Shown here: one piece after another, positions 1-64,000 of the stretch
How positions within the stretch are numbered: position 1 is the first letter of the stretch
Layout: every line of letters begins with the position of its first letter
NCBI RefSeq assembly: GCF_900108915.1
Contig: NZ_FNYH01000008.1
Coordinates: forward strand, 1 to 64,000
Length of the DNA stretch: 64,000 nucleotides
Origin: Allopseudospirillum japonicum
Lineage (GTDB): Bacteria > Pseudomonadota > Gammaproteobacteria > Pseudomonadales > Halomonadaceae
Direction of reading: 5' to 3'
Notes under the pieces: model-generated
Told to the model about the DNA's origin: nothing
Databases searched by the model: none
Seen by the model: the letters and a program-made list of their open reading frames with translations, nothing else
Position numbers and translations under genes: made by a program

Positions 1-1
1 A

Positions 2-64
2 CTGTCTAGTGAAGGCGTGACGAAACAGGAAGGTTCTCGGGGTGACTCAAGAACCCTCGCCTAA
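2..64 (+). mobile_element. tnpB: C-terminal tip of TnpB (IS200/IS605 family), cut by window start
   Basis: Frame 2 reads to a TAA at 62-64 and encodes a tail containing EGVTKQEGSRGDSRTLA. This resembles the common C-terminal tail of TnpB/OrfB proteins of IS200/IS605 and IS1341-type elements (EGVTKQE followed by a variable arginine-rich end). TnpB is an RNA-guided nuclease that uses an omega RNA made from the element's 3' end. Only about 20 residues lie in the window, so neither the nuclease domain nor any TnpA partner can be judged. The call rests on the tail motif and on the right-end-like sequence that follows it. Confidence 0.7.
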
Positions 65-94
65 AGCGCGAAGCGCGGCGGGCGGGGAGTGTCA
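65..94 (+). repeat. Probable right end of the IS200/IS605 element
   Basis: Directly after the tnpB stop is a short GC-rich segment with a GCGC-GAA-GCGC hairpin. It ends in GGCGGGGAGTGTCA at 81-94, which looks like a typical right end of tnpB elements. In this family the right end also forms the 3' scaffold of the omega RNA, and the flanking bases after it act as guide. The exact boundary near base 94 is inferred; the empty target site would settle it. Confidence 0.6.
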
Positions 95-510
95 GAACAG
101 CAGATTTTACCCGCTTGTGGCCGATTGAAGGTTTTACTGCAAGTGCACTGCCTGTGGATGTGGTGTCTTTAGATGCACAGCGCCAAGGGGCTTGGATCAC
201 TTGGAGTGATTTAGGTGCAGGCGAAAGTTATTTTAGTACTCGCCTATATTATTTTGATGGCCAACAAGTGGATCAGCTTTATCAGGTCGATTTTTCTGAT
301 AATTATGGGGTGTGTGGTGCTCAATCCCAGCGTATTTGTCAGGGGGATGATATCTATATTCAAAGTTATTGGCACCCAACCCAAGCCCCCATCAATCAAT
401 ATCAATTCTTGCAAACACGGATTCACTATCAAGGGATAGAAAGTGATGCATTACAGATCAAAAGCATCCAAACACACATTAAAAGTTTGACGACGCAGCA
501 ACTGCAATAA
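95..510 (+). pseudogene. 5'-truncated gene remnant downstream of the IS right end
   Basis: The frame is open from the IS right end to a TAA at 508-510 and encodes about 137 residues. I do not recognise the family. It holds alternating aromatic and acidic segments, two cysteines close together (CGAQSQRIC) and no membrane helix. No ATG with a Shine-Dalgarno site lies near its left edge; the first usable codon is a TTG at 115 without one. The simplest reading is the 3' part of a gene interrupted by the insertion. It lies 13 bases upstream of the EVE-domain gene, so the original gene was probably in an operon with it. Confidence 0.55.
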
Positions 511-523
511 ATAAGAGAGATTT

Positions 524-994
524 ATGGCGTATTGGTTATTTAAATCTGAGCCAGATCAGTTTTCAATCCAAGATCTGGCGCAGTGTCCGCAGCAACGTGA
601 GCCTTGGGATGGGGTGCGTAATTATCAAGCACGTAATTTGATGCGTGATCAAATGCAGGTCGGGGATTTGGGTTTTTTTTATCATTCTAATTGCAAACCA
701 CCAGCGATTGTTGGTAGCGTCCGTGTGTGTCGTACGCAAGTGCGCGATGAAAGTGCATTTGATCCGCAAAGCCCATATTTTGATCCTAAATCAACGCTAG
801 AAAACCCGCGTTGGTGGTGTGTAGAGGTGGAGTTAGTTGAAATCTTTGCACGCCCTTTGCCTCTGCCCTGGCTGAAGCAACAAGCGCAACTTGCCAAGAT
901 GCCGTTACTTGCCAAAGGGCAGCGTCTTTCTGTGCAGCCAGTGGCACCAGAACATTGGCAATACTTGATGCAGGCGGTTCAGACTGGCGTTTAA
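524..994 (+). CDS. EVE-domain protein
   Basis: A protein of 156 residues made of a single EVE domain (PUA-like fold), as shown by the opening AYWLFKSEPDQFSI, then WDGVRNYQARN, GDLGFFYHSN and the later PRWWCVEVE segment. EVE domains form an aromatic cage and are thought to bind modified bases in DNA or RNA; the ligand here cannot be read from sequence. Length is normal for stand-alone bacterial members. The ATG follows AGAGAG at a good distance. The gene before it is truncated, so it may now depend on a promoter within the remnant or the IS end. Confidence 0.9.
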   Translation: MAYWLFKSEPDQFSIQDLAQCPQQREPWDGVRNYQARNLMRDQMQVGDLGFFYHSNCKPPAIVGSVRVCRTQVRDESAFDPQSPYFDPKSTLENPRWWCVEVELVEIFARPLPLPWLKQQAQLAKMPLLAKGQRLSVQPVAPEHWQYLMQAVQTGV

Positions 995-1377
995 TGCATT
1001 GATAAAGCGCAGACTTTTGTTGTTGCGCTCTTATTTGGTGCATTTTTGGTAAGGCCTTATGTGAGATGAATACCATACTACTCTGATTCAAGGTGCTAAG
1101 ATCGTAAATACATGTATTTAGGTTGCAGTTATGTGTGAGCCTATCTCACTTAAAAACTCGGTTTCTAGGGCGAAAATCCTTAAAGATTGATTTTTAGGCA
1201 TACTTTTGGCTAGTTTTACTAGGTTGTTAACTTCTTGTCTCCAGTGTGAAGCCTATACCTTCTTGTCTGTGCTGGCCTTCCTAATAACAAGAATAAATGC
1301 CTGCAATCCCCGTGTTTTGGGTCGCTGAAGTCGGTCTGCTGAAGATCGCTTGCCCCCGATTAGGTAGGAGCCTATGA
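995..1377. other. Gene-free stretch upstream of the Amt-MCP gene
   Basis: About 380 AT-rich bases with no supported ORF. It holds a 16-base perfect palindrome (1105-1120), a GTGAG-CCTAT-CTCAC hairpin (about 1135-1149), and a TAGGAG Shine-Dalgarno site before the ATG at 1378. The long leader suggests regulated expression of the downstream ammonium sensor. I found no riboswitch consensus that I recognise. Confidence 0.5.
1105..1120. promoter_or_regulatory. 16-base perfect palindrome, candidate operator
   Basis: TAAATACATGTATTTA is a perfect inverted repeat with no spacer, about 260 bases upstream of the Amt-MCP start. A dimeric repressor or activator could bind it. No regulator is encoded next to it, so the binder is unknown. 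Confidence 0.35.
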
Positions 1378-3570
1378 ATGATGGAAGCCTCTGTCGTACA
1401 GGAACATTTAAATCTCGTATGGATGCTGGTGGCGGCTGCAATGGTGATGCTGATGCAAGCCGGTTTTACTGCGCTTGAATCTGGCTTAACTCAAGCAAAA
1501 AATACGATTAATGTCGCTATCAAAAATATCACTGATTTTATTGTCGCTGTCTTATCTTTCTGGGCGATTGGCTATGGTTTGATGTTTGGTGACACGAGCA
1601 GTGGTTGGTGGGGGAGCAATCTATTCTTTTTGCATACAGAAGATCCCAGCTTATACGCCAGTTTTGTCTTCCAAGCGACTTTTGCGGGTACTGCAGCGAC
1701 CATTGTCTCTGGTGCGGTGGCTGAGCGTATGAAGTTTATGGCATATGTGGCAGCTGCTTTTGTACTCACCACTTTTATTTATCCTATTTCTGGCCATTGG
1801 ATTTGGCACCCTGAAGGCTGGCTGGCAGAAATGGGCATGATAGATTTTGCTGGCTCAACGGTCGTGCATTCTTTAGGCGGTTGGGTTGGTTTGGCTGGTG
1901 CTTGGATTATCGGGCCGCGTTTACATCGATTTAACGCACAAGGTCAAGCCCAGCCTATTTATGGTCATTCTTTAGTATTGGCAGTGGTTGGGGTGCTGAT
2001 TCTTTGGTTTGGTTGGTTTGGTTTTAATGGCGGCAGCACCTTAACCGGCGATGCCAGTATTGCCCCGATTATTGCGAATACATTATTAGCGGCTGCCGCT
2101 GGTGGTGCGGCTTGCTTTGTGACTTCTGCACTTTTACATGAACGCCGTGAAGTGCAAGTTGAAAAGCTACTCAATGGTGTCGTGGGCGGTTTGGTAGCCA
2201 TTACCGCAGGCTGTGCTGTGGTTGAGCCTTCTGGGGCAGTTGCTATAGGTTTTTCTGCAGGCTTGGTGACCTTTGCCGCGGAACACGTCATCTTGCATGT
2301 TTTAAAGATTGATGACCCGATTAATGTCGTTGCTGCGCATGGGTGTGGTGGTGCTTGGGGTACCTTGATTCTGGTATTTTTTGCAGATCCCAGCCAGTTA
2401 GTGAACCAATCTTTAGGTGATCAATTTATCGTACAACTGATTGGTGTGGCTAGCGTATTTGCTTGGGGATTTGGATTAGGTTGCTTGTTATTTTGGCTGT
2501 TAAAGCAAATGAACTGGCTGCGTGTGCCGCCAGAGGATGAAGAGCGCGGTCTCAATGTGAGTGAGCATGGTGCTAGCTCTGCGGTATTAGATTTACAAAA
2601 TGCCATGCATTCGATTATTCAAGACGGCAATTTGACCCGTCGTGTGCGTGTGGAAATTGGCAGTGAATACGCGCCTTTAGCCCAAGTCTTTAATCGCTTT
2701 ATGGACAGTTATGAAATGGCGATTGGCAAAATTCAGCGCAGTTCTAACAAAATGCAAAACTATGCTGCTTCGATTGCTCAAGCAGGGGAATCGCTTAATC
2801 AGGGGGTGGCTAGCCAAGAAGTCCAAACAACGCAAATTGCCGTAGCTATTGCGGAATTGAGCCAAACGGCTACCGAAGTTGCGCATACGATTCGAGCGAC
2901 CTCAGAAGGAGCGCATAGCGCCGCACAAGATGCGCACACAGGTGAGCAAGAAGCAGAACGTACTCTAGTGCATATTCAAAATTTGGCAGCACAGATTGAG
3001 CAAGTGACGCAAGTGGTGCAACAAGTAGAAACCGATACCCAAGCGATTTCTAGTATCTTAAGTACGATTGATGAAGTGTCTGAACAAACCAATTTACTGG
3101 CATTAAATGCGGCGATTGAGGCGGCACGTGCGGGAGAAGCCGGACGCGGGTTTGCGGTGGTGGCAGATGAAGTCCGTGCCTTATCACGTAAAACACGTGA
3201 TAACACGCAGCATATTTATCAAACGATTCACACACTGCGTGCAAAAGTAGGGCAATCAGTCCAAGAAGTGCAAGCCAGTTTGGAGCAAGCGAATCTCAGC
3301 GTGCTTGCAGTCCAGCAATCTGGCGAGACTTTTAAAAGAATTGCCACCCAGGTACAGGCGATTAGCAGTCAAAGTACCCAGATGGCGGCGACTGCAGAGC
3401 AACAAAGCCAAATTGCGCATGAGGTGAATTTGAGCACTCAAGCCATTAGTGAGGTCGCGCATACTAATGTAGCGCGCCTGCGTGAAGTGGCGGAGCGCAA
3501 TCAAGAATTGCAAGCAATGGCATTGCGTTTAGCAGATTCAGTGGCGCGCTTCCAGGTGTCCCCTGTGTAG
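1378..3570 (+). CDS. Ammonium transporter fused to a methyl-accepting chemotaxis domain
   Basis: A protein of 730 residues. Residues 1-400 are an Amt/Mep/Rh ammonium channel with about 11 membrane helices. It keeps the twin pore histidines (H164 in [10 protein letters not shown]321 in [11 protein letters not shown]) and the FQATFAG and VAERMKF segments of the outer gate. Residues 400-450 look like a linker with HAMP-like character. Residues 450-730 form a chemoreceptor signalling coiled coil whose tip is [19 protein letters not shown] (from about residue 569), the part that docks CheA and CheW. The likely role is sensing ammonium, possibly with transport, and feeding the chemotaxis kinase. 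Sensory Amt fusions to kinases and GGDEF domains are known; whether this one conducts is open. ATG codons at 1378 and 1381 both fit the TAGGAG site. The 3' end overlaps the convergent EamA gene by 33 bases. Confidence 0.92.
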
Positions 3571-4428
3571 CTCAACTCTGGGTTTGACCCAATATTCATT
3601 GATGATTAAGGAACCAAGAATTAAAGCGCCTCCTAAGGATAAGCGGGTTAAATCCGCCTCCTTATTCCAAATCAGCACATTGACCAGCAGACCTGCCGGC
3701 ACTAGGGCATTATTCATAATGGCTAGTGCCCCCGCATCCACCAAGCAAGCGCCTTTATTCCATAGAAAATAACCGATCCCAGAAGCGACCACACCCAACC
3801 AAAGCAAAATACCCCAATGGGTACTGGTGCTGGGGAGTTTGTCCAGATTGCCCCAAATTAAGAAAGCGGGCACAGCAATACATAAAGCCCCTAAATAAAA
3901 GAAGCCAAAAATAGACGCTTGCTGAATTGGGTTGTTTTGCTTTTCTAATAAGTATTTATAAGCGACTTGACCAATAGCAAAGCAAAGATTAGCGGCTTGC
4001 ACTAAAAGAAAACCAATCAAAAAACCTTCGCTAATATTCTGATAGCGAATCACTAAGGCCCCTAAAACTGCAATCGCAGCCGTCACTAAGTACCAAGGGG
4101 TGAAGCGCCCTTTTAAACCATCATAAATTAGTGTGATATATAAGGGGGTAAAAATAGTAAAGAGCAACACTTCTGCAACGCTTAAATATAAAAAAGAATG
4201 ATAAAAGCAGATATACATGATGCCTAATTGTATAGCTCCTATCCCCATTAAAGGATAAATAAGCGGTTTGCTGAGTGTGCGCCAACGTAAAAAGGGTAAA
4301 AAAATGAGCGCAGCTAATAAAACTCTAAGCATCACCGCAAAGTAAGCATCGACTTGACCTGCCAAATAAACCCCAATCAGGCTAAAAGAAAAAGCCCATA
4401 GTAAAGTGACCCCAATAAGGTATGGCAT
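3538..4428 (-). CDS. EamA/DMT-family membrane transporter
   Basis: A protein of 296 residues with ten predicted membrane helices arranged as two EamA repeats, as in the drug/metabolite transporter superfamily. Members export amino acids, metabolites or drugs; the substrate here cannot be told. I chose the ATG at 4428 ([14 protein letters not shown]) because GAGG lies seven bases upstream and the hydrophobic segment begins at once; an upstream ATG at 4494 would add 22 polar residues without a Shine-Dalgarno site. Its last 33 bases overlap the end of the Amt-MCP gene on the other strand. Confidence 0.85.
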
Positions 4429-4597
4429 CTGATTCCTCGATTTGTGTTGATTTGATCTTGTATTAGATGATGGAAGGCAAAACAAACGCCTCAAAAAAAG
4501 TACGCTTGCCTACGCAAGAAACCGCTGAGTTGATTTAAACACCAAGAACTCACGGAATCGGCTACCAAAACACATCAGCAGTAGATTGACAATAGCC

Positions 4598-4629
4598 AAG
4601 AAATGCTCAGCTTATTGCAAGCATGAGCA
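4598..4629 (-). terminator. Intrinsic terminator for the racemase operon
   Basis: On the minus strand TGCTCA and TGAGCA pair around an inner GCTT/AAGC stem, followed by TTTCTT. It lies about 40 bases beyond the stop of the small membrane protein gene. Confidence 0.55.
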
Positions 4630-4667
4630 TCAAGAACCAAGAGAGATCTTTCCCCCTTGGTGGTGGG

Positions 4668-4922
4668 TTATTCTGGACTTTTTTGCGGTGAGTTTGCTTG
4701 ATTTTTTGATTTAGACTCATTCATTAAAATTTCCCCAAATAAGCGGCTTACAGTTAAAGTCGCTGCAGCACCTAAAAAGAAAATCCCCAAAGTTAACCAA
4801 GTTTTCCACACGATTTCATCTTCTATTTCGCCCCAAATAATCGCTAACGAGAGCACGACGCCAGCGACAATACATAAAATACAGATGGTAAAACACACAC
4901 GATTTAAAGTTTTTAAGTTCAT
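4668..4922 (-). CDS. Small two-helix membrane protein
   Basis: A protein of 84 residues with two hydrophobic helices (about 8-30 and 40-60) and a polar, lysine-rich tail. I recognise no family. Its ATG overlaps the TGA of the CoA-racemase-like gene (ATGA), so translation is coupled and the two genes form one transcript ending at the terminator at 4598-4629. The coupling suggests a function linked to the racemase or simple co-expression. Confidence 0.7.
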   Translation of the reverse strand: MNLKTLNRVCFTICILCIVAGVVLSLAIIWGEIEDEIVWKTWLTLGIFFLGAAATLTVSRLFGEILMNESKSKNQANSPQKSPE

Positions 4923-5980
4923 GTAGTTGCCTCTGGCTGATCTTGTAAAGTAAAAGGCGGGCTTAATTGTGGAAAGCCTAATCTTTGATCAATTAAAGCA
5001 CGCGCCTGTATTTGTGGATGCTGACAGGCTTCTGTAAAGGTTAATACGGGTTCCACGCAGGCATCAACTTGTGCAAAACGTGCACACCAATACGCAAAAT
5101 CTTGTTGTTGAAAGGCTTGTGTGAGTAAGGCTTTCGCTTGTGTTTGACTCTTAGGGTCAAAGTCTTGAAATAAAGGCAAATAATCGGCGGAAATCGCCAA
5201 AGTTTCTAGTAATTTAGCTAAAAACACAGGCTCTAGGCTGCCAACCGCCATATAACGCCCATCTGAGGTGGCGTAATAGTCGTAAAAAGTACCGCCATTG
5301 AGCCAGCCGTTCTCCGCACTAGGCGCTTCCCCTCCTGCTAAGGCTGCTGCGCCTGTCATCGCATTTAAGGCAAAGGCGGCATCTGTCATACTAATATCAA
5401 GATGTTGGCCTTGGCCTGTACTCTGGCGTTGAATCACGGCAGCTAAAATACTCATCACCGCATGGTGAGAGCCACCGGCAATATCAGCAATTTGGGTCCC
5501 TTGTGGCACAGGTGCTTGATTTTGCCGACGTGAATAATCAGCGAGCCCACTCAGTGCTAAATAATTAATATCATGGCCGGCGCGTTCCCGATAGGGGCCA
5601 GTTTGCCCGTATCCTGTGATGCTGCAATAAATCAACCTTGGATTCAAGGCAGCGAGAGTCTCGTAATCTAAACCTAAACGCTGCATCACCCCAGGGCGAA
5701 ACTGCTCAATCACAATATCGTATTCTTGAATAAGGCTTTTGGCCTTTGCTACATCTTGTGCTTGTTTGAGATCCAAGGCGATCTCTTGCTTATAAGCATT
5801 TAACTGCCAGAAAGCCGCGGATTGCCCTTGGATTTGTGGCGGTAAAAACTTCACCATATCCGGCCGTGGTGCTTGCACACGTAACACTTGTGCACCCATG
5901 TGCGCCAGTAACATGCTAGCGTAAGGACCCGGTAACAGGGTGCTAAAATCAAGAATTTTTAACTGGGCTAATGCTTGCAT
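4919..5980 (-). CDS. Alpha-methylacyl-CoA racemase-like CaiB/BaiF family protein
   Basis: A protein of 353 residues of the family III CoA-transferase fold. The pattern fits the racemase branch: a histidine in AGHDINYLALSG, an aspartate in IADIAGGS, and a glutamate in YMAVGSLEP, matching the catalytic His, Asp and Glu known in mycobacterial alpha-methylacyl-CoA racemase. The enzyme would epimerise the 2-methyl centre of branched acyl-CoAs so that they can enter beta-oxidation. A CoA-transferase role cannot be excluded. The start at 5980 has GAAGGAG nine bases upstream. Confidence 0.85.
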   Translation of the reverse strand: MQALAQLKILDFSTLLPGPYASMLLAHMGAQVLRVQAPRPDMVKFLPPQIQGQSAAFWQLNAYKQEIALDLKQAQDVAKAKSLIQEYDIVIEQFRPGVMQRLGLDYETLAALNPRLIYCSITGYGQTGPYRERAGHDINYLALSGLADYSRRQNQAPVPQGTQIADIAGGSHHAVMSILAAVIQRQSTGQGQHLDISMTDAAFALNAMTGAAALAGGEAPSAENGWLNGGTFYDYYATSDGRYMAVGSLEPVFLAKLLETLAISADYLPLFQDFDPKSQTQAKALLTQAFQQQDFAYWCARFAQVDACVEPVLTFTEACQHPQIQARALIDQRLGFPQLSPPFTLQDQPEATT

Positions 5981-6109
5981 CTTGAGGATCTCCTTCTTTT
6001 TTGATCAGGCTGGTTTATTTGTATTTCAGAATGCAATAACCTTTCAGTGAAGTACACTGCTTATCTTTATCTACGCTCATAAAATGATGACAAAAAAGGA
6101 GTTGGGCCT

Positions 6110-6520
6110 ATGCAAGCACTTCACAAAATTCAAGTGACGGATTATATGTCACATGACACTTACCATATTCTAGAAACCCAAGATATTGCGCAAGCAGCCA
6201 AAGCCTTACGTGAGCATCGTTTGCCTGGTGCGCCTGTCACCAATGCGCAGGGTGAATTGATTGGGTTTGTTTCTGAGCATGATCTGTTACGTCAGTTATT
6301 ACAAAGCTCTTATCACTGTGATAGTGCAGCCAAGATAGGCACGGTTATGCAAACCCAGGTTGTTTCAGTGAAACCCAGTGATAGTATTATTGAAGTAGCA
6401 GAAATGATGAGTGGTGATAAACCGAAAGTCTATCCTGTCGTTGAAGGTAAAAAGCTGGTGGGAATTATCACGCGGCGTGATATCTTAAATGCCCTGTTAG
6501 CAAATCGCCAAAATTGTTAA
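6110..6520 (+). CDS. CBS-domain pair protein
   Basis: A protein of 136 residues made only of two CBS motifs in tandem (about 10-65 and 75-133), which together form a Bateman module that binds adenosyl nucleotides. Landmarks are TDYMSHDTYHILETQDIAQAA, HRLPGAPVTN and VVEGKKLVGIITRRDIL. Stand-alone pairs act as energy or redox sensors on partner proteins; no partner is obvious here. A strong AAAAAGGAG lies upstream and a terminator follows. Confidence 0.85.
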   Translation: MQALHKIQVTDYMSHDTYHILETQDIAQAAKALREHRLPGAPVTNAQGELIGFVSEHDLLRQLLQSSYHCDSAAKIGTVMQTQVVSVKPSDSIIEVAEMMSGDKPKVYPVVEGKKLVGIITRRDILNALLANRQNC

Positions 6521-6532
6521 GCTGATGTGTAT

Positions 6533-6560
6533 AGCAGGTGTCTAGCGGGCATCTGCTTTT
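6533..6560 (+). terminator. Intrinsic terminator after the CBS gene
   Basis: AGCAGGTG (6533-6540) pairs with CATCTGCT (6550-6557), with one G-U pair and a nine-base loop, followed by TTTTGTT. It isolates the DAHP synthase leader from the CBS gene. Confidence 0.7.
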
Positions 6561-6615
6561 GTTGGTCTCTACTTATTATTTGACACAACCTATTTGACGC
6601 AAAGAGGGAAATCTC

Positions 6616-6738
6616 ATGCCTTATGCAACTTATTATGCTTGGCCTATCCAGTGGCGATTTAGTCATTTATTTACCCTAAATACTTGTAGATTGGCGGCCA
6701 GTGTGCCTTTACTTTGTGTTCGCGTTCGACGTCGGTGA
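6616..6738 (+). CDS. Leader peptide for aromatic amino acid attenuation
   Basis: An ORF of 40 codons with AGAGGG upstream of its ATG. Seven of its first 19 residues are aromatic: Tyr at 3, 6 and 7, Trp at 9 and 13, Phe at 15 and 19. The rest has none. It sits just upstream of a DAHP synthase gene, the first enzyme of the shikimate pathway. The stop codon (6736-6738) falls in the loop of the antiterminator described in the next entry. The peptide would sense charged tRNAs for all three aromatic amino acids by ribosome stalling, as trpL and pheL do for single amino acids. Confidence 0.8.
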   Translation: MPYATYYAWPIQWRFSHLFTLNTCRLAASVPLLCVRVRRR

Positions 6739-6782
6739 TTTCTCATTAAAGATGTCAACGCCTCGTGATAGAGTCGTTTTTT
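6722..6782 (+). promoter_or_regulatory. Attenuator: antiterminator and terminator hairpins before DAHP synthase
   Basis: Antiterminator: 6722-6733 pairs with 6751-6761 (11 pairs, one bulged C at 6727, one G-U). Terminator: 6757-6764 (AACGCCTC) pairs with 6771-6778 (GAGTCGTT), one mismatch, loop GTGATA, then six T at 6777-6782. The two share 6757-6761 and exclude each other. A ribosome stalled on the aromatic codons (6622-6672) leaves the antiterminator free. A ribosome at the stop (6736-6738) covers it and lets the terminator form. The terminator stem also hides the GAG that serves as ribosome site for the ATG at 6783. Confidence 0.75.
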
Positions 6783-7817
6783 ATGTTAACCCAAGCGGTC
6801 ATCTCGCCTGCAGATCTTATTCGTCAACTGCCAGTTGATGCCTCCTTAAGTGCCAGTATTCAAGCCCATAGAGCACAAATCCGCCGTATTTTACATCAAG
6901 AAGATAAACGCTGGTTGCTGATTGTCGGCCCCTGTTCCGTGCATGATGTGGACGCCAGTTTAGAATACGCCCATGCCTTAGCGGATTTGCAAGCACAATG
7001 CGCCTCCCAGCTTAAATTAGTGATGCGTGTTTATATTGAAAAACCCCGCACGCACTTGGGTTGGAAAGGCTTGGCTTATGATCCCCATTTAGATGAAAGT
7101 GACGATCTTCAGCAAGGTCTTTACCTGAGCCGCCAACTTATGCGTGCTTGTGCGCGTTTAGGCCTTGCGGTAGCGACTGAGGTTTTAAGCCCTTTGGTCG
7201 TGCCTTATATGGCTGATTTAGTGAGTTGGGGAGCGATTGGTGCACGCACCAGTGAATCGCAAACTCATAGAGAAATTGCCAGTGCCTTGCCTTATCCGGT
7301 GGGTTTTAAAAACACCACAGATGGACAAATTCAAATTGCGATTCAAGGGATGCAAGCGGCTGCACGCGCCCACCATAGGTTGACGATCAATGCCCAAGGC
7401 CAGTTGGTCCGTGAGCAAACCGCAGGTAATTTGGATACACACTTGGTACTGCGTGGTGGTCATCAAGGGCCAAATTATTCGCATCAACACCTGCAAGCCT
7501 ATACCCATTTGAGTCAGAGTCTCACAGGGCGCCAGGTGCCTATGTTAGTTGATTGCAACCATGCCAACAGTGGCAAGCGCGCCGATTTACAGCCAGAGAT
7601 TGCCTTGGATGTGCTTGCCAGTACCTTAAGTGCACAATTACCTGTCGTTGGCTTGATGTTAGAAAGCTTTCTCGTTGGTGGACAACAGGCGAGTGCTTGC
7701 GTGTATGGACAATCCATCACGGACCCTTGTTTAGACTGGGCCAGTACGCAGCATCTGATTTTGCAAATTCAACGTGAGCTTGAGCAAGCGCGGCATTTCC
7801 AGTCGGTTTGTGCCTAA
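6783..7817 (+). CDS. 3-deoxy-D-arabino-heptulosonate-7-phosphate (DAHP) synthase
   Basis: A protein of 344 residues from the ATG at 6783; a GTG at 6765 would add six residues but lies inside the terminator loop. It condenses phosphoenolpyruvate and erythrose 4-phosphate, the first step to chorismate. Landmarks of the short-chain class I enzymes (AroF, AroG and AroH of E. coli, about 350 residues) are IVGPCSVHD, VYIEKPRTHLGWKGL, GARTSESQTHREIAS, LRGGHQGPNYS and VDCNHANSGK. Metal ligands are expected at the conserved Cys of GPCSVHD and the His of RGGHQ. I cannot say which of the three isozymes it matches in feedback specificity. Expression is likely set by the upstream attenuator. A terminator follows. 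Confidence 0.95.
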   Translation: MLTQAVISPADLIRQLPVDASLSASIQAHRAQIRRILHQEDKRWLLIVGPCSVHDVDASLEYAHALADLQAQCASQLKLVMRVYIEKPRTHLGWKGLAYDPHLDESDDLQQGLYLSRQLMRACARLGLAVATEVLSPLVVPYMADLVSWGAIGARTSESQTHREIASALPYPVGFKNTTDGQIQIAIQGMQAAARAHHRLTINAQGQLVREQTAGNLDTHLVLRGGHQGPNYSHQHLQAYTHLSQSLTGRQVPMLVDCNHANSGKRADLQPEIALDVLASTLSAQLPVVGLMLESFLVGGQQASACVYGQSITDPCLDWASTQHLILQIQRELEQARHFQSVCA

Positions 7818-7868
7818 TCCACATAGGTTTTCAATGGCTTGTTGATACTTGGTGTTTTTGGCCAATTT

Positions 7869-7895
7869 ACGCCCCTAGTGAACCAGGGGCGTTTT
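7869..7895 (+). terminator. Intrinsic terminator after DAHP synthase
   Basis: ACGCCCCT (7869-7876) pairs perfectly with AGGGGCGT (7885-7892) around an eight-base loop, followed by TTTT. Confidence 0.85.
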
Positions 7896-7962
7896 GGGTA
7901 CTTTTAGATTTAAAAATGGTATGATGCGCCCTTTATTTTGACTGTGCAGGATATCTTCGGCT

Positions 7963-8481
7963 ATGCAACTTCAATCCCTAGATGCACAAGTGTATCGGCA
8001 ACGCTCCCGCCGTCTTGCTTGGCTGTTTGCGCTGGTCTTTGCGTTTTTAGGTATGCTGTTTTCTAGCAGTTTGGTGTACTTTTGGGGGAGTTCTCAAGGT
8101 GGGAATTTCTATCTTAACCTAACAGGTGTGCTTTTAGGACTGGGATTGACCAGTTTGCTTGTCAGCCTCAACCGCAAACATCCTTATATGGCAGAAATCC
8201 AGTACGCATGGGCACTAAAAAAGACCCTCAATCAAATCAGCAACCGGATGCCGCAAATCAAAGCCGCTGCGCAAGCCAATCAGCCAAGGGCGCTACAGTG
8301 TTTATATTTTTATTATCAAGGGTTAAAGCAGATTTATCATTTAGAAGATAATCCGCATCACCAAGTGGAACTCTTAGCCGATATACAAGCGCTCAAAGAA
8401 CAATTAGAAAGTTTGGGTTTAGATTATAGTCACTTGGATACCTTTGATCCTCAATGGCTAACCGACTTGGAAGCAGGCTAG
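7963..8481 (+). CDS. DUF3087-like inner-membrane protein
   Basis: A protein of 172 residues with two membrane helices (about 18-40 and 52-68) and a helical cytoplasmic C-terminus ending in the acidic segment LDTFDPQWLTDLE. Layout and length fit the DUF3087 family of gammaproteobacteria, whose function is unknown. The stop lies three bases before the lgt ATG, so the two are probably co-transcribed. Confidence 0.7.
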   Translation: MQLQSLDAQVYRQRSRRLAWLFALVFAFLGMLFSSSLVYFWGSSQGGNFYLNLTGVLLGLGLTSLLVSLNRKHPYMAEIQYAWALKKTLNQISNRMPQIKAAAQANQPRALQCLYFYYQGLKQIYHLEDNPHHQVELLADIQALKEQLESLGLDYSHLDTFDPQWLTDLEAG

Positions 8482-8484
8482 TGT

Positions 8485-9282
8485 ATGTGGGTGTATCCAG
8501 AGATTGATCCTATTGCTTTGCAACTAGGCCCCTTAAGTATCCACTGGTATGGGCTTATGTATGTCGTAAGTTTTGCCGCTGTGTGGGCGTTAGCACATCG
8601 GCGCCGTGCCGCTTTAGGATTAACAGGGGAGCAAATCCAAGATTTAATTTTCTACGCCGCTTTGGGTGTGGTTTTAGGTGGACGTTTTGGTTATGCGCTC
8701 TTTTACCATTTTGACCGTGTACTTGCAGAGCCTTTGTGGATTTTTAAGGTCTGGGAAGGCGGCATGTCTTTTCATGGTGGTTTACTCGGAGTCTTACTAG
8801 CGTTATTGCTCTTCGTACGCCGTTATACGCTATCTGCTGCACAACATTCTGGGTTGCAACACCCTTTTTGGCGCTTAAGTGATTTTATCGCACCTTTAGT
8901 GCCTATTGGTCTGGGAGCAGGGCGTATTGGTAACTTTATCGGCGGTGAATTGTGGGGGCGACCAACGGATTTACCTTGGGGTATGGTGTTTCCACATGTG
9001 GATGCGTTAGCACGTCATCCATCCCAATTGTATCAAGCGACTTTAGAAGGTCTCGGGTTGTTTGTACTTTTACATTGGTATCAAAGCCATCCTCGGCCTG
9101 CAGGGGCGGTTTCTGGGGTCTTTCTCCTTGGTTATGCCAGTGCGCGCTTTGTTGCAGAATTTGCACGTCAACCCGATGCGCATTTAGGCTTGTTAATGAT
9201 GGGGTTGAGTATGGGGCAAATACTCACCTTGCCGATGTTTCTAGTTGGCGCTTGGTTGTTACAGCAAGCTTATCGTCGTTAA
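8485..9282 (+). CDS. lgt: Prolipoprotein diacylglyceryl transferase
   Basis: A protein of 265 residues with seven membrane helices. It transfers diacylglycerol from phosphatidylglycerol to the lipobox cysteine of prolipoproteins at the inner membrane. Landmarks are [13 protein letters not shown] near the N-terminus, [24 protein letters not shown] (with the essential His in HGG), the Lgt signature [19 protein letters not shown], and [12 protein letters not shown]. It opens a run lgt-thyA-folA with short gaps, an order shared by many gammaproteobacteria. Confidence 0.97.
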
Positions 9283-9322
9283 ACAGCGCCTATCTTCCAC
9301 ATAAAGTACAGATGCTAAGACC

Positions 9323-10156
9323 ATGCAAACCTACCTAGATTTAATGCAAGATATTTATACCCAAGGCCTGGTGAAATCCGATCGCACCGGCGTAGGTACA
9401 CGTTCTGTCTTCGGGCGGCAAATCCGCCATGACTTGCGCACCGGTTTTCCTTTGCTGACCACTAAAAAATTGCACTTTAAAAGCATTGTCTGTGAGCTTT
9501 TGTGGTTTTTAAGTGGTGATACAAATGTGAAAACACTGCAAGCCCAAGGCGTTAATATTTGGAACGAATGGGCGACGGAAACTGGGGATCTTGGGCCGAT
9601 TTATGGCAAGCAATGGACCGCATGGCCCACCGCTGACGGCGAGCATCTCAATCAAATTGATGCAGTCGTGCATGCCCTCAAACATAATCCAGAGAGCCGT
9701 CGTATTTTATTCCATGGGTGGAACCCTGCAGATTTACCAGATGAAGGTCTTTCCCCGCAAGAGAATGTCAAACGCGGCAAAATGGCATTACCACCTTGTC
9801 ATTTGTTGTATCAATTTTATGTGGCTGAAGGTCATCTCAGTGCCCAGCTTTACCTGCGCAGCTCAGATACTTTCTTAGGTCTGCCTTACAATATTGCCAG
9901 CCTTGCTCTATTAACCCATATGTTGGCCCAACAAACGGATCTAATCGCGCACGAAATTATCCTAACGACTGGGGATTCGCATTTATACTTAAACCATGAT
10001 GCGCAAGTACAAAAGCAATTGACGCGTACCCCGAAACCTCTACCTGAATTAAAGATATTACGTCGACCTGAAAGTCTCTATGATTACCGTTTCGAGGACT
10101 TTGCTATCCTAGGTTATGATCCTCATCCACACATTGCTGCGCCCATTGCTGTTTAG
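9323..10156 (+). CDS. thyA: Thymidylate synthase
   Basis: A protein of 277 residues that methylates dUMP to dTMP with 5,10-methylenetetrahydrofolate. Landmarks are the phosphate-binding [11 protein letters not shown], the catalytic cysteine in [12 protein letters not shown], the [15 protein letters not shown] segment, and [13 protein letters not shown]. It is 13 residues longer than the E. coli enzyme because of a small insert around [11 protein letters not shown], as in several other bacterial ThyA. The dihydrofolate it makes is recycled by the next gene. Confidence 0.97.
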
Positions 10157-10189
10157 GCGTGGTGTCTTGAGAAAAAAGTAGCTTACTGT

Positions 10190-10720
10190 ATGACAACGCC
10201 AGCCAGAATTGCCTTAATTGCTGCCTGTGACCGCGCAGGTGTGATTGGGGTTGATAATCGCCTTCCTTGGTATTTGCCTGAGGATTTGCAATATTTTAAG
10301 CGGATTACCTTGGGTAAACCTATTATTATGGGACGCAAAACCTTCGAATCGATAGGGCGTCCTTTGCCTGGACGCTGTAATCTTGTGGTCACAGCAAACC
10401 CGCATTTTAAAGCTGAGGGTGTCAAAGTGGCATCTAGCCCACAAGAAGCCTTACGTATGGCGCAACATATTGCACATATTGATGGCACAGAGGAGATTAT
10501 GGTGATAGGTGGCGCACAAATTTATGCACAAACGCTTGCTGCGGCACAACGTCTCTATTTGACGCAAGTCGAGGTCGAAGTGACCGGTGGAGATGCGTAT
10601 TTCCCGCAATTTGATTCACAACAATGGCAAATGATCAGTGAGATCAAGCGTCCACCGCAAGATCCCTTGCCTGGATACCGTTTTTGTGTACTGGAAGCGG
10701 TGACGCAAGCGAGCGAGTAA
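10190..10720 (+). CDS. folA: Dihydrofolate reductase
   Basis: A protein of 176 residues that reduces dihydrofolate to tetrahydrofolate with NADPH. Landmarks are the Met20-loop region GVIGVDNRLPWYLPEDLQYFK with the acidic active-site residue, the GRKTFESIGRPLPGR cofactor segment, and the VIGGAQIYAQ motif. It directly follows thyA, whose product dihydrofolate is its substrate. Slightly longer than the E. coli enzyme (159). Confidence 0.96.
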   Translation: MTTPARIALIAACDRAGVIGVDNRLPWYLPEDLQYFKRITLGKPIIMGRKTFESIGRPLPGRCNLVVTANPHFKAEGVKVASSPQEALRMAQHIAHIDGTEEIMVIGGAQIYAQTLAAAQRLYLTQVEVEVTGGDAYFPQFDSQQWQMISEIKRPPQDPLPGYRFCVLEAVTQASE

Positions 10721-10726
10721 CCAAGC

Positions 10727-11821
10727 ATGAAAGGGTTTAAATTTTGGCCATTGGGCCAAAGCGTTTTGGCACGGCAAGCCAGTGTAGAGGCTTTATGGCA
10801 AGAGTTGCAGCACAAGACACAAACCAGTCTTGAACAATTGCAACAACTGCGTCAACGTGTGCACGCGCTAGAAACCCTAGTTCACCAACAAAACCAAGAA
10901 TATACACAGCTGCAAGTTCAGTATCAGCAGCTTTTAACCCTGCATCAAAATAGCTTGCAAACCCATCAAGCGACAGTGCAGGCGCTGCAGGAATTTCGAC
11001 AAGGCGTGCTGGCGGCGACTCAGCTACCCTTATCCCATTCTGCAGCCGCTTTGTTGAAATTAATTCGTGTTGCCAAACTTCAGCCAGGGTCGGCTCAGTT
11101 GCATACGCCCGCTTCGCCGATCCCTTTTTCCACCCCTGCGGTATCCGCATCTGACTTAGTAGAGCAAACCAAGATCGTTATGAGTGAACAGGCCCTAGAT
11201 ACTCAGCCTTTAGAGGATAAGGCACCTTTAGAAGATACTGATACGGCTCAGGCAGCAGACGCGCCGGCGCCTAGTCCGCATGAAATATTGCAACACTGGT
11301 ATCAAAAATATCCGCAGATTTTTAACCCACGCGAACCCAAACCTTTAAAAAAAGGGATTCACAAAGAGTTTGCCCAGTTAGAAGGTCTCAGTGATCGCCA
11401 AGCCAGACGCGTTTTAAGTATTTATGTTAACTTAAATACTTATTTGCGTACCTTTGAGCTAGGCGCAGTGCGTATTGATAGCCAAGGACAGCCTACGCAA
11501 GAAAGCATCCAAGCCGATGAGGTGGAATATGCACAGCAAAAGCTGGCACAGCGCAAACAAAAGTACTTAGAGCGTCAAGCCGCGCGTAAAGCACAGCAAG
11601 AAACGACAGGTGATGTCAAGCACGAAAAGCCTAAAAGTCATCCGCGTCGCTTTAAGGCTAAAAAGGTACCTGTGAAAAAAACAGCAGCATCTCAACCACA
11701 AACAAAAGTAACACAAGTGGCTGAGGCCAACGCCGAGCCTCAGTTACAAGATGTGCAAGATCCACAAGCACGGATGCAGCAAAAATTACAATGGTTATTA
11801 GAAAAAAATAACCGCAAGTAA
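10727..11821 (+). CDS. ProQ/FinO-domain RNA-binding protein with long coiled-coil N-terminus
   Basis: A protein of 364 residues. Residues 20-90 are a glutamine-rich coiled coil; 100-180 are acidic and probably disordered; 185-255 form a ProQ/FinO domain (HWYQKYPQIFNPREPKPLKKGIH, then the RQARRVLSIYVNLNTYLRTF core); the rest is a lysine-rich tail. The domain binds structured 3' ends of small RNAs and mRNAs. Unlike E. coli ProQ (232 residues, domain at the N-terminus) the domain here is central. The ATG lies six bases after folA, so it is in the same operon. Targets cannot be inferred. Confidence 0.85.
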   Translation: MKGFKFWPLGQSVLARQASVEALWQELQHKTQTSLEQLQQLRQRVHALETLVHQQNQEYTQLQVQYQQLLTLHQNSLQTHQATVQALQEFRQGVLAATQLPLSHSAAALLKLIRVAKLQPGSAQLHTPASPIPFSTPAVSASDLVEQTKIVMSEQALDTQPLEDKAPLEDTDTAQAADAPAPSPHEILQHWYQKYPQIFNPREPKPLKKGIHKEFAQLEGLSDRQARRVLSIYVNLNTYLRTFELGAVRIDSQGQPTQESIQADEVEYAQQKLAQRKQKYLERQAARKAQQETTGDVKHEKPKSHPRRFKAKKVPVKKTAASQPQTKVTQVAEANAEPQLQDVQDPQARMQQKLQWLLEKNNRK

Positions 11822-12055
11822 GCCAAACCGAGGACGTCACTATCACAGTCTAAATTGATGTGGTAGTGGCGACTTTAAACGAGTTGCCAAAAGGCAATGG
11901 CTGTCAGGCTCGCTAGCTTGTTAAAAAATCACGGGGGCTGAAAGTGCATGGCACTGAATAAGGAGGAGCAAGCCCGCTGGTCATTAGGGATAAAGACACT
12001 GGAAAAGCGGCCTTGATGGTGTCAGTTTTGCAAATTTATTTTTCGGAATTTGTGT
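11822..12055. other. Leader region before the propeller diguanylate cyclase
   Basis: 234 bases with several short stems (for example AGTGC-ATG-GCACT at about 11943-11955) and a 22-codon ORF at 11948-12016 (starts MALNKEEQARWS) behind GGGGG. Neither is convincing alone. I compared it with the GEMM c-di-GMP riboswitch pattern and did not find the conserved core. Confidence 0.35.
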
Positions 12056-15000
12056 ATGCGTCCAACCAGTCTGCTTACTCACTTGCAGTGCTATTTAAGC
12101 TTGATTTTGCTGAGTTTCAGCGCTGGTTTGACGGCGGTCGCTAGTACTCAAGCAACCGATCCGCAAAAAATTCCCTTACGTGATTATTTCGCTGAAACTT
12201 GGTCAACTCGTGATGGTCTCCCGCATAACAGCATTAATAGCATGGCACAGACGCCAGAAGGGTATCTGTGGTTTGCCACTTGGGAAGGTGCGGCACGTTA
12301 TAACGGTCACGCATTTCGTATTTATACCCGAGGACAAGAAACCCACTTACCTGATTCCGGCTTGCGTGCTCTTGTTACAGATGATGAAGGTCGTCTATGG
12401 GTCGCAGGATCGCGTGGTGGTATGAGCTCTTGGTATCAAGATCAATGGCATCCTTATCCACAAGCAGCAGGTATGATTAATCATCTTTTATGGGCCGATG
12501 AAGGTGATTTATGGTTTGCTATCGAAGGAATGGGGGTGTATCAAAGACCAGCGGCTAGCTTGCATACGAATGCGCAAGATCAGGCCGTGCTCAAGGATCT
12601 AAGCGCTTATTATCTCGTGCAAGATCAAGCAGGCGATTTATGGGCTGCCACCGATGAGGGCTTGTATCAGATTGATCCGGTAAATCGGCAAAGCCAAGCG
12701 ATGAGTCTGCGCCTTGGTTTGCCACCAGGACGAGTTTTCACCCTGCAGTTATTAAAAACAAAAAATCAACTTTTGATCGGGCATGAGCAAGGCTTGTGGC
12801 AGCTCGATTTACATACTTTAGCGCTTAAGTTAGTACATCCACAACTGGCACAAGAAGCCGTCACTGCTTTAATGCTAGACTCACATCAGCATCTTTGGCT
12901 GGGGACTTTAAATCACGGTCTCTATCGATTAGGTAGTCCTGATTGGCAAGTCTTAGAAAAGTTAGATGCATCCGCAGGTTTGCCGAATAACCGCATTTTG
13001 TCCCTACTCGAAGACCAAGAAGGCAGTATTTGGATTGGTACCAATGGTGGTTTATTTCGCTTGCGGGCAGCGCCTTTTGTCTCTTGGACCCCTCGGCATG
13101 GCCTAGCCGGTTACTATGTGCGCACCCTGCTCAGTCATCCACAAGATCAAAGCGTCTGGATTGGCAGTAGCACAGGATTAAATCGGTATAGTGCGCAAGG
13201 TGCGTTAACGACGTTAGCGCTTGCCACTGAAAGTCATCAGCAGACGCCTTTATCCGTACTGAGTTTAGCGGTATCACCTCAGCAGTATCTTTGGGTTGGC
13301 ACCTACACACAAGGCTTGCTAAAAGTTGTCGGTGAACACTTAGAACCTGTATTAAATCGACAAACAGGTCTAAGTAGTAATGAAGTCCGCGCGATTTTAG
13401 AAGACAGTCAAGGCCGAATTTGGATAGGTACAGCGTCTGGCTTGAACCTTTGGTATCCACAGCGTCAACAAGTATACACCTATACGCAGGCACAAGGCTT
13501 GCCGGCAGATTTTATTATTGGGTTGGCAGAAGATGAACAAGGCCGTATCTGGATAGGTACAGGGGAGGGCGTCAGTTATTTAACGCCACAAGCACACCAA
13601 GAAACCCCAGCACACTTACAGCAAGGCTTGCCTGGCGAGCTAACACATCTTAACTTAACGCCCTTAGATCAAGCTGAATATGCGTTTGGTTTTTATCAAC
13701 AGCCAGGCTTTATGTGGATGACAACCGACAGAGGTTTGATCCGTTATCGTTATTCGGATAGTCATCTGGCTTTGGTTGCTCGCCGTCATGGTTTGCCAGT
13801 GGATAAATTATTCCAAGTGGTGGCAGATAGCCAAGGTGGATTCTGGCTGACGAGCAATCGGGGGGTTTTGCGTATTCAACAACAAGAGGCCCATGCGATT
13901 GCCGATGGCTTAAGTTCACGTATTCAGTTTGAACATTATGGCGAAAGCGACGGTATGCTGAGTGCACAAGCAAACGGTGGCTCAAACCCCGCAGCGACTG
14001 TCGATCATCAAGGACGTGTCTGGATTGCCAGTGCTCGCGGGGCGGTTAAAGTGCAGCCGCAAGATTTACAAGAAGCAGGCTTGTATTATCCACCTGTCGT
14101 ATTAGAAAACTTGCAAATAGATGGACATACTTATCCTCTTGTACCAACACAAAAAATCAAATTACCTGCAGGAATACAAAGGCTAGCCATTACTTATGCC
14201 GGTTTGGGCTATGTGATGCCGCATCGTATTGAATATCGTACGCGCTTGCTGGGTTTTAGTTCTGATTGGATTGTCCGTGATCATCAAGCCCTTGTTGAAT
14301 ATACCAATTTGCCACCGGGAGATTATCGCTTTGAAGTGCAAGCACGTTATCCTTATGGTCAATGGGATGGCCCTAGCACACATTTAGTGTTTTCTATCCA
14401 GCCGCTGGTATGGGAACGTATGGAATTTAAAGCCTTAATGGCCGGTGCAAGTTTAGCGCTTGTGCTTGGTTTGATGCGTTGGCGTACTTGGCATTTAAAG
14501 CGTAACGAACAACATCTTTCAGCCTTGGTAGATCAAAAAACCTACGAATTACAGCAGCAAGCCAGTGTCTTGGCACGTCAGGCCAATGAGGATCAGTTAA
14601 CTGGCTTAGCGAATCGACGTGCGCTCGATGCTTGGTTAGCTAAGACGTTTTATCATGCGCAGCAAGCAAATCGCCCCTTATGTTTGGCGATTTTGGATAT
14701 AGATCATTTTAAGCGAATTAATGATACTTGGTCACATTTGGTGGGAGATCAAGCGATTTGTGCCCTAGCAAAAATTTTGAATACGCACTTGCCGACAGAT
14801 TGCAAAGTCGCGCGTTGGGGCGGGGAAGAATTTACGCTGATTTTGCCAGAACGCTCGTTAGAAACCGCTTATGCAGAGTGCGAACACTTGCGTAAATTAA
14901 TAGAAGGCCAAAATTATAGTGCTTTGGCAGAAGGCTTACAGATGACAGCGAGTTTTGGTTTAGCCTCACGCGAAGGCGCTTTAGATTACAACAAAATGCT

Positions 15001-15106
15001 CAACCATGCGGACCAAGCTTTATATCAGGCAAAAGCCCAAGGACGTAATCAGGTAGTGATTTGGCAACCTGAAATGAGCAACACTGAGGCAGACACATCG
15101 TGCTGA
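12056..15106 (+). CDS. Periplasmic beta-propeller sensor diguanylate cyclase
   Basis: A protein of 1016 residues. It has a signal peptide (to about 33), then two seven-bladed propellers built from 'two-component regulator propeller' repeats (typified by DxxGxxWIGTxxGL, about 45-680), a Y_Y_Y domain (about 700-775), one membrane helix (about 796-815), a short coiled coil and a C-terminal GGDEF domain with an intact GGEEF signature (ARWGGEEF). The GGDEF part makes c-di-GMP in response to a periplasmic or exported ligand, perhaps a glycan fragment as in related hybrid sensors. The RxxD inhibitory site expected five residues before GGEEF is absent (PTDC instead), so product inhibition is doubtful. 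I prefer the ATG at 12056 over an upstream TTG at 12050. Confidence 0.9.
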   Translation: MRPTSLLTHLQCYLSLILLSFSAGLTAVASTQATDPQKIPLRDYFAETWSTRDGLPHNSINSMAQTPEGYLWFATWEGAARYNGHAFRIYTRGQETHLPDSGLRALVTDDEGRLWVAGSRGGMSSWYQDQWHPYPQAAGMINHLLWADEGDLWFAIEGMGVYQRPAASLHTNAQDQAVLKDLSAYYLVQDQAGDLWAATDEGLYQIDPVNRQSQAMSLRLGLPPGRVFTLQLLKTKNQLLIGHEQGLWQLDLHTLALKLVHPQLAQEAVTALMLDSHQHLWLGTLNHGLYRLGSPDWQVLEKLDASAGLPNNRILSLLEDQEGSIWIGTNGGLFRLRAAPFVSWTPRHGLAGYYVRTLLSHPQDQSVWIGSSTGLNRYSAQGALTTLALATESHQQTPLSVLSLAVSPQQYLWVGTYTQGLLKVVGEHLEPVLNRQTGLSSNEVRAILEDSQGRIWIGTASGLNLWYPQRQQVYTYTQAQGLPADFIIGLAEDEQGRIWIGTGEGVSYLTPQAHQETPAHLQQGLPGELTHLNLTPLDQAEYAFGFYQQPGFMWMTTDRGLIRYRYSDSHLALVARRHGLPVDKLFQVVADSQGGFWLTSNRGVLRIQQQEAHAIADGLSSRIQFEHYGESDGMLSAQANGGSNPAATVDHQGRVWIASARGAVKVQPQDLQEAGLYYPPVVLENLQIDGHTYPLVPTQKIKLPAGIQRLAITYAGLGYVMPHRIEYRTRLLGFSSDWIVRDHQALVEYTNLPPGDYRFEVQARYPYGQWDGPSTHLVFSIQPLVWERMEFKALMAGASLALVLGLMRWRTWHLKRNEQHLSALVDQKTYELQQQASVLARQANEDQLTGLANRRALDAWLAKTFYHAQQANRPLCLAILDIDHFKRINDTWSHLVGDQAICALAKILNTHLPTDCKVARWGGEEFTLILPERSLETAYAECEHLRKLIEGQNYSALAEGLQMTASFGLASREGALDYNKMLNHADQALYQAKAQGRNQVVIWQPEMSNTEADTSC

Positions 15107-15144
15107 CTCCTACTTTGATGAGGAGCCAGCAAAGGGTAAAAGTC

Positions 15145-16458
15145 TTATTTAGGACGCAAGTCGGTCACGCGTTTTGCCTTGCCTTCCGAGCGCGCTAAAC
15201 TGCCGGGTGCTTTGACCTCGACTTGGGTGCTAATCCCAATAAAGGATTTGATGTGGTGTTGTAATTCCTTGCCGATTGCTTGTTGATTGTCGGTTTCTAA
15301 ATGCGTTGCATCAGGCTTAAGCTCCACACGCACCAACATGGTATCGAGGTGACCGTCGCGGTCGACTTGAATTTCATAATGTGGAGAAAGCGGCGCCATT
15401 TTTAAAATGATTTCTTCGATTTGCGTAGGGAAGACGTTCACGCCACGAATGATTAACATATCATCACTACGGCCGGTGATTTTATCAATACGCCGCATGG
15501 GCCGCGCAGTACCAGGTAACAAGCGTGTTAAATCACGGGTACGATAGCGAATAATAGGGAAGGCTTCCTTCGTTAAAGAAGTGAACACCAGCTCGCCATA
15601 CTCACCGTCGGGCAAAACTTCTCCTGTATTTGGATCAATAATTTCTGGATAGAAATGATCTTCCCAAATGGTGGGACCATCTTTGGTTTCGACACATTCC
15701 ATGCCGACGCCAGGGCCCATAACTTCAGAAAGCCCATAAATATCCATCGCATCAATGCCAAGGCGTTGTTCTAATTCTTGGCGCATGGTCCCTGTCCAAG
15801 GTTCGGCACCAAAAATCCCAATACGTAAATTGATCGAACGTGGATCAATGCCTTGGCGGTCCATCTCATCTGCAATATTGAGCATATAAGAGGGCGTGAC
15901 CATAATGATATCCGGATTAAAGTCACGGATCAGTTGCACTTGTTTCTCGGTTTGTCCTCCCGACATAGGAATCACAGTACAACCAAGACGCTCAGCACCA
16001 TAATGTGCCCCGAGACCGCCGGTAAAAAGACCATAGCCATAGGCAATATGTACTATATCTCCCGGATGCCCACCAGCCGCACGAATCGAGCGAGCGACCA
16101 CATGCGCCCAGTGATCAATATCCGTTTGAGTATAGCCAACAACCGTGGGTTTCCCTGTGGTACCACTGGAGGCATGGACCCGCACGATATCGCGCATAGG
16201 CACAGCAAACATACCGAAAGGGTAGTTATCACGCAGATCATTTTTGACTGTAAAGGGAAATTTCGCTAAATCCTCTAAGCTGCGCAAGTCATAGGGATGA
16301 ATGCCCATATCATTAAAGGTTTTACGGTAAAAAGGCACATTATGATAGGCATGAGCTAGGCTCCAGCGCATACGTTCTAGTTGCAATGCGCGTAATTGAT
16401 CAAGGCTAGCGGTTTCGATCGCATCAAGCTTGGATAAAGGATGAATCAAGCTACTCAT
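15145..16458 (-). CDS. paaK: Phenylacetate-CoA ligase
   Basis: A protein of 437 residues, the same length as E. coli PaaK. It activates phenylacetate with ATP and CoA, the entry step of the pathway. Landmarks are the adenylate-binding SSGTTGKPTVVGYT, YGYGLFTGGLGAHYG, GAEPWT and the C-terminal GRSDDMLIIRGVNVFPTQIE hinge. I chose the ATG at 16458 because GGGAGA lies seven bases upstream; the longer frame to 16521 lacks a ribosome site. It is the last gene of the leftward paaFGHIJK run, with a gap of about 140 bases after paaJ. A GC-rich hairpin without a T-run lies beyond its stop (15102-15130). Confidence 0.97.
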   Translation of the reverse strand: MSSLIHPLSKLDAIETASLDQLRALQLERMRWSLAHAYHNVPFYRKTFNDMGIHPYDLRSLEDLAKFPFTVKNDLRDNYPFGMFAVPMRDIVRVHASSGTTGKPTVVGYTQTDIDHWAHVVARSIRAAGGHPGDIVHIAYGYGLFTGGLGAHYGAERLGCTVIPMSGGQTEKQVQLIRDFNPDIIMVTPSYMLNIADEMDRQGIDPRSINLRIGIFGAEPWTGTMRQELEQRLGIDAMDIYGLSEVMGPGVGMECVETKDGPTIWEDHFYPEIIDPNTGEVLPDGEYGELVFTSLTKEAFPIIRYRTRDLTRLLPGTARPMRRIDKITGRSDDMLIIRGVNVFPTQIEEIILKMAPLSPHYEIQVDRDGHLDTMLVRVELKPDATHLETDNQQAIGKELQHHIKSFIGISTQVEVKAPGSLARSEGKAKRVTDLRPK

Positions 16459-16600
16459 AAAATATCTCCCAAAATCTTTTATTGTTATTAGCCGTATCTT
16501 AGGGAGGCGCGTGCAGCGCACTCTTAAGATGCATCACCAAGGCCGCCCATTTTTAATCTCTTTTGTGTGGCTGTACCTTGGATGCTTGCTAGCAAGTGGT

Positions 16601-17806
16601 TTATAAACGTTCGATGACAGTCGCAATCCCTTGACCCACACCAATACACATCATGCACAAAGCGTAGCGCCCGCCGGTACGTTCTAGCTCATGCAAGGCG
16701 GTAGTGATCAAACGCGCGCCACTCATGCCCAAAGGATGCCCTAAAGCAATGGCACCACCATTGGGATTGACGTGGGCCGCATCGTCAGCCAGCCCCAAAT
16801 CCCGCATCACAGCTAGCGCTTGCGCAGCAAAGGCTTCGTTAAGCTCAATCACATCCATTTGCTCAATGCTGAGGCCGGTTTGTGCCAAAACCTTACGTGC
16901 TGCAGGTGCAGGACCAAAGCCCATAATCCTTGGCTCAACCCCCGCGGTGGCCATGCCTAAAACGCGCGCGCGTGCCCTGAGACCGAATTGTTGAGCAGCT
17001 TCTGGGTTCGCAAGTAAGAGGGCACAAGCACCGTCATTGACGCCTGAGGCATTACCTGCAGTGACACTACCACCGGCCCGGAAAGGCGTTGGCAGTTTGG
17101 CAAGAATCTCTAAAGTCGTTTCTGCGCGTGGGTGCTCATCTTGGCTGATGATCTTGGGTTCGCCTTTACGCTGCGGAATGACCACAGGAATGATTTCTTG
17201 GGCAAGCTTGCCATTGGCTTGCGCAGTTGCGGTTCTTTGTTGGCTACGTAAAGCAAAGGCATCTTGATCCGCACGGGAGATATTGAAATCTTCGGCAACG
17301 TTTTCCGCGGTTTCTGGCATTGAATCCACGCCAAAGGCCTGCTTCATCAAGCGGTTAATAAAGCGCCAGCCAATGGTGGTATCGTAAATTTCCGCATTGC
17401 GTGTAAAGGCACTTTCTGCTTTGCCCATCACAAACGGCGCCCGCGACATGGATTCTACGCCGCCTGCCAGCATTAAACGGGTTTCGCCGGCTTTGATAGA
17501 ACGTGCAGCTAAGCCAACAGCATCCATTCCTGAACCACATAAGCGGTTAATGGTGGTGCCCGGTAAAGTCACAGGTAAGCCTGCCAATAAAGAGGACATA
17601 CGCGCGACATTGCGGTTATCTTCTCCTGCTTGGTTGGCACAGCCATAAATCACATCATCGACTTGGGTCCAATCTAAGTTGGGGTGGCGTTCCATTAAGG
17701 CTTTTAGAGGGACTGCGCCCAAATCATCTGCACGGACACTTGCTAAAGCCCCAGCATAACGACCAATGGGGGTACGAATGGCATCAATAATGAGGGCATC
17801 TTTCAT
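16601..17806 (-). CDS. paaJ: 3-oxoadipyl-CoA / 3-oxo-5,6-didehydrosuberyl-CoA thiolase
   Basis: A protein of 401 residues of the thiolase family. It carries the acyl-accepting cysteine in NRLCGSGMDAVG, the HPLGMSGAR histidine loop and the CMMCIGVGQG catalytic end. In this pathway the enzyme cleaves 3-oxo-5,6-dehydrosuberyl-CoA and later 3-oxoadipyl-CoA to acetyl-CoA and succinyl-CoA. PcaF of the beta-ketoadipate route is a close relative; the location between paaI and paaK decides for PaaJ. Its ATG overlaps the paaI stop (ATGA), so the two are coupled. Confidence 0.95.
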   Translation of the reverse strand: MKDALIIDAIRTPIGRYAGALASVRADDLGAVPLKALMERHPNLDWTQVDDVIYGCANQAGEDNRNVARMSSLLAGLPVTLPGTTINRLCGSGMDAVGLAARSIKAGETRLMLAGGVESMSRAPFVMGKAESAFTRNAEIYDTTIGWRFINRLMKQAFGVDSMPETAENVAEDFNISRADQDAFALRSQQRTATAQANGKLAQEIIPVVIPQRKGEPKIISQDEHPRAETTLEILAKLPTPFRAGGSVTAGNASGVNDGACALLLANPEAAQQFGLRARARVLGMATAGVEPRIMGFGPAPAARKVLAQTGLSIEQMDVIELNEAFAAQALAVMRDLGLADDAAHVNPNGGAIALGHPLGMSGARLITTALHELERTGGRYALCMMCIGVGQGIATVIERL

Positions 17807-18255
17807 GCGGGGGTCTCCTCTGCTAATAAAGTTCCGCGCACACTGTAGGATTTACCACGGAAAAGGGCGATCAGTTGCCCGTTTTGGTTTTCAATACGCA
17901 CATCATAAGTGCCTGTGCGTCCTTTACGGGCTTTTTCCTCTGCCGTGGCTGTGAGCACATCGCCAAGTTTGGCCGGTGCGATATACTCAATACTGCATCC
18001 AGAGGCAACAGTGACCACATTGTAAGTATTGCAAGCAAAGGCAAAGGTTGAATCTGCCAAGGCAAAGATATAGCCGCCGTGGCAACTTTGATGGCCTTGA
18101 ATCATGGTGTCGCTGACAGACATTTGCAAACGTGCAAACCCAGGGGCAATTTTTACGATCTGCATCCCTAGGGTTTGGCTCGCCTGATCGCGCGCGAACA
18201 TGGCTTGTGCACAAGCTTGGGCTAAGGCTTGTGGATCTTGAGGGACCTTATTCAT
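17803..18255 (-). CDS. paaI: Hydroxyphenylacetyl-CoA thioesterase
   Basis: A protein of 150 residues with the hot-dog fold of PaaI thioesterases. GGYIFALADSTFAFACN contains the catalytic aspartate and the preceding GHQSCHGG the usual HGG. PaaI hydrolyses ring-hydroxylated CoA esters and so frees CoA from dead-end products. The ATG at 18255 overlaps the paaH stop by eight bases and has GGAGG eight bases upstream; the longer frame to 18321 lacks one. Confidence 0.94.
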   Translation of the reverse strand: MNKVPQDPQALAQACAQAMFARDQASQTLGMQIVKIAPGFARLQMSVSDTMIQGHQSCHGGYIFALADSTFAFACNTYNVVTVASGCSIEYIAPAKLGDVLTATAEEKARKGRTGTYDVRIENQNGQLIALFRGKSYSVRGTLLAEETPA

Positions 18256-19834
18256 AGAATACGCCTCCGCTATAAGCTTTACGACGTAGTAATAGGGCTG
18301 GGCGGTATCTATCTTCTGCATAACTGGCTTGCAGATGGGCTAAGACTTGATAAATACGTGCTAACCCGACCTCCTGGGCCCAAGCGAGAGGACCACGGGG
18401 ATAATTCACCCCATTTTGCATGGCGATGTCGGCATCTTGTGGGTTACAAACCCCTTGTAAGACAGCATCTGCAGCCTCATTGGCTAACATGGCGAGCGTC
18501 CGCATCACCACAAGGGCCGGCGTGTCTTCCATCACGGACACTTGAATTCCCAAGGCTTGTAACCAACCCACGACTTGGGTTACAGCCGTTTCTGAGGTGG
18601 AATCCGCCGCAGCAATGGCTAAGTGCGTGGTCTTGGCATAATCCAAGGCTAAATCCAATACCACCAATTGACTGATGCCTTCTACGACGGCGCGTTCACT
18701 GGCCATACGTCCATCGGTCAGAGCCACACAGGCATCACCAATACGTAAAAGACCATCTTGCGTACGTCCTGCGTTAGCGCGTTGATGCATTGGAATACCA
18801 GCGGCTTGGCTACGTGTAATCAAAGCCTGTGCAGGTCCTAAATTGCCCTCAAGCAAAATCTCGCTGGGAGCCGGTGCTGCAGTGGCATAGTTCACAGCTT
18901 GCTTCGCCTGTGCATGTACAAGGGCGCCGGCGGTTTCTGTGTAAGCATAAAAACCTTGACCGCTTTTGCGCCCTAGACGTCCACCTTCCACTAAAGCTTT
19001 TTGAATTAACGAGGGTTTAAAGCGCGGATCTTGATAGTAGGCACTGAAAACGGAGCTGGTCACCGCATAATTCACATCATGCCCAATCAGATCCATCAAT
19101 TCGAAAGGTCCCATGCGAAACCCACCGGCATCACGCATCAGTGCATCAAGGGTTGCCACAGAGGCAGCCCCTTCCTCTAATAGGCGTAAGCTTTCCGCGT
19201 AAAAAGGGCGTGCGACCCGATTCACAATAAAACCTGGGGTGGAGCTAGCATAGACGCTTTGTTTGCCCCAAGCTTTGGCGGTGGCGTACAAGCATTGGGC
19301 AACCTCAGGTGCGGTTGCTAAACCAGAAATCACTTCCACCAGTTTCATAATGGGGGCTGGGTTAAAAAAGTGCAGTCCGGCAAAACGTTGTGGCTGGGCT
19401 AAAGGAGCAGCAATTGAGGTAATCGAAATCGAAGAGGTATTTGAAGTCAGTAAAGTATGTGGACGGCAAAGACTTTCAAGCTCGGCAAAGACTTTTTGTT
19501 TAATCTCTAGGTTTTCTACGATAGCTTCAATCACCAAATCGACTGGCGCAAAATCTGCTAAGGTGTTGACCGCTTGTATACGTCCACAAAGTTGATCGGC
19601 ATCGGCTTGGCTGAGCTTGCCTTTGGCAACGAGTTTGCTCAATCCTTGCGCGGTTTTGTCGATACCTTGTTGGGCAGCGCCTTCGGCGGCATCATACAGT
19701 AACACCTGATGCCCATACGCCGCAGCGACTTGGGTAATCCCCGCCCCCATAGCGCCTGCACCAACCACACCAATGACGGCCTCTGGTGTGAGTGCGCCTT
19801 GGGCGTCTAATAATTCCGTGGGAATTTTATGCAT
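18248..19834 (-). CDS. paaH: 3-hydroxyadipyl-CoA dehydrogenase
   Basis: A protein of 528 residues. An N-terminal NAD-binding fold (GVVGAGAMGAGITQVAA) is followed by a 3-hydroxyacyl-CoA dehydrogenase helical domain (FFNPAPIMKLVEVI, GFIVNRVARPFY) and a second dehydrogenase-like helical domain near the C-terminus (from about residue 420). It oxidises 3-hydroxyadipyl-CoA to 3-oxoadipyl-CoA. It is about 50 residues longer than E. coli PaaH (475), with the extra length around 310-400. It lies 15 bases downstream of paaG. Confidence 0.95.
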   Translation of the reverse strand: MHKIPTELLDAQGALTPEAVIGVVGAGAMGAGITQVAAAYGHQVLLYDAAEGAAQQGIDKTAQGLSKLVAKGKLSQADADQLCGRIQAVNTLADFAPVDLVIEAIVENLEIKQKVFAELESLCRPHTLLTSNTSSISITSIAAPLAQPQRFAGLHFFNPAPIMKLVEVISGLATAPEVAQCLYATAKAWGKQSVYASSTPGFIVNRVARPFYAESLRLLEEGAASVATLDALMRDAGGFRMGPFELMDLIGHDVNYAVTSSVFSAYYQDPRFKPSLIQKALVEGGRLGRKSGQGFYAYTETAGALVHAQAKQAVNYATAAPAPSEILLEGNLGPAQALITRSQAAGIPMHQRANAGRTQDGLLRIGDACVALTDGRMASERAVVEGISQLVVLDLALDYAKTTHLAIAAADSTSETAVTQVVGWLQALGIQVSVMEDTPALVVMRTLAMLANEAADAVLQGVCNPQDADIAMQNGVNYPRGPLAWAQEVGLARIYQVLAHLQASYAEDRYRPALLLRRKAYSGGVFYE

Positions 19835-19849
19835 TATGTGCTCCTTGTC

Positions 19850-20641
19850 TTAGCGGCCGCTAAATTCTGGCTGGCGTTTTTCCATAAAAGCGGCCACCCC
19901 TTCGCGATAATCTTGGGTGCGTCCTGCTAAACGCTGCAAATCACGTTCTAAATCCAATTGCTGATCGAACGTATTGGTCGCACTGGCATTGAGGGCACGT
20001 TTAATTAGCGCCAGTCCTTGGGTGGGTTGGGTTGCCAAGAAGCGGGCTTTCTCAAGCACGGTATCCATCAGGGCGTCATCCTCGACCACCTGCCAAATCA
20101 TGCCCCATTGTTGGGCTTGTTCGGCGCTGATTTTATCGCCTAACATGGCTAACGCGGTGGCACGGGCTTGACCAACCAAACGTGGTAAAGTCCAAGTACC
20201 ACCAGAATCAGGAATTAAGCCAATTTTGCAGAAGGCTTGAATAAAACTGGCTGAGCGTGCGGCATATACAAGGTCGCAAGCAAGGGCAATGTTGGCCCCT
20301 GCCCCTGCCGCCACGCCATTGACCGCGCAGATCACAGGCATCGGCAGATCACGTAGCATACGCATTAAGGGGTTGTAGTTTTTCTCAATCGAAGCCCCTA
20401 AATCCGGTGCTTGTGCATCTGGTGCGACATTACGATCGGATAAGTCCTGCCCTGCGCAAAAACCACGGCCTGCACCTGTGATCACGAGACAACGCACTTG
20501 GGAATCTTTGCGTGCGGCTTTTAGGGCATCTTTGACTTCGGCGTGCATGTCGGCATTAAAGCTGTTGAGATTGGCCGGACGGTTCAGCGTCAGGACAGCC
20601 ACACCCGCGTTAACTGTGTATTCAATACAGGTATAAGTCAT
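19850..20641 (-). CDS. paaG: 2-(1,2-epoxy-1,2-dihydrophenyl)acetyl-CoA isomerase
   Basis: A protein of 263 residues of the crotonase family, one residue from the E. coli length. It turns the ring epoxide into oxepin-CoA. The GRGFCAGQDLSD segment with its aspartate, NGVAAGAGANIALACDLVYA for the oxyanion hole, and the SGGTWTLPRLVG motif are typical of PaaG and differ from PaaF, which has the paired glutamates of hydratases. I chose the ATG at 20641 (MTYTCIEY); it follows the paaF stop by four bases. Confidence 0.95.
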   Translation of the reverse strand: MTYTCIEYTVNAGVAVLTLNRPANLNSFNADMHAEVKDALKAARKDSQVRCLVITGAGRGFCAGQDLSDRNVAPDAQAPDLGASIEKNYNPLMRMLRDLPMPVICAVNGVAAGAGANIALACDLVYAARSASFIQAFCKIGLIPDSGGTWTLPRLVGQARATALAMLGDKISAEQAQQWGMIWQVVEDDALMDTVLEKARFLATQPTQGLALIKRALNASATNTFDQQLDLERDLQRLAGRTQDYREGVAAFMEKRQPEFSGR

Positions 20642-20645
20642 AGCA

Positions 20646-21419
20646 CTAGCATCCTTTATAAAGGGGTTGGCGTTTTTCCATAAAGGCTTGAATGCCTTCA
20701 TTGCGGTCTTGGGTGGCTGCCAATAAGGTAAAGGCTTTGCGCTCGTATTGCAGGCCAGTGGCTAAATCCATATCCAAGGCTTTGAGGAGGACGTCTTTCG
20801 CTTGTTGTACGGCTAAAGGCGCTTTGCGGGCGATGGTCCGCGCGATGCTTTGCGCACGTTCTAAGGTGAGCTCAGCTTGGGTGATTTCAGAAATTAAGCC
20901 GGCTTCATACGCACGTTGCGCACTGATGGGCTCTCCAGTGAGGACCATCTGCATCGCAGTACTTTTACCGACAGCTCTAAGTAAACGTTGCGTACCACCA
21001 GCTCCTGGAATGATGCCGAGGTTAATTTCTGGTTGCCCAAATTGGGCTTGGTGGCCGGCAATCAGAATATCCGCATGCATGGCGAGCTCGCAGCCACCAC
21101 CAAGGGCAAATCCATTGACTGCGGCAATGATAGGTTTAGGAAATTGACTGATGCGCTTCCAGTAACCAACACGTGGATCTTGCAGGACACCCACAGCATC
21201 CAAGGTTGCCATTTCCTTGATATCTGCGCCGGCAGCAAAAGCGCGTTGGCTGCCTGTGATCACCACAGCAGCAATACGGTCATCTTGCGCACTTTGATCG
21301 AGAATATCCGCGAGTTCGCCTAGTAAAGCGGTATTGAGGGCATTAAGAGCCTCTGGCCGGTGCAAGGTTAGCGTGAGCACGCCAGCCTCTGGGCCATCAA
21401 GCAGAAGGTAATTTGGCAT
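20646..21419 (-). CDS. paaF: 2,3-dehydroadipyl-CoA hydratase
   Basis: A protein of 257 residues of the crotonase family. AAVNGFALGGGCELAMHADI and GQPEINLGIIPGAGGTQRLLRAVGK carry the two catalytic glutamates of enoyl-CoA hydratases. It hydrates 2,3-didehydroadipyl-CoA. First gene of the leftward run; ATG at 21419 has GGGGAG upstream. The 460-base gap to the divergent paaN should hold both promoters. Confidence 0.94.
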   Translation of the reverse strand: MPNYLLLDGPEAGVLTLTLHRPEALNALNTALLGELADILDQSAQDDRIAAVVITGSQRAFAAGADIKEMATLDAVGVLQDPRVGYWKRISQFPKPIIAAVNGFALGGGCELAMHADILIAGHQAQFGQPEINLGIIPGAGGTQRLLRAVGKSTAMQMVLTGEPISAQRAYEAGLISEITQAELTLERAQSIARTIARKAPLAVQQAKDVLLKALDMDLATGLQYERKAFTLLAATQDRNEGIQAFMEKRQPLYKGC

Positions 21420-21881
21420 AGACTCCCCACAGGCTAAATTAGCCTCTAGCATCACTTTGTTATTCTTGTGGGCCAAGCCCATTGGCTTAGCTTGAGTGCA
21501 AATCTTTCAATGCGTGTGAAGCGCATAGCAAAAATTGCGCTAAATCAGTATATCTAAAAAGGGATACAGATCAATACATAAGAAAAGACTTTATGTATCG
21601 CATGTGGCAAAAAGCCGCATAGGCAAAAGCAAAAAAATTATTTGTATGACCTAGATAGCTAGCAAAGATTGACTGTCGGGTTTATAGTGAAAATCAAAGT
21701 TTCAATGCATGCAGGTGCAGTTGAGTTAATTTAAAGTGTTACAAAAAATTTGATATTGTCTTTAGCTATGTTTACCTTTGCCAAGGTGTCCTACCTTGTT
21801 GCTCTGGTGATGTTTGACGATCAGTTAGCCAACAAGTGATAACAAAATCAATAAAATGTACCCAGCAGGAGAGATCTTCCT
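21420..21881. other. Divergent promoter region between paaF and paaN
   Basis: About 460 AT-rich bases without a gene. An inverted repeat ATACATAA-nine bases-TTATGTAT lies at 21574-21598, a smaller one (ATGCG-seven-CGCAT) at about 21510-21526, and a GATACA at 21563-21568. These are candidate sites for PaaX or a global regulator. I did not find the E. coli type PaaX box built on TGATTCG. A GCAGGAGAG Shine-Dalgarno site precedes paaN. Confidence 0.5.
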
Positions 21882-23552
21882 ATGAGTGATGCGCAAGCGC
21901 TATTTGCAACCCACCAAGCCACATTGCAGCAAGCTTTAGAGGCGATTCAAACACGTGATTATTGGACGCCCTATTCAGAGATGCCCAGTAAGCGGATCTA
22001 TGGAGAAAATGCAGAAGCAGAAGGCAAGGCGGCTTTCGAAAGTTATTTAAACGCCCGTTTTGAACTTGCTGGTGTACCAGAGGTTGCAGACGTAGGCGAG
22101 GAAGCTTCTCCCTATGGTATCGAGCTCAATATCCGTTACCCACAACCTGATCCGCAAGCCTTGATTGCGCGGATGCAAGCGGCTTTACCTGCATGGCGGG
22201 ATGCAGGTGTGGATGCACGTGCTGGGGTGTGTATGGAGATTTTGCAGCGTTTAAATCAACGCAGCTTTGAAATTGCCCATGCGGTGATGCACACCACAGG
22301 ACAAGCCTTTATGATGGCTTTCCAAGCGGGTGGCCCTCATGCACAAGATCGTGGTTTGGAAGCGGTCGCTTATGCCTATGCAGAAATGAAAAAAGTCCCT
22401 GAAAATGCGACTTGGACCAAGCCACAAGGGAAAAACCCGCCTCTAGTCATGCACAAGCGTTTCCATATTGTACCGCGTGGGATTAGTTTAGTGATTGCTT
22501 GTTCCACCTTCCCCACTTGGAATACTTATCCAGGGCTTTTTGCCAGCTTAGTCACAGGTAACCCTGTGATTGTGAAACCTCATCCAGGTGCGGTCTTGCC
22601 TGTGGCGATTTCGGTGAAGATTGCTCAACAAGTGTTAGAAGAAGCGGGTTTTGATCCTGCCTTGGTCTCTATGGCGGCGGATTCCAGTCAAGCGCCGATA
22701 ACCAAAACGCTCGCTTTAGATCCTGCTGTCAAGTTGATTGACTTTACCGGTTCTACGGCTTTTGGGGATTGGCTAGAAGAAAACGCACGTCAAGCCCAAG
22801 TCTTCACTGAAAAAGCCGGCGTCAATAGTATTGTGATTGATAGCGTGCAAGACATGAAAGCTGTGGCGCGCAACCTTGCCTTTACTTTGAGTTTATATTC
22901 AGGGCAAATGTGTACGACCACCCAAGCGATCTATGTGCCACGCACTGGGATTAAAACCGCGGAAGGTTCGCTTTCCTTTGATGAGGTGGCACAAGCGCTT
23001 GCCACGGCAACGAGTAAATTCCTTGCAGATAATGACCGTGCGTGTGCTGTTTTGGGAGCAGTGCAATCATGTGCTACCGCGGAACGTATTGAGCAATGCA
23101 CGGCTTTAGGTGAGGTGGTACTCGCGAGCGAAAGCCGCCAACATCCAGAGTTTGCGAATGCGCGTGTGCGTACCCCCTTGATTTTAAAGGTCGATGCGCA
23201 AGATAAGGCGACTTATAGCGAAGAACGCTTTGGCCCGATTGCCTTTATCATTGCCACCGACAGTACAGAACATAGCCTGAATTTAGCCCGTGAAGTGATT
23301 AACGAAAAAGGCGCCATTACTTTAGGCGTCTATTCCACAGATGCGCAGGTTTTAGAGGCTGCAGAAGCGCTGGCAATCGATGTAAAAGTAGCGCTTTCTT
23401 GTAACCTAGATGGTGGTGTATTTGTGAACCAATCGGCTGCGTTTAGCGACTTTCACGCGACTGGGGGTAACCCAGCGGCGAATGCCTCTTTAACAGATAC
23501 GGCTTTTGTGGCACGTCGTTTTGTGATTGTGCAAAGCCGTCGTCACGCTTAA
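21882..23552 (+). CDS. paaN: PaaN-type aldehyde dehydrogenase of phenylacetate degradation
   Basis: A protein of 556 residues of the aldehyde dehydrogenase superfamily, PaaN subfamily. It has the catalytic cysteine in SGQMCTTTQ, the general-base glutamate in FTEKAGVNS, and an N-terminal region of about 100 residues not found in ordinary members. It is thought to oxidise 3-oxo-5,6-dehydrosuberyl-CoA semialdehyde, the job of the dehydrogenase half of E. coli PaaZ. It lacks the MaoC-like hydrolase half of PaaZ (681 residues). An intrinsic terminator follows directly. Confidence 0.93.
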   Translation: MSDAQALFATHQATLQQALEAIQTRDYWTPYSEMPSKRIYGENAEAEGKAAFESYLNARFELAGVPEVADVGEEASPYGIELNIRYPQPDPQALIARMQAALPAWRDAGVDARAGVCMEILQRLNQRSFEIAHAVMHTTGQAFMMAFQAGGPHAQDRGLEAVAYAYAEMKKVPENATWTKPQGKNPPLVMHKRFHIVPRGISLVIACSTFPTWNTYPGLFASLVTGNPVIVKPHPGAVLPVAISVKIAQQVLEEAGFDPALVSMAADSSQAPITKTLALDPAVKLIDFTGSTAFGDWLEENARQAQVFTEKAGVNSIVIDSVQDMKAVARNLAFTLSLYSGQMCTTTQAIYVPRTGIKTAEGSLSFDEVAQALATATSKFLADNDRACAVLGAVQSCATAERIEQCTALGEVVLASESRQHPEFANARVRTPLILKVDAQDKATYSEERFGPIAFIIATDSTEHSLNLAREVINEKGAITLGVYSTDAQVLEAAEALAIDVKVALSCNLDGGVFVNQSAAFSDFHATGGNPAANASLTDTAFVARRFVIVQSRRHA

Positions 23553-23575
23553 GAGATTCAGTTAACAAAGGACAG

Positions 23576-23607
23576 AGGTGAAGTTATCAACTAACTTCAC
23601 CTTTTTT
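23576..23607 (+). terminator. Intrinsic terminator between paaN and paaY
   Basis: AGGTGAAGTT (23576-23585) pairs perfectly with AACTTCACCT (23593-23602) around a seven-base loop, followed by six T. It splits paaN from paaY although both point the same way. Confidence 0.9.
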
Positions 23608-23644
23608 ATGTATTCATAACCAGAATATCCAAGGAGATCTTAAA

Positions 23645-24244
23645 ATGCCTTGTTATCGTTTAGAAGGGGTCACGCCGGTTGTCGATCCCAGTGCCTATGT
23701 ACATCCAACGGCTGTATTAATTGGTGATGTCATTGTTGGGCCTGGGGTTTATGTGGGTCCCAATGCGTGCTTGCGTGGCGATTTCGGACGCTTGATTTTA
23801 GAAAAAGGTGCCAATATCCAAGATACTTGCGTGATGCATGGCTTTCCAGGGACAGATACTGTGGTTGAGGAAGATGGCCATATTGGTCATGGCGCGGTTT
23901 TGCATGGTTGTCGTGTGGGTCGTAATGCCTTAATTGGCATGAATGCGGTCATTATGGATGGGGCCGTGATTGGTGAAGCCTCTATTGTCGCGGCCACCGC
24001 CTTTGTGAAAGCAGGTTTTGAGTGTGCGCCTCGATCCTTAGTCGTCGGTGCGCCAGCCGAGGTGAAGCGTCAACTCAGTGAGCAAGAAATTGCTTGGAAA
24101 GTGGCTGGAACCCAAGAATATCAGCGTCTAGTGACCCGTTGCCACGATAGTTTGCAAGAATGTGTCCCCTTAACCCAAGTGGAAGCACAACGCCCAAGAG
24201 TTAACGCCGGTGAAGTCAAACCCAAATACCAAACCAACCCATAG
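23645..24244 (+). CDS. paaY: PaaY hexapeptide thioesterase / gamma-carbonic-anhydrase fold protein
   Basis: A protein of 199 residues with the left-handed beta-helix fold of gamma-carbonic anhydrases, shown by hexapeptide repeats such as [20 protein letters not shown] and by the metal-binding histidines ([17 protein letters not shown]). PaaY of the phenylacetate route hydrolyses dead-end CoA esters such as 2-hydroxycyclohepta-1,4,6-triene-1-formyl-CoA. AAGGAG lies upstream of the ATG. The next gene starts nine bases after its stop. Confidence 0.93.
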
Positions 24245-24253
24245 GTTCAACGT

Positions 24254-25039
24254 ATGCAATACCAATTGATTTGTGTCGAACGCCAAGGTGCTGTCGGTAT
24301 CTTGCGTCTGAATCGTCCGGAAGTGCTCAATGCTTTATCTGTGGCTTTGGTTGCTGAACTTGGCCATGCGATTCGCGCCTTTAATCAGGAGGATCAGATC
24401 GGTGCTTTATTATTGCTTGGGAGTGAGAAAGCCTTTGCCGCAGGTGCGGATATTAAGGATATGCAAGATAAGGCTTTTGTGGATTTGTTCCTAAGCGATT
24501 TTCCGCATCTTGCAGGCGATGGCTGGCAAGCTTTGCAGCAAGGCCGTAAACCTATTATTGCCGCGGTTGCCGGTTTTGCGTTAGGGGGTGGTTGCGAGCT
24601 TGCGATGGCCTGTGATTTTATTTTGGCAGCAGAAAATGCCAAGTTTGGCCAGCCTGAAGTCAATATAGGTACTTTACCCGGCGCAGGCGGTACACAACGT
24701 TTAACCCGTGCAGTCGGCAAGGCTAAAGCTATGGAAATGTGTCTGACAGGGCGCATGATGGATGCGCAAGAAGCTGAGCGCGCAGGTTTAGTGAGTCGGA
24801 TTGTACCACTGGCAGATTTGGAAGCAGAAGCACTGAAGGTCGCCACGAAAATTGCTGCGCAATCGCGCCCTGTGACTTTGATGATTAAAGAAGCGGTCAA
24901 CCAAGCCTTTGAATCATCTTTAGCCGATGGTTTAAAGCTAGAGCGCCGCTTATTTGCTAGTAGTTTCGCCCTAGAAGATCAAAAAGAAGGGATGCGTGCT
25001 TTTGTAGAAAAACGCCGACCTGAGTTTAAACATCGTTAA
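24254..25039 (+). CDS. Additional enoyl-CoA hydratase (crotonase family)
   Basis: A protein of 261 residues with both hydratase glutamates (GGGCELAMACDF and GQPEVNIGTLPGAGGTQRL). It is a second PaaF-like enzyme in the locus, co-transcribed with paaY. It could be a backup dehydroadipyl-CoA hydratase, a short-chain hydratase, or a replacement for a step whose usual enzyme is missing here. Sequence alone does not decide. Confidence 0.88.
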   Translation: MQYQLICVERQGAVGILRLNRPEVLNALSVALVAELGHAIRAFNQEDQIGALLLLGSEKAFAAGADIKDMQDKAFVDLFLSDFPHLAGDGWQALQQGRKPIIAAVAGFALGGGCELAMACDFILAAENAKFGQPEVNIGTLPGAGGTQRLTRAVGKAKAMEMCLTGRMMDAQEAERAGLVSRIVPLADLEAEALKVATKIAAQSRPVTLMIKEAVNQAFESSLADGLKLERRLFASSFALEDQKEGMRAFVEKRRPEFKHR

Positions 25040-25048
25040 TCTGGGTAG

Positions 25049-25081
25049 AAAAACAGGTTGGGTGCTGTACTTGCCCAACCT
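25049..25081 (-). terminator. Intrinsic terminator of the paaX operon
   Basis: AGGTTGGG and CCCAACCT (25055-25062 and 25074-25081) pair perfectly with an 11-base loop. On the minus strand the stem is followed by GTTTTTC, so it mainly ends transcription from the paaX side and sits between two convergent operons. Confidence 0.75.
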
Positions 25082-25099
25082 TGCAAGTTCACCTTTTTC

Positions 25100-25624
25100 C
25101 TACTTAGGTAATATAAGATTGACTAGCTTCCAAGAAAGGCCACGACGTTCAAGGATAAATCTTGTTTCCTTGCCCTGCTCATTCGGGACCCATACGGAGA
25201 ATTGACTGCTTGAGTCATAGGAAAAACGTGCATTTTTGAACAAATCGTCTTTTTCAGGGGGCGGTGTCTGATCACGAGACGGCGCATCTTTAACAGGCTG
25301 TTTGCCTTCCATGATGGCGGCAAGTCCACTGGGTGTTACAAAAGAATCTACCATGCCATCAACGACTTGAGCAGCTAATCCCACAGCCAGAGCGGCAAAA
25401 GGATTGTCTTGCATGGCGACGCCTGATTTTTTCATCATGGAAGCATTGAGTTGTTCTTTGATGTTCTGACGCAAGGTGGGAAATTCGATATTTTCCGACA
25501 TTTTTTCAGCATCATTTTCTGCTATCCCTGTTTTAATTGCGGCAACAGTGATATAGGGGCCAGCTGCAAGATAACCAATAAATAAGGCGACTAGCATGGC
25601 TAGGCTCACGATGATTTTTTTCAT
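25100..25624 (-). CDS. DUF2939-like exported or membrane-anchored protein
   Basis: A protein of 174 residues with an N-terminal hydrophobic helix (MKKIIVSLAMLVALFIGYLA) and then the GPYITVAAIKTGIAENDAE start typical of DUF2939 proteins, whose function is unknown. The rest is predicted to face the periplasm. The ATG at 25624 fits the signal anchor; upstream codons add a basic stretch that belongs to the preceding gene's end. Last gene of the paaX operon. Confidence 0.75.
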   Translation of the reverse strand: MKKIIVSLAMLVALFIGYLAAGPYITVAAIKTGIAENDAEKMSENIEFPTLRQNIKEQLNASMMKKSGVAMQDNPFAALAVGLAAQVVDGMVDSFVTPSGLAAIMEGKQPVKDAPSRDQTPPPEKDDLFKNARFSYDSSSQFSVWVPNEQGKETRFILERRGLSWKLVNLILPK

Positions 25625-25659
25625 ATCTACCCTTGGTGCGGTTACTGGAATGATTTTGA

Positions 25660-26235
25660 TCAATTTTCTGTTGGCAAAGCTTCGGGTGCTTGATAATGCT
25701 CTGGCCATACACGTGCTACCACAGGGGAAGTCCGGCTTAAGCTATGACAGGTATCCAGGATAAAAGGTGTATGTCCTTGCCTTTGGTGATGATCTCGCAA
25801 AGCTTCATACATGGTTTGATAGGCTGAAGTCGCCATAGGGCCCAGGAGTTCTGTAAGATGGGTGCAGCCTTTCACACCACCTAGACGATCTTTGACCGCA
25901 CGATTCCAACCCGGACCAATTTGTAAGCCAATTAAGGCTTTATACGCTGTGCTAATACTATGGCAGTGATTAAAAGGAGCATATTCTGTACTGGCGGCAG
26001 CATCGACAATATTCAGATCTAAATCTAGGGTGAGCCTGAGCCACATTGCATGGATGGGTTCTCCAGCGGGGATTTGCCCATTTCTGTCGTCATTATCCAC
26101 AGCATAAGTTTTAATATCTGTCATATGGCCTTCAATATCCCAAAGACCATCGGCACGCTGATAACCGCGGCAAGTCACTGTACGTGTATGTAATAAGCGA
26201 CGTTCAGCGGTTGCTGGAGGTAGGGTATTTGTCAT
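25660..26235 (-). CDS. DUF2889-like protein
   Basis: A protein of 191 residues, soluble, starting with RRLLHTRTVTCRGYQRADGLWDIEGHMTDIKTY in spirit of DUF2889: a paired-basic opening, a DGLWDIEGHMTD core, then MWLRLTLDLDLNI and GCTHLTELLG. Function is unknown; relatives are often seen next to aromatic-degradation genes. It lies 12 bases downstream of paaX, so it is in the same transcript. Confidence 0.75.
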   Translation of the reverse strand: MTNTLPPATAERRLLHTRTVTCRGYQRADGLWDIEGHMTDIKTYAVDNDDRNGQIPAGEPIHAMWLRLTLDLDLNIVDAAASTEYAPFNHCHSISTAYKALIGLQIGPGWNRAVKDRLGGVKGCTHLTELLGPMATSAYQTMYEALRDHHQRQGHTPFILDTCHSLSRTSPVVARVWPEHYQAPEALPTEN

Positions 26236-26247
26236 TTGATTCAGTCC

Positions 26248-27171
26248 TTAATTCAAACCACCAAAACGCTTGTAAAAGGCTGGGCTAGGCTCAGGCAAAG
26301 GCCCTTCGGCAGTTTCTAAAATTTGGCTTAAATGTTGTTCGGCGGCGGCATAGATTAATCGATAAAGATTACGACAGAGTTGACGTGCTGAACGTCCCTC
26401 CCAATCCACAGGTAATAACTCTTCGGGCAATAAAGGATCACGTAGCAAGACTTTGCGGTATTCGTGAATCATCAAAGTGCGGGCAATAAAGCATTCTTGC
26501 GGATCTAATTGGCTTTTATCTTTTAATTCTTGCCACACAGGGCGAAAACGATTGAGAAAATTACGATAGCTATCAGAGAGTTGTTGTAAGTTCCAGCATT
26601 CACAGGCCTGTTGGCGTAAGGCTTTTGAGGCGAGCGGATCTTGGCGTTTGGTCTCAAACAACAAGGTGTGATCTAGCGCATCGAGCTCTTGCAAAGTCGC
26701 CATGACTTCACTGCGATCACAACGCGGGTGTGCCAAAACAGTCGGCGCTAGGGCACCAAAACCCATCCACTCCAGTTCCTCGCGCACGGTGCGCCTTTGT
26801 TCTGCACTCAGTTGCGACAAAACGGCTAAACACCAAGTGCCATCCCAATCTGGATAAACAGGGACATAGACGCGCTTGAAGGCTTTTTCAAAGCGGCGGC
26901 GCCCAGAGGCCGTCAAGCTGTAATAACTGCGACGTCCAATTTGTTCCGGTAATAGCCAGGACTCTTTACTGAGCCGAAAAACAGAAGTGCGTACCAAACG
27001 CTGGCTTAATCCCAAAGGTTCAAGTAAGTGGATCAAACTACCTAACCAGACGGTGCCGCCACGGGGTGCAATGGCATCGCCGTAAATTGTAATAATCAGG
27101 GAGCCTGCACGTATGGGGCGTTGTTCGCGAAATGCATCGATCAAATAATTTAAATGAGGTGAATACTGCAT
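26248..27171 (-). CDS. paaX: PaaX family transcriptional repressor
   Basis: A protein of 307 residues, the usual PaaX size. The N-terminal winged helix (PIRAGSLIITIYGDAIAPRGG, then LGLSQRLVRTSVFRLSKESWL) is followed by the PaaX dimerisation and C-terminal domains. PaaX represses paa promoters and is released by phenylacetyl-CoA, the product of PaaK. The start at 27171 is the first ATG with the domain intact. It is transcribed leftward with two uncharacterised genes, away from the transporter operon. Confidence 0.93.
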   Translation of the reverse strand: MQYSPHLNYLIDAFREQRPIRAGSLIITIYGDAIAPRGGTVWLGSLIHLLEPLGLSQRLVRTSVFRLSKESWLLPEQIGRRSYYSLTASGRRRFEKAFKRVYVPVYPDWDGTWCLAVLSQLSAEQRRTVREELEWMGFGALAPTVLAHPRCDRSEVMATLQELDALDHTLLFETKRQDPLASKALRQQACECWNLQQLSDSYRNFLNRFRPVWQELKDKSQLDPQECFIARTLMIHEYRKVLLRDPLLPEELLPVDWEGRSARQLCRNLYRLIYAAAEQHLSQILETAEGPLPEPSPAFYKRFGGLN

Positions 27172-27649
27172 AGTAGGGTAGGTAAGCGTAAGTCAAAAGG
27201 AACAATGCACCCTTACTGCGTACATTGAGCGTGTACCTCCCTTGGTTGGCGACAAGAGAAGCATCGGATGCCTGTATCTTAAGGGATGCCAAGGCACTTG
27301 TGCATTAGAGTTTATAATTTTATTAATCTTTACAAATAGTTAATTTTTTAGCTTAGTGAACTCAGCTCATAAAACGGGCGTATGCTTTTTACAGGGTCAA
27401 TAAAAAAGCCCTGCAAGGCGAGCAAAAATGAGTGCCTACGCATATTGACATTGATATTATGATACACTAGGTTTTGTTCTGTTATTTTGATTGTGTCACT
27501 TTAGCCAGCAGTGCAAAAAGCTTGTTTCGTCCAGTGATTAACTATCAACTACTTGATTTAACAAGATTAGACGGATTAAGCTCTTTTGGTCAGTGTAGGT
27601 AACTTGATACACTTTAACCAGTAAAAAGCAAAGTTTTTGCAATACCTTA

Positions 27650-27671
27650 CTATAGCTGCCCTGAGCTATAG
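27650..27671. repeat. Perfect 8-base inverted repeat with 6-base loop
   Basis: CTATAGCT (27650-27657) and AGCTATAG (27664-27671) flank GCCCTG. No T-run follows, so a terminator is unlikely. It may be an operator or a leader-RNA hairpin of the importer transcript. Confidence 0.4.
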
Positions 27672-27748
27672 CAGATTAGCGCTAGGCCCTTTGTGTCCCT
27701 AGATGATAAGTTAAACCTTGGTACCTAGCACCGAAGACTGGCGGTGTG

Positions 27749-27762
27749 TGCGTATATACGCA
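27749..27762. promoter_or_regulatory. 14-base perfect palindrome upstream of livK
   Basis: TGCGTATATACGCA, a perfect palindrome 94 bases upstream of the livK ATG. Position and symmetry fit an operator for a dimeric regulator such as PaaX, but no second exact copy was seen in the paaF/paaN or paaA upstream regions. Confidence 0.4.
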
Positions 27763-27855
27763 AAGAGCCTGAAATCATGGCACAGTCTGAATATAAGATA
27801 ACAACAATAAAACAGGCAACCTCCCAACGAGAGTGAGCTTGTCTAGGAGAACTGA

Positions 27856-29010
27856 ATGAAAACAACAAAATATACCCTCGCACTGACTTTAACACTCGCA
27901 GCAACGGGAGTAAGCCTGACGCCTGTACAAGCAGCAGAAACCTTGCGTATTGGCGCATTCGTTTCCGCTACTGGCCCAGCCTCTTTTTTGGGTGATCCAG
28001 AACTGAAAACCCTGGAACTTTATATTAAAGAAATCAATGCCCAAGGTGGGGTTTTAGGTCAGCAAGTTGAGTTAGTACACTATGATGACGGCGGCAGTGC
28101 AGGTAAAGCGCGTACTTATGTCAACCGTTTAATTGGCGCCGATAAAGTCGATATGATCATTGGTGGGTCTACCACTGGAACCACTATGGCAGCAGTGCCT
28201 TTGGTAGAACAAGCGCAAGTGCCTTTTATTTCTATGGCCGGTGCGATTGTGATTACGGATCCAGTAAAAAAATGGGTCTTTAAAACACCACAGACAGACC
28301 GCATGGCTGCCACTAAAGTGCTGCAAGATATGAAAGCACGCGGTATGACAAAAATTGGTTTGATTTCTGGTACAGGGGGTTTTGGGCGTTCAGGCCACAA
28401 ACACACGCTAGAAGTCGCCAAAGAAATGGGTATTGAAATTGTCGCTGACGAGACCTATGGTCCGCAAGATACCGACATGACCGCTCAGCTGACTAAAATC
28501 AAAAGCACCCCAGGTGTGCAGGCGGTGTTTAATTTTGGTTTTGGTCAAGGCCCAGCCATTGTCACTAAAAACTATGCCCAACTTGCGATTGATCTGCCGC
28601 TTTACCAATCTCATGGGGTCGCCTCAGACAAGTATATCGAGCTAGCCGGTGATGCGGCGGAAGGCGTGCGCTTGCCGGCTTCCCCTCTTCTCGTGGCAGA
28701 TACCCTACCAGAAACAGATCCACAAAAACCTGTGGTCACCGCCTATAAAGCCAAGTTTGAAGCTGCTTATAACATGCCAGTATCGACTTTTGGCGCTTAT
28801 GCTTATGACGCTTTAATGCTGGCGGTGGATGCGCTTGAACGTGCAGGAAGTACAGACAAAGCCAAAGTGCGCGATGCTTTGGAGCAAACCCAAAATTATG
28901 TCGGTGTGACAGGGGTTTATAATCTTTCTGCGCAAGACCACATGGGCCTAGATGTTTCTTCCTTCCGTTTGTTAGAAGTCTCCCAAGGGACTTGGAAACT
29001 CGTGGAATAA
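27856..29010 (+). CDS. Branched-chain-amino-acid-type ABC transporter, periplasmic binding protein
   Basis: A protein of 384 residues with a signal peptide ending near VQAAE (residues 24-28) and a type I periplasmic-binding fold of the LivK family (TLRIGAFVSATGPASFLGDPE, then YDDGGSAGKARTYVNRLI). Its place between paaX and paaA suggests that it binds phenylacetate or a related aromatic acid rather than leucine. That is inference from context. A structured gap follows before the permease gene. Confidence 0.88.
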   Translation: MKTTKYTLALTLTLAATGVSLTPVQAAETLRIGAFVSATGPASFLGDPELKTLELYIKEINAQGGVLGQQVELVHYDDGGSAGKARTYVNRLIGADKVDMIIGGSTTGTTMAAVPLVEQAQVPFISMAGAIVITDPVKKWVFKTPQTDRMAATKVLQDMKARGMTKIGLISGTGGFGRSGHKHTLEVAKEMGIEIVADETYGPQDTDMTAQLTKIKSTPGVQAVFNFGFGQGPAIVTKNYAQLAIDLPLYQSHGVASDKYIELAGDAAEGVRLPASPLLVADTLPETDPQKPVVTAYKAKFEAAYNMPVSTFGAYAYDALMLAVDALERAGSTDKAKVRDALEQTQNYVGVTGVYNLSAQDHMGLDVSSFRLLEVSQGTWKLVE

Positions 29011-29062
29011 GCACATCTCTTGCTGGACAAGCAACCGCGGTATAAATGTTGTTTGTCCTGAT

Positions 29063-29136
29063 GCACATGAGCCTCCCTTTTCTTATGGAAACTTGCTTTG
29101 TTGAACAAGGCAGGGGGAGGCTGTGCCTGCAAGTTT
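29063..29136 (+). ncRNA. Structured mRNA element between livK and livH, possible pseudoknot
   Basis: Stem A joins 29063-29067 plus 29071-29077 with 29115-29126 (12 pairs, three-base bulge TGA). Stem B joins AAACTTGC (29089-29096) with GCAAGTTT (29129-29136), 8 perfect pairs. The 5' arm of B lies in the loop of A and its 3' arm begins two bases after A, which is H-type pseudoknot order; otherwise the two exclude each other. It lies in the gap before livH and may protect the livK mRNA or set the ratio of binding protein to permease. Confidence 0.5.
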
Positions 29137-29186
29137 GCCAAACTCAATACTTGTCACTTACACCTTATCCGTTGCGGGCTATCATC

Positions 29187-30062
29187 ATGTTAGCAGAATT
29201 ACTGCAATACCTATTTACTGGTGTCACCCTAGGTGCAACTTATGCCTTAGTTGCTCTAGGCTTTACTCTGATCTACAACGCGAGTCATGTGATTAACTTT
29301 GCCCAAGGTGAGTTTTTAATGATAGGGGGCATGTCGACTTTCTTCTTGTTAGAAGCTGGCCTGCCTTTGCCCATTGCGATTTTATTGTCTGTGTTGCTGG
29401 CTGGCGCTTTGGGGATTGCCTTGCAAAAGTTTGCTATTGCGCCTGCTAAAAACGCGGATGTGGTGACCTTAATTATCATCACCATTGGTGCTTCGATTTT
29501 TCTGCGTGGTCTTGCGCAATTGGTGTGGGATAAAGAAATCCATGCGGTACCCGCCTTTAGTGGCGATACCCCCTTAGTCATCGGTGGGGCGACCTTGCTA
29601 CCGCAAAACCTTTGGGTATTAGGGATTTCTGTCATTGTGGTCTTGGCTTTGGTGTACTTTTTTACCCGTACTTTGACCGGCAAAGCCATTTTAGCCACCT
29701 CGATGAATGCAGACGCGGCCAAATTGGTGGGTATTAAGACCCAATTTATCTTAATGCTGGCTTTTGCTTTATCGGCGATTTTAGGTGCAGTTGCTGGGGT
29801 GGTCGTTGCTCCTATTACTTTTACTGCTTATGACATTGGCATTATGTTAGGCCTTAAAGGTTTTGTGGCCGCGGCAATTGGTGGCTTAGGCAATGGTGTC
29901 GGGGCAATTGTTGGTGGTTTGATTCTAGGGGTGACTGAAACCCTCGCTGCCGGTTACATCTCCTCCGACTATAAAGATGCTGTTCCCTTTGTGATTATTT
30001 TGCTCATTCTCTTTTTCTTACCTAACGGCCTGTTCGGGTCGCGCAGCACGGAGCGTGTTTAA
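29187..30062 (+). CDS. LivH-type ABC transporter permease
   Basis: A protein of 291 residues with about eight membrane helices and the LivH pattern (LFTGVTLGATYALVALGFTLIYNASHVINFAQGEF; GGLGNGVGAIVGGLILGVTE near the C-terminus). It forms the membrane channel with the next gene. I chose the ATG at 29187; the longer frame from 29046 runs through the structured gap. The ribosome site is weak (GCGGG), so coupling to upstream structure is possible. Confidence 0.9.
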   Translation: MLAELLQYLFTGVTLGATYALVALGFTLIYNASHVINFAQGEFLMIGGMSTFFLLEAGLPLPIAILLSVLLAGALGIALQKFAIAPAKNADVVTLIIITIGASIFLRGLAQLVWDKEIHAVPAFSGDTPLVIGGATLLPQNLWVLGISVIVVLALVYFFTRTLTGKAILATSMNADAAKLVGIKTQFILMLAFALSAILGAVAGVVVAPITFTAYDIGIMLGLKGFVAAAIGGLGNGVGAIVGGLILGVTETLAAGYISSDYKDAVPFVIILLILFFLPNGLFGSRSTERV

Positions 30063-30063
30063 T

Positions 30064-31074
30064 ATGATGCAAGCTCTCAAATCACCTCGTTTAGGTGGCT
30101 TAAGCGCACTGAGCTGTGTGCTCATCATCCTACCTTTTACGCTCAGCAATAGCTTCCAGCTTGATGTAGCGATTCAAGTCGGGATTGCCGCGATTGTGGT
30201 CGTGGGTTTGAATTTATTGGTGGGTTTTGCCGGACAAATTAGCTTAGGGCATGCCGGCTTTATGGGGATGGGTGCTTATATGAGTGCCATTTTAAGTGGT
30301 ACTTATGGCTGGAGCCCACTGCTTGCGCTCATTTTTGCAGCGATTTGTGTTGGTGGTTTAGCCTTTTTAATTGGCGGTCCCATTTTACGCTTGAAAGGTC
30401 ATTACTTGTCGATGGCAACTTTGGGCCTTGGCATCATTATTGCCATTGTGATTAATACAGAAAGTTGGCTGACCGGTGGCCCTGATGGCTTAGTTGTGGA
30501 GCCTTTATCTCTTTTTGGCTGGGCGCTAAGCCCTTTTGATGAATATCACCTGCTAGGGATCAGTCTCTCAGGAACGCAAGTCTGGTATATCCTGATTGCC
30601 AGCTTATTAGTGTTTGCCGTTTGGTTAGCCTTAAATATCATTGATTCCCCAACAGGCCGCGCCTTGCGTGCGGTTCATGGCTCTGAAATTGCCGCTCAGG
30701 TCGTTGGTGTCAATACAGCACACTATAAAGTAAAAGTCTTTGTGATTTCTGCAGTTTTTGCCTCTGTGATGGGCAGTTTATCTGCGCATTATACGGGCTT
30801 TATCACGCCAAATATTGCGGGTTTCCACCACTCTATTGAGTTGATTACCATGGTCGTTTTAGGTGGTATGGCATCGACTTATGGGGTGATTTTAGGTGCG
30901 GTGATTTTAGTGCTTTTGCCGCAAGTGCTTGCCGATTTGCAAGAGTTTGAAATGCTCGCCTTTGGTTTAATTTTGATGGTGACCATGATTTTTATGCCCA
31001 AAGGTTTGTTACCTACCTTGCTAAACCTGCTTAATAAACCCAAGCAGAAGACCACTTCTGAGGAGGCCGCATGA
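30064..31074 (+). CDS. LivM-type ABC transporter permease
   Basis: A protein of 336 residues with about ten membrane helices. NLLVGFAGQISLGHAGFMGMG and VVLGGMASTYGVILGAVILV are LivM hallmarks. The ATG at 30064 lies one base after the livH stop and has GGAG eleven bases upstream; an overlapping GTG at 30055 is possible. Its stop overlaps the livG start (ATGA). Confidence 0.9.
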   Translation: MMQALKSPRLGGLSALSCVLIILPFTLSNSFQLDVAIQVGIAAIVVVGLNLLVGFAGQISLGHAGFMGMGAYMSAILSGTYGWSPLLALIFAAICVGGLAFLIGGPILRLKGHYLSMATLGLGIIIAIVINTESWLTGGPDGLVVEPLSLFGWALSPFDEYHLLGISLSGTQVWYILIASLLVFAVWLALNIIDSPTGRALRAVHGSEIAAQVVGVNTAHYKVKVFVISAVFASVMGSLSAHYTGFITPNIAGFHHSIELITMVVLGGMASTYGVILGAVILVLLPQVLADLQEFEMLAFGLILMVTMIFMPKGLLPTLLNLLNKPKQKTTSEEAA

Positions 31075-31832
31075 GCACACCTATCATTCAAGTGGAAGGG
31101 CTAAGCAAGGTTTTCGGGGGGGTACATGCCATCGAGAATCTCTCCTTTAGTATTCAGCAAGGCCATATACACTCAGTGATTGGCCCCAACGGTGCAGGGA
31201 AAACCACTTTATTTAACCTGATTACAGGGATTTATACGCCAACCCATGGCGATATTAAACTTAAAGGAGAAAGTATTGTTGGCCTAGATCCCAGCCAACT
31301 GGCACCGCGTGGTATGTGCCGCACTTTCCAGAATTTGCAAATCTGTATGAATATGACTGCACTAGAAAATGTCATGATTGGTCAGCATTTGCAGTTTAAA
31401 AGTAGCTTATTGGCCACTTTATTTCGCTTACCCTGCGTGGTGCAAGCCGATCAACAAGCGCGTGAAAAAGCCGCTGAACTTATGGATTTTGTCGGCTGTG
31501 CTAAGTACCTGAATACGGAAGCTTCTGCCATGCCTTATGGCGCACTCAAGCGTTTAGAAATTGCCCGTGCGTTGGCGGCTAAGCCGGATATTTTGTTGTT
31601 GGATGAACCAGCTGCTGGCCTCAACGGTGCAGAAACTGCAGAGCTGGATACCCTGATTCAAAAAGTTGCGCAAAGCGGGGTCACTGTGGTGCTGGTCGAA
31701 CACGATATGAAATTGGTGATGAATATTTCTGATTACCTTTTGGTGCTAGATTATGGCAAAAAACTGGCCGAAGGTACCCCAGAAGAAATTCGTCATAATC
31801 CGGATGTAATCGCAGCTTATCTAGGGGGTTAA
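31071..31832 (+). CDS. LivG-type ABC transporter ATPase
   Basis: A protein of 253 residues. Walker A GPNGAGKTTLFNLITG, a signature region PYGALKRLEIARALA, and Walker B ILLLDEPAAGL are present. The signature lacks the usual LSxGQ; YGALKRL is the common LivG variant. It powers the importer with the next gene's product. Confidence 0.92.
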   Translation: MSTPIIQVEGLSKVFGGVHAIENLSFSIQQGHIHSVIGPNGAGKTTLFNLITGIYTPTHGDIKLKGESIVGLDPSQLAPRGMCRTFQNLQICMNMTALENVMIGQHLQFKSSLLATLFRLPCVVQADQQAREKAAELMDFVGCAKYLNTEASAMPYGALKRLEIARALAAKPDILLLDEPAAGLNGAETAELDTLIQKVAQSGVTVVLVEHDMKLVMNISDYLLVLDYGKKLAEGTPEEIRHNPDVIAAYLGG

Positions 31833-31838
31833 TGTCAG

Positions 31839-33215
31839 ATGACGACCAAGACTACATCGGTGAGCACAGACACCAACGCCCAAGAAACCACCATTAAAAC
31901 CATTATGCGTGAGCATCTAGGGCTGTGGCATATTATTGGCATTTTAGAGCAGCTGCAGCAAGAAATGAACTTGCAAGATACGCCGCCGGATGTCCTTTTG
32001 ATTAGCACGATTTTTGATTACTTTGAGCATTTTTCTAACAGGGTACATTCAGGTCCGCAAGAAGTCCTTTTATATCAACGCCTAAATGCCCGTTGCGATG
32101 ATGCCCGCGAAGTGATTGCTAAACTGGAAATTGGTTATCAACGTGGCCATGATCAACTCCAGCAATTACGTCAGCTGTTAGAGACTTGTGCAGCCAATTT
32201 CCCAGAAGGGCGTGACACCTTTAGTTATGAGTTAACTGGCTTTATTCTGGCACTGCGCAAGCACATTAAAAAGGAAGAGGGGGTGATTATCCCCAAAGCA
32301 CGCCAATATTTGACGGAAGAAGATTGGCAGGCAATCTTACATGCGAAAGACCAGCACCAAGATCCTTTATTTGGGACGCGCGTCCGTGAGGAATTTAAAG
32401 CCCTACGACACCGAATTGTCAGCTTAACGCCTGAAAATCTTGGTGGTTTAGGCTTGGCACATGTTAACCCGAGCAGTCCAGCGAGTGAAACATCTGGTGT
32501 TGCCCCTTTATTGCAGCTGGAAAATATCAATGCCAGTTATGGGCGTATCCAGGTCTTACATTCGGTCAATATCGAGATTCAACGCGGTGAGCTAGTGGCT
32601 TTGGTGGGCGCTAATGGTGCGGGTAAAACCACACTTTTGCGTACATTGTCAGGCTTACACCAGCAAGACTCGGGCCGTATTTTATTTGCCAGTCAGGATA
32701 TGCACAGCGTGAGTGCAGATCAAAGGGTGCATGCGGGGATTGTACAAGTGCCTGAAGGCCGTCAAGTGTTTAAAGCCTTATCTGTCGAGGATAATATTCA
32801 GCTGGGGGCCTATTCACGTAAAGACAGCCCAGAGGCGATTCGTGCTGATTTGGAGCATATGTATGAAACCTTCCCGATTTTGCGCCAAAAACGCTTACAA
32901 GCTGCAGGGACTTTATCTGGGGGGCAACAGCAAATGCTAGCGATGGCCCGTGCTTTAATGGCACGTCCTAAACTTTTATTGCTGGACGAGCCAAGCATGG
33001 GGCTGGCGCCTTTAATTGTGGAAGAAATCTTCAATATTGTAAGCGAGCTTAAGCGTCAAGGTATGACCATCTTTCTTGTCGAGCAAAATGCGGCGCAAGC
33101 ACTTGCATTGGCAGATCGCGGCTATGTCTTGGAAACTGGGGAAGTGGTCCTTTCTGGTGCAGGCGCAGACTTGTTAAAGGATGAAAAAGTCAAGGAAGCC
33201 TATTTAGGTATTTAA
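31839..33215 (+). CDS. LivF-type ABC ATPase with N-terminal hemerythrin domain
   Basis: A protein of 458 residues. Residues 20-190 form a hemerythrin HHE domain with ligand candidates H26, H70, E75, H104, H142 and E146/E147, the spacing of a di-iron four-helix bundle. Residues 222-458 are a complete LivF ATPase (Walker A GANGAGKTT near 256, signature LSGGQQQ near 359, Walker B LLLLDEPSMGLAP). Ordinary LivF has about 235 residues and no such extension. The iron site may sense oxygen, redox state or iron and gate uptake, which would suit an oxygen-dependent pathway. The seven bases between livG and this gene and the single frame argue against an assembly error. A terminator follows. Confidence 0.9.
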   Translation: MTTKTTSVSTDTNAQETTIKTIMREHLGLWHIIGILEQLQQEMNLQDTPPDVLLISTIFDYFEHFSNRVHSGPQEVLLYQRLNARCDDAREVIAKLEIGYQRGHDQLQQLRQLLETCAANFPEGRDTFSYELTGFILALRKHIKKEEGVIIPKARQYLTEEDWQAILHAKDQHQDPLFGTRVREEFKALRHRIVSLTPENLGGLGLAHVNPSSPASETSGVAPLLQLENINASYGRIQVLHSVNIEIQRGELVALVGANGAGKTTLLRTLSGLHQQDSGRILFASQDMHSVSADQRVHAGIVQVPEGRQVFKALSVEDNIQLGAYSRKDSPEAIRADLEHMYETFPILRQKRLQAAGTLSGGQQQMLAMARALMARPKLLLLDEPSMGLAPLIVEEIFNIVSELKRQGMTIFLVEQNAAQALALADRGYVLETGEVVLSGAGADLLKDEKVKEAYLGI

Positions 33216-33252
33216 TCGTTACTCGTTTTTTCCTGCACAATCAGGGCATTCT

Positions 33253-33282
33253 CACCTGCTTTGGGTCACCCTAAAGCGGGTG
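33253..33282 (+). terminator. Probable terminator after the importer operon
   Basis: CACCTGCTTT (33253-33262) pairs with AAAGCGGGTG (33273-33282), ten pairs with one G-U, followed by TTCTTGTTTG. It separates the importer from paaABCDE, so paaA should have its own promoter. Confidence 0.65.
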
Positions 33283-33528
33283 TTCTTGTTTGTTCAAAAA
33301 AATTGAATAAATTTAGGGGAAATGAAAGTTTGTTATCACTGATTTTGGCTGCATTGCAGCATCAATACTGTGAATCTGCCTAGAACAAAAATTTAAAATG
33401 ACACATAAATTAGGTGTTGATTTATTTTTAGGTATCATATAAAACTATCTAGGAGTCACAGACCTGTTTAGCTGTCACCCGACACAGATCACAAGAATTC
33501 AAGCAAGAACAAGAATTCAGGAGTTCCT
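33283..33528 (+). promoter_or_regulatory. paaA upstream region with candidate promoter
   Basis: AT-rich. A possible -35 TTGATT (about 33418) and -10 TATAAA (about 33439) are 15 bases apart, a short spacing, with a GTATCA (33432-33437) in between that is the reverse of the TGATAC found in the importer upstream region. ACAAGAATTCA is repeated at 33490 and 33509, just before the GGAG of paaA. Confidence 0.35.
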
Positions 33529-34527
33529 ATGTACGCCCAGCTTGTTGATACCGGAACCACAGGCGTTAAGTCTCTGCAAGAGATGAGCGCAGAAGAACGT
33601 GCATTCCAAGAAAAAATCGATGCAGAAATTAAAATCGAAGCGAAAAATTGGATGCCAGAGGCTTACCGCCGCACTTTAATCCGCCAAATTTCTCAACATG
33701 CACACTCTGAAATTGTCGGCATGTTGCCTGAAGGCAACTGGGTCACGCGTGCCCCTACCTTCAAACGTAAATTGCAATTGATGGCAAAAATCCAAGATGA
33801 AGCCGGTCACGGTTTGTACCTGTACAGCGCCATGGAAACCTTAGGTGCTGACCGTGATGACGAGATTGAGCGCTTGCATCGCGGCGAGGTGAAATATTCC
33901 AGTATCTTTAATTACCCCACCCTCAATTGGGCAGATATGGGCACGATTGGTTGGTTAGTCGATGGTGCTGCGATTGTGAACCAAGTCGCTTTACAGCGGA
34001 CTTCCTATGGCCCTTATTCGCGTGCCATGATTCGTATTTGTAAAGAAGAAAGTTTCCACCAGCGCCAAGGTTATGAAATCTTGCTCACTATGATGCGTGA
34101 GGGCACAGATGAGCAAAAAGCCATGGTACAAGATTCGATTAACCGTTTCTGGTGGCCTTCGTTAATGATGTTTGGTCCACATGATTCGGATTCTCCGCAT
34201 ACTGGCCAATCCATGGCGTGGAAAATCAAGCGCCATACCAATGACGAGTTACGTCAGCGCTTTATTGATCAAACGATCCCTCAGCTTGAATTCCTTGGCT
34301 GCACAGTACCTGATCCAGATCTCAAGTGGAATGAAGCGCGTGGCCATTATGACTTTGGTGAAATTCAATGGGAGGAGTTTTACCAAGTCTTAAAAGGCAA
34401 TGGCCCTTGTAACCGTGAGCGTTTGCGCACTCGTAAAAATGCCTTAGATGAAGGGGCTTGGGTACGGGAAGCAGCTATGGTTTACGCAAAAAAACAACAA
34501 CAGAAACAACAACAAAACGCTGCCTAA
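33529..34527 (+). CDS. paaA: 1,2-phenylacetyl-CoA epoxidase, catalytic subunit A
   Basis: A protein of 332 residues, ferritin-like di-iron oxygenase. The carboxylate and histidine ligands sit in helices such as [18 protein letters not shown] and [15 protein letters not shown] (ExxH motifs). With PaaC it forms the core that inserts oxygen into the aromatic ring of phenylacetyl-CoA. The C-terminal tail is glutamine-rich and about 20 residues longer than in E. coli (309). AGGAG lies upstream. Confidence 0.97.
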
Positions 34528-34542
34528 TTTGAGGAGATGAGC

Positions 34543-34824
34543 ATGTCTGACTGGCCACTTTATGAAGTTTTCGTACGTAGCAAACATGGCTTAAATCACA
34601 AGCATGTAGGAAGCGTACATGCTGCCGACGCGCAAATGGCGATTGAAAACGCCCGTGATTTATACACGCGCCGCAATGAAGGTGTGAGCCTATGGGTTGT
34701 CCCTTCGAATGCCATTACGGCTTCTGCACCAGACGAAAAAGAACCCTTGTTCGATCCATCACAAGACAAGGTGTATCGTCACCCCACCTTTTACAAATTG
34801 CCCGCTGAAGTAGACAACATGTAA
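34543..34824 (+). CDS. paaB: 1,2-phenylacetyl-CoA epoxidase, subunit B
   Basis: A protein of 93 residues, close to E. coli PaaB (95). WPLYEVFVRSKHGLNHKHVGS and ARDLYTRRNEGVSLWVV are typical. It bridges PaaAC dimers. The ATG at 34543 is preferred over 34537 because GAGGAG ends six bases before it. Confidence 0.95.
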   Translation: MSDWPLYEVFVRSKHGLNHKHVGSVHAADAQMAIENARDLYTRRNEGVSLWVVPSNAITASAPDEKEPLFDPSQDKVYRHPTFYKLPAEVDNM

Positions 34825-34835
34825 GGATGGGTTGT

Positions 34836-35597
34836 ATGACAAATCAAGAAGCCTTAACTGATTATGTGCTACGCCTTGGCGATAGTGCGTTAATTTTAGG
34901 TCAGCGTTTGTGTGAGTGGTGTGGTCGCGCGCCCGCCGTTGAAGAAGAAATGGCGCTGATGAATGTGGGGTTGGATCTTATTGGTCAAGCTCGCAATTGG
35001 ATGGAATACGCGGTGGAGTTGCAAGGCCAAGGTCAAGATGCTGACCAGTTGGCTTTTACCCGAGATGCGCACCAGTATCGCAATCTCTTGTTGGTTGAGC
35101 AGCCTAACGGTAACTATGCAGATACCTGTGCGCGTCAATATTTTTATGATGCTTGGCATTACTTCACCCTGAAAGCCTTATGTGATTCGAGTGATGCACG
35201 TGTGGCTGAAATTGCCGCTAAGGGCTTGAAGGAGGTGACTTATCATCTGCGCCGTTCTAGCGAGTGGATTAAACGCCTTGGGGATGGTACTGAACAAAGC
35301 CATGCCAAAATGCAAGCGGCGATTGATGAAATCTGGACTTATACCGGAGAAGCTTTCATTGCGGATGCGGTAGATGAACAGATGCAAGCGGCCGGCATAG
35401 GTGTTGATTTGGCCCTCATCCATGAGCAATGGCGTGCGCACGTAGAAGCCACTTTACAAGAAGCCACCTTAACTTGCCCAGATATGCAAGCTTATATGCA
35501 GCAAGGCAGTAAGCAAGGCATTCATACTGAGCGTCTAGGCTTTATCTTAGCGGAAATGCAATTTTTGCAACGTGCTTACCCGCATTCTACTTGGTAA
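34836..35597 (+). CDS. paaC: 1,2-phenylacetyl-CoA epoxidase, structural subunit C
   Basis: A protein of 253 residues, a ferritin-like partner of PaaA (DYVLRLGDSALILGQRLCEWCGRAPAVEEE opening; DAWHYFTLKAL; HLRRSSEWIKRLGDGTEQSH). It lacks the full metal-site set and scaffolds the catalytic subunit. The ATG at 34836 has AAGGA nine bases upstream; an in-frame ATG at 34827 overlaps that site. Confidence 0.95.
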   Translation: MTNQEALTDYVLRLGDSALILGQRLCEWCGRAPAVEEEMALMNVGLDLIGQARNWMEYAVELQGQGQDADQLAFTRDAHQYRNLLLVEQPNGNYADTCARQYFYDAWHYFTLKALCDSSDARVAEIAAKGLKEVTYHLRRSSEWIKRLGDGTEQSHAKMQAAIDEIWTYTGEAFIADAVDEQMQAAGIGVDLALIHEQWRAHVEATLQEATLTCPDMQAYMQQGSKQGIHTERLGFILAEMQFLQRAYPHSTW

Positions 35598-35669
35598 ATT
35601 TTTGGCACACTTCAGATCACAGGTGGTGGTCTGAAGTGTTTTAATGCCATTTACAGAGGTGATCTTGCT

Positions 35670-36293
35670 ATGGCACAAGCGCACGATAACGCCCCAGACC
35701 ATCCAGTACACTATCAAGTACCTGAGCTGACCGATTCTCTAGAAGCGAGTTTGCGTTCGGCTGATTTGATTACCACAGATCGTGGACGTACTTTAGATTT
35801 TCATGGTCGCCGCCCGAGCTTGGACGAAGTGTGGGCTTTACTGGCACAAGTGGCCGATCCTGAAGTCCCTGTTGTGAGTGTGGTTGATTTGGGGATTGTG
35901 CGTGAATTGGTATGGGCTAAAGAGGTTTTGCAAGTTTATATCACGCCGACTTATTCAGGATGCCCAGCCACAGAGCTGATTGAAAGCGAGATCAAGCTGG
36001 CTTTGATGCAAGCCGGTATTGCACAAGTGTCTATGCATCAGCGGATTTCGCCAGCATGGACGACAGATTGGATCACTGCGCAAGGGCGTGCCAAATTAAA
36101 AGCCTATGGCATTGCACCACCAGAAGGTAGCGCAAGCAAGGCGGCTTTATTTGGGCAAGTGCAAGAGGTGACCTGTCCGCATTGCAATAGCCAAAATACC
36201 CAACGCATTAGTGATTTTGGTTCAACAGCTTGTAAATCCCTCTATAAATGCAATGCCTGCTTAGAACCTTTTGAATATTTCAAATGCATCTAA
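35670..36293 (+). CDS. paaD: PaaD, iron-sulfur maturation factor of the epoxidase
   Basis: A protein of 207 residues. After an N-terminal extension of about 45 residues comes a MIP18/DUF59 domain (VWALLAQVADPEVPVVSVVDLGIVRE; YSGCPATELIE with its cysteine), then a C-terminal zinc-ribbon-like segment with CPHC and CNAC pairs. PaaD is required for the Fe-S cluster or assembly of the complex. E. coli PaaD is about 165 residues; the extension holds DSLEASLRSADLIT and no known motif. Confidence 0.93.
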   Translation: MAQAHDNAPDHPVHYQVPELTDSLEASLRSADLITTDRGRTLDFHGRRPSLDEVWALLAQVADPEVPVVSVVDLGIVRELVWAKEVLQVYITPTYSGCPATELIESEIKLALMQAGIAQVSMHQRISPAWTTDWITAQGRAKLKAYGIAPPEGSASKAALFGQVQEVTCPHCNSQNTQRISDFGSTACKSLYKCNACLEPFEYFKCI

Positions 36294-36339
36294 GTAAGAT
36301 TCCTGACATTTTAATAACAAAGATTATAGCGAGGCCTGT

Positions 36340-37413
36340 ATGAGCCGTTTTCATGCTTTGACGGTGACAGATATCCAGCAAGAAACCCGAGATGCGGTAT
36401 CTATCAGTTTTGCAGTACCTGAGGAAGTGGCCAGCGAGTTTGCGTATAAGCAAGGTCAATATTTAACTTTACGTACCCAGATTCAAGGTGAAGAAGTACG
36501 CCGCTCGTATTCGATTTGTCGCAGTGTCGCAGATAATGAATTGCGTGTGGCCGTGAAGCGTGTGCCAGGCGGCGTGTTTTCCAACTATGTAAACGATGCG
36601 CTTAAGGTCGGGCAAACCTTAGAAGCTATGCCGCCGATGGGTAACTTTTATGTGAATCTGGAGCCAACGCGTACCGCCTCTTACTTGGCAATTGCTGCCG
36701 GTAGTGGGATTACGCCTATGCTATCGATTATTAAAACCACGCTAGAAACTGAGCCGCAAAGCGAATTTACCCTGTTTTATGGGAACCGCTCTGCATCAAG
36801 CACCATGTTCCGTGAAGAGCTCGAAGATTTAAAAAACCTCTATATGGGGCGTTTTAACCTGATTTACATCATGAGCCGCGAACAGCAAGATATTGATTTA
36901 TACAACGGGCGTATTGATGCAGATAAGTGTAATGCCTTGTTTGATCACTGGATTGATGTGCCTAACTTAGAAGCCGCTTTCCTTTGTGGCCCACAGGCGA
37001 TGATTGAAAGTGTTTCTGGCGCTTTGCAGGCTCACGGTTTAGAAAAAGCCAAAGTACATTTTGAGCTTTTTGCCCCCGCGGGTAGTCAGCAGCAAAAACG
37101 TGAGCGTCAAGTAGAAGCTGGTACCCAAACTGGCGTGAGCCAAGTCACTGTGATTGCTGACGGGCGTCAAATCAGCTTTGAGTTAGCTAAAAATAGTAAG
37201 AATATTTTAGAAGCTGGTAATGAACAAGGTGCCGACTTGCCTTATGCCTGTAAAGCTGGGGTCTGTTCAACCTGTCGTGCCAAAGTAGTTGAAGGAGAGG
37301 TGGATATGGATGCCAACTTTGCCTTAGAAGATTACGAAGTGGAAGCGGGTTATGTTCTGACCTGCCAGTGTTACCCTGTTTCTGACAAGTTAGTGGTCGA
37401 TTACGATCAGTAA
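36340..37413 (+). CDS. paaE: 1,2-phenylacetyl-CoA epoxidase, reductase subunit E
   Basis: A protein of 357 residues. An FAD domain (RRSYSICRS), an NAD(P)H domain (AAGSGITPMLSI) and a C-terminal plant-type 2Fe-2S ferredoxin domain (CKAGVCSTCRAKV with a later cysteine in LTCQC) pass electrons from NADPH to PaaA. Last gene of paaABCDE; a terminator follows. Confidence 0.97.
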   Translation: MSRFHALTVTDIQQETRDAVSISFAVPEEVASEFAYKQGQYLTLRTQIQGEEVRRSYSICRSVADNELRVAVKRVPGGVFSNYVNDALKVGQTLEAMPPMGNFYVNLEPTRTASYLAIAAGSGITPMLSIIKTTLETEPQSEFTLFYGNRSASSTMFREELEDLKNLYMGRFNLIYIMSREQQDIDLYNGRIDADKCNALFDHWIDVPNLEAAFLCGPQAMIESVSGALQAHGLEKAKVHFELFAPAGSQQQKRERQVEAGTQTGVSQVTVIADGRQISFELAKNSKNILEAGNEQGADLPYACKAGVCSTCRAKVVEGEVDMDANFALEDYEVEAGYVLTCQCYPVSDKLVVDYDQ

Positions 37414-37440
37414 GGTGTTAAAAACCCTGTGTGTCCTTGC

Positions 37441-37470
37441 AACAAGCCTTGTAAAAACAAGCCTTGTAAA
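37441..37470. repeat. Tandem 15-base repeat downstream of paaE
   Basis: AACAAGCCTTGTAAA occurs twice in direct succession (37441-37455 and 37456-37470). The unit is itself nearly palindromic (ACAAG...CTTGT). It lies between paaE and its terminator. Confidence 0.6.
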
Positions 37471-37508
37471 AAAGAGTACCTAAGTATTTTTCAATGCCTC
37501 CTTGATTT

Positions 37509-37533
37509 GCCCAACCTTGTGTTGGGCTTTTTT
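37509..37533 (+). terminator. Intrinsic terminator of paaABCDE
   Basis: GCCCAAC (37509-37515) pairs perfectly with GTTGGGC (37521-37527), loop CTTGT, then six T. Confidence 0.9.
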
Positions 37534-37556
37534 ATGCGCACATGCAGGTACGGTCA

Positions 37557-38027
37557 TCAGGGTGTGGGCGCTGGTTGGGGATGAAAACTGAGTGTGAGTA
37601 TGATCACGACACAAGATAAAATCACAGCTGCTGCAATAAAGCCTTTGCCTTGATAGACTTCAGGTAATTTACGAATTTCGCGCCAACCTAAGCCTGCACT
37701 GATCCAAACGAGAGGAACTAAGATAGGGCCAAAAATTAGGCTTGCCATGGCCAAAATAATGGCGACCAAGGCCCAATCAGAATTTTTACTGATCGGGGGG
37801 GTATCTTTGGTTTGGGTAATGCCTTGAGCCTGCATCTGCTTTTGCGGACTACGGATTAACATGCGTGCTTCTTGTTCAATCACTTCAAAATGAACAGCAA
37901 GCCCTTCACTGGGTAGGCCGCCACTGCGCCAGTGGGCCAGTTGAAATGGGTAGTGTTGGCCATCATCACATGCTTGTACGACACCGCTTTGCTGTTCAAG
38001 ATCAAAACGAATAATTTCACCTTGCAT
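37557..38027 (-). CDS. Cold-shock-like N-terminus fused to two-helix membrane domain
   Basis: A protein of 156 residues. Residues 1-65 resemble a cold-shock/OB segment (MQGEIIRFDLEQQSGVVQACDDGQHYPF, then GLAVHFEV), though the RNA-binding aromatic motif is degenerate. Residues 90-150 contain two membrane helices with the LVWISAGLGWREIRK pattern of DUF4190 proteins. The ATG at 38027 has AAGG upstream. Such pairings are seen for other CSD-membrane proteins of unknown role. It lies 19 bases after the stop of the upstream GGDEF-EAL gene, so they share a transcript. Confidence 0.7.
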   Translation of the reverse strand: MQGEIIRFDLEQQSGVVQACDDGQHYPFQLAHWRSGGLPSEGLAVHFEVIEQEARMLIRSPQKQMQAQGITQTKDTPPISKNSDWALVAIILAMASLIFGPILVPLVWISAGLGWREIRKLPEVYQGKGFIAAAVILSCVVIILTLSFHPQPAPTP

Positions 38028-38046
38028 CAAAATTACCTTAATTAAT

Positions 38047-41000
38047 TTAGCTAACATGGTGGGTCAGCTGAGGCGTTTTAAGCCCATCTAAATGCTCAGC
38101 TGCAAGTAAAAAGTTGCACTCACTTGCGGCCTGAGGTCGTCCTAATAAAAATCCTTGGACCTCATGACAGCCACGACGTGCTAAAAACATTAGCTGTTCT
38201 TGGGTTTCTATGCCTTCGGCAAGCACTTGCATTCCTAGACTAGTACCCAATTGCAGGACGGTTTGAATAATGGCCTCATCCTCTTTGCATTGCCCTATAT
38301 CTTGTACAAAACTGCGATCAATTTTTAAGCGATCTAAAGGCAAGCGCTTTAAACGATGTAAAGAAGAATAACCTGTACCAAAATCATCTAAAGCAAGTCG
38401 ATAGCCCGCATGCCGTAATTGATGGAGCTTATTTTCTGTATATTCCGGATCTTGCATCAGCAAGCTTTCGGTGATTTCTAATTCTAAATGTTCCGCTTGT
38501 AAACCGTAATGATGGACAAGGCTATCAAGCTTGGTGTTAAAGTCTGACTGCAACAGCTGTAATGCCGAAATATTTACTGCAACTAAGGGGGGGTGATAAC
38601 CTGCATCTAGCCAAAGCCGAATTTGTTGGCAAGCTAATTCAATGACTTTCCAACCTAATGGAATAATTAAGCGAGTTTCTTCTGCTAAAGGAATAAACTC
38701 TCCCGGGGAAAGCCAACCTTGTTGTGGATGATGCCAACGAACTAAAGCTTCAAATCCAGATAAATAAGCATCACCATAGATATTGAGCTTAAATTGTGGC
38801 TGATAATGTAATGTTAATTCATTGTCTTGTAATAAAGCACTGCGTAAATCTTGTTCTAATGCAAAATAACGCACAGTGACATCGGTTTGCTCTTCTGTAT
38901 AAAAAGCATAAGTATTTTTACCTTGCGCTTTAGCCGCATACATGGCGGTATCTGCATGTTTGATCAGTGCATCTAATGTCGTGCCATGCTTGGGTGATAG
39001 GCTAATGCCTACACTGGATGTGACTTGTAAGGCAAGTTGTTTTAGATCAAAGGTATATTGACCAAGGCATAAAATGGTTTCAGCCACTTCTTGGGCCAGG
39101 CAGGCATTTTCCTCTGCGGAATGATGCCGTGCAAAAGGATAGATAAATACAAACTCATCGCCACCATTACGAATCAGATCGCCTTCTTTAGGTAAGACTT
39201 GGGTTAAATAATGGCCCACTGCGTTAAGAAGATCATCACCGACTTGATGCCCTAAACTATCATTAATGATTTTAAATCGATCGAGGTCGATAAAAAATAA
39301 AGCAAACGATTTGGAAGGCGTTTGGCTTAATAAAGCAGCTACTTTCTCTTGTAAAAATAAACGATTGGGTAAGCCTGTAAGAATATCATGCCGAGCTAAA
39401 TAATTAAGATCTTGGGTTTTGCGTTGCACTTTAGCCGCAAGCGTATATTCACGACTATGGGTAGTGAGTAGAACCGCCGTCGCTAAACACGCAATTAAAA
39501 CGAGCAAGCTTTGTACATGATAAACACTAGAGCCTTGATTGGCAGATAAGTAATTATGCCCTGCTTGAATATGTAAGTGCCAATGTTGATGGGCTACTTC
39601 GATGGTGAATTTTTCATGCAGGGGTAAGTTTTGAATATCCTGCCCCAAACCAACACGGGTTTGATAAAAAGGTGTACTAGCACTGCGCTCATAGGCACTG
39701 ACAGCAACAAAATTTAAGTTGGCTTCCTGTAGCGCTAGCTTAATTAAAGAATCCACTGTAAAAACCCCGACCATATAACCTGCTAGGTGTTTGCTGCTGG
39801 TCATTAAAGCTTCCCCTGCCTGTTGATACACAGGGTGTAAGATCAAAAAAGCGGGCTGTTGTTGATCTTGGACTAAGCGCAAAATTTGCGTGGCAATTGG
39901 CCCACTTTGGCTTTGTGCTTGGATCACCCAGCGTTGTCTATCCTCTTTAGATAAGAGATTAAATCCAAGGGCCGCTTGATTGACGTATAGAGGCTCTACG
40001 TATTTTACAGGGAGTAAAAGATGATCTAACTGATGGCCACTAAGGGTTTCTCCACGCACTTGGTAGTCACTACGTGCCAGTAGGGTGCGCGTATCTTGTT
40101 CAAATGTTTGCCGCTGATCAATATGAATCAAAGGATCCCAAGAATAGGCACGCACAGAAGGATTCGTGCGGAAAATTTGCCAAGTGGCATCACGAAATTC
40201 TGTCGGAGTTAGTCCTTGATTTTGGGTATATTGGCGCTCTAAGCTACTTAAATCTTTTAAGTTTTTTTGCATCCACGCTTGTAAACGTGCTTCCACCACT
40301 TGGACATCTTTAGCAAAGTGGGCGCTCAATTGTTCCCGTTGTTGTTGTAGATAAAAGTAATTGAGTAAGATGACACCTAGTGCAATCCCGAGTAACAAAA
40401 TAAATAAACGTCGGTCGTTATTGGATTGCCAATGATGATGATCCTGATCCTTGCTGTCCCCACTGATAACAGGTAAGGGAAGGGCTTGCGCACGATAGGA
40501 AAAACATAAATAACCTTGATGAAAGCAGCGCAACATCAGCAAAACAACGGGTGTGACTAGAACCGCACCAAAGGTATCTCCCATCCACCAAGAAAAAGCG
40601 CTATCCCACCAAGAGGTATTGGCATATTCCGACTGACCAATAAAATGTAATGCCGAGCTGCCAATCCCTGCACTAACTAGGCTAGTGAGGGCACCGGCAT
40701 ATAAGACAAAGAAAAAGGCATCTTCTTCTTTAGCGAGTTGAAATAAGTTGTGAATACGTGGACGTAATAAATAAAATGCCAGAAGCACATGCGCACTAGC
40801 CCCAAGTGCCATTACGAGTGCTTGTAAGGATTCGTCAAAATTCAGGGTATTTTGCCAGCGCCAGTGAATGCTGAGGTTAAATAGCAGATTGCCAAGAAAG
40901 ACTCCTGGCCAAAGTTTGCTACCGTAATACCAAAGTGTGCCTAAACCTATCCCAGCAGGTACCCATAAGGGGACAACTTGAGCATGGAGACCCATGGAAA

Positions 41001-41070
41001 CCACCAAGTGACCAGCCAAGGCATAAGCTAGGGTTAGCATGAGTACTGAGGCAAGATATGTAAGCTTCAT
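38047..41070 (-). CDS. MASE1-CHASE-GGDEF-EAL c-di-GMP protein
   Basis: A protein of 1007 residues. MASE1 membrane sensor (about 1-300, eight helices, WVPAGIGLGTLWYYGSKLWPG), periplasmic CHASE domain (about 250-500, AYSWDPLIHIDQRQTFE), membrane helix, GGDEF domain with intact GGDEF (LIRNGGDEFVF), and EAL domain with EALVRW, DDFGTGYSSL and KIDRSFVQD. Both catalytic signatures are intact, so it could make and break c-di-GMP. There is no RxxD inhibitory site before GGDEF. The CHASE domain suggests response to a small external ligand. Confidence 0.93.
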   Translation of the reverse strand: MKLTYLASVLMLTLAYALAGHLVVSMGLHAQVVPLWVPAGIGLGTLWYYGSKLWPGVFLGNLLFNLSIHWRWQNTLNFDESLQALVMALGASAHVLLAFYLLRPRIHNLFQLAKEEDAFFFVLYAGALTSLVSAGIGSSALHFIGQSEYANTSWWDSAFSWWMGDTFGAVLVTPVVLLMLRCFHQGYLCFSYRAQALPLPVISGDSKDQDHHHWQSNNDRRLFILLLGIALGVILLNYFYLQQQREQLSAHFAKDVQVVEARLQAWMQKNLKDLSSLERQYTQNQGLTPTEFRDATWQIFRTNPSVRAYSWDPLIHIDQRQTFEQDTRTLLARSDYQVRGETLSGHQLDHLLLPVKYVEPLYVNQAALGFNLLSKEDRQRWVIQAQSQSGPIATQILRLVQDQQQPAFLILHPVYQQAGEALMTSSKHLAGYMVGVFTVDSLIKLALQEANLNFVAVSAYERSASTPFYQTRVGLGQDIQNLPLHEKFTIEVAHQHWHLHIQAGHNYLSANQGSSVYHVQSLLVLIACLATAVLLTTHSREYTLAAKVQRKTQDLNYLARHDILTGLPNRLFLQEKVAALLSQTPSKSFALFFIDLDRFKIINDSLGHQVGDDLLNAVGHYLTQVLPKEGDLIRNGGDEFVFIYPFARHHSAEENACLAQEVAETILCLGQYTFDLKQLALQVTSSVGISLSPKHGTTLDALIKHADTAMYAAKAQGKNTYAFYTEEQTDVTVRYFALEQDLRSALLQDNELTLHYQPQFKLNIYGDAYLSGFEALVRWHHPQQGWLSPGEFIPLAEETRLIIPLGWKVIELACQQIRLWLDAGYHPPLVAVNISALQLLQSDFNTKLDSLVHHYGLQAEHLELEITESLLMQDPEYTENKLHQLRHAGYRLALDDFGTGYSSLHRLKRLPLDRLKIDRSFVQDIGQCKEDEAIIQTVLQLGTSLGMQVLAEGIETQEQLMFLARRGCHEVQGFLLGRPQAASECNFLLAAEHLDGLKTPQLTHHVS

Positions 41071-42328
<1,258 letters not shown>

Positions 42329-42355
42329 GTGACTCTCAGTACACATTGAAATATG

Positions 42356-42388
42356 AACCCCAAAGGGAGCTGACTTTGGGGTTTTTTT
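42356..42388 (+). terminator. Intrinsic terminator of adk
   Basis: AACCCCAAAG (42356-42365) pairs perfectly with CTTTGGGGTT (42374-42383), eight-base loop, then seven T from 42382. Confidence 0.92.
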
Positions 42389-42399
42389 TATGCTAAGGC

Positions 42400-43398
42400 T
42401 TAAGCATCAGGTGTTGGGGTTGCGTTAAAAGTACGTGGACGCAAGACCTCTGGTTTCAGAAAAGGCTTTTCACCCGTATTAGAATGTTGACCTAAAATAC
42501 GCCCTTCATGCTCTGTGCCGTAGCGCGTATGTTTATGGAAATTAAAATATTTTTGCCGTGTTTCCTGTGCATCGCCTGTGTAACGTGGATCTTGCGGACG
42601 TTCTTGCGAGTTAATATATAAGGCGACATCCCAAGCCTCTTGCACGCTCAAACGCCCTGGTTGGCTTAACGGCATATTGCGGTGGATAAAAGTTGCTGAG
42701 GTAAAAATACGTGTCATACCTGCACCCCAGTTATAGGAATAATCGCCCCATAAAGGAGGGTAAACTACTTTGCCGGCGACCTTCTGTCCTTGCCCATCAG
42801 CCCCATGACAAAGTGCACAGGCTTGTGCATAAACCGCTTGCCCTCTTTGATAATCTGGGGTTTGTGCAGGTTTTTCTAGATCGCTAAAGCCACGTCCAGC
42901 AAGGTTTTTCTCATACACGGGGGCGCTTTTGGCTAACCATTGATGATAGGCTGTAAGTGCCAACATATCATCACTACCATAGGCAGGTGGTGTGCCATTC
43001 ATGGAAAAAGAGAAACAGCCCGCAATACGCTCTTCTAATGAGTTCACATGCTGATTTTTGCCACGATAATCGGGCAAAGTGGTTGCCGCTGGCCAAATAG
43101 GCCCAGACCAAAGTTTGCGGCCTTCCCCCATATGACAGCTTTTACAGGACATTTCATTAAACACATGGCGTCCACGTAATTGCTGGGTATTCATAAATAA
43201 ATCATAGCCACGCCGAATGACAGCTTTGAGTTCTGGATGTAAGTTAGAGGCTTCCAGATCAGCTAGGGTAGGCGCTTGGTGTACGTATTGACCGGCTTTG
43301 GGCGTGGGCAAATGAATAGGTACTTTGGGAGCTTCCACTGCTTGACTGAAGGAGGCTGCGACAAGTAAAGCGCACCCTGTTAATGTGTGTTTTAACAT
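42400..43398 (-). CDS. tsdA: Thiosulfate dehydrogenase, diheme cytochrome c (TsdA type)
   Basis: A protein of 332 residues with signal peptide (to about 20). Two c-type haem motifs, CKSCH (85-89) and CALCH (194-198). Between them C128 in AGCFSFSMNG sits where TsdA proteins have the cysteine that ligates haem 1, the active-site haem. The enzyme joins two thiosulfates to tetrathionate in the periplasm, or runs in reverse in some species. The ATG at 43398 follows the tsdB stop by one base and has GGAGG upstream. A generic diheme cytochrome is the alternative; the cysteine and the partner gene argue for TsdA. Confidence 0.8.
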   Translation of the reverse strand: MLKHTLTGCALLVAASFSQAVEAPKVPIHLPTPKAGQYVHQAPTLADLEASNLHPELKAVIRRGYDLFMNTQQLRGRHVFNEMSCKSCHMGEGRKLWSGPIWPAATTLPDYRGKNQHVNSLEERIAGCFSFSMNGTPPAYGSDDMLALTAYHQWLAKSAPVYEKNLAGRGFSDLEKPAQTPDYQRGQAVYAQACALCHGADGQGQKVAGKVVYPPLWGDYSYNWGAGMTRIFTSATFIHRNMPLSQPGRLSVQEAWDVALYINSQERPQDPRYTGDAQETRQKYFNFHKHTRYGTEHEGRILGQHSNTGEKPFLKPEVLRPRTFNATPTPDA

Positions 43399-43399
43399 G

Positions 43400-44074
43400 T
43401 TAGCGACCCTCCTTGGTGGATGTGGGTTGATGAGCAAAATAATAGGCTAGAGCTTCGATTTCCTCCGCAGTGAGACGCTCAGCAATCCCCAGCATAAGTT
43501 GCAAAGGATCATTAGTACGTTGACCTTGCTGCCAAGCGGTCAGTTGCCCAGCCAAATAGCTTACGTGCTGTCCAGATAACGCAGGAAAATCGGCACCGAC
43601 ACCTTGAGAATCAGGTCCGTGGCAACTCTCACAAGGCGGTAAATAACGATCCCAATCCCCTTGCTTGGCGAGATGCTCACCTAAAGCCATTTTAGCCGTA
43701 TCGCTTGGTGTCAGCTGGGTGTTCACCACTTGAGCGGCATAATAAGCGCCTACATCCAATCTCTCTTGTGCCGTTAAACCCACGGCATTAGGGCTCATAA
43801 TCGCATGGGTACGCGTTTTGGCCTGATAATCCGCCAGCTGTTTGGCAATATAGCCTGCATCAAGACCGGCTAAACGTGCAAAGCCTGCTGCGGCATTGCC
43901 TGCACCATCCACACCATGACAAGCCGCGCAAGGAGCAACACTGGGTGGTTTGCCTTGGAGTACGAGTTGTTGGCCACGTGTTGCATCCCCTTCTAAAGGT
44001 GCAGATACACTAGGCAAACTGATTAGACTACAAGTGATTAGGCTCGCAGTCGCGAGCCAACGTCCTTGGTACAT
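43400..44074 (-). CDS. tsdB: Diheme cytochrome c, electron acceptor of TsdA (TsdB type)
   Basis: A protein of 224 residues with signal peptide and two cytochrome c4-like domains, each with a haem motif (CAACH near 50, CESCH near 150) and a downstream methionine ligand candidate (IMSPNAVGLT; LMLGIAERLT). It precedes tsdA on the same strand and would accept its electrons and pass them to the respiratory chain. GAGAGG lies six bases before the ATG. Confidence 0.8.
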   Translation of the reverse strand: MYQGRWLATASLITCSLISLPSVSAPLEGDATRGQQLVLQGKPPSVAPCAACHGVDGAGNAAAGFARLAGLDAGYIAKQLADYQAKTRTHAIMSPNAVGLTAQERLDVGAYYAAQVVNTQLTPSDTAKMALGEHLAKQGDWDRYLPPCESCHGPDSQGVGADFPALSGQHVSYLAGQLTAWQQGQRTNDPLQLMLGIAERLTAEEIEALAYYFAHQPTSTKEGR

Positions 44075-44272
44075 AGCGCCTCTCCCATCAAGCAGTTTGA
44101 TTTCTTTTTTTATTTATTGGACTTGGGTATTCAATCAGCATACAAGTAGGCATCCATAATTTCTAATGTAGTCTGGTTTAAATAAGGTAAAGCTAAGTAA
44201 TTTCAGCCTCACTTGAGTAGCTAGTTAACGCATTTTTCTGTCCATCTACGCCAAAAGATCAATAGACTAAAC

Positions 44273-44302
44273 TTGGTAACTCCTAGATGCAGCCCGTATA
44301 AT
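44273..44302 (+). promoter_or_regulatory. Sigma-70-like promoter of ppa
   Basis: TTGGTA (44273-44278) and TATAAT (44297-44302) are 18 bases apart, about 78 bases before the ppa start, in the otherwise gene-free 44075-44379 gap between divergent tsdB and ppa. Confidence 0.55.
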
Positions 44303-44379
44303 CGCGCTGGCAGCTTTGTAAAGCCCGTGTTTTGCAAAGCATGTGTACCGAGCCTTAAAACCTCTAAAAGGAAAGACCC

Positions 44380-44907
44380 ATGAGCTTTAACTCTATTCCT
44401 GCTGGAAAAGATCTGCCTAATGACATCTATGTAGTGGTTGAGATTCCTGCCAATCATGCGCCGATCAAGTATGAAATCGATAAGGACATGGACGCCCTTT
44501 TAGTGGATCGTTTCATGGCAACGCCTATGTTCTACCCTGCAAACTATGGCTATATTCCTAACACCTTGGGCGAAGATGGCGACCCGTTAGATGTCTTAGT
44601 GGTCACGCCTTACCCTGTACAGCCAGGTTCTGTGATTCGTTGCCGCCCTGTTGGTGTGTTGAATATGAGTGACGAAGCTGGCTCAGATGCCAAGTTAGTT
44701 GCCGTACCCCATAGTAAGCTCACCACACTTTATGACAATGTGCAGGATATTGATGACTTGCCTGTCTTGCTTCGTGATCAGATTGCGCACTTCTTCGAAA
44801 ACTACAAGGATCTGGAAAAAGGCAAGTGGGTGAAAGTAGAAGGTTGGGCGGATGCCGATGCTGCACGTGCTGCGATTGAGAAAGCGGCAGCAGCTTACCA
44901 AGGTTAA
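44380..44907 (+). CDS. ppa: Inorganic pyrophosphatase
   Basis: A protein of 175 residues of the family I soluble type. Landmarks are [15 protein letters not shown], the metal-binding [11 protein letters not shown], and the DIDDLP and [16 protein letters not shown] segments. It splits pyrophosphate and drives biosynthesis. AAAGGAAAG lies upstream. Confidence 0.98.
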
Positions 44908-44941
44908 TACGTCGCTTGTATTAATGCTTTGTTTATAAAGT

Positions 44942-44974
44942 AAAAAGCCTCATCCTCTTGGATGAGGCTTTTTT
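44942..44974. terminator. Bidirectional terminator between ppa and putP
   Basis: A run of A, GCCTCATCC, loop TCTT, GGATGAGGC and a run of T. It can end both ppa (plus) and putP (minus), whose stop lies 16 bases away. Confidence 0.92.
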
Positions 44975-44989
44975 GTTATCGGCGAAACC

Positions 44990-46486
44990 TTATTCCGCCA
45001 AGGCTTTTAACATTTTTTGGTGTTGAGCTTGAATGCTTTCCCCCGGCGCTGGTGTGGCTAAAGAAACGCCCACAATTGCGATACTGGCAAAGAGCACGCC
45101 AGGGACGATTTCATATAAATCAAACACGCCACCGCTGATTTGTTTCCAGATCACGACGGTCAAAGCACCAACGACAATCCCTGCTAGCGCACCTTGGCGA
45201 TTCATCCGTGGCCAATAGAGGCTGAATAAAAGCGCAGGGCCAAAAGCGGCGCCAAAGCCTGCCCAAGCGTAGGAAACTAAAGAAAGCACACTGCTATCTG
45301 GATTCATAGCAAGCACGAGGGCAACTAAGGATAAGCCCATCACGGCAAAACGCCCCACTTTCACAATATCTTGCGCACTGGCCTGCGGATTAATCCATTG
45401 CTTATAAAAATCTTCTGCAAGGGCAGAGGAAGAAACCAAAAGTTGAGAATCTGCAGTACTCATAATGGCAGCCAAGATAGCAGCAAGTAAAATACCGGCA
45501 ATCACAGGATGAAATACGGCATTCACTAAGACCATAAAAATCGTCTCGCCATCACCCAAGCTACCGCCTAAATGCGCATCAACGTACACCATGCCCGTAA
45601 GGCCGACAAAAATCGCCCCTGCCATCGAAAGTGCGGTCCAACTAACGGCAATTCGGCGTGCTGTAGGAATTTCTTGATTACTGCGGCAGGCTTGAAAACG
45701 TGCCAAAACGTGTGGCTGACCAAAATAACCCAAGCCCCAAGCCATTAAGGAAATTAAGCTAATCCAGCCTAGAGTTTCTCCTTGGCTATCTGTCCATAAG
45801 TTCATTAACTCAGGATTTTTCGCGCTAATGCTGGTAAACATAGCACTCATACCGCCATCGGCTTGCATCACAGCAATAGGGACGATTAAAAGTGCCGCAG
45901 CCATCAGTAAGCCTTGCACTAAATCGGTCCAAGAAACCGCGAGAAAACCCCCAAATAGGGTATAAGACACTACACATAAAGTACCGATAATCACCGCTGT
46001 GGTGTATTCCATACCAAAAACGGTTTCAAAGAGTTTGCCACCGGCCACTAATCCCGAGCTGGTGTAAAACAAGAAAAATAACAGGATAAAAAAGGCAGAA
46101 ATGACTTGTAAAAGTCGTGAGGTATCTTGGAAACGGTTGGCGAAAAACTCAGGTAGGGTTAAAGCATCTTGCGCCACGATACTATAAGTGCGTAAGCGTT
46201 TTGCCATCACTAACCAGTTGGCCCAAGTGCCGACTAATAAACCGACAGCCAGCCATAAAGATTCCATCCCAGAAGCAAAAGCATAGCCAGGTAAGCCTAA
46301 AAGTAGCCAACCACTCATATCAGATGCCCCAGCGGATAAAGCCGCTGGCCAAGGGCCCAGTGAGCGTCCACCAAGGAAATAATCTGAAGAGTTTGCCGTT
46401 TTTTGGTAAGCATAAAACCCAATGCCTAACATGACGACAAGGTAGAGTAAAAAGGTGCCATATACGGCAACATGCGTTTCTATCAT
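44990..46486 (-). CDS. putP: Sodium/proline symporter
   Basis: A protein of 498 residues with about 13 membrane helices of the sodium-solute symporter family. Landmarks are SDYFLGGRSLGPWPAALSAGASDMSGWL, the sodium/proline sites in helix 1-2, and FGQPHVLARFQA. It imports proline for PutA. The ATG at 46486 has AAGAGG upstream. Third gene of the leftward proline operon. Confidence 0.95.
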   Translation of the reverse strand: MIETHVAVYGTFLLYLVVMLGIGFYAYQKTANSSDYFLGGRSLGPWPAALSAGASDMSGWLLLGLPGYAFASGMESLWLAVGLLVGTWANWLVMAKRLRTYSIVAQDALTLPEFFANRFQDTSRLLQVISAFFILLFFLFYTSSGLVAGGKLFETVFGMEYTTAVIIGTLCVVSYTLFGGFLAVSWTDLVQGLLMAAALLIVPIAVMQADGGMSAMFTSISAKNPELMNLWTDSQGETLGWISLISLMAWGLGYFGQPHVLARFQACRSNQEIPTARRIAVSWTALSMAGAIFVGLTGMVYVDAHLGGSLGDGETIFMVLVNAVFHPVIAGILLAAILAAIMSTADSQLLVSSSALAEDFYKQWINPQASAQDIVKVGRFAVMGLSLVALVLAMNPDSSVLSLVSYAWAGFGAAFGPALLFSLYWPRMNRQGALAGIVVGALTVVIWKQISGGVFDLYEIVPGVLFASIAIVGVSLATPAPGESIQAQHQKMLKALAE

Positions 46487-46612
46487 AGCGCGCCTCTTAG
46501 CCCCATCTTTGTTGTTGTTATGATGGTATGCAAGCGGGGGCAATCAGAAGGTCAACGGGTGAGGTTGACCCAAACCTGCATACGCATCTTAGTCTAATCA
46601 ATCTTTGTACAT

Positions 46613-47299
46613 CTAGTCGTGACGACTACCTAACTCGAGCAAGGTCGCATTGCCACCGACTGCCGTGGTGTTGATGGTCCGTGTGCGCTCTGTGACGAGC
46701 TTGAGTAAATAATCCGGCATCAATAAAGTGCGCCCATCTGGATAGGCCTCATAAATAAGAGGCACTAACACTTGGGTACCTTGCGCTAAACGCTGACACC
46801 AAGGAATCACTTGGGTGGGTTCAGTCAAAACCGCTTGCATCAGTCTTAACTCAGGGCGTTGCAGCGCTTGTGCTAAATCTTCCACTTGTGCCGGCGTAAA
46901 AACACCTGCGGGCAGTTTAGCTTGAGTCAGCACTTGTTCAACTTGTTGAAGTAACTCCTTATGCTCAGGTAAACAGCAAAGCACACTATTACCACACAAA
47001 AGACTAGCAAAAATCTGGCCTAAAATAAGGGATTCTGCGGCATTTTTTTCTGCATAGATAAAGCTTAAACCGCGTGCGGTGAGATACAGCTCGTTAGATT
47101 CGCCTGTTGGCCCAGGTAAAACGAGAGTTTGATCCCAAGTGGCGCTGACCTGATTAAAGTGCGTCCACAGCCTGTGGACTTGGGCATAAAATACCGCATC
47201 TTTTAAGGCAGCACTTTGCAGTGCTTGATCAAGGATATGGCGACGTGCTTGAAAGCTTAAATGTTGCCAATCGCTGACTTGAGAGGCTAATACTGTCAT
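46613..47299 (-). CDS. Separate gene for the C-terminal ALDH-like domain of PutA
   Basis: A protein of 228 residues from the ATG at 47299. It matches the C-terminal domain found in long PutA proteins: an inactive aldehyde-dehydrogenase-like Rossmann part (LSFIYAEKNAAESLILGQIFAS) and a final flap with INTTAVGGNATLLELG, the conserved end of long PutA chains. In one-piece enzymes this domain closes the tunnel that carries the intermediate between the two active sites. Its ATG overlaps the putA stop (ATGA) and a GGAG lies eight bases upstream inside putA, so it is a real coupled gene rather than a recent frameshift. Confidence 0.85.
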   Translation of the reverse strand: MTVLASQVSDWQHLSFQARRHILDQALQSAALKDAVFYAQVHRLWTHFNQVSATWDQTLVLPGPTGESNELYLTARGLSFIYAEKNAAESLILGQIFASLLCGNSVLCCLPEHKELLQQVEQVLTQAKLPAGVFTPAQVEDLAQALQRPELRLMQAVLTEPTQVIPWCQRLAQGTQVLVPLIYEAYPDGRTLLMPDYLLKLVTERTRTINTTAVGGNATLLELGSRHD

Positions 47300-50200
47300 G
47301 ATTGATCTCCTACACCGCATTCGACAAGATGAGTAAAACTCGCTAAATAGTGGGGACCGCCAGCTTTTGGGCCTGTACCTGATAAGCCTTGACCACCAAA
47401 AGGCTGCACACCGACCACAGCACCGATTTGGTTGCGATTAATATAGGTATTGCCAACCCGTGCGCAGGCTTCAATGTAGGCGGCTGTGGTCTCGTTGCGG
47501 CTATGAATCCCTAGGGTTAGTCCATATCCCTTCGCATTGATTTGCTGGATTAACTGTGGCAACTCGTTGGCGCGATAAGTGAGCAGGTGTACAAAGGGAC
47601 CAAATTCTTCTTCGCCGAGTTGATCCAAACTCTGTAGGCGAATCGCTGTTGGTGCAACAAAGGTCGCTTGTTGCTGATAAGCTTCAGGTATGGGTGTTTG
47701 TGCAAGAATATGTGTTTTGGCACCCAGATTTGTCAGGTGGGCTTCTAGTTTGGTTTGCGCCACTTGATCAATCACAGGGCCAACATCTGTGGCCAGTTCG
47801 CGTGGATCACCTAAACGCAGTTCTGCCATCGCACCTTGTAGTAAATCAAAGACACGCTCGGCAATATCTTCTTGCACACAGAGTAGACGCAAGGCAGAAC
47901 ATCTTTGACCTGCAGAAGCGAAACCCGACAAAAGGACATCCTTCACTACCTGTTCAGGCAAGGCTGTAGAATCAACGATCATCGCATTTTGCCCGCCGGT
48001 TTCTGCAATCAGCACAGGAGGCGTATCGATTTGAGGGCGTTGTGCAAGGGCACGATAAATGTGTCTGGCCGTTGGTGTTGAGCCGGTAAAAGCCACCCCA
48101 GCAACTTGGGTAGCACTGGTTAAGGCCGCGCCGACTTCACCGGCGCCAAGTACCAAGTGCAAAGCTTGTTTAGGTAAGCCCGCTTGATATAAGAGTTCTA
48201 ACGCACGATAGGCAATTAAAGAGGTTTGCGGTGCCGGTTTGGCGACTACGGTATTGCCTGTCACCAAGGCAGCGCTGATTTGGCCGAGGAAAATAGCCAA
48301 GGGGAAATTCCACGGGCTAATACAGACCCAAACGCCTCTGGGTTGGCGCTGGTATCGACGGATAACCCCGGTTAAATCGGTGATTTCAAGGGGTTGCTCG
48401 CTGATTTCTTGTGCACGCGCACCATAGTAGTAACAAAAATCAACCGCCTCGCGCACTTCATCAATACTATCTTGCAAGGTTTTGCCAGCTTCACGCTGAC
48501 ATAAGGCCACTAGCTCGGCAAGATGCGTTTGCATTAACTGCGCCATACGCCGGAAAATATCGGCTCTTTCAGTAACAGCGACCTGTGCCCAAGCTGCTTG
48601 ATAATCGGCTGCTGCGTTGAGGGCCGCGTGTGCATCTTCTGGACTTGACCAAGCGATTTGGCCGACTTGATGGCTATGATCCCAAGGGGCATACACAGGT
48701 TGCCAAGCGCTTGTTTGAGGCGTTTGCCCGTTAATTGAAGCACTGGCTTGCCATTGAGTCGTATGAAACTGCGCAACCGCTTGTAAAAAAGGCGTGGCTT
48801 GGCTGTCAATAAATAGGTTGGGGCCTGTGCTAGCGGGGCGCTCGCTACCATAGATGGCTACAGGTAGGGGAATATGTGGGTTGTGTAAACTGACTTTTGC
48901 ACTTAATGCATGCCAAGGATGTTGTACCAGATCTGCAATCGGGCAATTGGCATCGACGTGTACAAAGGAACTATTGGCGCCATTTTCCAGTAAACGCCGC
49001 ACTAAATAGGGTAATAAATCTTTGTGACTGCCGACAGGCGCATAAATCCGTGTGGCCACCTGAGAGCTAGCTAAAATGCGATCATGCAAAGCATCGCCCA
49101 TGCCGTGCAAACGCTGGAATTCATACGCTTGGTGACTAGCCATCTGTTGAATGGCCACCAGTGTATGGGCGTTATGGCTGGCGAATTGTGGCCATAATTT
49201 GCCCCGTACCGGTTCGCTTAATAAAAAGCGTGCACAGGCCAAATAGGAAACATCTGTCGCTTCTTTACGGGTAAAGACAGGATAGCCAGATAAGCCCCTT
49301 TGTTGACAGAGTTTAATTTCTGCATCCCAATACGCGCCTTTTACCAAGCGTACAGGAATTAAATCGCCCCCTTGATGGGCGAGAGAGGCGAGCCAAGCTA
49401 ATACCGCCAACGCACGTTTAGAGTAAGCTTGTACCACTAAACCTAAACCGCCCCAGCCTTGCACTTCTGGGTGTTGATACAAGGCTTGGAAAACTTCCAG
49501 TGAAAGCTCTAAACGGTCGGCTTCCTCGGCATCAATGGTCAAATGCACATCTAAAATACGTGCACGACGAATTAACGTCAGCAAGCTCGCACAAAGTTCC
49601 TCTAGTACACGGGCTTTTTGGGCCACTTCGTAGCGTGGGTGTAATGCGGAAAGTTTGATAGAGACACTAGGGCGTGGTGCTTGGGTACTGGGATATTGGC
49701 CAACGGCTTCAATGGCTTTGGCATAATCGGCGGCGTATTTTTGTGCATCTGCTTGAGTTAACGCGGCCTCGCCGAGCATATCAAAGGAATAGGTATAGCC
49801 TTTGTCGCGGTAAGGCTGGCCACGGCGGATTGCCTCTTGCATTGTCTGCCCAAGGACAAACTGGTGTCCCATAATTTTCATTGCTTGTTGCATGGCGCGC
49901 CGAATCAGGGGCTCACCGAGGCGTTGCACTAAACGGTTGAGGGCTTGGCTAGCGTTGGCTTGGGTGTCTTGTGGGCTGAGGGTGACGACCTTCCCTGTGA
50001 GCAATAATCCCCAAGTGGAGGCATTGACCAGAAAGGAATCGGATTGTCTTAAATGCGCATGCCAATCGGCGACCCCGAGCTTATCACGAATCAAAGCTTG
50101 CGCACTTGCCGCATCAGGAATCCGAATTAAAGCCTCTGCCAAGCACATCAGCAAAATCCCTTCGCGTGTGTCTAGGCTGTATTCCAGCAAAAGGGCGTCG

Positions 50201-50421
50201 ATCATATGCATAGCGCCATCATCGGCACGGATCTGCGCGATTAATGCACTGGCTTGGGTTTCAATTTGGGTTGCTTGCGTTGGGCTCGGTTGCGCTAGAG
50301 GTAAGAGTTCTTGTAACCAAAGTGACTCATCCACGGCGTATAACGGAGAAATTAAAGGCCAAATCGCCGAGGGTGCCTGTTGAATAAATTCAGGATTCAG
50401 CACAGCATTCGCTTGCAACAT
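47296..50421 (-). CDS. putA: Bifunctional proline dehydrogenase / glutamate-semialdehyde dehydrogenase
   Basis: A protein of 1041 residues. An arm and helical region, proline dehydrogenase barrel (about 190-480, YTYSFDMLGEAALT, SIKLSALHPRYE), and aldehyde dehydrogenase (about 540-1020) with E807 in AETGGQN and catalytic C841 in AGQRCSALR. It oxidises proline to glutamate in two steps. The N-terminal ribbon-helix-helix DNA-binding domain of E. coli PutA is absent, so it should not act as repressor. The C-terminal domain is supplied by the overlapping next gene; together they reach about 1270 residues. GAGGA lies upstream of the ATG. Confidence 0.96.
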   Translation of the reverse strand: MLQANAVLNPEFIQQAPSAIWPLISPLYAVDESLWLQELLPLAQPSPTQATQIETQASALIAQIRADDGAMHMIDALLLEYSLDTREGILLMCLAEALIRIPDAASAQALIRDKLGVADWHAHLRQSDSFLVNASTWGLLLTGKVVTLSPQDTQANASQALNRLVQRLGEPLIRRAMQQAMKIMGHQFVLGQTMQEAIRRGQPYRDKGYTYSFDMLGEAALTQADAQKYAADYAKAIEAVGQYPSTQAPRPSVSIKLSALHPRYEVAQKARVLEELCASLLTLIRRARILDVHLTIDAEEADRLELSLEVFQALYQHPEVQGWGGLGLVVQAYSKRALAVLAWLASLAHQGGDLIPVRLVKGAYWDAEIKLCQQRGLSGYPVFTRKEATDVSYLACARFLLSEPVRGKLWPQFASHNAHTLVAIQQMASHQAYEFQRLHGMGDALHDRILASSQVATRIYAPVGSHKDLLPYLVRRLLENGANSSFVHVDANCPIADLVQHPWHALSAKVSLHNPHIPLPVAIYGSERPASTGPNLFIDSQATPFLQAVAQFHTTQWQASASINGQTPQTSAWQPVYAPWDHSHQVGQIAWSSPEDAHAALNAAADYQAAWAQVAVTERADIFRRMAQLMQTHLAELVALCQREAGKTLQDSIDEVREAVDFCYYYGARAQEISEQPLEITDLTGVIRRYQRQPRGVWVCISPWNFPLAIFLGQISAALVTGNTVVAKPAPQTSLIAYRALELLYQAGLPKQALHLVLGAGEVGAALTSATQVAGVAFTGSTPTARHIYRALAQRPQIDTPPVLIAETGGQNAMIVDSTALPEQVVKDVLLSGFASAGQRCSALRLLCVQEDIAERVFDLLQGAMAELRLGDPRELATDVGPVIDQVAQTKLEAHLTNLGAKTHILAQTPIPEAYQQQATFVAPTAIRLQSLDQLGEEEFGPFVHLLTYRANELPQLIQQINAKGYGLTLGIHSRNETTAAYIEACARVGNTYINRNQIGAVVGVQPFGGQGLSGTGPKAGGPHYLASFTHLVECGVGDQS

Positions 50422-50651
50422 AGGGCTATCCTCAAAATAAATTGAATCTCCTGCGTGAAAGGATCAAGGCAGGGCTATCCAGTATGTTTTGAGCATAGGC
50501 AAAGCGTGCCGGTGGCGTCTTGTCAAAATCTCGGTTTTTTTATCCAAATAAAGAATAAAAAAGTCACCAAGATACGCGCGCAAGTAAATACCTCATCCAC
50601 TTAAGGGAGCTAAAAGTGCCACAAATGGATGAGGTGTCTTGTCTGTAGGCT

Positions 50652-50676
50652 GCTTCCCCTTATGAGCAGGGGAAGC
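50652..50676. repeat. Nine-base perfect hairpin between putA and the chemoreceptor gene
   Basis: GCTTCCCCT (50652-50660) and AGGGGAAGC (50668-50676) flank TATGAGC. A second inverted repeat (CTCATCCA/TGGATGAG) lies just left of it. No good T-run follows on the minus strand, so termination of the chemoreceptor gene is possible but weak. Confidence 0.5.
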
Positions 50677-50695
50677 ACTTTTCTTTGAGGAAAGA

Positions 50696-52336
50696 TCAGG
50701 TTTTAAACTGAGCAATCAAAGTTTGCAGCTTGTGCGCGCTTGCGACCAGGCTGGTGCTGGTAGCATTGACTTGCTGCATTTCGGCACTGGTTTGTTCAGA
50801 CACTTGGTTAATACTGCTTAAGTTGCGGATAAAATCTTCTGCTGCTTGACTTTGCTCCTCTGCAGCACTGGCCATCGCTGCATTGAGCTGGTCGATTTCG
50901 CCAATTGAAGACGCAATATGGTTAAAAGCTTCACCCGCAGCACTGGCACTTTCTACGCTGGTTTCTGCTTGAGTGCGTCCTTGAGCCATCATGCTGACCG
51001 CAGAGTGTGAATGCTGCTGTAGGCGCTGAATCATTTGTTGGATTTGCTGGGTTGATTCATGCGAACGTTGTGCTAATTGACGCACCTCATCCGCGACGAC
51101 GGCAAAGCCACGGCCTTGCTCACCCGCGCGTGCCGCCTCAATTGCGGCATTTAAGGCGAGGAGATTGGTTTGCTCGGCAATTTCTTCGATCACCTCCAAA
51201 ATGGTTTCTATGCCAGCAACTTGTTCGCCCAAAGTATTAATCGCTGTGGCTGCTTTCTCTACATCTTGCGCAAGCGCGTTAATGCTTTGGCTGGCATTAG
51301 AGACCGTATGCAAGCCGGATTGGGTTTGTAAGCGTACCGCATTGGCTTTTTCACTCGCTTGCTCAGCAATACCGGCACTTTCTTGCGCAGAAGCCGCCAT
51401 TTGTTGCATGGTGGCGACCGCTTGTGCTGTGTCTTCAAGTTGACGTTGCATACCAAGAGCAGTGCTCGAGGTCGCTTGATTCATTTGCTCACTGGCTGCG
51501 ACTAATTGTTCTGTCGATTGGCTGACAAGGTTAACCAAATTTTGGAATTGGTCCATAAGATGATTATAAGCGCCAGCAATTTTCCCTAACTCATCATGGG
51601 TATAAACATCCACACGCTGGCGTAAATCGCCGGAATCTTTAACTTGTAAAATCGTAGTTTGCAAATGATGAATATGAGAAGTAATAATATGAATGATAAA
51701 TAAAGCAATGCCACCAATAAATAAGCTTAATACACCAATCGTTTGCACATAGTGCCAAACAGCTTGATGAATAATAATATCCACATCGTCAAGATAAATG
51801 CCATTACCTACAACCCAACCCCAGGGTTGAAAACCTTTCACATAAGAAATTTTGGCGACGGGTTCTTCTTGTCCGGGTTTTGGCCATAAATAATCCACAA
51901 AGCCTTCGCCTTGCTCACGAACAATACGCACAAACTCATCAAATAAGCGTTTGCCGTTAGGATCTTGAAAACCACTTAAATTGCGGCCATCGAGTTCGGG
52001 TTTAATCGGGTGCATGACAATCACAACTTGCATATCATTTACCCAAAAATACTCTTGGCGATTCTCACCATAACGCATGTCTCTTAAAGCATCTAAGGCA
52101 GCGTTTTGCGCGGCTTGTGTACTTAAAATCCCTTGTTGCGCTTGTTGATAATAATGTTCTACCAAGCTGTGTGCGGTTTCTACGACGTGGCGTGTTTTGA
52201 CTTTACGGTCTTCCATTAAATAATGCGTCAATGCCCATAAAGAGAGCACGACAAGAAACACCGTACCTACCCCCATCAGCACAACAATTGACCAGAGCTT
52301 GTATTTTATTTTTATATTGGCCAAAACTGAGGACAT
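50696..52336 (-). CDS. Methyl-accepting chemotaxis protein with single Cache domain
   Basis: A protein of 546 residues. A membrane helix (about 12-34), a periplasmic sCache_2-type domain (about 40-195, [23 protein letters not shown] and [14 protein letters not shown]), a second helix, HAMP, and signalling coiled coil with the tip [19 protein letters not shown]. Cache domains of this type often bind small carboxylates. The neighbouring proline genes do not prove a ligand. ATG at 52336 has AAGGAG ten bases upstream. Confidence 0.92.
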
Positions 52337-52495
52337 GGCGATTTGCTCCTTACTAAACCTCAATCTGCAGTTTCAGTGCTAAGGGTGCTCTAAAGATACC
52401 TTACACATACAGGAATTATATCATAATTAGTTGAGCAAAGCGGTATCCTTGTGTTAACTCGGTCTGCTACCTGGTAAAGTAGCAGACCCAAGCCA

Positions 52496-53503
52496 TTAGC
52501 TTGCTGGCGGTGTCGCAGGCGCTTGCATTAGGGCTTTGCTCGTTTTGTAGCTTAAGTATACGACCATAAGTGTCGTAAAGGTCAAGCCGAGTGTGCCTAA
52601 GAGACTAAAAAGTGCATAACCGCTGTAATCTGCATAGTGAAATAAAGCCACACTAAAAGCGGCGCTCGGGAAAGAATAAGCCCACCAAGAAAAAGCAAAA
52701 CTCAGTTGCATAAAATAACGGACTTGGCTTAAAAGTAATAAAGCCATAAAACAAGCAAATCCAAAGAGAATATGGCTAAAAGCATCTAAGTCTGCACCTA
52801 TGGGTAGATTTTGTAGTTTTAACCAAGCAATCCAAGCAACGGTTGGCGGCGCTAATAGAATAAATAAAGTCGGCATTAATTGTTCAGGTAAGGGGTGATG
52901 AAACATCACTCGATTAAAAATAAGTACTTTTAAAATCGGCCAGAAAAACAACCCTACTGCAAAGAAAAACCAACAAACTTCTATTGGTGCATAGTTCACC
53001 CCAGCAACAGGTGCAATTAAATTCCCTACTACAGGAATAAACCAAGCGGGTGTGGCATGAATCATTTGCGAGCGTCCGTGGTGCATCCATGAGGAAAGCA
53101 CATACAAGGTTAAACCAACATGGACGATCGCACCAAGCCACCACATGGAAACGGCAAGATTAGGGAAATAATGGCCAACGGGGCCAGCAAGTAACATCAA
53201 GCCAATAGAAATGGCAGGGAAAAAACTAATACGTATAGGATGGTGAAATTCTTCCAATAAATGTTGGGGCGCGTAACGCCATTTTAAAAAAAGCGCCAGC
53301 ATGATTTTCAGTAAAATCAAACAACTGATAAGCAAAAGTAGGGGGCTAACCCAAGGCGTCAGTTGCCAATGTGCTTCTGCGGCTAACCAGACGAGGGTTA
53401 ACCCACCCCAACCCATGACACTGGCAAATAAAGGAATAGGTAATTTTTGTAGGGTGTGTAACCCCTGGCGAGGTGGCCAGTACAAAGATGACAGAGAAGA
53501 CAT
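52496..53503 (-). CDS. SLAC1/TehA-family anion transporter
   Basis: A protein of 335 residues with about ten membrane helices and the pattern of the tellurite-resistance/dicarboxylate and SLAC1 family (PIPLFASVMGWGGLTLVWLAAEAHW; FPAISIGLMLLAGPV). Members carry anions such as chloride, sulfite or dicarboxylates; the substrate is unknown. I prefer the ATG at 53503 (AGAGG upstream) over an upstream TTG. Confidence 0.85.
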   Translation of the reverse strand: MSSLSSLYWPPRQGLHTLQKLPIPLFASVMGWGGLTLVWLAAEAHWQLTPWVSPLLLLISCLILLKIMLALFLKWRYAPQHLLEEFHHPIRISFFPAISIGLMLLAGPVGHYFPNLAVSMWWLGAIVHVGLTLYVLSSWMHHGRSQMIHATPAWFIPVVGNLIAPVAGVNYAPIEVCWFFFAVGLFFWPILKVLIFNRVMFHHPLPEQLMPTLFILLAPPTVAWIAWLKLQNLPIGADLDAFSHILFGFACFMALLLLSQVRYFMQLSFAFSWWAYSFPSAAFSVALFHYADYSGYALFSLLGTLGLTFTTLMVVYLSYKTSKALMQAPATPPAS

Positions 53504-53596
53504 GCTCAAAACCTCTTGTGTTAATCTAGGAACCCAAAGGCTAAAGACCTAGTTTATTAGCTTTTTCTTATAAAAACTATGCTTTCAGGTAGGCCC

Positions 53597-54253
53597 ATGA
53601 CAGAAATTTCCACTAAAGCGCAAACACGGATACTAGAACATCAATTTCATCAACAAGATGTCCAAATTCTACGTCAACAAACCCAATATCAAGGGTTTTT
53701 CCGTTTAGATAAGGTGTTTTTGCGCCACCGTTTATTTGCTGGGGGGTGGACACCCGAATTTAGCCGCGAGCTTTTTATTCGTGATTTAGCTGTAGGGGTG
53801 CTTTTGTTCGATCCTTGGCAAGATACGGTCATTTTGTTGGAGCAATTTCGTATCGGCGCTTTAACAGATGACATCTCGCCTTGGCAGTTTGAATTGGTCG
53901 CCGGTATCTTGGAAGAAGGAGAACAAGAAGCCCAAGTTGCACACAGAGAAACCTACGAAGAAGCAGGCTGTACTTTAAAAGATTTGCTGCCTTTGTATTC
54001 TTATTGGGCAAGCCCGGGTGGTAACTCAGAGCGTTTAAGTCTGTATTGTGGGATTGTTGATAGTCAAAATGCTGCGGGTGTGTACGGGCTAGCACACGAA
54101 AACGAGGATATTCGCACGCATGTATTGCCCAGAACCCAAGTATTGCAGGCATTACAGCAAGGCGAAATTTGTAATGCGATGACTTTAATCGCGCTCCAGT
54201 GGTTAGCCTTACATCATCAAGAGTTGCGCGCTCGCTATGTGGCGGAGGTTTAG
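53597..54253 (+). CDS. nudF: ADP-ribose pyrophosphatase (NudF type)
   Basis: A protein of 218 residues. The Nudix box is complete (GILEEGEQEAQVAHRETYEE followed by AGC). It hydrolyses ADP-ribose to AMP and ribose 5-phosphate. RFDLEQFR-like segments (ILLEQFRIGALTDD) and SPGGNSERLSLY match NudF. An in-frame ATG at 53579 is possible. Next to cpdA, as in other gammaproteobacteria. Confidence 0.92.
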   Translation: MTEISTKAQTRILEHQFHQQDVQILRQQTQYQGFFRLDKVFLRHRLFAGGWTPEFSRELFIRDLAVGVLLFDPWQDTVILLEQFRIGALTDDISPWQFELVAGILEEGEQEAQVAHRETYEEAGCTLKDLLPLYSYWASPGGNSERLSLYCGIVDSQNAAGVYGLAHENEDIRTHVLPRTQVLQALQQGEICNAMTLIALQWLALHHQELRARYVAEV

Positions 54254-54255
54254 CC

Positions 54256-55011
54256 ATGCAATTTACCATTGCGCATTTATCAGACTTACACCTCAAGCGA
54301 GACACACAGGCCTTATTCAAGGGCCAATGCCCAGAAGCCCATTTTCTGCAAGCTTTGGCCGCTAGTAAACGCATCAGGGCTGATTTGTTATTGCTGACCG
54401 GTGATTTGGTACAAGATGTACACCCAGAAGTGTACCAAAGATTGTATCAGCATTTGCAAGCGCACCCTGTCCCTTGGGTGTGGTTACCTGGCAATCATGA
54501 TGATCCGCAATTGATGCAAACTTGGGCAGCTTCTGCACCACGACAAATCGCTTTAAATGCACATTGGGACTTGATCACCTTAAATACACAAGCGCAAGAA
54601 AGCCGGCCGCTGGGGAGTGGCTGTCTTGGTCAGCAAGCGTTGGCTTGGCTGGAAACCTGTTTGCGTACTAGCCACAAAGCACAGTTGATAGCGATGCATC
54701 ATCCAGCCCATAAGGTGGCGACGCCTTGGATTGATCGTCTGAATTTACAAGATGCGCAAGCCTTTTGGGCCTTGTGCCGAAGTTTACCGAAAGCAAAACG
54801 CCCCGCTTTGATTGTGAGCGGTCATGTGCATCAAGCATGGCAAGGGCGTTATTTAGGAATCAATTTATTAACAGCGCCGGCTACCAGTGTGGCTTTTCAA
54901 GCCGGTGCCACCCAATCACAGTTAGCACCTGTGACCATGCAAGGGTGGCGACAAATTGATTTGCTAGCGCAAGGCCAGTGGCGCACTCGGGTCCTGAGCC
55001 TTCAGTATTAA
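54256..55011 (+). CDS. cpdA: 3',5'-cyclic-AMP phosphodiesterase
   Basis: A protein of 251 residues of the calcineurin-like metallophosphoesterase class III. Metal motifs are SDLHL, TGDLVQD, GNHDD, MHHPAH and SGHVHQ. It lowers cAMP. The ATG lies two bases after the nudF stop with GGAGG eight bases upstream. Its stop overlaps that of the convergent MATE gene by four bases. Confidence 0.93.
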   Translation: MQFTIAHLSDLHLKRDTQALFKGQCPEAHFLQALAASKRIRADLLLLTGDLVQDVHPEVYQRLYQHLQAHPVPWVWLPGNHDDPQLMQTWAASAPRQIALNAHWDLITLNTQAQESRPLGSGCLGQQALAWLETCLRTSHKAQLIAMHHPAHKVATPWIDRLNLQDAQAFWALCRSLPKAKRPALIVSGHVHQAWQGRYLGINLLTAPATSVAFQAGATQSQLAPVTMQGWRQIDLLAQGQWRTRVLSLQY

Positions 55012-56393
55012 ATCGGCTGCTGCATTCGATAACGCAAGCGCCATACTAATAAAGCCGCTGCGCAGGTGAGCCCAGCAATCAAGCCGTACCAAAAGCCATA
55101 GACGCCTAAAGGTGGTACGGTCAATCCGAGAAGATCAACCTCTAAAAGCCCTAAAGTATAGCCACCACCTAATCCAACAATCCAATAGGCAAATAAAGTC
55201 ACCCACATAATGACTCGGGTATCTTTATAGCCACGCAAAGCACCTGCACAAGTAACCTGCAAAGCATCAGAAATTTGATAAGCCGCGGCAATACTGACCA
55301 AGGTAGCCGCTAACTGGATGACTTGGGTATTTTCTGTATACAAGCTGACTAAGGTGGTTGCGGCAAGCAACATACTGATGGCCATCATGCAGGCGATGAC
55401 TAAGGCGGTCCAAATACCACGGGTCGCAAGGCTGGCGGCGTATTCCAGCTGGTGCGCACCTACGGCATTACCCACCCGAATGGTTAATGCCATCCCTAAG
55501 CTTAAAGGCAACATAAATAAGAGGGAGGTTAAATTAATCGCAATTTGATGTGCTGCTAGCACGGTTTCGCCAAAGCGGGCAATAAATAAGGCAATCACTG
55601 CAAATAAAGACACTTCTGCAAAAATGGCGACCCCGATGGGCAAGCCGACCACTAGAATTTCTTTAAAAATAGCTGGCACCCAACCGGTAAATTTGCGATA
55701 CAGAGGAATCATGGCAAAGCTTTGGCTGCGTCCTGTATAGGCAAGTGCAAGCAGCAACATGACCCAGAAAGAAAGGGCTGTCGCATAACCACAGCCAACA
55801 GCGCCTAACTGAGGAAACCCCCAAGCCCCATAAATTAACGCATAGTTTGCTGGAATATTGAGCAAAAGCCCACATAAAGCAATCAAGAGCATAGGGCGTG
55901 CGTGTCCTAGTGCCTCGCAGTAGCTGCGTAAAATTTGGAAACCTGCCACTGCGGGTAAACCCCAAGCCAGCGCTTGTAAATACGCCACGCTTAAGCGACG
56001 GATTTCCGTTTCTACCTGCATCGCAAGGAAGAGAACTTCGCTATGCGTCAATACCCAAACACCTAACACCGTGAGTAAAATAGCGACCCAAAGGGCTTGT
56101 TGCACACTGGCAGCAATTAAACCGTATTGGCGTGCTCCTTGGGCTTGCGCAACCAGGGCTGTCGTGGCTAATAAAGTACCAATTACAAATAAAAATAAGG
56201 GCATCCATAAACTGGAGCCAACAGATATGGCGGCAAGATCCAGCGCACTCAGGCGTCCGGCCATCAGGGTATCGACGACACTCATACCCGTTTGTGCAAC
56301 TTGTGCCCCGAGAATCGGCCAAGCTAATTGTAATAAGGATTGCAGTGAGATCCACCAAGCTTCCTTACTGGTTGCATCGGATTGATATTTCAT
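55008..56393 (-). CDS. MATE-family multidrug exporter
   Basis: A protein of 461 residues with 12 membrane helices in two halves (PILGAQVAQTGMSVVDTLMAGRL at helix 1-2; the matching LPIGVAIFAEVSLFAVIALFIARFG in the second half). It is of the NorM-type branch that expels cationic drugs with sodium or protons. I see no clear ribosome site before the ATG at 56393. Confidence 0.9.
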   Translation of the reverse strand: MKYQSDATSKEAWWISLQSLLQLAWPILGAQVAQTGMSVVDTLMAGRLSALDLAAISVGSSLWMPLFLFVIGTLLATTALVAQAQGARQYGLIAASVQQALWVAILLTVLGVWVLTHSEVLFLAMQVETEIRRLSVAYLQALAWGLPAVAGFQILRSYCEALGHARPMLLIALCGLLLNIPANYALIYGAWGFPQLGAVGCGYATALSFWVMLLLALAYTGRSQSFAMIPLYRKFTGWVPAIFKEILVVGLPIGVAIFAEVSLFAVIALFIARFGETVLAAHQIAINLTSLLFMLPLSLGMALTIRVGNAVGAHQLEYAASLATRGIWTALVIACMMAISMLLAATTLVSLYTENTQVIQLAATLVSIAAAYQISDALQVTCAGALRGYKDTRVIMWVTLFAYWIVGLGGGYTLGLLEVDLLGLTVPPLGVYGFWYGLIAGLTCAAALLVWRLRYRMQQPI

Positions 56394-56455
56394 AACAAGA
56401 GAACAATTCCATTCAGGTTAGAAAAATTGCATTGATATTGAAAGGAGTGAATAAA

Positions 56456-56818
56456 ATGGCATCTTCCAGTGCAGTCACTTACAGTCTGAGCCCGCCTGCC
56501 ATGCCAGAGGCTTGTGAGCTATGTCAGCGCCAAGGTGAAGCTTTAACCAAACACCATCTCATTCCAAAAACACGCCATAATAAGCCGCAAGTGCGTAAGC
56601 GTTTCACACGTCAACAAAGGCTCACGCAAATTTTATGGGTTTGCCGTCCTTGCCATGATCATCTACACCGTTGCTTTAGTGAAAGCGAGTTGGCCGCGCG
56701 TTTGTACACTAAAGAGGCTTTGTTAGCAGAGGCGCAAATCCAAGAATTTATTGCGTGGATTGGTACGCGCCCAAGCGGATTTCGCCCTAAATCGCCACAT
56801 CGCAGAATGAAAGGCTAG
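56456..56818 (+). CDS. Small HNH-type zinc protein
   Basis: A protein of 120 residues. Paired cysteines (CELC near 21, CRPC near 62), a double histidine in TKHHLIPK, and HDHLH after the second pair form an HNH/zinc-finger nuclease-like core; the tail is basic. Related small proteins are common in gammaproteobacteria, with no defined role. Start at 56456 has AAAGGAG eight bases upstream. Confidence 0.8.
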   Translation: MASSSAVTYSLSPPAMPEACELCQRQGEALTKHHLIPKTRHNKPQVRKRFTRQQRLTQILWVCRPCHDHLHRCFSESELAARLYTKEALLAEAQIQEFIAWIGTRPSGFRPKSPHRRMKG

Positions 56819-56877
56819 TTCGGATTCAATAAGAAGCTGGTTATAATCAGGTTTTTGCTAATAGGGAAGCGTTGAGC

Positions 56878-57465
56878 ATGGGTTCTCACACAGCCTCTTA
56901 TCAGGCTGAAGACTTAATACAACTTTTTAATCAGTGTTTTTTGCAGACCTATCGTACACGTTTAGCCGCGAGTGAGGGAGAACCCTTGTATTTACCGGCG
57001 GCTGATCCACAAGGGACGCATCAAATTCTATTTGCTTACGGATATTTTCGCAGTGCATTACATGAAATTAGCCATTGGTGCATTGCCGGTAGCGCGCGTA
57101 GATTACAGGAAGATTATGGCTATTGGTATGCGCCCGATGGACGCACAAAAGCACAACAAGCTGCCTTTGCACGTGTTGAGGTCAACCCCCAAGCCTTAGA
57201 GCTGATCTTGACGACCGCAACAGGGCACCCTTTTTGTGTGAGTTTGGATAATCTGGCATCGCCACCAACGGCAAGCGAATATCAAAGCTTTCAGCTGGCC
57301 GTCTACCAAAAGGCGGTGGCTTATCTGCAAACGCCTACCAGCTTACCAGCACGCGGCGCCACGTTTTTTCATGCGCTTTGTGCGCATTATCAACGCCAGC
57401 CGACGCAAGTTTACCAGCAAATTGTGCAAGCGCTTGCATCAATCCGCCATTTATCGCCACCGTAA
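56878..57465 (+). CDS. epmC: Elongation factor P hydroxylase
   Basis: A protein of 195 residues. The HEISHWCIAGSARR metal-binding segment and DYGYWYAPDGR identify EpmC (YfcM). It hydroxylates the beta-lysyl-lysine that EpmA and EpmB put on elongation factor P. EpmA and EpmB are not in the window. TATAAT at 56842-56847 may be its -10 box, with a weak -35 (TTCGGA) 17 bases before it. Confidence 0.92.
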   Translation: MGSHTASYQAEDLIQLFNQCFLQTYRTRLAASEGEPLYLPAADPQGTHQILFAYGYFRSALHEISHWCIAGSARRLQEDYGYWYAPDGRTKAQQAAFARVEVNPQALELILTTATGHPFCVSLDNLASPPTASEYQSFQLAVYQKAVAYLQTPTSLPARGATFFHALCAHYQRQPTQVYQQIVQALASIRHLSPP

Positions 57466-57632
57466 ATAACGCACTGCCCTGTCGAAGCCTGTGTTTTTAC
57501 TAAGTCTTGCACGCAGTTTTGCAGGGCTTGGTGTTGGCAAGGCTTCTGCTCTCTTGACAACCCAAGGCTTCAACAAGTCACCTGCATCAGCTTGGATGTG
57601 GGGCAAGGGATTCTCTGAAGGAAACGCACACC

Positions 57633-59144
57633 ATGTTAAATCAAGACCAGATTAACAAAGCCCTATGGAACGCCTGCGATACCTTTCGTGGCACTATCAG
57701 CGCAGACACTTATAAAGATTTTATCCTCACCATGCTGTTCCTTAAGTACATCTCGGATGTGTGGCAGGATCACTACGATAGCTACAAGGCCGAGTACGGC
57801 GACGAGCCAGAACTTATCGAAGAGATGATGAAGAACGAGCGCTTTGTGCTGCCCAAAGCGGCCAGTTTTTACACTCTGTATGAGAAACGCCATGAACCCG
57901 GCAATGGGGAGCGTATCGACCAAGCCTTACACGCGATTGAAGAAGCCAACGGCACCAAGCTGAAAGACGCGGGTAAAAGTGTGTTCCAAGATATTAGCTT
58001 TAACACGGATAAGCTGGGTGAAGAAAAGCAAAAGAACACGATTTTGCGCCATCTGCTGGAAGATTTTGCCAAAGAGGATCTTAACCTCAAGCCGAGCCGT
58101 GTCGGTACCCTGGATGTGATTGGCAATGCCTACGAATATTTAATTAAAAACTTTGCTGCCAGTGGTGGGCAGAAAGCCGGTGAGTTTTACACCCCGCCGG
58201 AAGTCAGTGATTTAATGGCTGAACTCCTGGACCCACAACCGGGCAATAGGATTTGTGACCCGGCTTGTGGCTCTGGTTCCTTGCTGATGAAATGTGGCCG
58301 TAAAGTCTTGGCCAATCATGGTAACAAACAGTATGCCCTCTATGGTCAGGAAGCCATTGGTTCCACTTGGTCGCTGGCGAAAATGAATATGTTTTTGCAC
58401 GGGGAAGATAACCATAAGATCGAATGGGGCGACACCATCCGCAACCCCAAGTTGCTGGATAAAAACGGCGATCTGATGCTGTTTGATATTGTCACCGCTA
58501 ACCCACCGTTTTCCTTAGATAAATGGGGCCATGATGAGGCCGAACACGATAAGTTCAGTCGTTTTCGCCGTGGTGTGCCACCCAAAACTAAAGGCGATTA
58601 TGCCTTTATCCTGCATATGATCGAAACCCTAAAACCGCAAGGGCGTATGGGAGTTGTGGTACCCCACGGTGTACTCTTCCGCGGATCAAGTGAAGGCAAG
58701 ATCCGTAAGCAACTGATTGACGAAAACCTGCTCGATGCGGTGATTGGTCTACCGGAGAAACTCTTTTACGGTACCGGCATTCCGGCGGCAATTTTGATTT
58801 TTAATAAAGCCAAAACAGGCACTAGCACCCTATTTATCGATGCTAGCCGTGAGTTTAAAGCCGGTAAAAATCAGAACCTGCTCACCGATGACAATATCCG
58901 CAAGATTGTGCAGACCTACCGCAACAACGTCAGCGTTGATAAATACGCCTATATTGCCAGCCTTGATGAGATTAAAGAGAACGACTACAACCTGAATATC
59001 CCGCGCTATGTCGATACTTTTGAAGAAGAGAAAGAAATCGATCTGATGGCGGTACGGGCTGAGCGTGAACAACTCAAAGCGCAACTGAATGAGCTGGAAG
59101 GTGAAATGGATAAGTACCTTAAGGAGTTGGGTTATGGTGCCTGA
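57633..59144 (+). CDS. hsdM: Type I restriction-modification system, methyltransferase subunit
   Basis: A protein of 503 residues. An N-terminal helical domain (LWNACDTFRGTISADTYKDF) precedes an adenine-N6 methyltransferase with the SAM motif DPACGSGSLLMK (near 208) and the catalytic NPPF (near 289). It modifies the target chosen by HsdS. Base and codon use here are more GC-rich than in hsdS. AAGGA lies before the ATG. It opens the defence operon. Confidence 0.97.
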   Translation: MLNQDQINKALWNACDTFRGTISADTYKDFILTMLFLKYISDVWQDHYDSYKAEYGDEPELIEEMMKNERFVLPKAASFYTLYEKRHEPGNGERIDQALHAIEEANGTKLKDAGKSVFQDISFNTDKLGEEKQKNTILRHLLEDFAKEDLNLKPSRVGTLDVIGNAYEYLIKNFAASGGQKAGEFYTPPEVSDLMAELLDPQPGNRICDPACGSGSLLMKCGRKVLANHGNKQYALYGQEAIGSTWSLAKMNMFLHGEDNHKIEWGDTIRNPKLLDKNGDLMLFDIVTANPPFSLDKWGHDEAEHDKFSRFRRGVPPKTKGDYAFILHMIETLKPQGRMGVVVPHGVLFRGSSEGKIRKQLIDENLLDAVIGLPEKLFYGTGIPAAILIFNKAKTGTSTLFIDASREFKAGKNQNLLTDDNIRKIVQTYRNNVSVDKYAYIASLDEIKENDYNLNIPRYVDTFEEEKEIDLMAVRAEREQLKAQLNELEGEMDKYLKELGYGA

Positions 59145-60327
59145 AGGGTGGAAACAAGAGTCGCTAGGAAGTCTTTTTGAGTTAAAAAATGGATTGAATA
59201 CCGAAAAAGATCAATATGGCAGTGGTTACAAATTCGTAAATGTTATGGATGTCTTTAAAAATGACATACTGACAGAATCCAAAATTATTGGGCGTGTTCA
59301 GGTTACAGATAGCCAGCTTGAAGGCTATCAGATTAAATATGGTGATGTTTTATTTAATCGTACATCTGAAACTTTTGATGAAATAGCAATGGCGGCGGTT
59401 TATTTAGATGATGCGATTGCTACGTTTGGCGGATTTGTAATTAGAGGGCGGCCTACTGGAGATGACATTTTATCAGACTATTCACCTTTTCTATTTCAAT
59501 CTAAAAATTATAGAAGTCAGGCAATAAAACTAGGTCAAGGAGCGGTTCGAGCGAATATTGGGCAAAAAGACTTATCCAAGGTTTTGGTCTTATTACCCCC
59601 ACTCCCCGAACAAAAGAAAATCGCCCAAATCCTCTCCACCTGGGATAAGGCCATCACTACCACCGAACAACTACTTGCCAACAGCCAACAGCAGAAAAAA
59701 GCCCTAATGCAACAACTGCTTACCGGCAAAAAGCGCCTGCTGGATCAGAATGGGGAAAGGTTTCAGGGGGAGTGGCTAAGAAATTCGTTGAAAGACTTGG
59801 TAGAGATTATCTACGGGAAGTCCCCCAAGGAAGTTGTCAGCCCAACAGGTTCATTTCCAATATATGGAACTGGGGGAATTGGGGGATTTGCGTCCGAAGC
59901 TCTCTGTGAAGAGACAGCCGTTTTGATTGGGCGCAAAGGGACCATCGACAAGCCTCTTTATATCAGTGAGCCGTTTTGGGCCATTGATACGACGTTTTAT
60001 TGTTTGCCAAAGACAGATACTGACTTGAAATGGTTTTACTATCTAGTTGGTAGTTTGAAACTTAGAAGTTTTAGCGAGGCATCTGGTGTTCCGAGTTTGT
60101 CTCGAGAAACTTTAAATGCGATTAAGGTTTCAGTGCCGTCTACCATCGAAGAACAACAAAAAATCGCTGCGGTACTCTCCGCTGCCGATCAGGAAATCAC
60201 CACCTTGCAACAAAAGTTGAATCACCTAAAACAAGAGAAAAAAGCCCTCATGCAGCAGCTATTGACGGGGAAGCGAAGAGTACGATTAAACGATCAAAAT
60301 ACTAAGGCCACAACTGATGGAAATTAA
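59134..60327 (+). CDS. hsdS: Type I restriction-modification system, specificity subunit
   Basis: A protein of 397 residues. Two target-recognition domains (about 1-145 and 215-345), each followed by a conserved helix that ends in near-identical KKALMQQLLTGK motifs (about 190 and 388). The repeats let two half-sites be read. The recognition domains are AT-rich, unlike the helices, a usual sign of domain exchange. ATG at 59134 overlaps the hsdM stop by 11 bases and has AAGGAG seven bases upstream. Confidence 0.96.
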   Translation: MVPEGWKQESLGSLFELKNGLNTEKDQYGSGYKFVNVMDVFKNDILTESKIIGRVQVTDSQLEGYQIKYGDVLFNRTSETFDEIAMAAVYLDDAIATFGGFVIRGRPTGDDILSDYSPFLFQSKNYRSQAIKLGQGAVRANIGQKDLSKVLVLLPPLPEQKKIAQILSTWDKAITTTEQLLANSQQQKKALMQQLLTGKKRLLDQNGERFQGEWLRNSLKDLVEIIYGKSPKEVVSPTGSFPIYGTGGIGGFASEALCEETAVLIGRKGTIDKPLYISEPFWAIDTTFYCLPKTDTDLKWFYYLVGSLKLRSFSEASGVPSLSRETLNAIKVSVPSTIEEQQKIAAVLSAADQEITTLQQKLNHLKQEKKALMQQLLTGKRRVRLNDQNTKATTDGN

Positions 60328-61666
60328 ACGATTTCGCCTGACTAATTTAGGGCGTTTTAGCGAATTAGAGGCAGAGCTAGCGCCAACACAAGAGCTAAAC
60401 AGCAATGTGACGGTTTTTATTGGTAACAATGGCGCGGGTAAAACCTCCATCTTAAAAGCGCTTGCCACCAGTTTAAGCTGGTTTGTTGCGCGGCTTCGTA
60501 GCGAAAAAGGCAGTGGTAGCCCAATTCCAGAAGGAGTTATTTTAAATGGTCAACCTTCTGCATTGATTGATGTTACTGTTTTAGACGATCACGGTCAGTC
60601 AAGTAATCCAGATTATCGTTGGTCGCTTGCAAAAACTCAGAAGGGCAAAAAAAACAAGTTTAACTCTAACTTAAACGATGCTAGTCGGTTAGCAGATGAT
60701 TATCGCGCCGCCATCACCCATAAGGAACAAGCCAGTTTGCCACTGATAGCCTTCTACCCAGTTGAGCGGGTGGTATTGGATATTCCGCTCAAGATTAAAG
60801 AACGCCATAGTTTTGGGCAGCTCGATGGTTATGATAATTCGCTCAATCAAGGGGTTGACTTTCGGCGGTTTTTTGAATGGTTTCGTGAGCGCGAAGATGC
60901 CGAAAATGAAACGGGCGTGCCGCAAGATGTGCTGGATAAACTCTTGGAAACGTTGGGTGATAATCACGACGTTTGGCATAAGTTGCAGTCGTTAATGGCC
61001 TCTTCACGTGATAGGCAACTGACCGCTGTACGTACTGCTATTAGCAACTTTATGCCGGGCTTTAGTAATTTAAGAGTACGCCGTAAGCCACGATTACATA
61101 TGTCAATTGATAAAAATGGCCAAACGCTGAATGTATTACAACTTTCACAAGGGGAAAAGTCGCTGATGGCACTTGTTGGAGATGTTGCCCGCCGTTTAGC
61201 CATGATGAACCCCGCGCTTGAAAACCCGCTGCATGGTGATGGTATTGTGCTGATTGATGAAGTTGACATGCATCTGCACCCCACTTGGCAGCGCAGCATT
61301 ATTGAGCGACTAACCTCTACCTTCCCTAACTGCCAATTGATTTTAACCACTCACTCACCTTTAGTGATTAGTGATTATAAAAATGTACTGGTTTACTCGT
61401 TAGATGACGGTGAGGTAAGTCAGGTGCCATCGCAATATGGAGAGGATGCAAATAGCGTGTTACTCAATGTCATGGATACTCATATCAGAAATGCACAGAT
61501 AACAACACGACTTAGCAATCTGCGAGATCTAATTGAAGACGGAAACATTGTTAAAGCACGGAGCTTGCTTGCGGAGCTTGAAACTGAATTACCCACGCAA
61601 CATTTGGAGCTGAGCAAAAGCAGATTGCTCCTTCGTAAGGAGGAGTTGCGGCGTGCGAAAAATTGA
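60317..61666 (+). CDS. Septu-like (PtuA-type) AAA ATPase inside the hsd operon
   Basis: A protein of 449 residues with an OLD/RecF-like ATPase core: Walker A GNNGAGKTS (36-44), signature LSQGEKSL (near 275), Walker B IVLIDEVDMHLHP (near 312) and THSPLVI after it. It has no nuclease domain. ATPases of this type paired with the HNH protein that follows make the Septu defence system (PtuA-PtuB) and also serve as effectors in some retrons. No reverse transcriptase is present here. The start overlaps the hsdS stop by 11 bases, so translation is coupled. Confidence 0.85.
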   Translation: MEIKRFRLTNLGRFSELEAELAPTQELNSNVTVFIGNNGAGKTSILKALATSLSWFVARLRSEKGSGSPIPEGVILNGQPSALIDVTVLDDHGQSSNPDYRWSLAKTQKGKKNKFNSNLNDASRLADDYRAAITHKEQASLPLIAFYPVERVVLDIPLKIKERHSFGQLDGYDNSLNQGVDFRRFFEWFREREDAENETGVPQDVLDKLLETLGDNHDVWHKLQSLMASSRDRQLTAVRTAISNFMPGFSNLRVRRKPRLHMSIDKNGQTLNVLQLSQGEKSLMALVGDVARRLAMMNPALENPLHGDGIVLIDEVDMHLHPTWQRSIIERLTSTFPNCQLILTTHSPLVISDYKNVLVYSLDDGEVSQVPSQYGEDANSVLLNVMDTHIRNAQITTRLSNLRDLIEDGNIVKARSLLAELETELPTQHLELSKSRLLLRKEELRRAKN

Positions 61667-62294
61667 CAAAGGTATTGAGCCTCTTAGCTTAATAGCTTTT
61701 AAACAAGGCTCACCGAATGCGCGTTATTCTGACTTATCGGATGTTGAACGTAGAGACATTAGAGCTGCCTGTACCACAGAGCAATTTTATCTGTGCGCAT
61801 ATTGCTGCCAGTTAATTTCTGGCGATAATTCAGACACCATGAACGAGCATGTTGAGGCTCAAGCTATTGCTCCAAACCGCTCACTGGATTTTACCAATAT
61901 TGTTGCCAGTTGCAGAAAGCCAAACCAGTGTGACGCTGCACATGGTTCTCGGCCATTAACACTCACGCCATTGATGCAAGAGTGTGAGACAGAGCTTCGC
62001 TTTAGAATGAGTGGTCGTGTGGAAGGGCTTACAGAGCGGGCAGAGAATAGTATCCAGGTTCTCAATCTGGGCGATACAGAAAAAAATAATAAGGCACTGA
62101 TTGAGATGCGTAAGCAACTAATAGATAGCCTCATTTGGGAAAAATATGGAGATGATCCTGCCAATCTTGAATTGGAAGATGATAAGGAACTTTTAAACTT
62201 GCTTATTGACGATCTATTAACGCCAGAAGAAGGGAAATTGGCGCCATTTGCACCCGTACTTGTGAATATTCTGAGAAAAAGAATGGCTGACTAA
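61653..62294 (+). CDS. Septu-like (PtuB-type, TIGR02646) HNH endonuclease inside the hsd operon
   Basis: A protein of 213 residues starting at a GTG with AAGGAGG upstream, 14 bases inside the ATPase gene. Zinc and active-site candidates are C48 and C51 (CAYC), E65-H66, N82, C87, C93 and H97. The opening MRKIDKGIEP and LCAYC are typical of the TIGR02646 HNH family seen with PtuA and in retron loci. It would cut DNA or RNA when released or activated by the ATPase. Confidence 0.85.
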   Translation: MRKIDKGIEPLSLIAFKQGSPNARYSDLSDVERRDIRAACTTEQFYLCAYCCQLISGDNSDTMNEHVEAQAIAPNRSLDFTNIVASCRKPNQCDAAHGSRPLTLTPLMQECETELRFRMSGRVEGLTERAENSIQVLNLGDTEKNNKALIEMRKQLIDSLIWEKYGDDPANLELEDDKELLNLLIDDLLTPEEGKLAPFAPVLVNILRKRMAD

Positions 62295-62337
62295 TCAGAT
62301 TGCAGCTCAAGTATCAGGGATTGAAGAGAGATAAGGC

Positions 62338-64000
62338 ATGACACAATACACACCAAAATTTCAGGAAGAATACAGTGCCAAGTTACCTGCGCTGACGTTA
62401 TTGACTAACCTAGGGTGGTCGTTTCTCTCGCCTGCACGCGCGTTAGCTGCCCGAGATGGTAAAACGGATGCTGTTGTATTACGCCAAGTGCTACGCACTG
62501 AACTGCAAAAACGCACCTTTACCTTTGCGGGGAAGCGTTATCCCCTCTCTGAAAAAGCCATTGATAACTTGATTGCCGAGGTTTGCAGCCCCGCACTTAA
62601 CGAAGGCTTGTTAACCGCGAATGAGCGCCTGTACAACCATTTGCTGTATGGCATTTCGGTCACTGAATTTGTGGATGGCAAAAAAGCCAGCCCGACGGTT
62701 GCGCTGATTGATTGGCAGAACCCAGCCAATAACAGCTTTGTATTCACCGAAGAGTTTACCGTGACCCGTTCCAATGGCGTCGAGAGCAGACGCCCAGATA
62801 TTGTCTGTTTTGTCAACGGTATTCCCCTCGTGGTCATGGAAGCTAAGCGCCCAGATGGCAACACAAAAAAAGGCCCAACGATTGATGAAGGCATTTCGCA
62901 AAGCCTGCGTAATCAGCGCCCCGATGAGATTCCTCACCTGTTTGCTTACAGCCAGCTATTGCTATCGATCAATGGCAATGAGGGGCGCTATGGCACTTGT
63001 GGCACGCCCGCTAAGTTCTGGGCCGCTTGGCGTGAGGAAGATATCACCGATGCCGAGATGCACGCCATCAAAAACAAAAAGCTTTCAGAGGACGCCTTAG
63101 CCAACTTGTTCGCGCATCGACCGGTGCAAGACTTAGACTGGTATCAAAACCTGACGGCTGCCGGTGAGCTGGCGGTGACCGGTCAAGATCAATTACTGAT
63201 CAGCCTATTAAGCCCTGCCCGCCTGCTGGAAATGATGCGTTATTTTACCCTGTTTGATAAAAAGGTGGGCAAAATCGTCGCCCGCTATCAGCAGGTGTTC
63301 GGTATCAAACGATTGATTGAACGCATCAATACCCGCACCAGTACAGGCGGCCGTGAAGGCGGTGTGATCTGGCATACCACTGGGTCGGGTAAGTCATTCA
63401 CCATGGTGTTTTTAAGTAAGGCGTTGATTCTGCATGACAGCCTCAAGCAGTGTCGCATTGTGGTGGTGACGGATCGAGTGGATCTTGAGCGTCAGCTTAG
63501 CAAGACTTTTGCCTCAGGTGGTGAACTGGCAGACAAGAAAGATAAAGCTGCGGCTATGGCCACCTCGGGGAAACGCTTAGCGGAGCAGATTGGCAAGGGC
63601 ACGGAGCGGATTATCTTCTCGCTGATCCAGAAATTTAATACCGCGACAAAACTCCCAGAATGCATCAATACCAGCTCGGATATCATCGTACTGATCGATG
63701 AGGGGCACCGAAGCCAGGGCGGTGAAAACCATATCCGCATGAAACAGGCACTACCTAAAGCAGCCTTCGTTGCTTTTACGGGGACACCCCTCCTCAAAGA
63801 CGATAAAACCACTAATAAATTTGGCCCGATTGTCCATGCCTATACCATGCAGCGCGCGGTGGAAGATCGGGCGGTCACCCCCTTGCTGTACGAAGAGCGT
63901 ATTCCCGATCTGGAGGTGAACGAACGCGCCATCGACAGCTGGTTCGAGCGTATTACTGAAGGGCTTTCCGATGACCAGAAAGCCGACCTAAAGCGCAAGT
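62338..64000 (+). CDS. hsdR: Type I restriction endonuclease subunit (5' part; runs off the window)
   Basis: At least 554 residues, no stop in the window. An N-terminal nuclease domain has RPDIVCFVNGIPLVVMEAKRP with E168 and K170 of the PD-(D/E)xK site; then a helicase motor with Walker A TTGSGKSFTM (near 347), DEGH (near 453) and FTGTP. It translocates and cuts unmodified DNA. ATG at 62338 follows AAGAGAG. The frame stays open to the last base. Confidence 0.96.
   Translation, partial: MTQYTPKFQEEYSAKLPALTLLTNLGWSFLSPARALAARDGKTDAVVLRQVLRTELQKRTFTFAGKRYPLSEKAIDNLIAEVCSPALNEGLLTANERLYNHLLYGISVTEFVDGKKASPTVALIDWQNPANNSFVFTEEFTVTRSNGVESRRPDIVCFVNGIPLVVMEAKRPDGNTKKGPTIDEGISQSLRNQRPDEIPHLFAYSQLLLSINGNEGRYGTCGTPAKFWAAWREEDITDAEMHAIKNKKLSEDALANLFAHRPVQDLDWYQNLTAAGELAVTGQDQLLISLLSPARLLEMMRYFTLFDKKVGKIVARYQQVFGIKRLIERINTRTSTGGREGGVIWHTTGSGKSFTMVFLSKALILHDSLKQCRIVVVTDRVDLERQLSKTFASGGELADKKDKAAAMATSGKRLAEQIGKGTERIIFSLIQKFNTATKLPECINTSSDIIVLIDEGHRSQGGENHIRMKQALPKAAFVAFTGTPLLKDDKTTNKFGPIVHAYTMQRAVEDRAVTPLLYEERIPDLEVNERAIDSWFERITEGLSDDQKADLKRK

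Follow-up and report, generated by a model that had tools for sequence, protein, structure and literature searches.

Leader ORF and alternative hairpins upstream of DAHP synthase

We analyzed a stretch of 64,000 nucleotides of Allopseudospirillum japonicum (contig NZ_FNYH01000008.1, positions 1 to 64,000), referred to here as the window; the genome to which it belongs has a size of 2.74 Mb. The window contains a gene for DAHP synthase, the entry enzyme of aromatic synthesis, which serves three end products, and this gene is preceded by a short ORF rich in aromatic codons and by two alternative hairpins (Table 1). A CBS-domain gene upstream of the leader ends at position 6520 and has a terminator-like hairpin of its own. 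No sigma-70-like promoter was recognized by the consensus scan, and the second DAHP synthase of this genome (C21) has no aromatic leader. At 1378-3570, the window also encodes a possible ammonium chemoreceptor, in which an ammonium transporter (PF00909) is joined to an MCP signalling domain (PF00015), and at 12050-15106 a large sensor with two-component regulator propellers, a Y_Y_Y domain, and a GGDEF domain.

Table 1. Features of the DAHP synthase locus and their coordinates in the window
Feature	Position	Strand	Details
Terminator-like hairpin of the upstream CBS-domain gene	6533..6566	+	Consensus scan: 11-pair stem, then TTTGTTGG; separates that gene from the leader
Shine-Dalgarno GAGG of the leader ORF	6604..6607	+	8 nt before the leader ATG; basis, sequence
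Leader peptide ORF, class leader B	6616..6738	+	40 codons; translation MPYATYYAWPIQWRFSHLFTLNTCRLAASVPLLCVRVRRR*; alignment score with the leaders of relatives reached by 0/500 shuffles
Invariant core TGGCGATTTAGY (Trp-Arg-Phe-Ser), presumed main stall site	6652..6663	+	Present in relatives of the Halomonas family and in other families
Weak candidate degenerate pseudoknot	6669..6704	+	6669-6674:6686-6691 and 6680-6684:6700-6704; AT-rich; 17/200 shuffles as good, not significant
Antiterminator/anti-sequestor hairpin	6722..6761	+	11 pairs, leader stop codon in loop
Off-hairpin and T6: weak terminator and/or SD sequestor	6757..6782	+	Hairpin 6757-6778, T6 6777-6782
AGAG, only SD-like sequence of DAHP synthase	6770..6773	+	In 3' arm of off-hairpin; basis, sequence
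DAHP synthase, type I AroFGH, regulated gene	6783..7817	+	344 aa; NCBIfam PRK12755/TIGR00034, Pfam PF00793

An earlier note on this DNA had proposed a leader peptide attenuator that reads Tyr, Trp, and Phe ahead of DAHP synthase, based on an ORF with seven aromatic residues among its first 19. This ORF was confirmed, with Tyr at codons 3, 6, and 7, Trp at codons 9 and 13, and Phe at codons 15 and 19. Among the 3524 starts of the window that are followed by 19 open codons, it is the sole case with at least seven aromatic residues and at least two each of Tyr, Trp, and Phe, and the same combination was found at none of 283 starts in shuffles of the intergenic stretch. As judged from its sequence, the ORF is a member of a class that we designate leader B (peptide ...Y-Y...W-R-F-S). 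(i) It carries the core TGGCGATTTAGT in frame, with Tyr codons before it and DAHP synthase downstream. (ii) The best alignment score with the leaders of relatives was 54, which was equaled by none of 500 shuffles; an example is the alignment of MPYATYYAWPIQ-WRFS of the window with MNYATYYRYDTCAAWRFS of a Pseudomonas-family genome. (iii) A covariance model of the class gave 16.6 bits on the window at 6652-6707. (iv) The distance of 44 nt between the leader stop and the DAHP synthase ATG is within the limit of the class of about 50 nt. Outside its context, the short motif alone is without meaning, since the pattern GCGATTTAGY gave 18 matches in the window's own genome versus 17 for the reversed control.

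Both hairpins of the earlier note were recovered, with some corrections of detail. The 11 pairs of the antiterminator join 6722-6726 to 6757-6761 and 6728-6733 to 6751-6756, with C6727 bulged (-14.7 to -15.5 kcal/mol). The leader stop codon (6736-6738) lies in the loop, as had been described, though folding predicts an additional small helix inside it (6734-6738 with 6743-6747). The off-hairpin pairs 6757-6760 with 6775-6778 and 6762-6764 with 6771-6773 around a C6761/U6774 mismatch (-6.5 kcal/mol). Of the bases said to be common to both structures, 6757-6760 are indeed shared and paired, but C6761 is mismatched in the putative terminator. The T6 run is present, its first two T being paired inside the off-hairpin stem, and the DAHP synthase ATG (6783-6785) follows it immediately and not after one intervening base. 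Since the Shine-Dalgarno (SD) sequence of DAHP synthase lies inside the 3' arm of the off-hairpin, the latter can act on translation too. In 1,000 shuffles that kept the T-run and shuffled the remainder, hairpins at least as good were obtained 2 times for the antiterminator, 24 times for the terminator, and once for both, in support of the mutually exclusive pair claimed earlier; the genus of the window is represented by one genome in our comparison, and the pairings are predicted from that single sequence. The consensus scan did not list the hairpin at 6757-6778 as a terminator, because as a terminator it is weak, and no 1:2 protector hairpin was evident in the predicted fold of 6616-6800. 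The single genome and the ordinary folding energy of the whole region (z -1.15) are also what a chance ORF with chance hairpins of no function would present. The exact in-frame match to a core that is conserved across families, the similarity to other leaders, and the rarity of the hairpin pair among shuffles make this explanation very improbable.

Leader classes of DAHP synthase in relatives

Orthologues of the DAHP synthase (45-54% identity) were retrieved from 138 of 151 family genomes and from 67 of 294 genomes of the order, and the upstream regions of 140 loci of the Halomonas family (f1) and related genomes and of another 19 loci from the order-wide search were read. The Halomonas family includes Halomonas, Chromohalobacter, Vreelandella, Kushneria, Terasakiispira, Larsenimonas, and Marinospirillum; a further family, f21, is regarded here as the Pseudomonas family, since P15, a Pseudomonas sRNA, has matches at its loci. 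Two leaders were distinguished. Leader A is located upstream of leader B, its peptide ends in ...GYWFS, and an intrinsic terminator follows, which was detected in 89 of 147 cases by a strict test and in 129 of 147 by a relaxed test, the strict test being too strict for leader A and the relaxed one too loose for leader B. By motif search, 101 of the 138 Halomonas-family loci have both leaders, 31 have leader A only, 4, including the window, have leader B only, and 2 have neither. In the window, no leader A was seen between 6521 and 6615.

A segment of 12-13 codons includes all three of Tyr, Trp, and Phe in 120 of 122 distinct A leaders and in 94 of 98 distinct B leaders. Codons for the three amino acids of the earlier proposal thus recur together in relatives, and this joint content is the best support for the idea that all three products of the pathway are read, so that the predicted sensing of Tyr, Trp, and Phe by the leader is well supported. 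The earlier note had named a lack of conserved aromatic codons in relatives as an argument against itself; on examination, the leader is conserved and its codon core is fixed.

Leader B constitutes, on comparison of these loci, an undescribed leader class that directly precedes the DAHP synthase gene in Pseudomonas and across the Halomonas family. In 112 of 114 loci, its stop codon is separated from the DAHP synthase start by -4 to about 50 nt, and stop and start overlap as ATGA in three genera (g6, g9, and g12). The 86 distinct W-R-F cores, which were gathered by peptide and not by DNA motif, all spell TGG CGA TTT, whereas CGA accounts for 48 of the 1174 Arg codons in nearby DAHP synthase genes. 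The codon after Phe is AGY or AAN in 80 of the 86 cores, Ser at this position never being encoded by TCN (the window has this codon at 6661-6663), and the Phe codon of leader A is TTT in 111 of 113 cases. This codon invariance is, at the level of sequence, more than amino acid sensing requires. One guess is that these codons were frozen because CGA and codons ending in U are decoded slowly. Another is based on the finding that codons starting with AG or AA after Phe create a TAG or TAA in the -1 frame immediately behind the hungry codons in 80 of 86 B and 92 of 113 A leaders; a -1 frame stop at this site may be what is maintained.

About 6 nt after the core, the 38 non-redundant leader B sequences of the Halomonas family can form an H-type pseudoknot (columns 19-25 with 41-47 and 34-39 with 58-63). 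The paired fraction of cells in these columns was 91.3%, compared to 81.9% in shuffles, and the covariation score was 0.306, compared to 0.137 for shuffles and no more than 0.110 on sliding. Changes on both sides were observed in 9 of the 13 pairs, and RNAalifold lengthened the first stem as far as columns 17-18, with additional compensatory changes. In genomes of the Halomonas and Pseudomonas families, a covariance model of the first stem only gave essentially a single match each, located upstream of DAHP synthase; there was a single weak extra match in the Halomonas family (G058:C11, E 0.003) and none in other families of the order sample. This pseudoknot is undescribed and absent from Rfam, and the Rfam scan of the window and its relatives gave no match for leader B. 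A convincing pseudoknot was not found in the window at the register of its relatives, in the f44 genomes, or in some genomes of the Pseudomonas family. A role of its CACCTCC segment as an anti-SD sequence for the GGAG of DAHP synthase was considered and rejected, since it suits several genera but not g2, which has a different SD sequence.

The pseudoknot, together with the invariance of CGATTTA(G) at the nucleotide level, would also be consistent with a riboswitch or a protein-bound RNA in which the reading frame is incidental. However, Tyr codons recur in frame, in varying number, before the core, the ATG has an SD sequence, and the ORF is open in all genera, even in a few relatives (L237 and L247) that have kept the core and the reading frame but have dropped Trp. 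We therefore consider a riboswitch or protein-bound RNA improbable.

Proposed mechanism and level of control

The ORF, its codons, the alternative pairings, the homology to a conserved leader class, and the joint Tyr/Trp/Phe content were observed directly, and the region 6616-6782 probably acts in cis to control DAHP synthase, as a sensor of aromatic aminoacyl-tRNAs that is operated by the ribosome. From this anatomy we infer ribosome stalling, the direction of the response, and the level of control. If Tyr, Trp, or Phe were short, the ribosome would stall between codons 3 and 19 (6622-6672), chiefly around TGG CGA TTT; segment 6722-6733 would be free to pair with 6751-6761, the hairpin at 6757-6778 would be dissolved, and DAHP synthase would be made. 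Since a stall at any of the seven aromatic codons leaves 6722-6733 free, each single shortage would favor the 11-pair hairpin. With all three amino acids plentiful, the ribosome would arrive at the stop codon and mask 6722-6733, and the hairpin at 6757-6778 would form. The latter would lower expression by hiding the AGAG sequence and, via T6, perhaps by ending transcription.

The mechanism proposed earlier was that of a trp-type terminator. Its leader ORF is real, but the conserved downstream element in relatives is a pseudoknot, and a T-run of at least five between the leader B stop and DAHP synthase was found in 2 of 114 loci, namely, the window and one other. For the window, such a terminator is one of two live options. 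In its pure form, 6757-6778 and T6 would be an intrinsic terminator and only RNA polymerase would be controlled. This would agree with the position of T6, which abuts the hairpin, and with the antiterminator sharing the 5' arm of the hairpin. In addition, leaders A of relatives carry intrinsic terminators, as detailed above; the window has no leader A, so that leader B may have assumed its role, and the fact that this lineage has lost leader A favors some terminator role of the off-hairpin. On the other hand, this hairpin is weak, has an internal mismatch, holds two of the six T in its stem, and is missing from the consensus scan, and the leader B relatives are practically without terminators, the strict test being positive in 1 of 116. 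Pure transcription attenuation is thus a tentative and somewhat doubtful reading.

The other option is attenuation at the level of translation, with transcription untouched, through SD sequestration in the window and through the pseudoknot and the overlapping or adjacent stop and start codons in relatives. The location of the DAHP synthase SD sequence in the 3' arm of the hairpin, the short stop-to-ATG distances, and a covarying pseudoknot that lacks a U-tract point in this direction, and the conservation of leader B favors it. Because leader B ends at most 50 nt from the start codon, is associated with a pseudoknot, and usually has no terminator, its control in most relatives looks translational, as far as sequences can tell. 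However, T6 is an unusual feature that this option would leave as a coincidence without explanation, and overlap by itself does not reveal the sense of the response. Purely translational control of the window locus is a serious candidate, although we stop short of calling it probable.

Pseudomonas sRNA P15 and known attenuators

Rfam family RF00627 (Pseudomonas sRNA P15) coincides with leader A and its terminator at L239:1055-1172, L241:2822-2942 (minus strand), L250:1064-1184, L252:1107-1226, and L242:1105-1222. Between the P15 match and the DAHP synthase match downstream lie 330-450 nt, and leader A of the Halomonas family gives a weak RF00627 match as well. The window's genome contains no RF00627 match, nor does the segment 6400-6900. 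A survey from 2008 reported P15 as a confirmed sRNA of Pseudomonas aeruginosa that, from synteny, may be a riboswitch (PMC2527527). Its coincidence with leader A suggests that P15 is probably an aromatic attenuator's terminated leader rather than an sRNA that acts in trans, which offers a testable identity for an sRNA of unknown function. In a literature search that covered mostly openly accessible journals, we found no paper naming P15 as an aromatic attenuator leader. P15 resembles leader B in that it, too, is an RNA encoded ahead of this DAHP synthase; it differs in corresponding to leader A, which is absent from the window. Leader B is located downstream of P15 and has no entry in Rfam.

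A wider model appears to us evenly balanced between right and wrong. Leader B would be a new class of translation-level aromatic sensor, with a codon-frozen stall site (TGG CGA TTT A) followed at a fixed spacing by a pseudoknot or, in the window, by a substitute hairpin, and would act in series with a P15-type transcription attenuator. In Pseudomonas and the Halomonas family, two tandem ribosome sensors of Tyr, Trp, and Phe would then control DAHP synthase, P15 being the terminated leader of the first. The comparison brings forward tandem leaders and a nucleotide-frozen stall codon context before a covarying pseudoknot that is missing from Rfam. One leader that reads all three amino acids by codon would explain how the cell can monitor their combined supply without repressors of the TyrR or TrpR kind. 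DAHP synthase is also a main target in the engineering of aromatic production, so that the removal of such leaders would be of practical use.

The trpL and pheL attenuators sense one amino acid each and have strong terminators and a 1:2 protector stem, and multi-residue attenuation is already known from the thr and ilv leaders. The window resembles enteric trpL and pheL in its leader ORF, control codons, and mutually exclusive hairpins, but differs in having codons for three amino acids and a weak hairpin that overlaps the SD sequence. Attenuation of DAHP synthase as such is already known: the Corynebacterium glutamicum aroR-aroF attenuator (Neshat et al. 2014, as reported in PMC11802643 and PMC7356990) is an established ribosome-mediated, Phe-responsive system. 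As in the window, an aromatic-codon leader peptide lies upstream of DAHP synthase, and in aroR, stalling raises expression. Unlike the window leader, aroR has Phe-Tyr-Phe only, responds to Phe and not to Tyr, belongs to a different phylum, and has no W-R-F core; the window leader in turn has no F-Y-F and a different core. The uORFC-13-1 motif upstream of aroF in Acholeplasma, a predicted uORF with Phe codons before the DAHP synthase gene, for which ribosome-mediated attenuation is predicted (PMC8632094), is unrelated to the window leader in sequence and structure, and a further source cites a 1980 study on Escherichia coli aroF for a Tyr-tRNA attenuator (PMC2659441). In Bordetella ansorpii (L103 and L106), a Phe/Tyr-rich leader-like ORF of its own kind, MPLMNFAHPAFFFYFYAFLKPLAEEG, was observed approximately 240 nt upstream of the DAHP synthase match.
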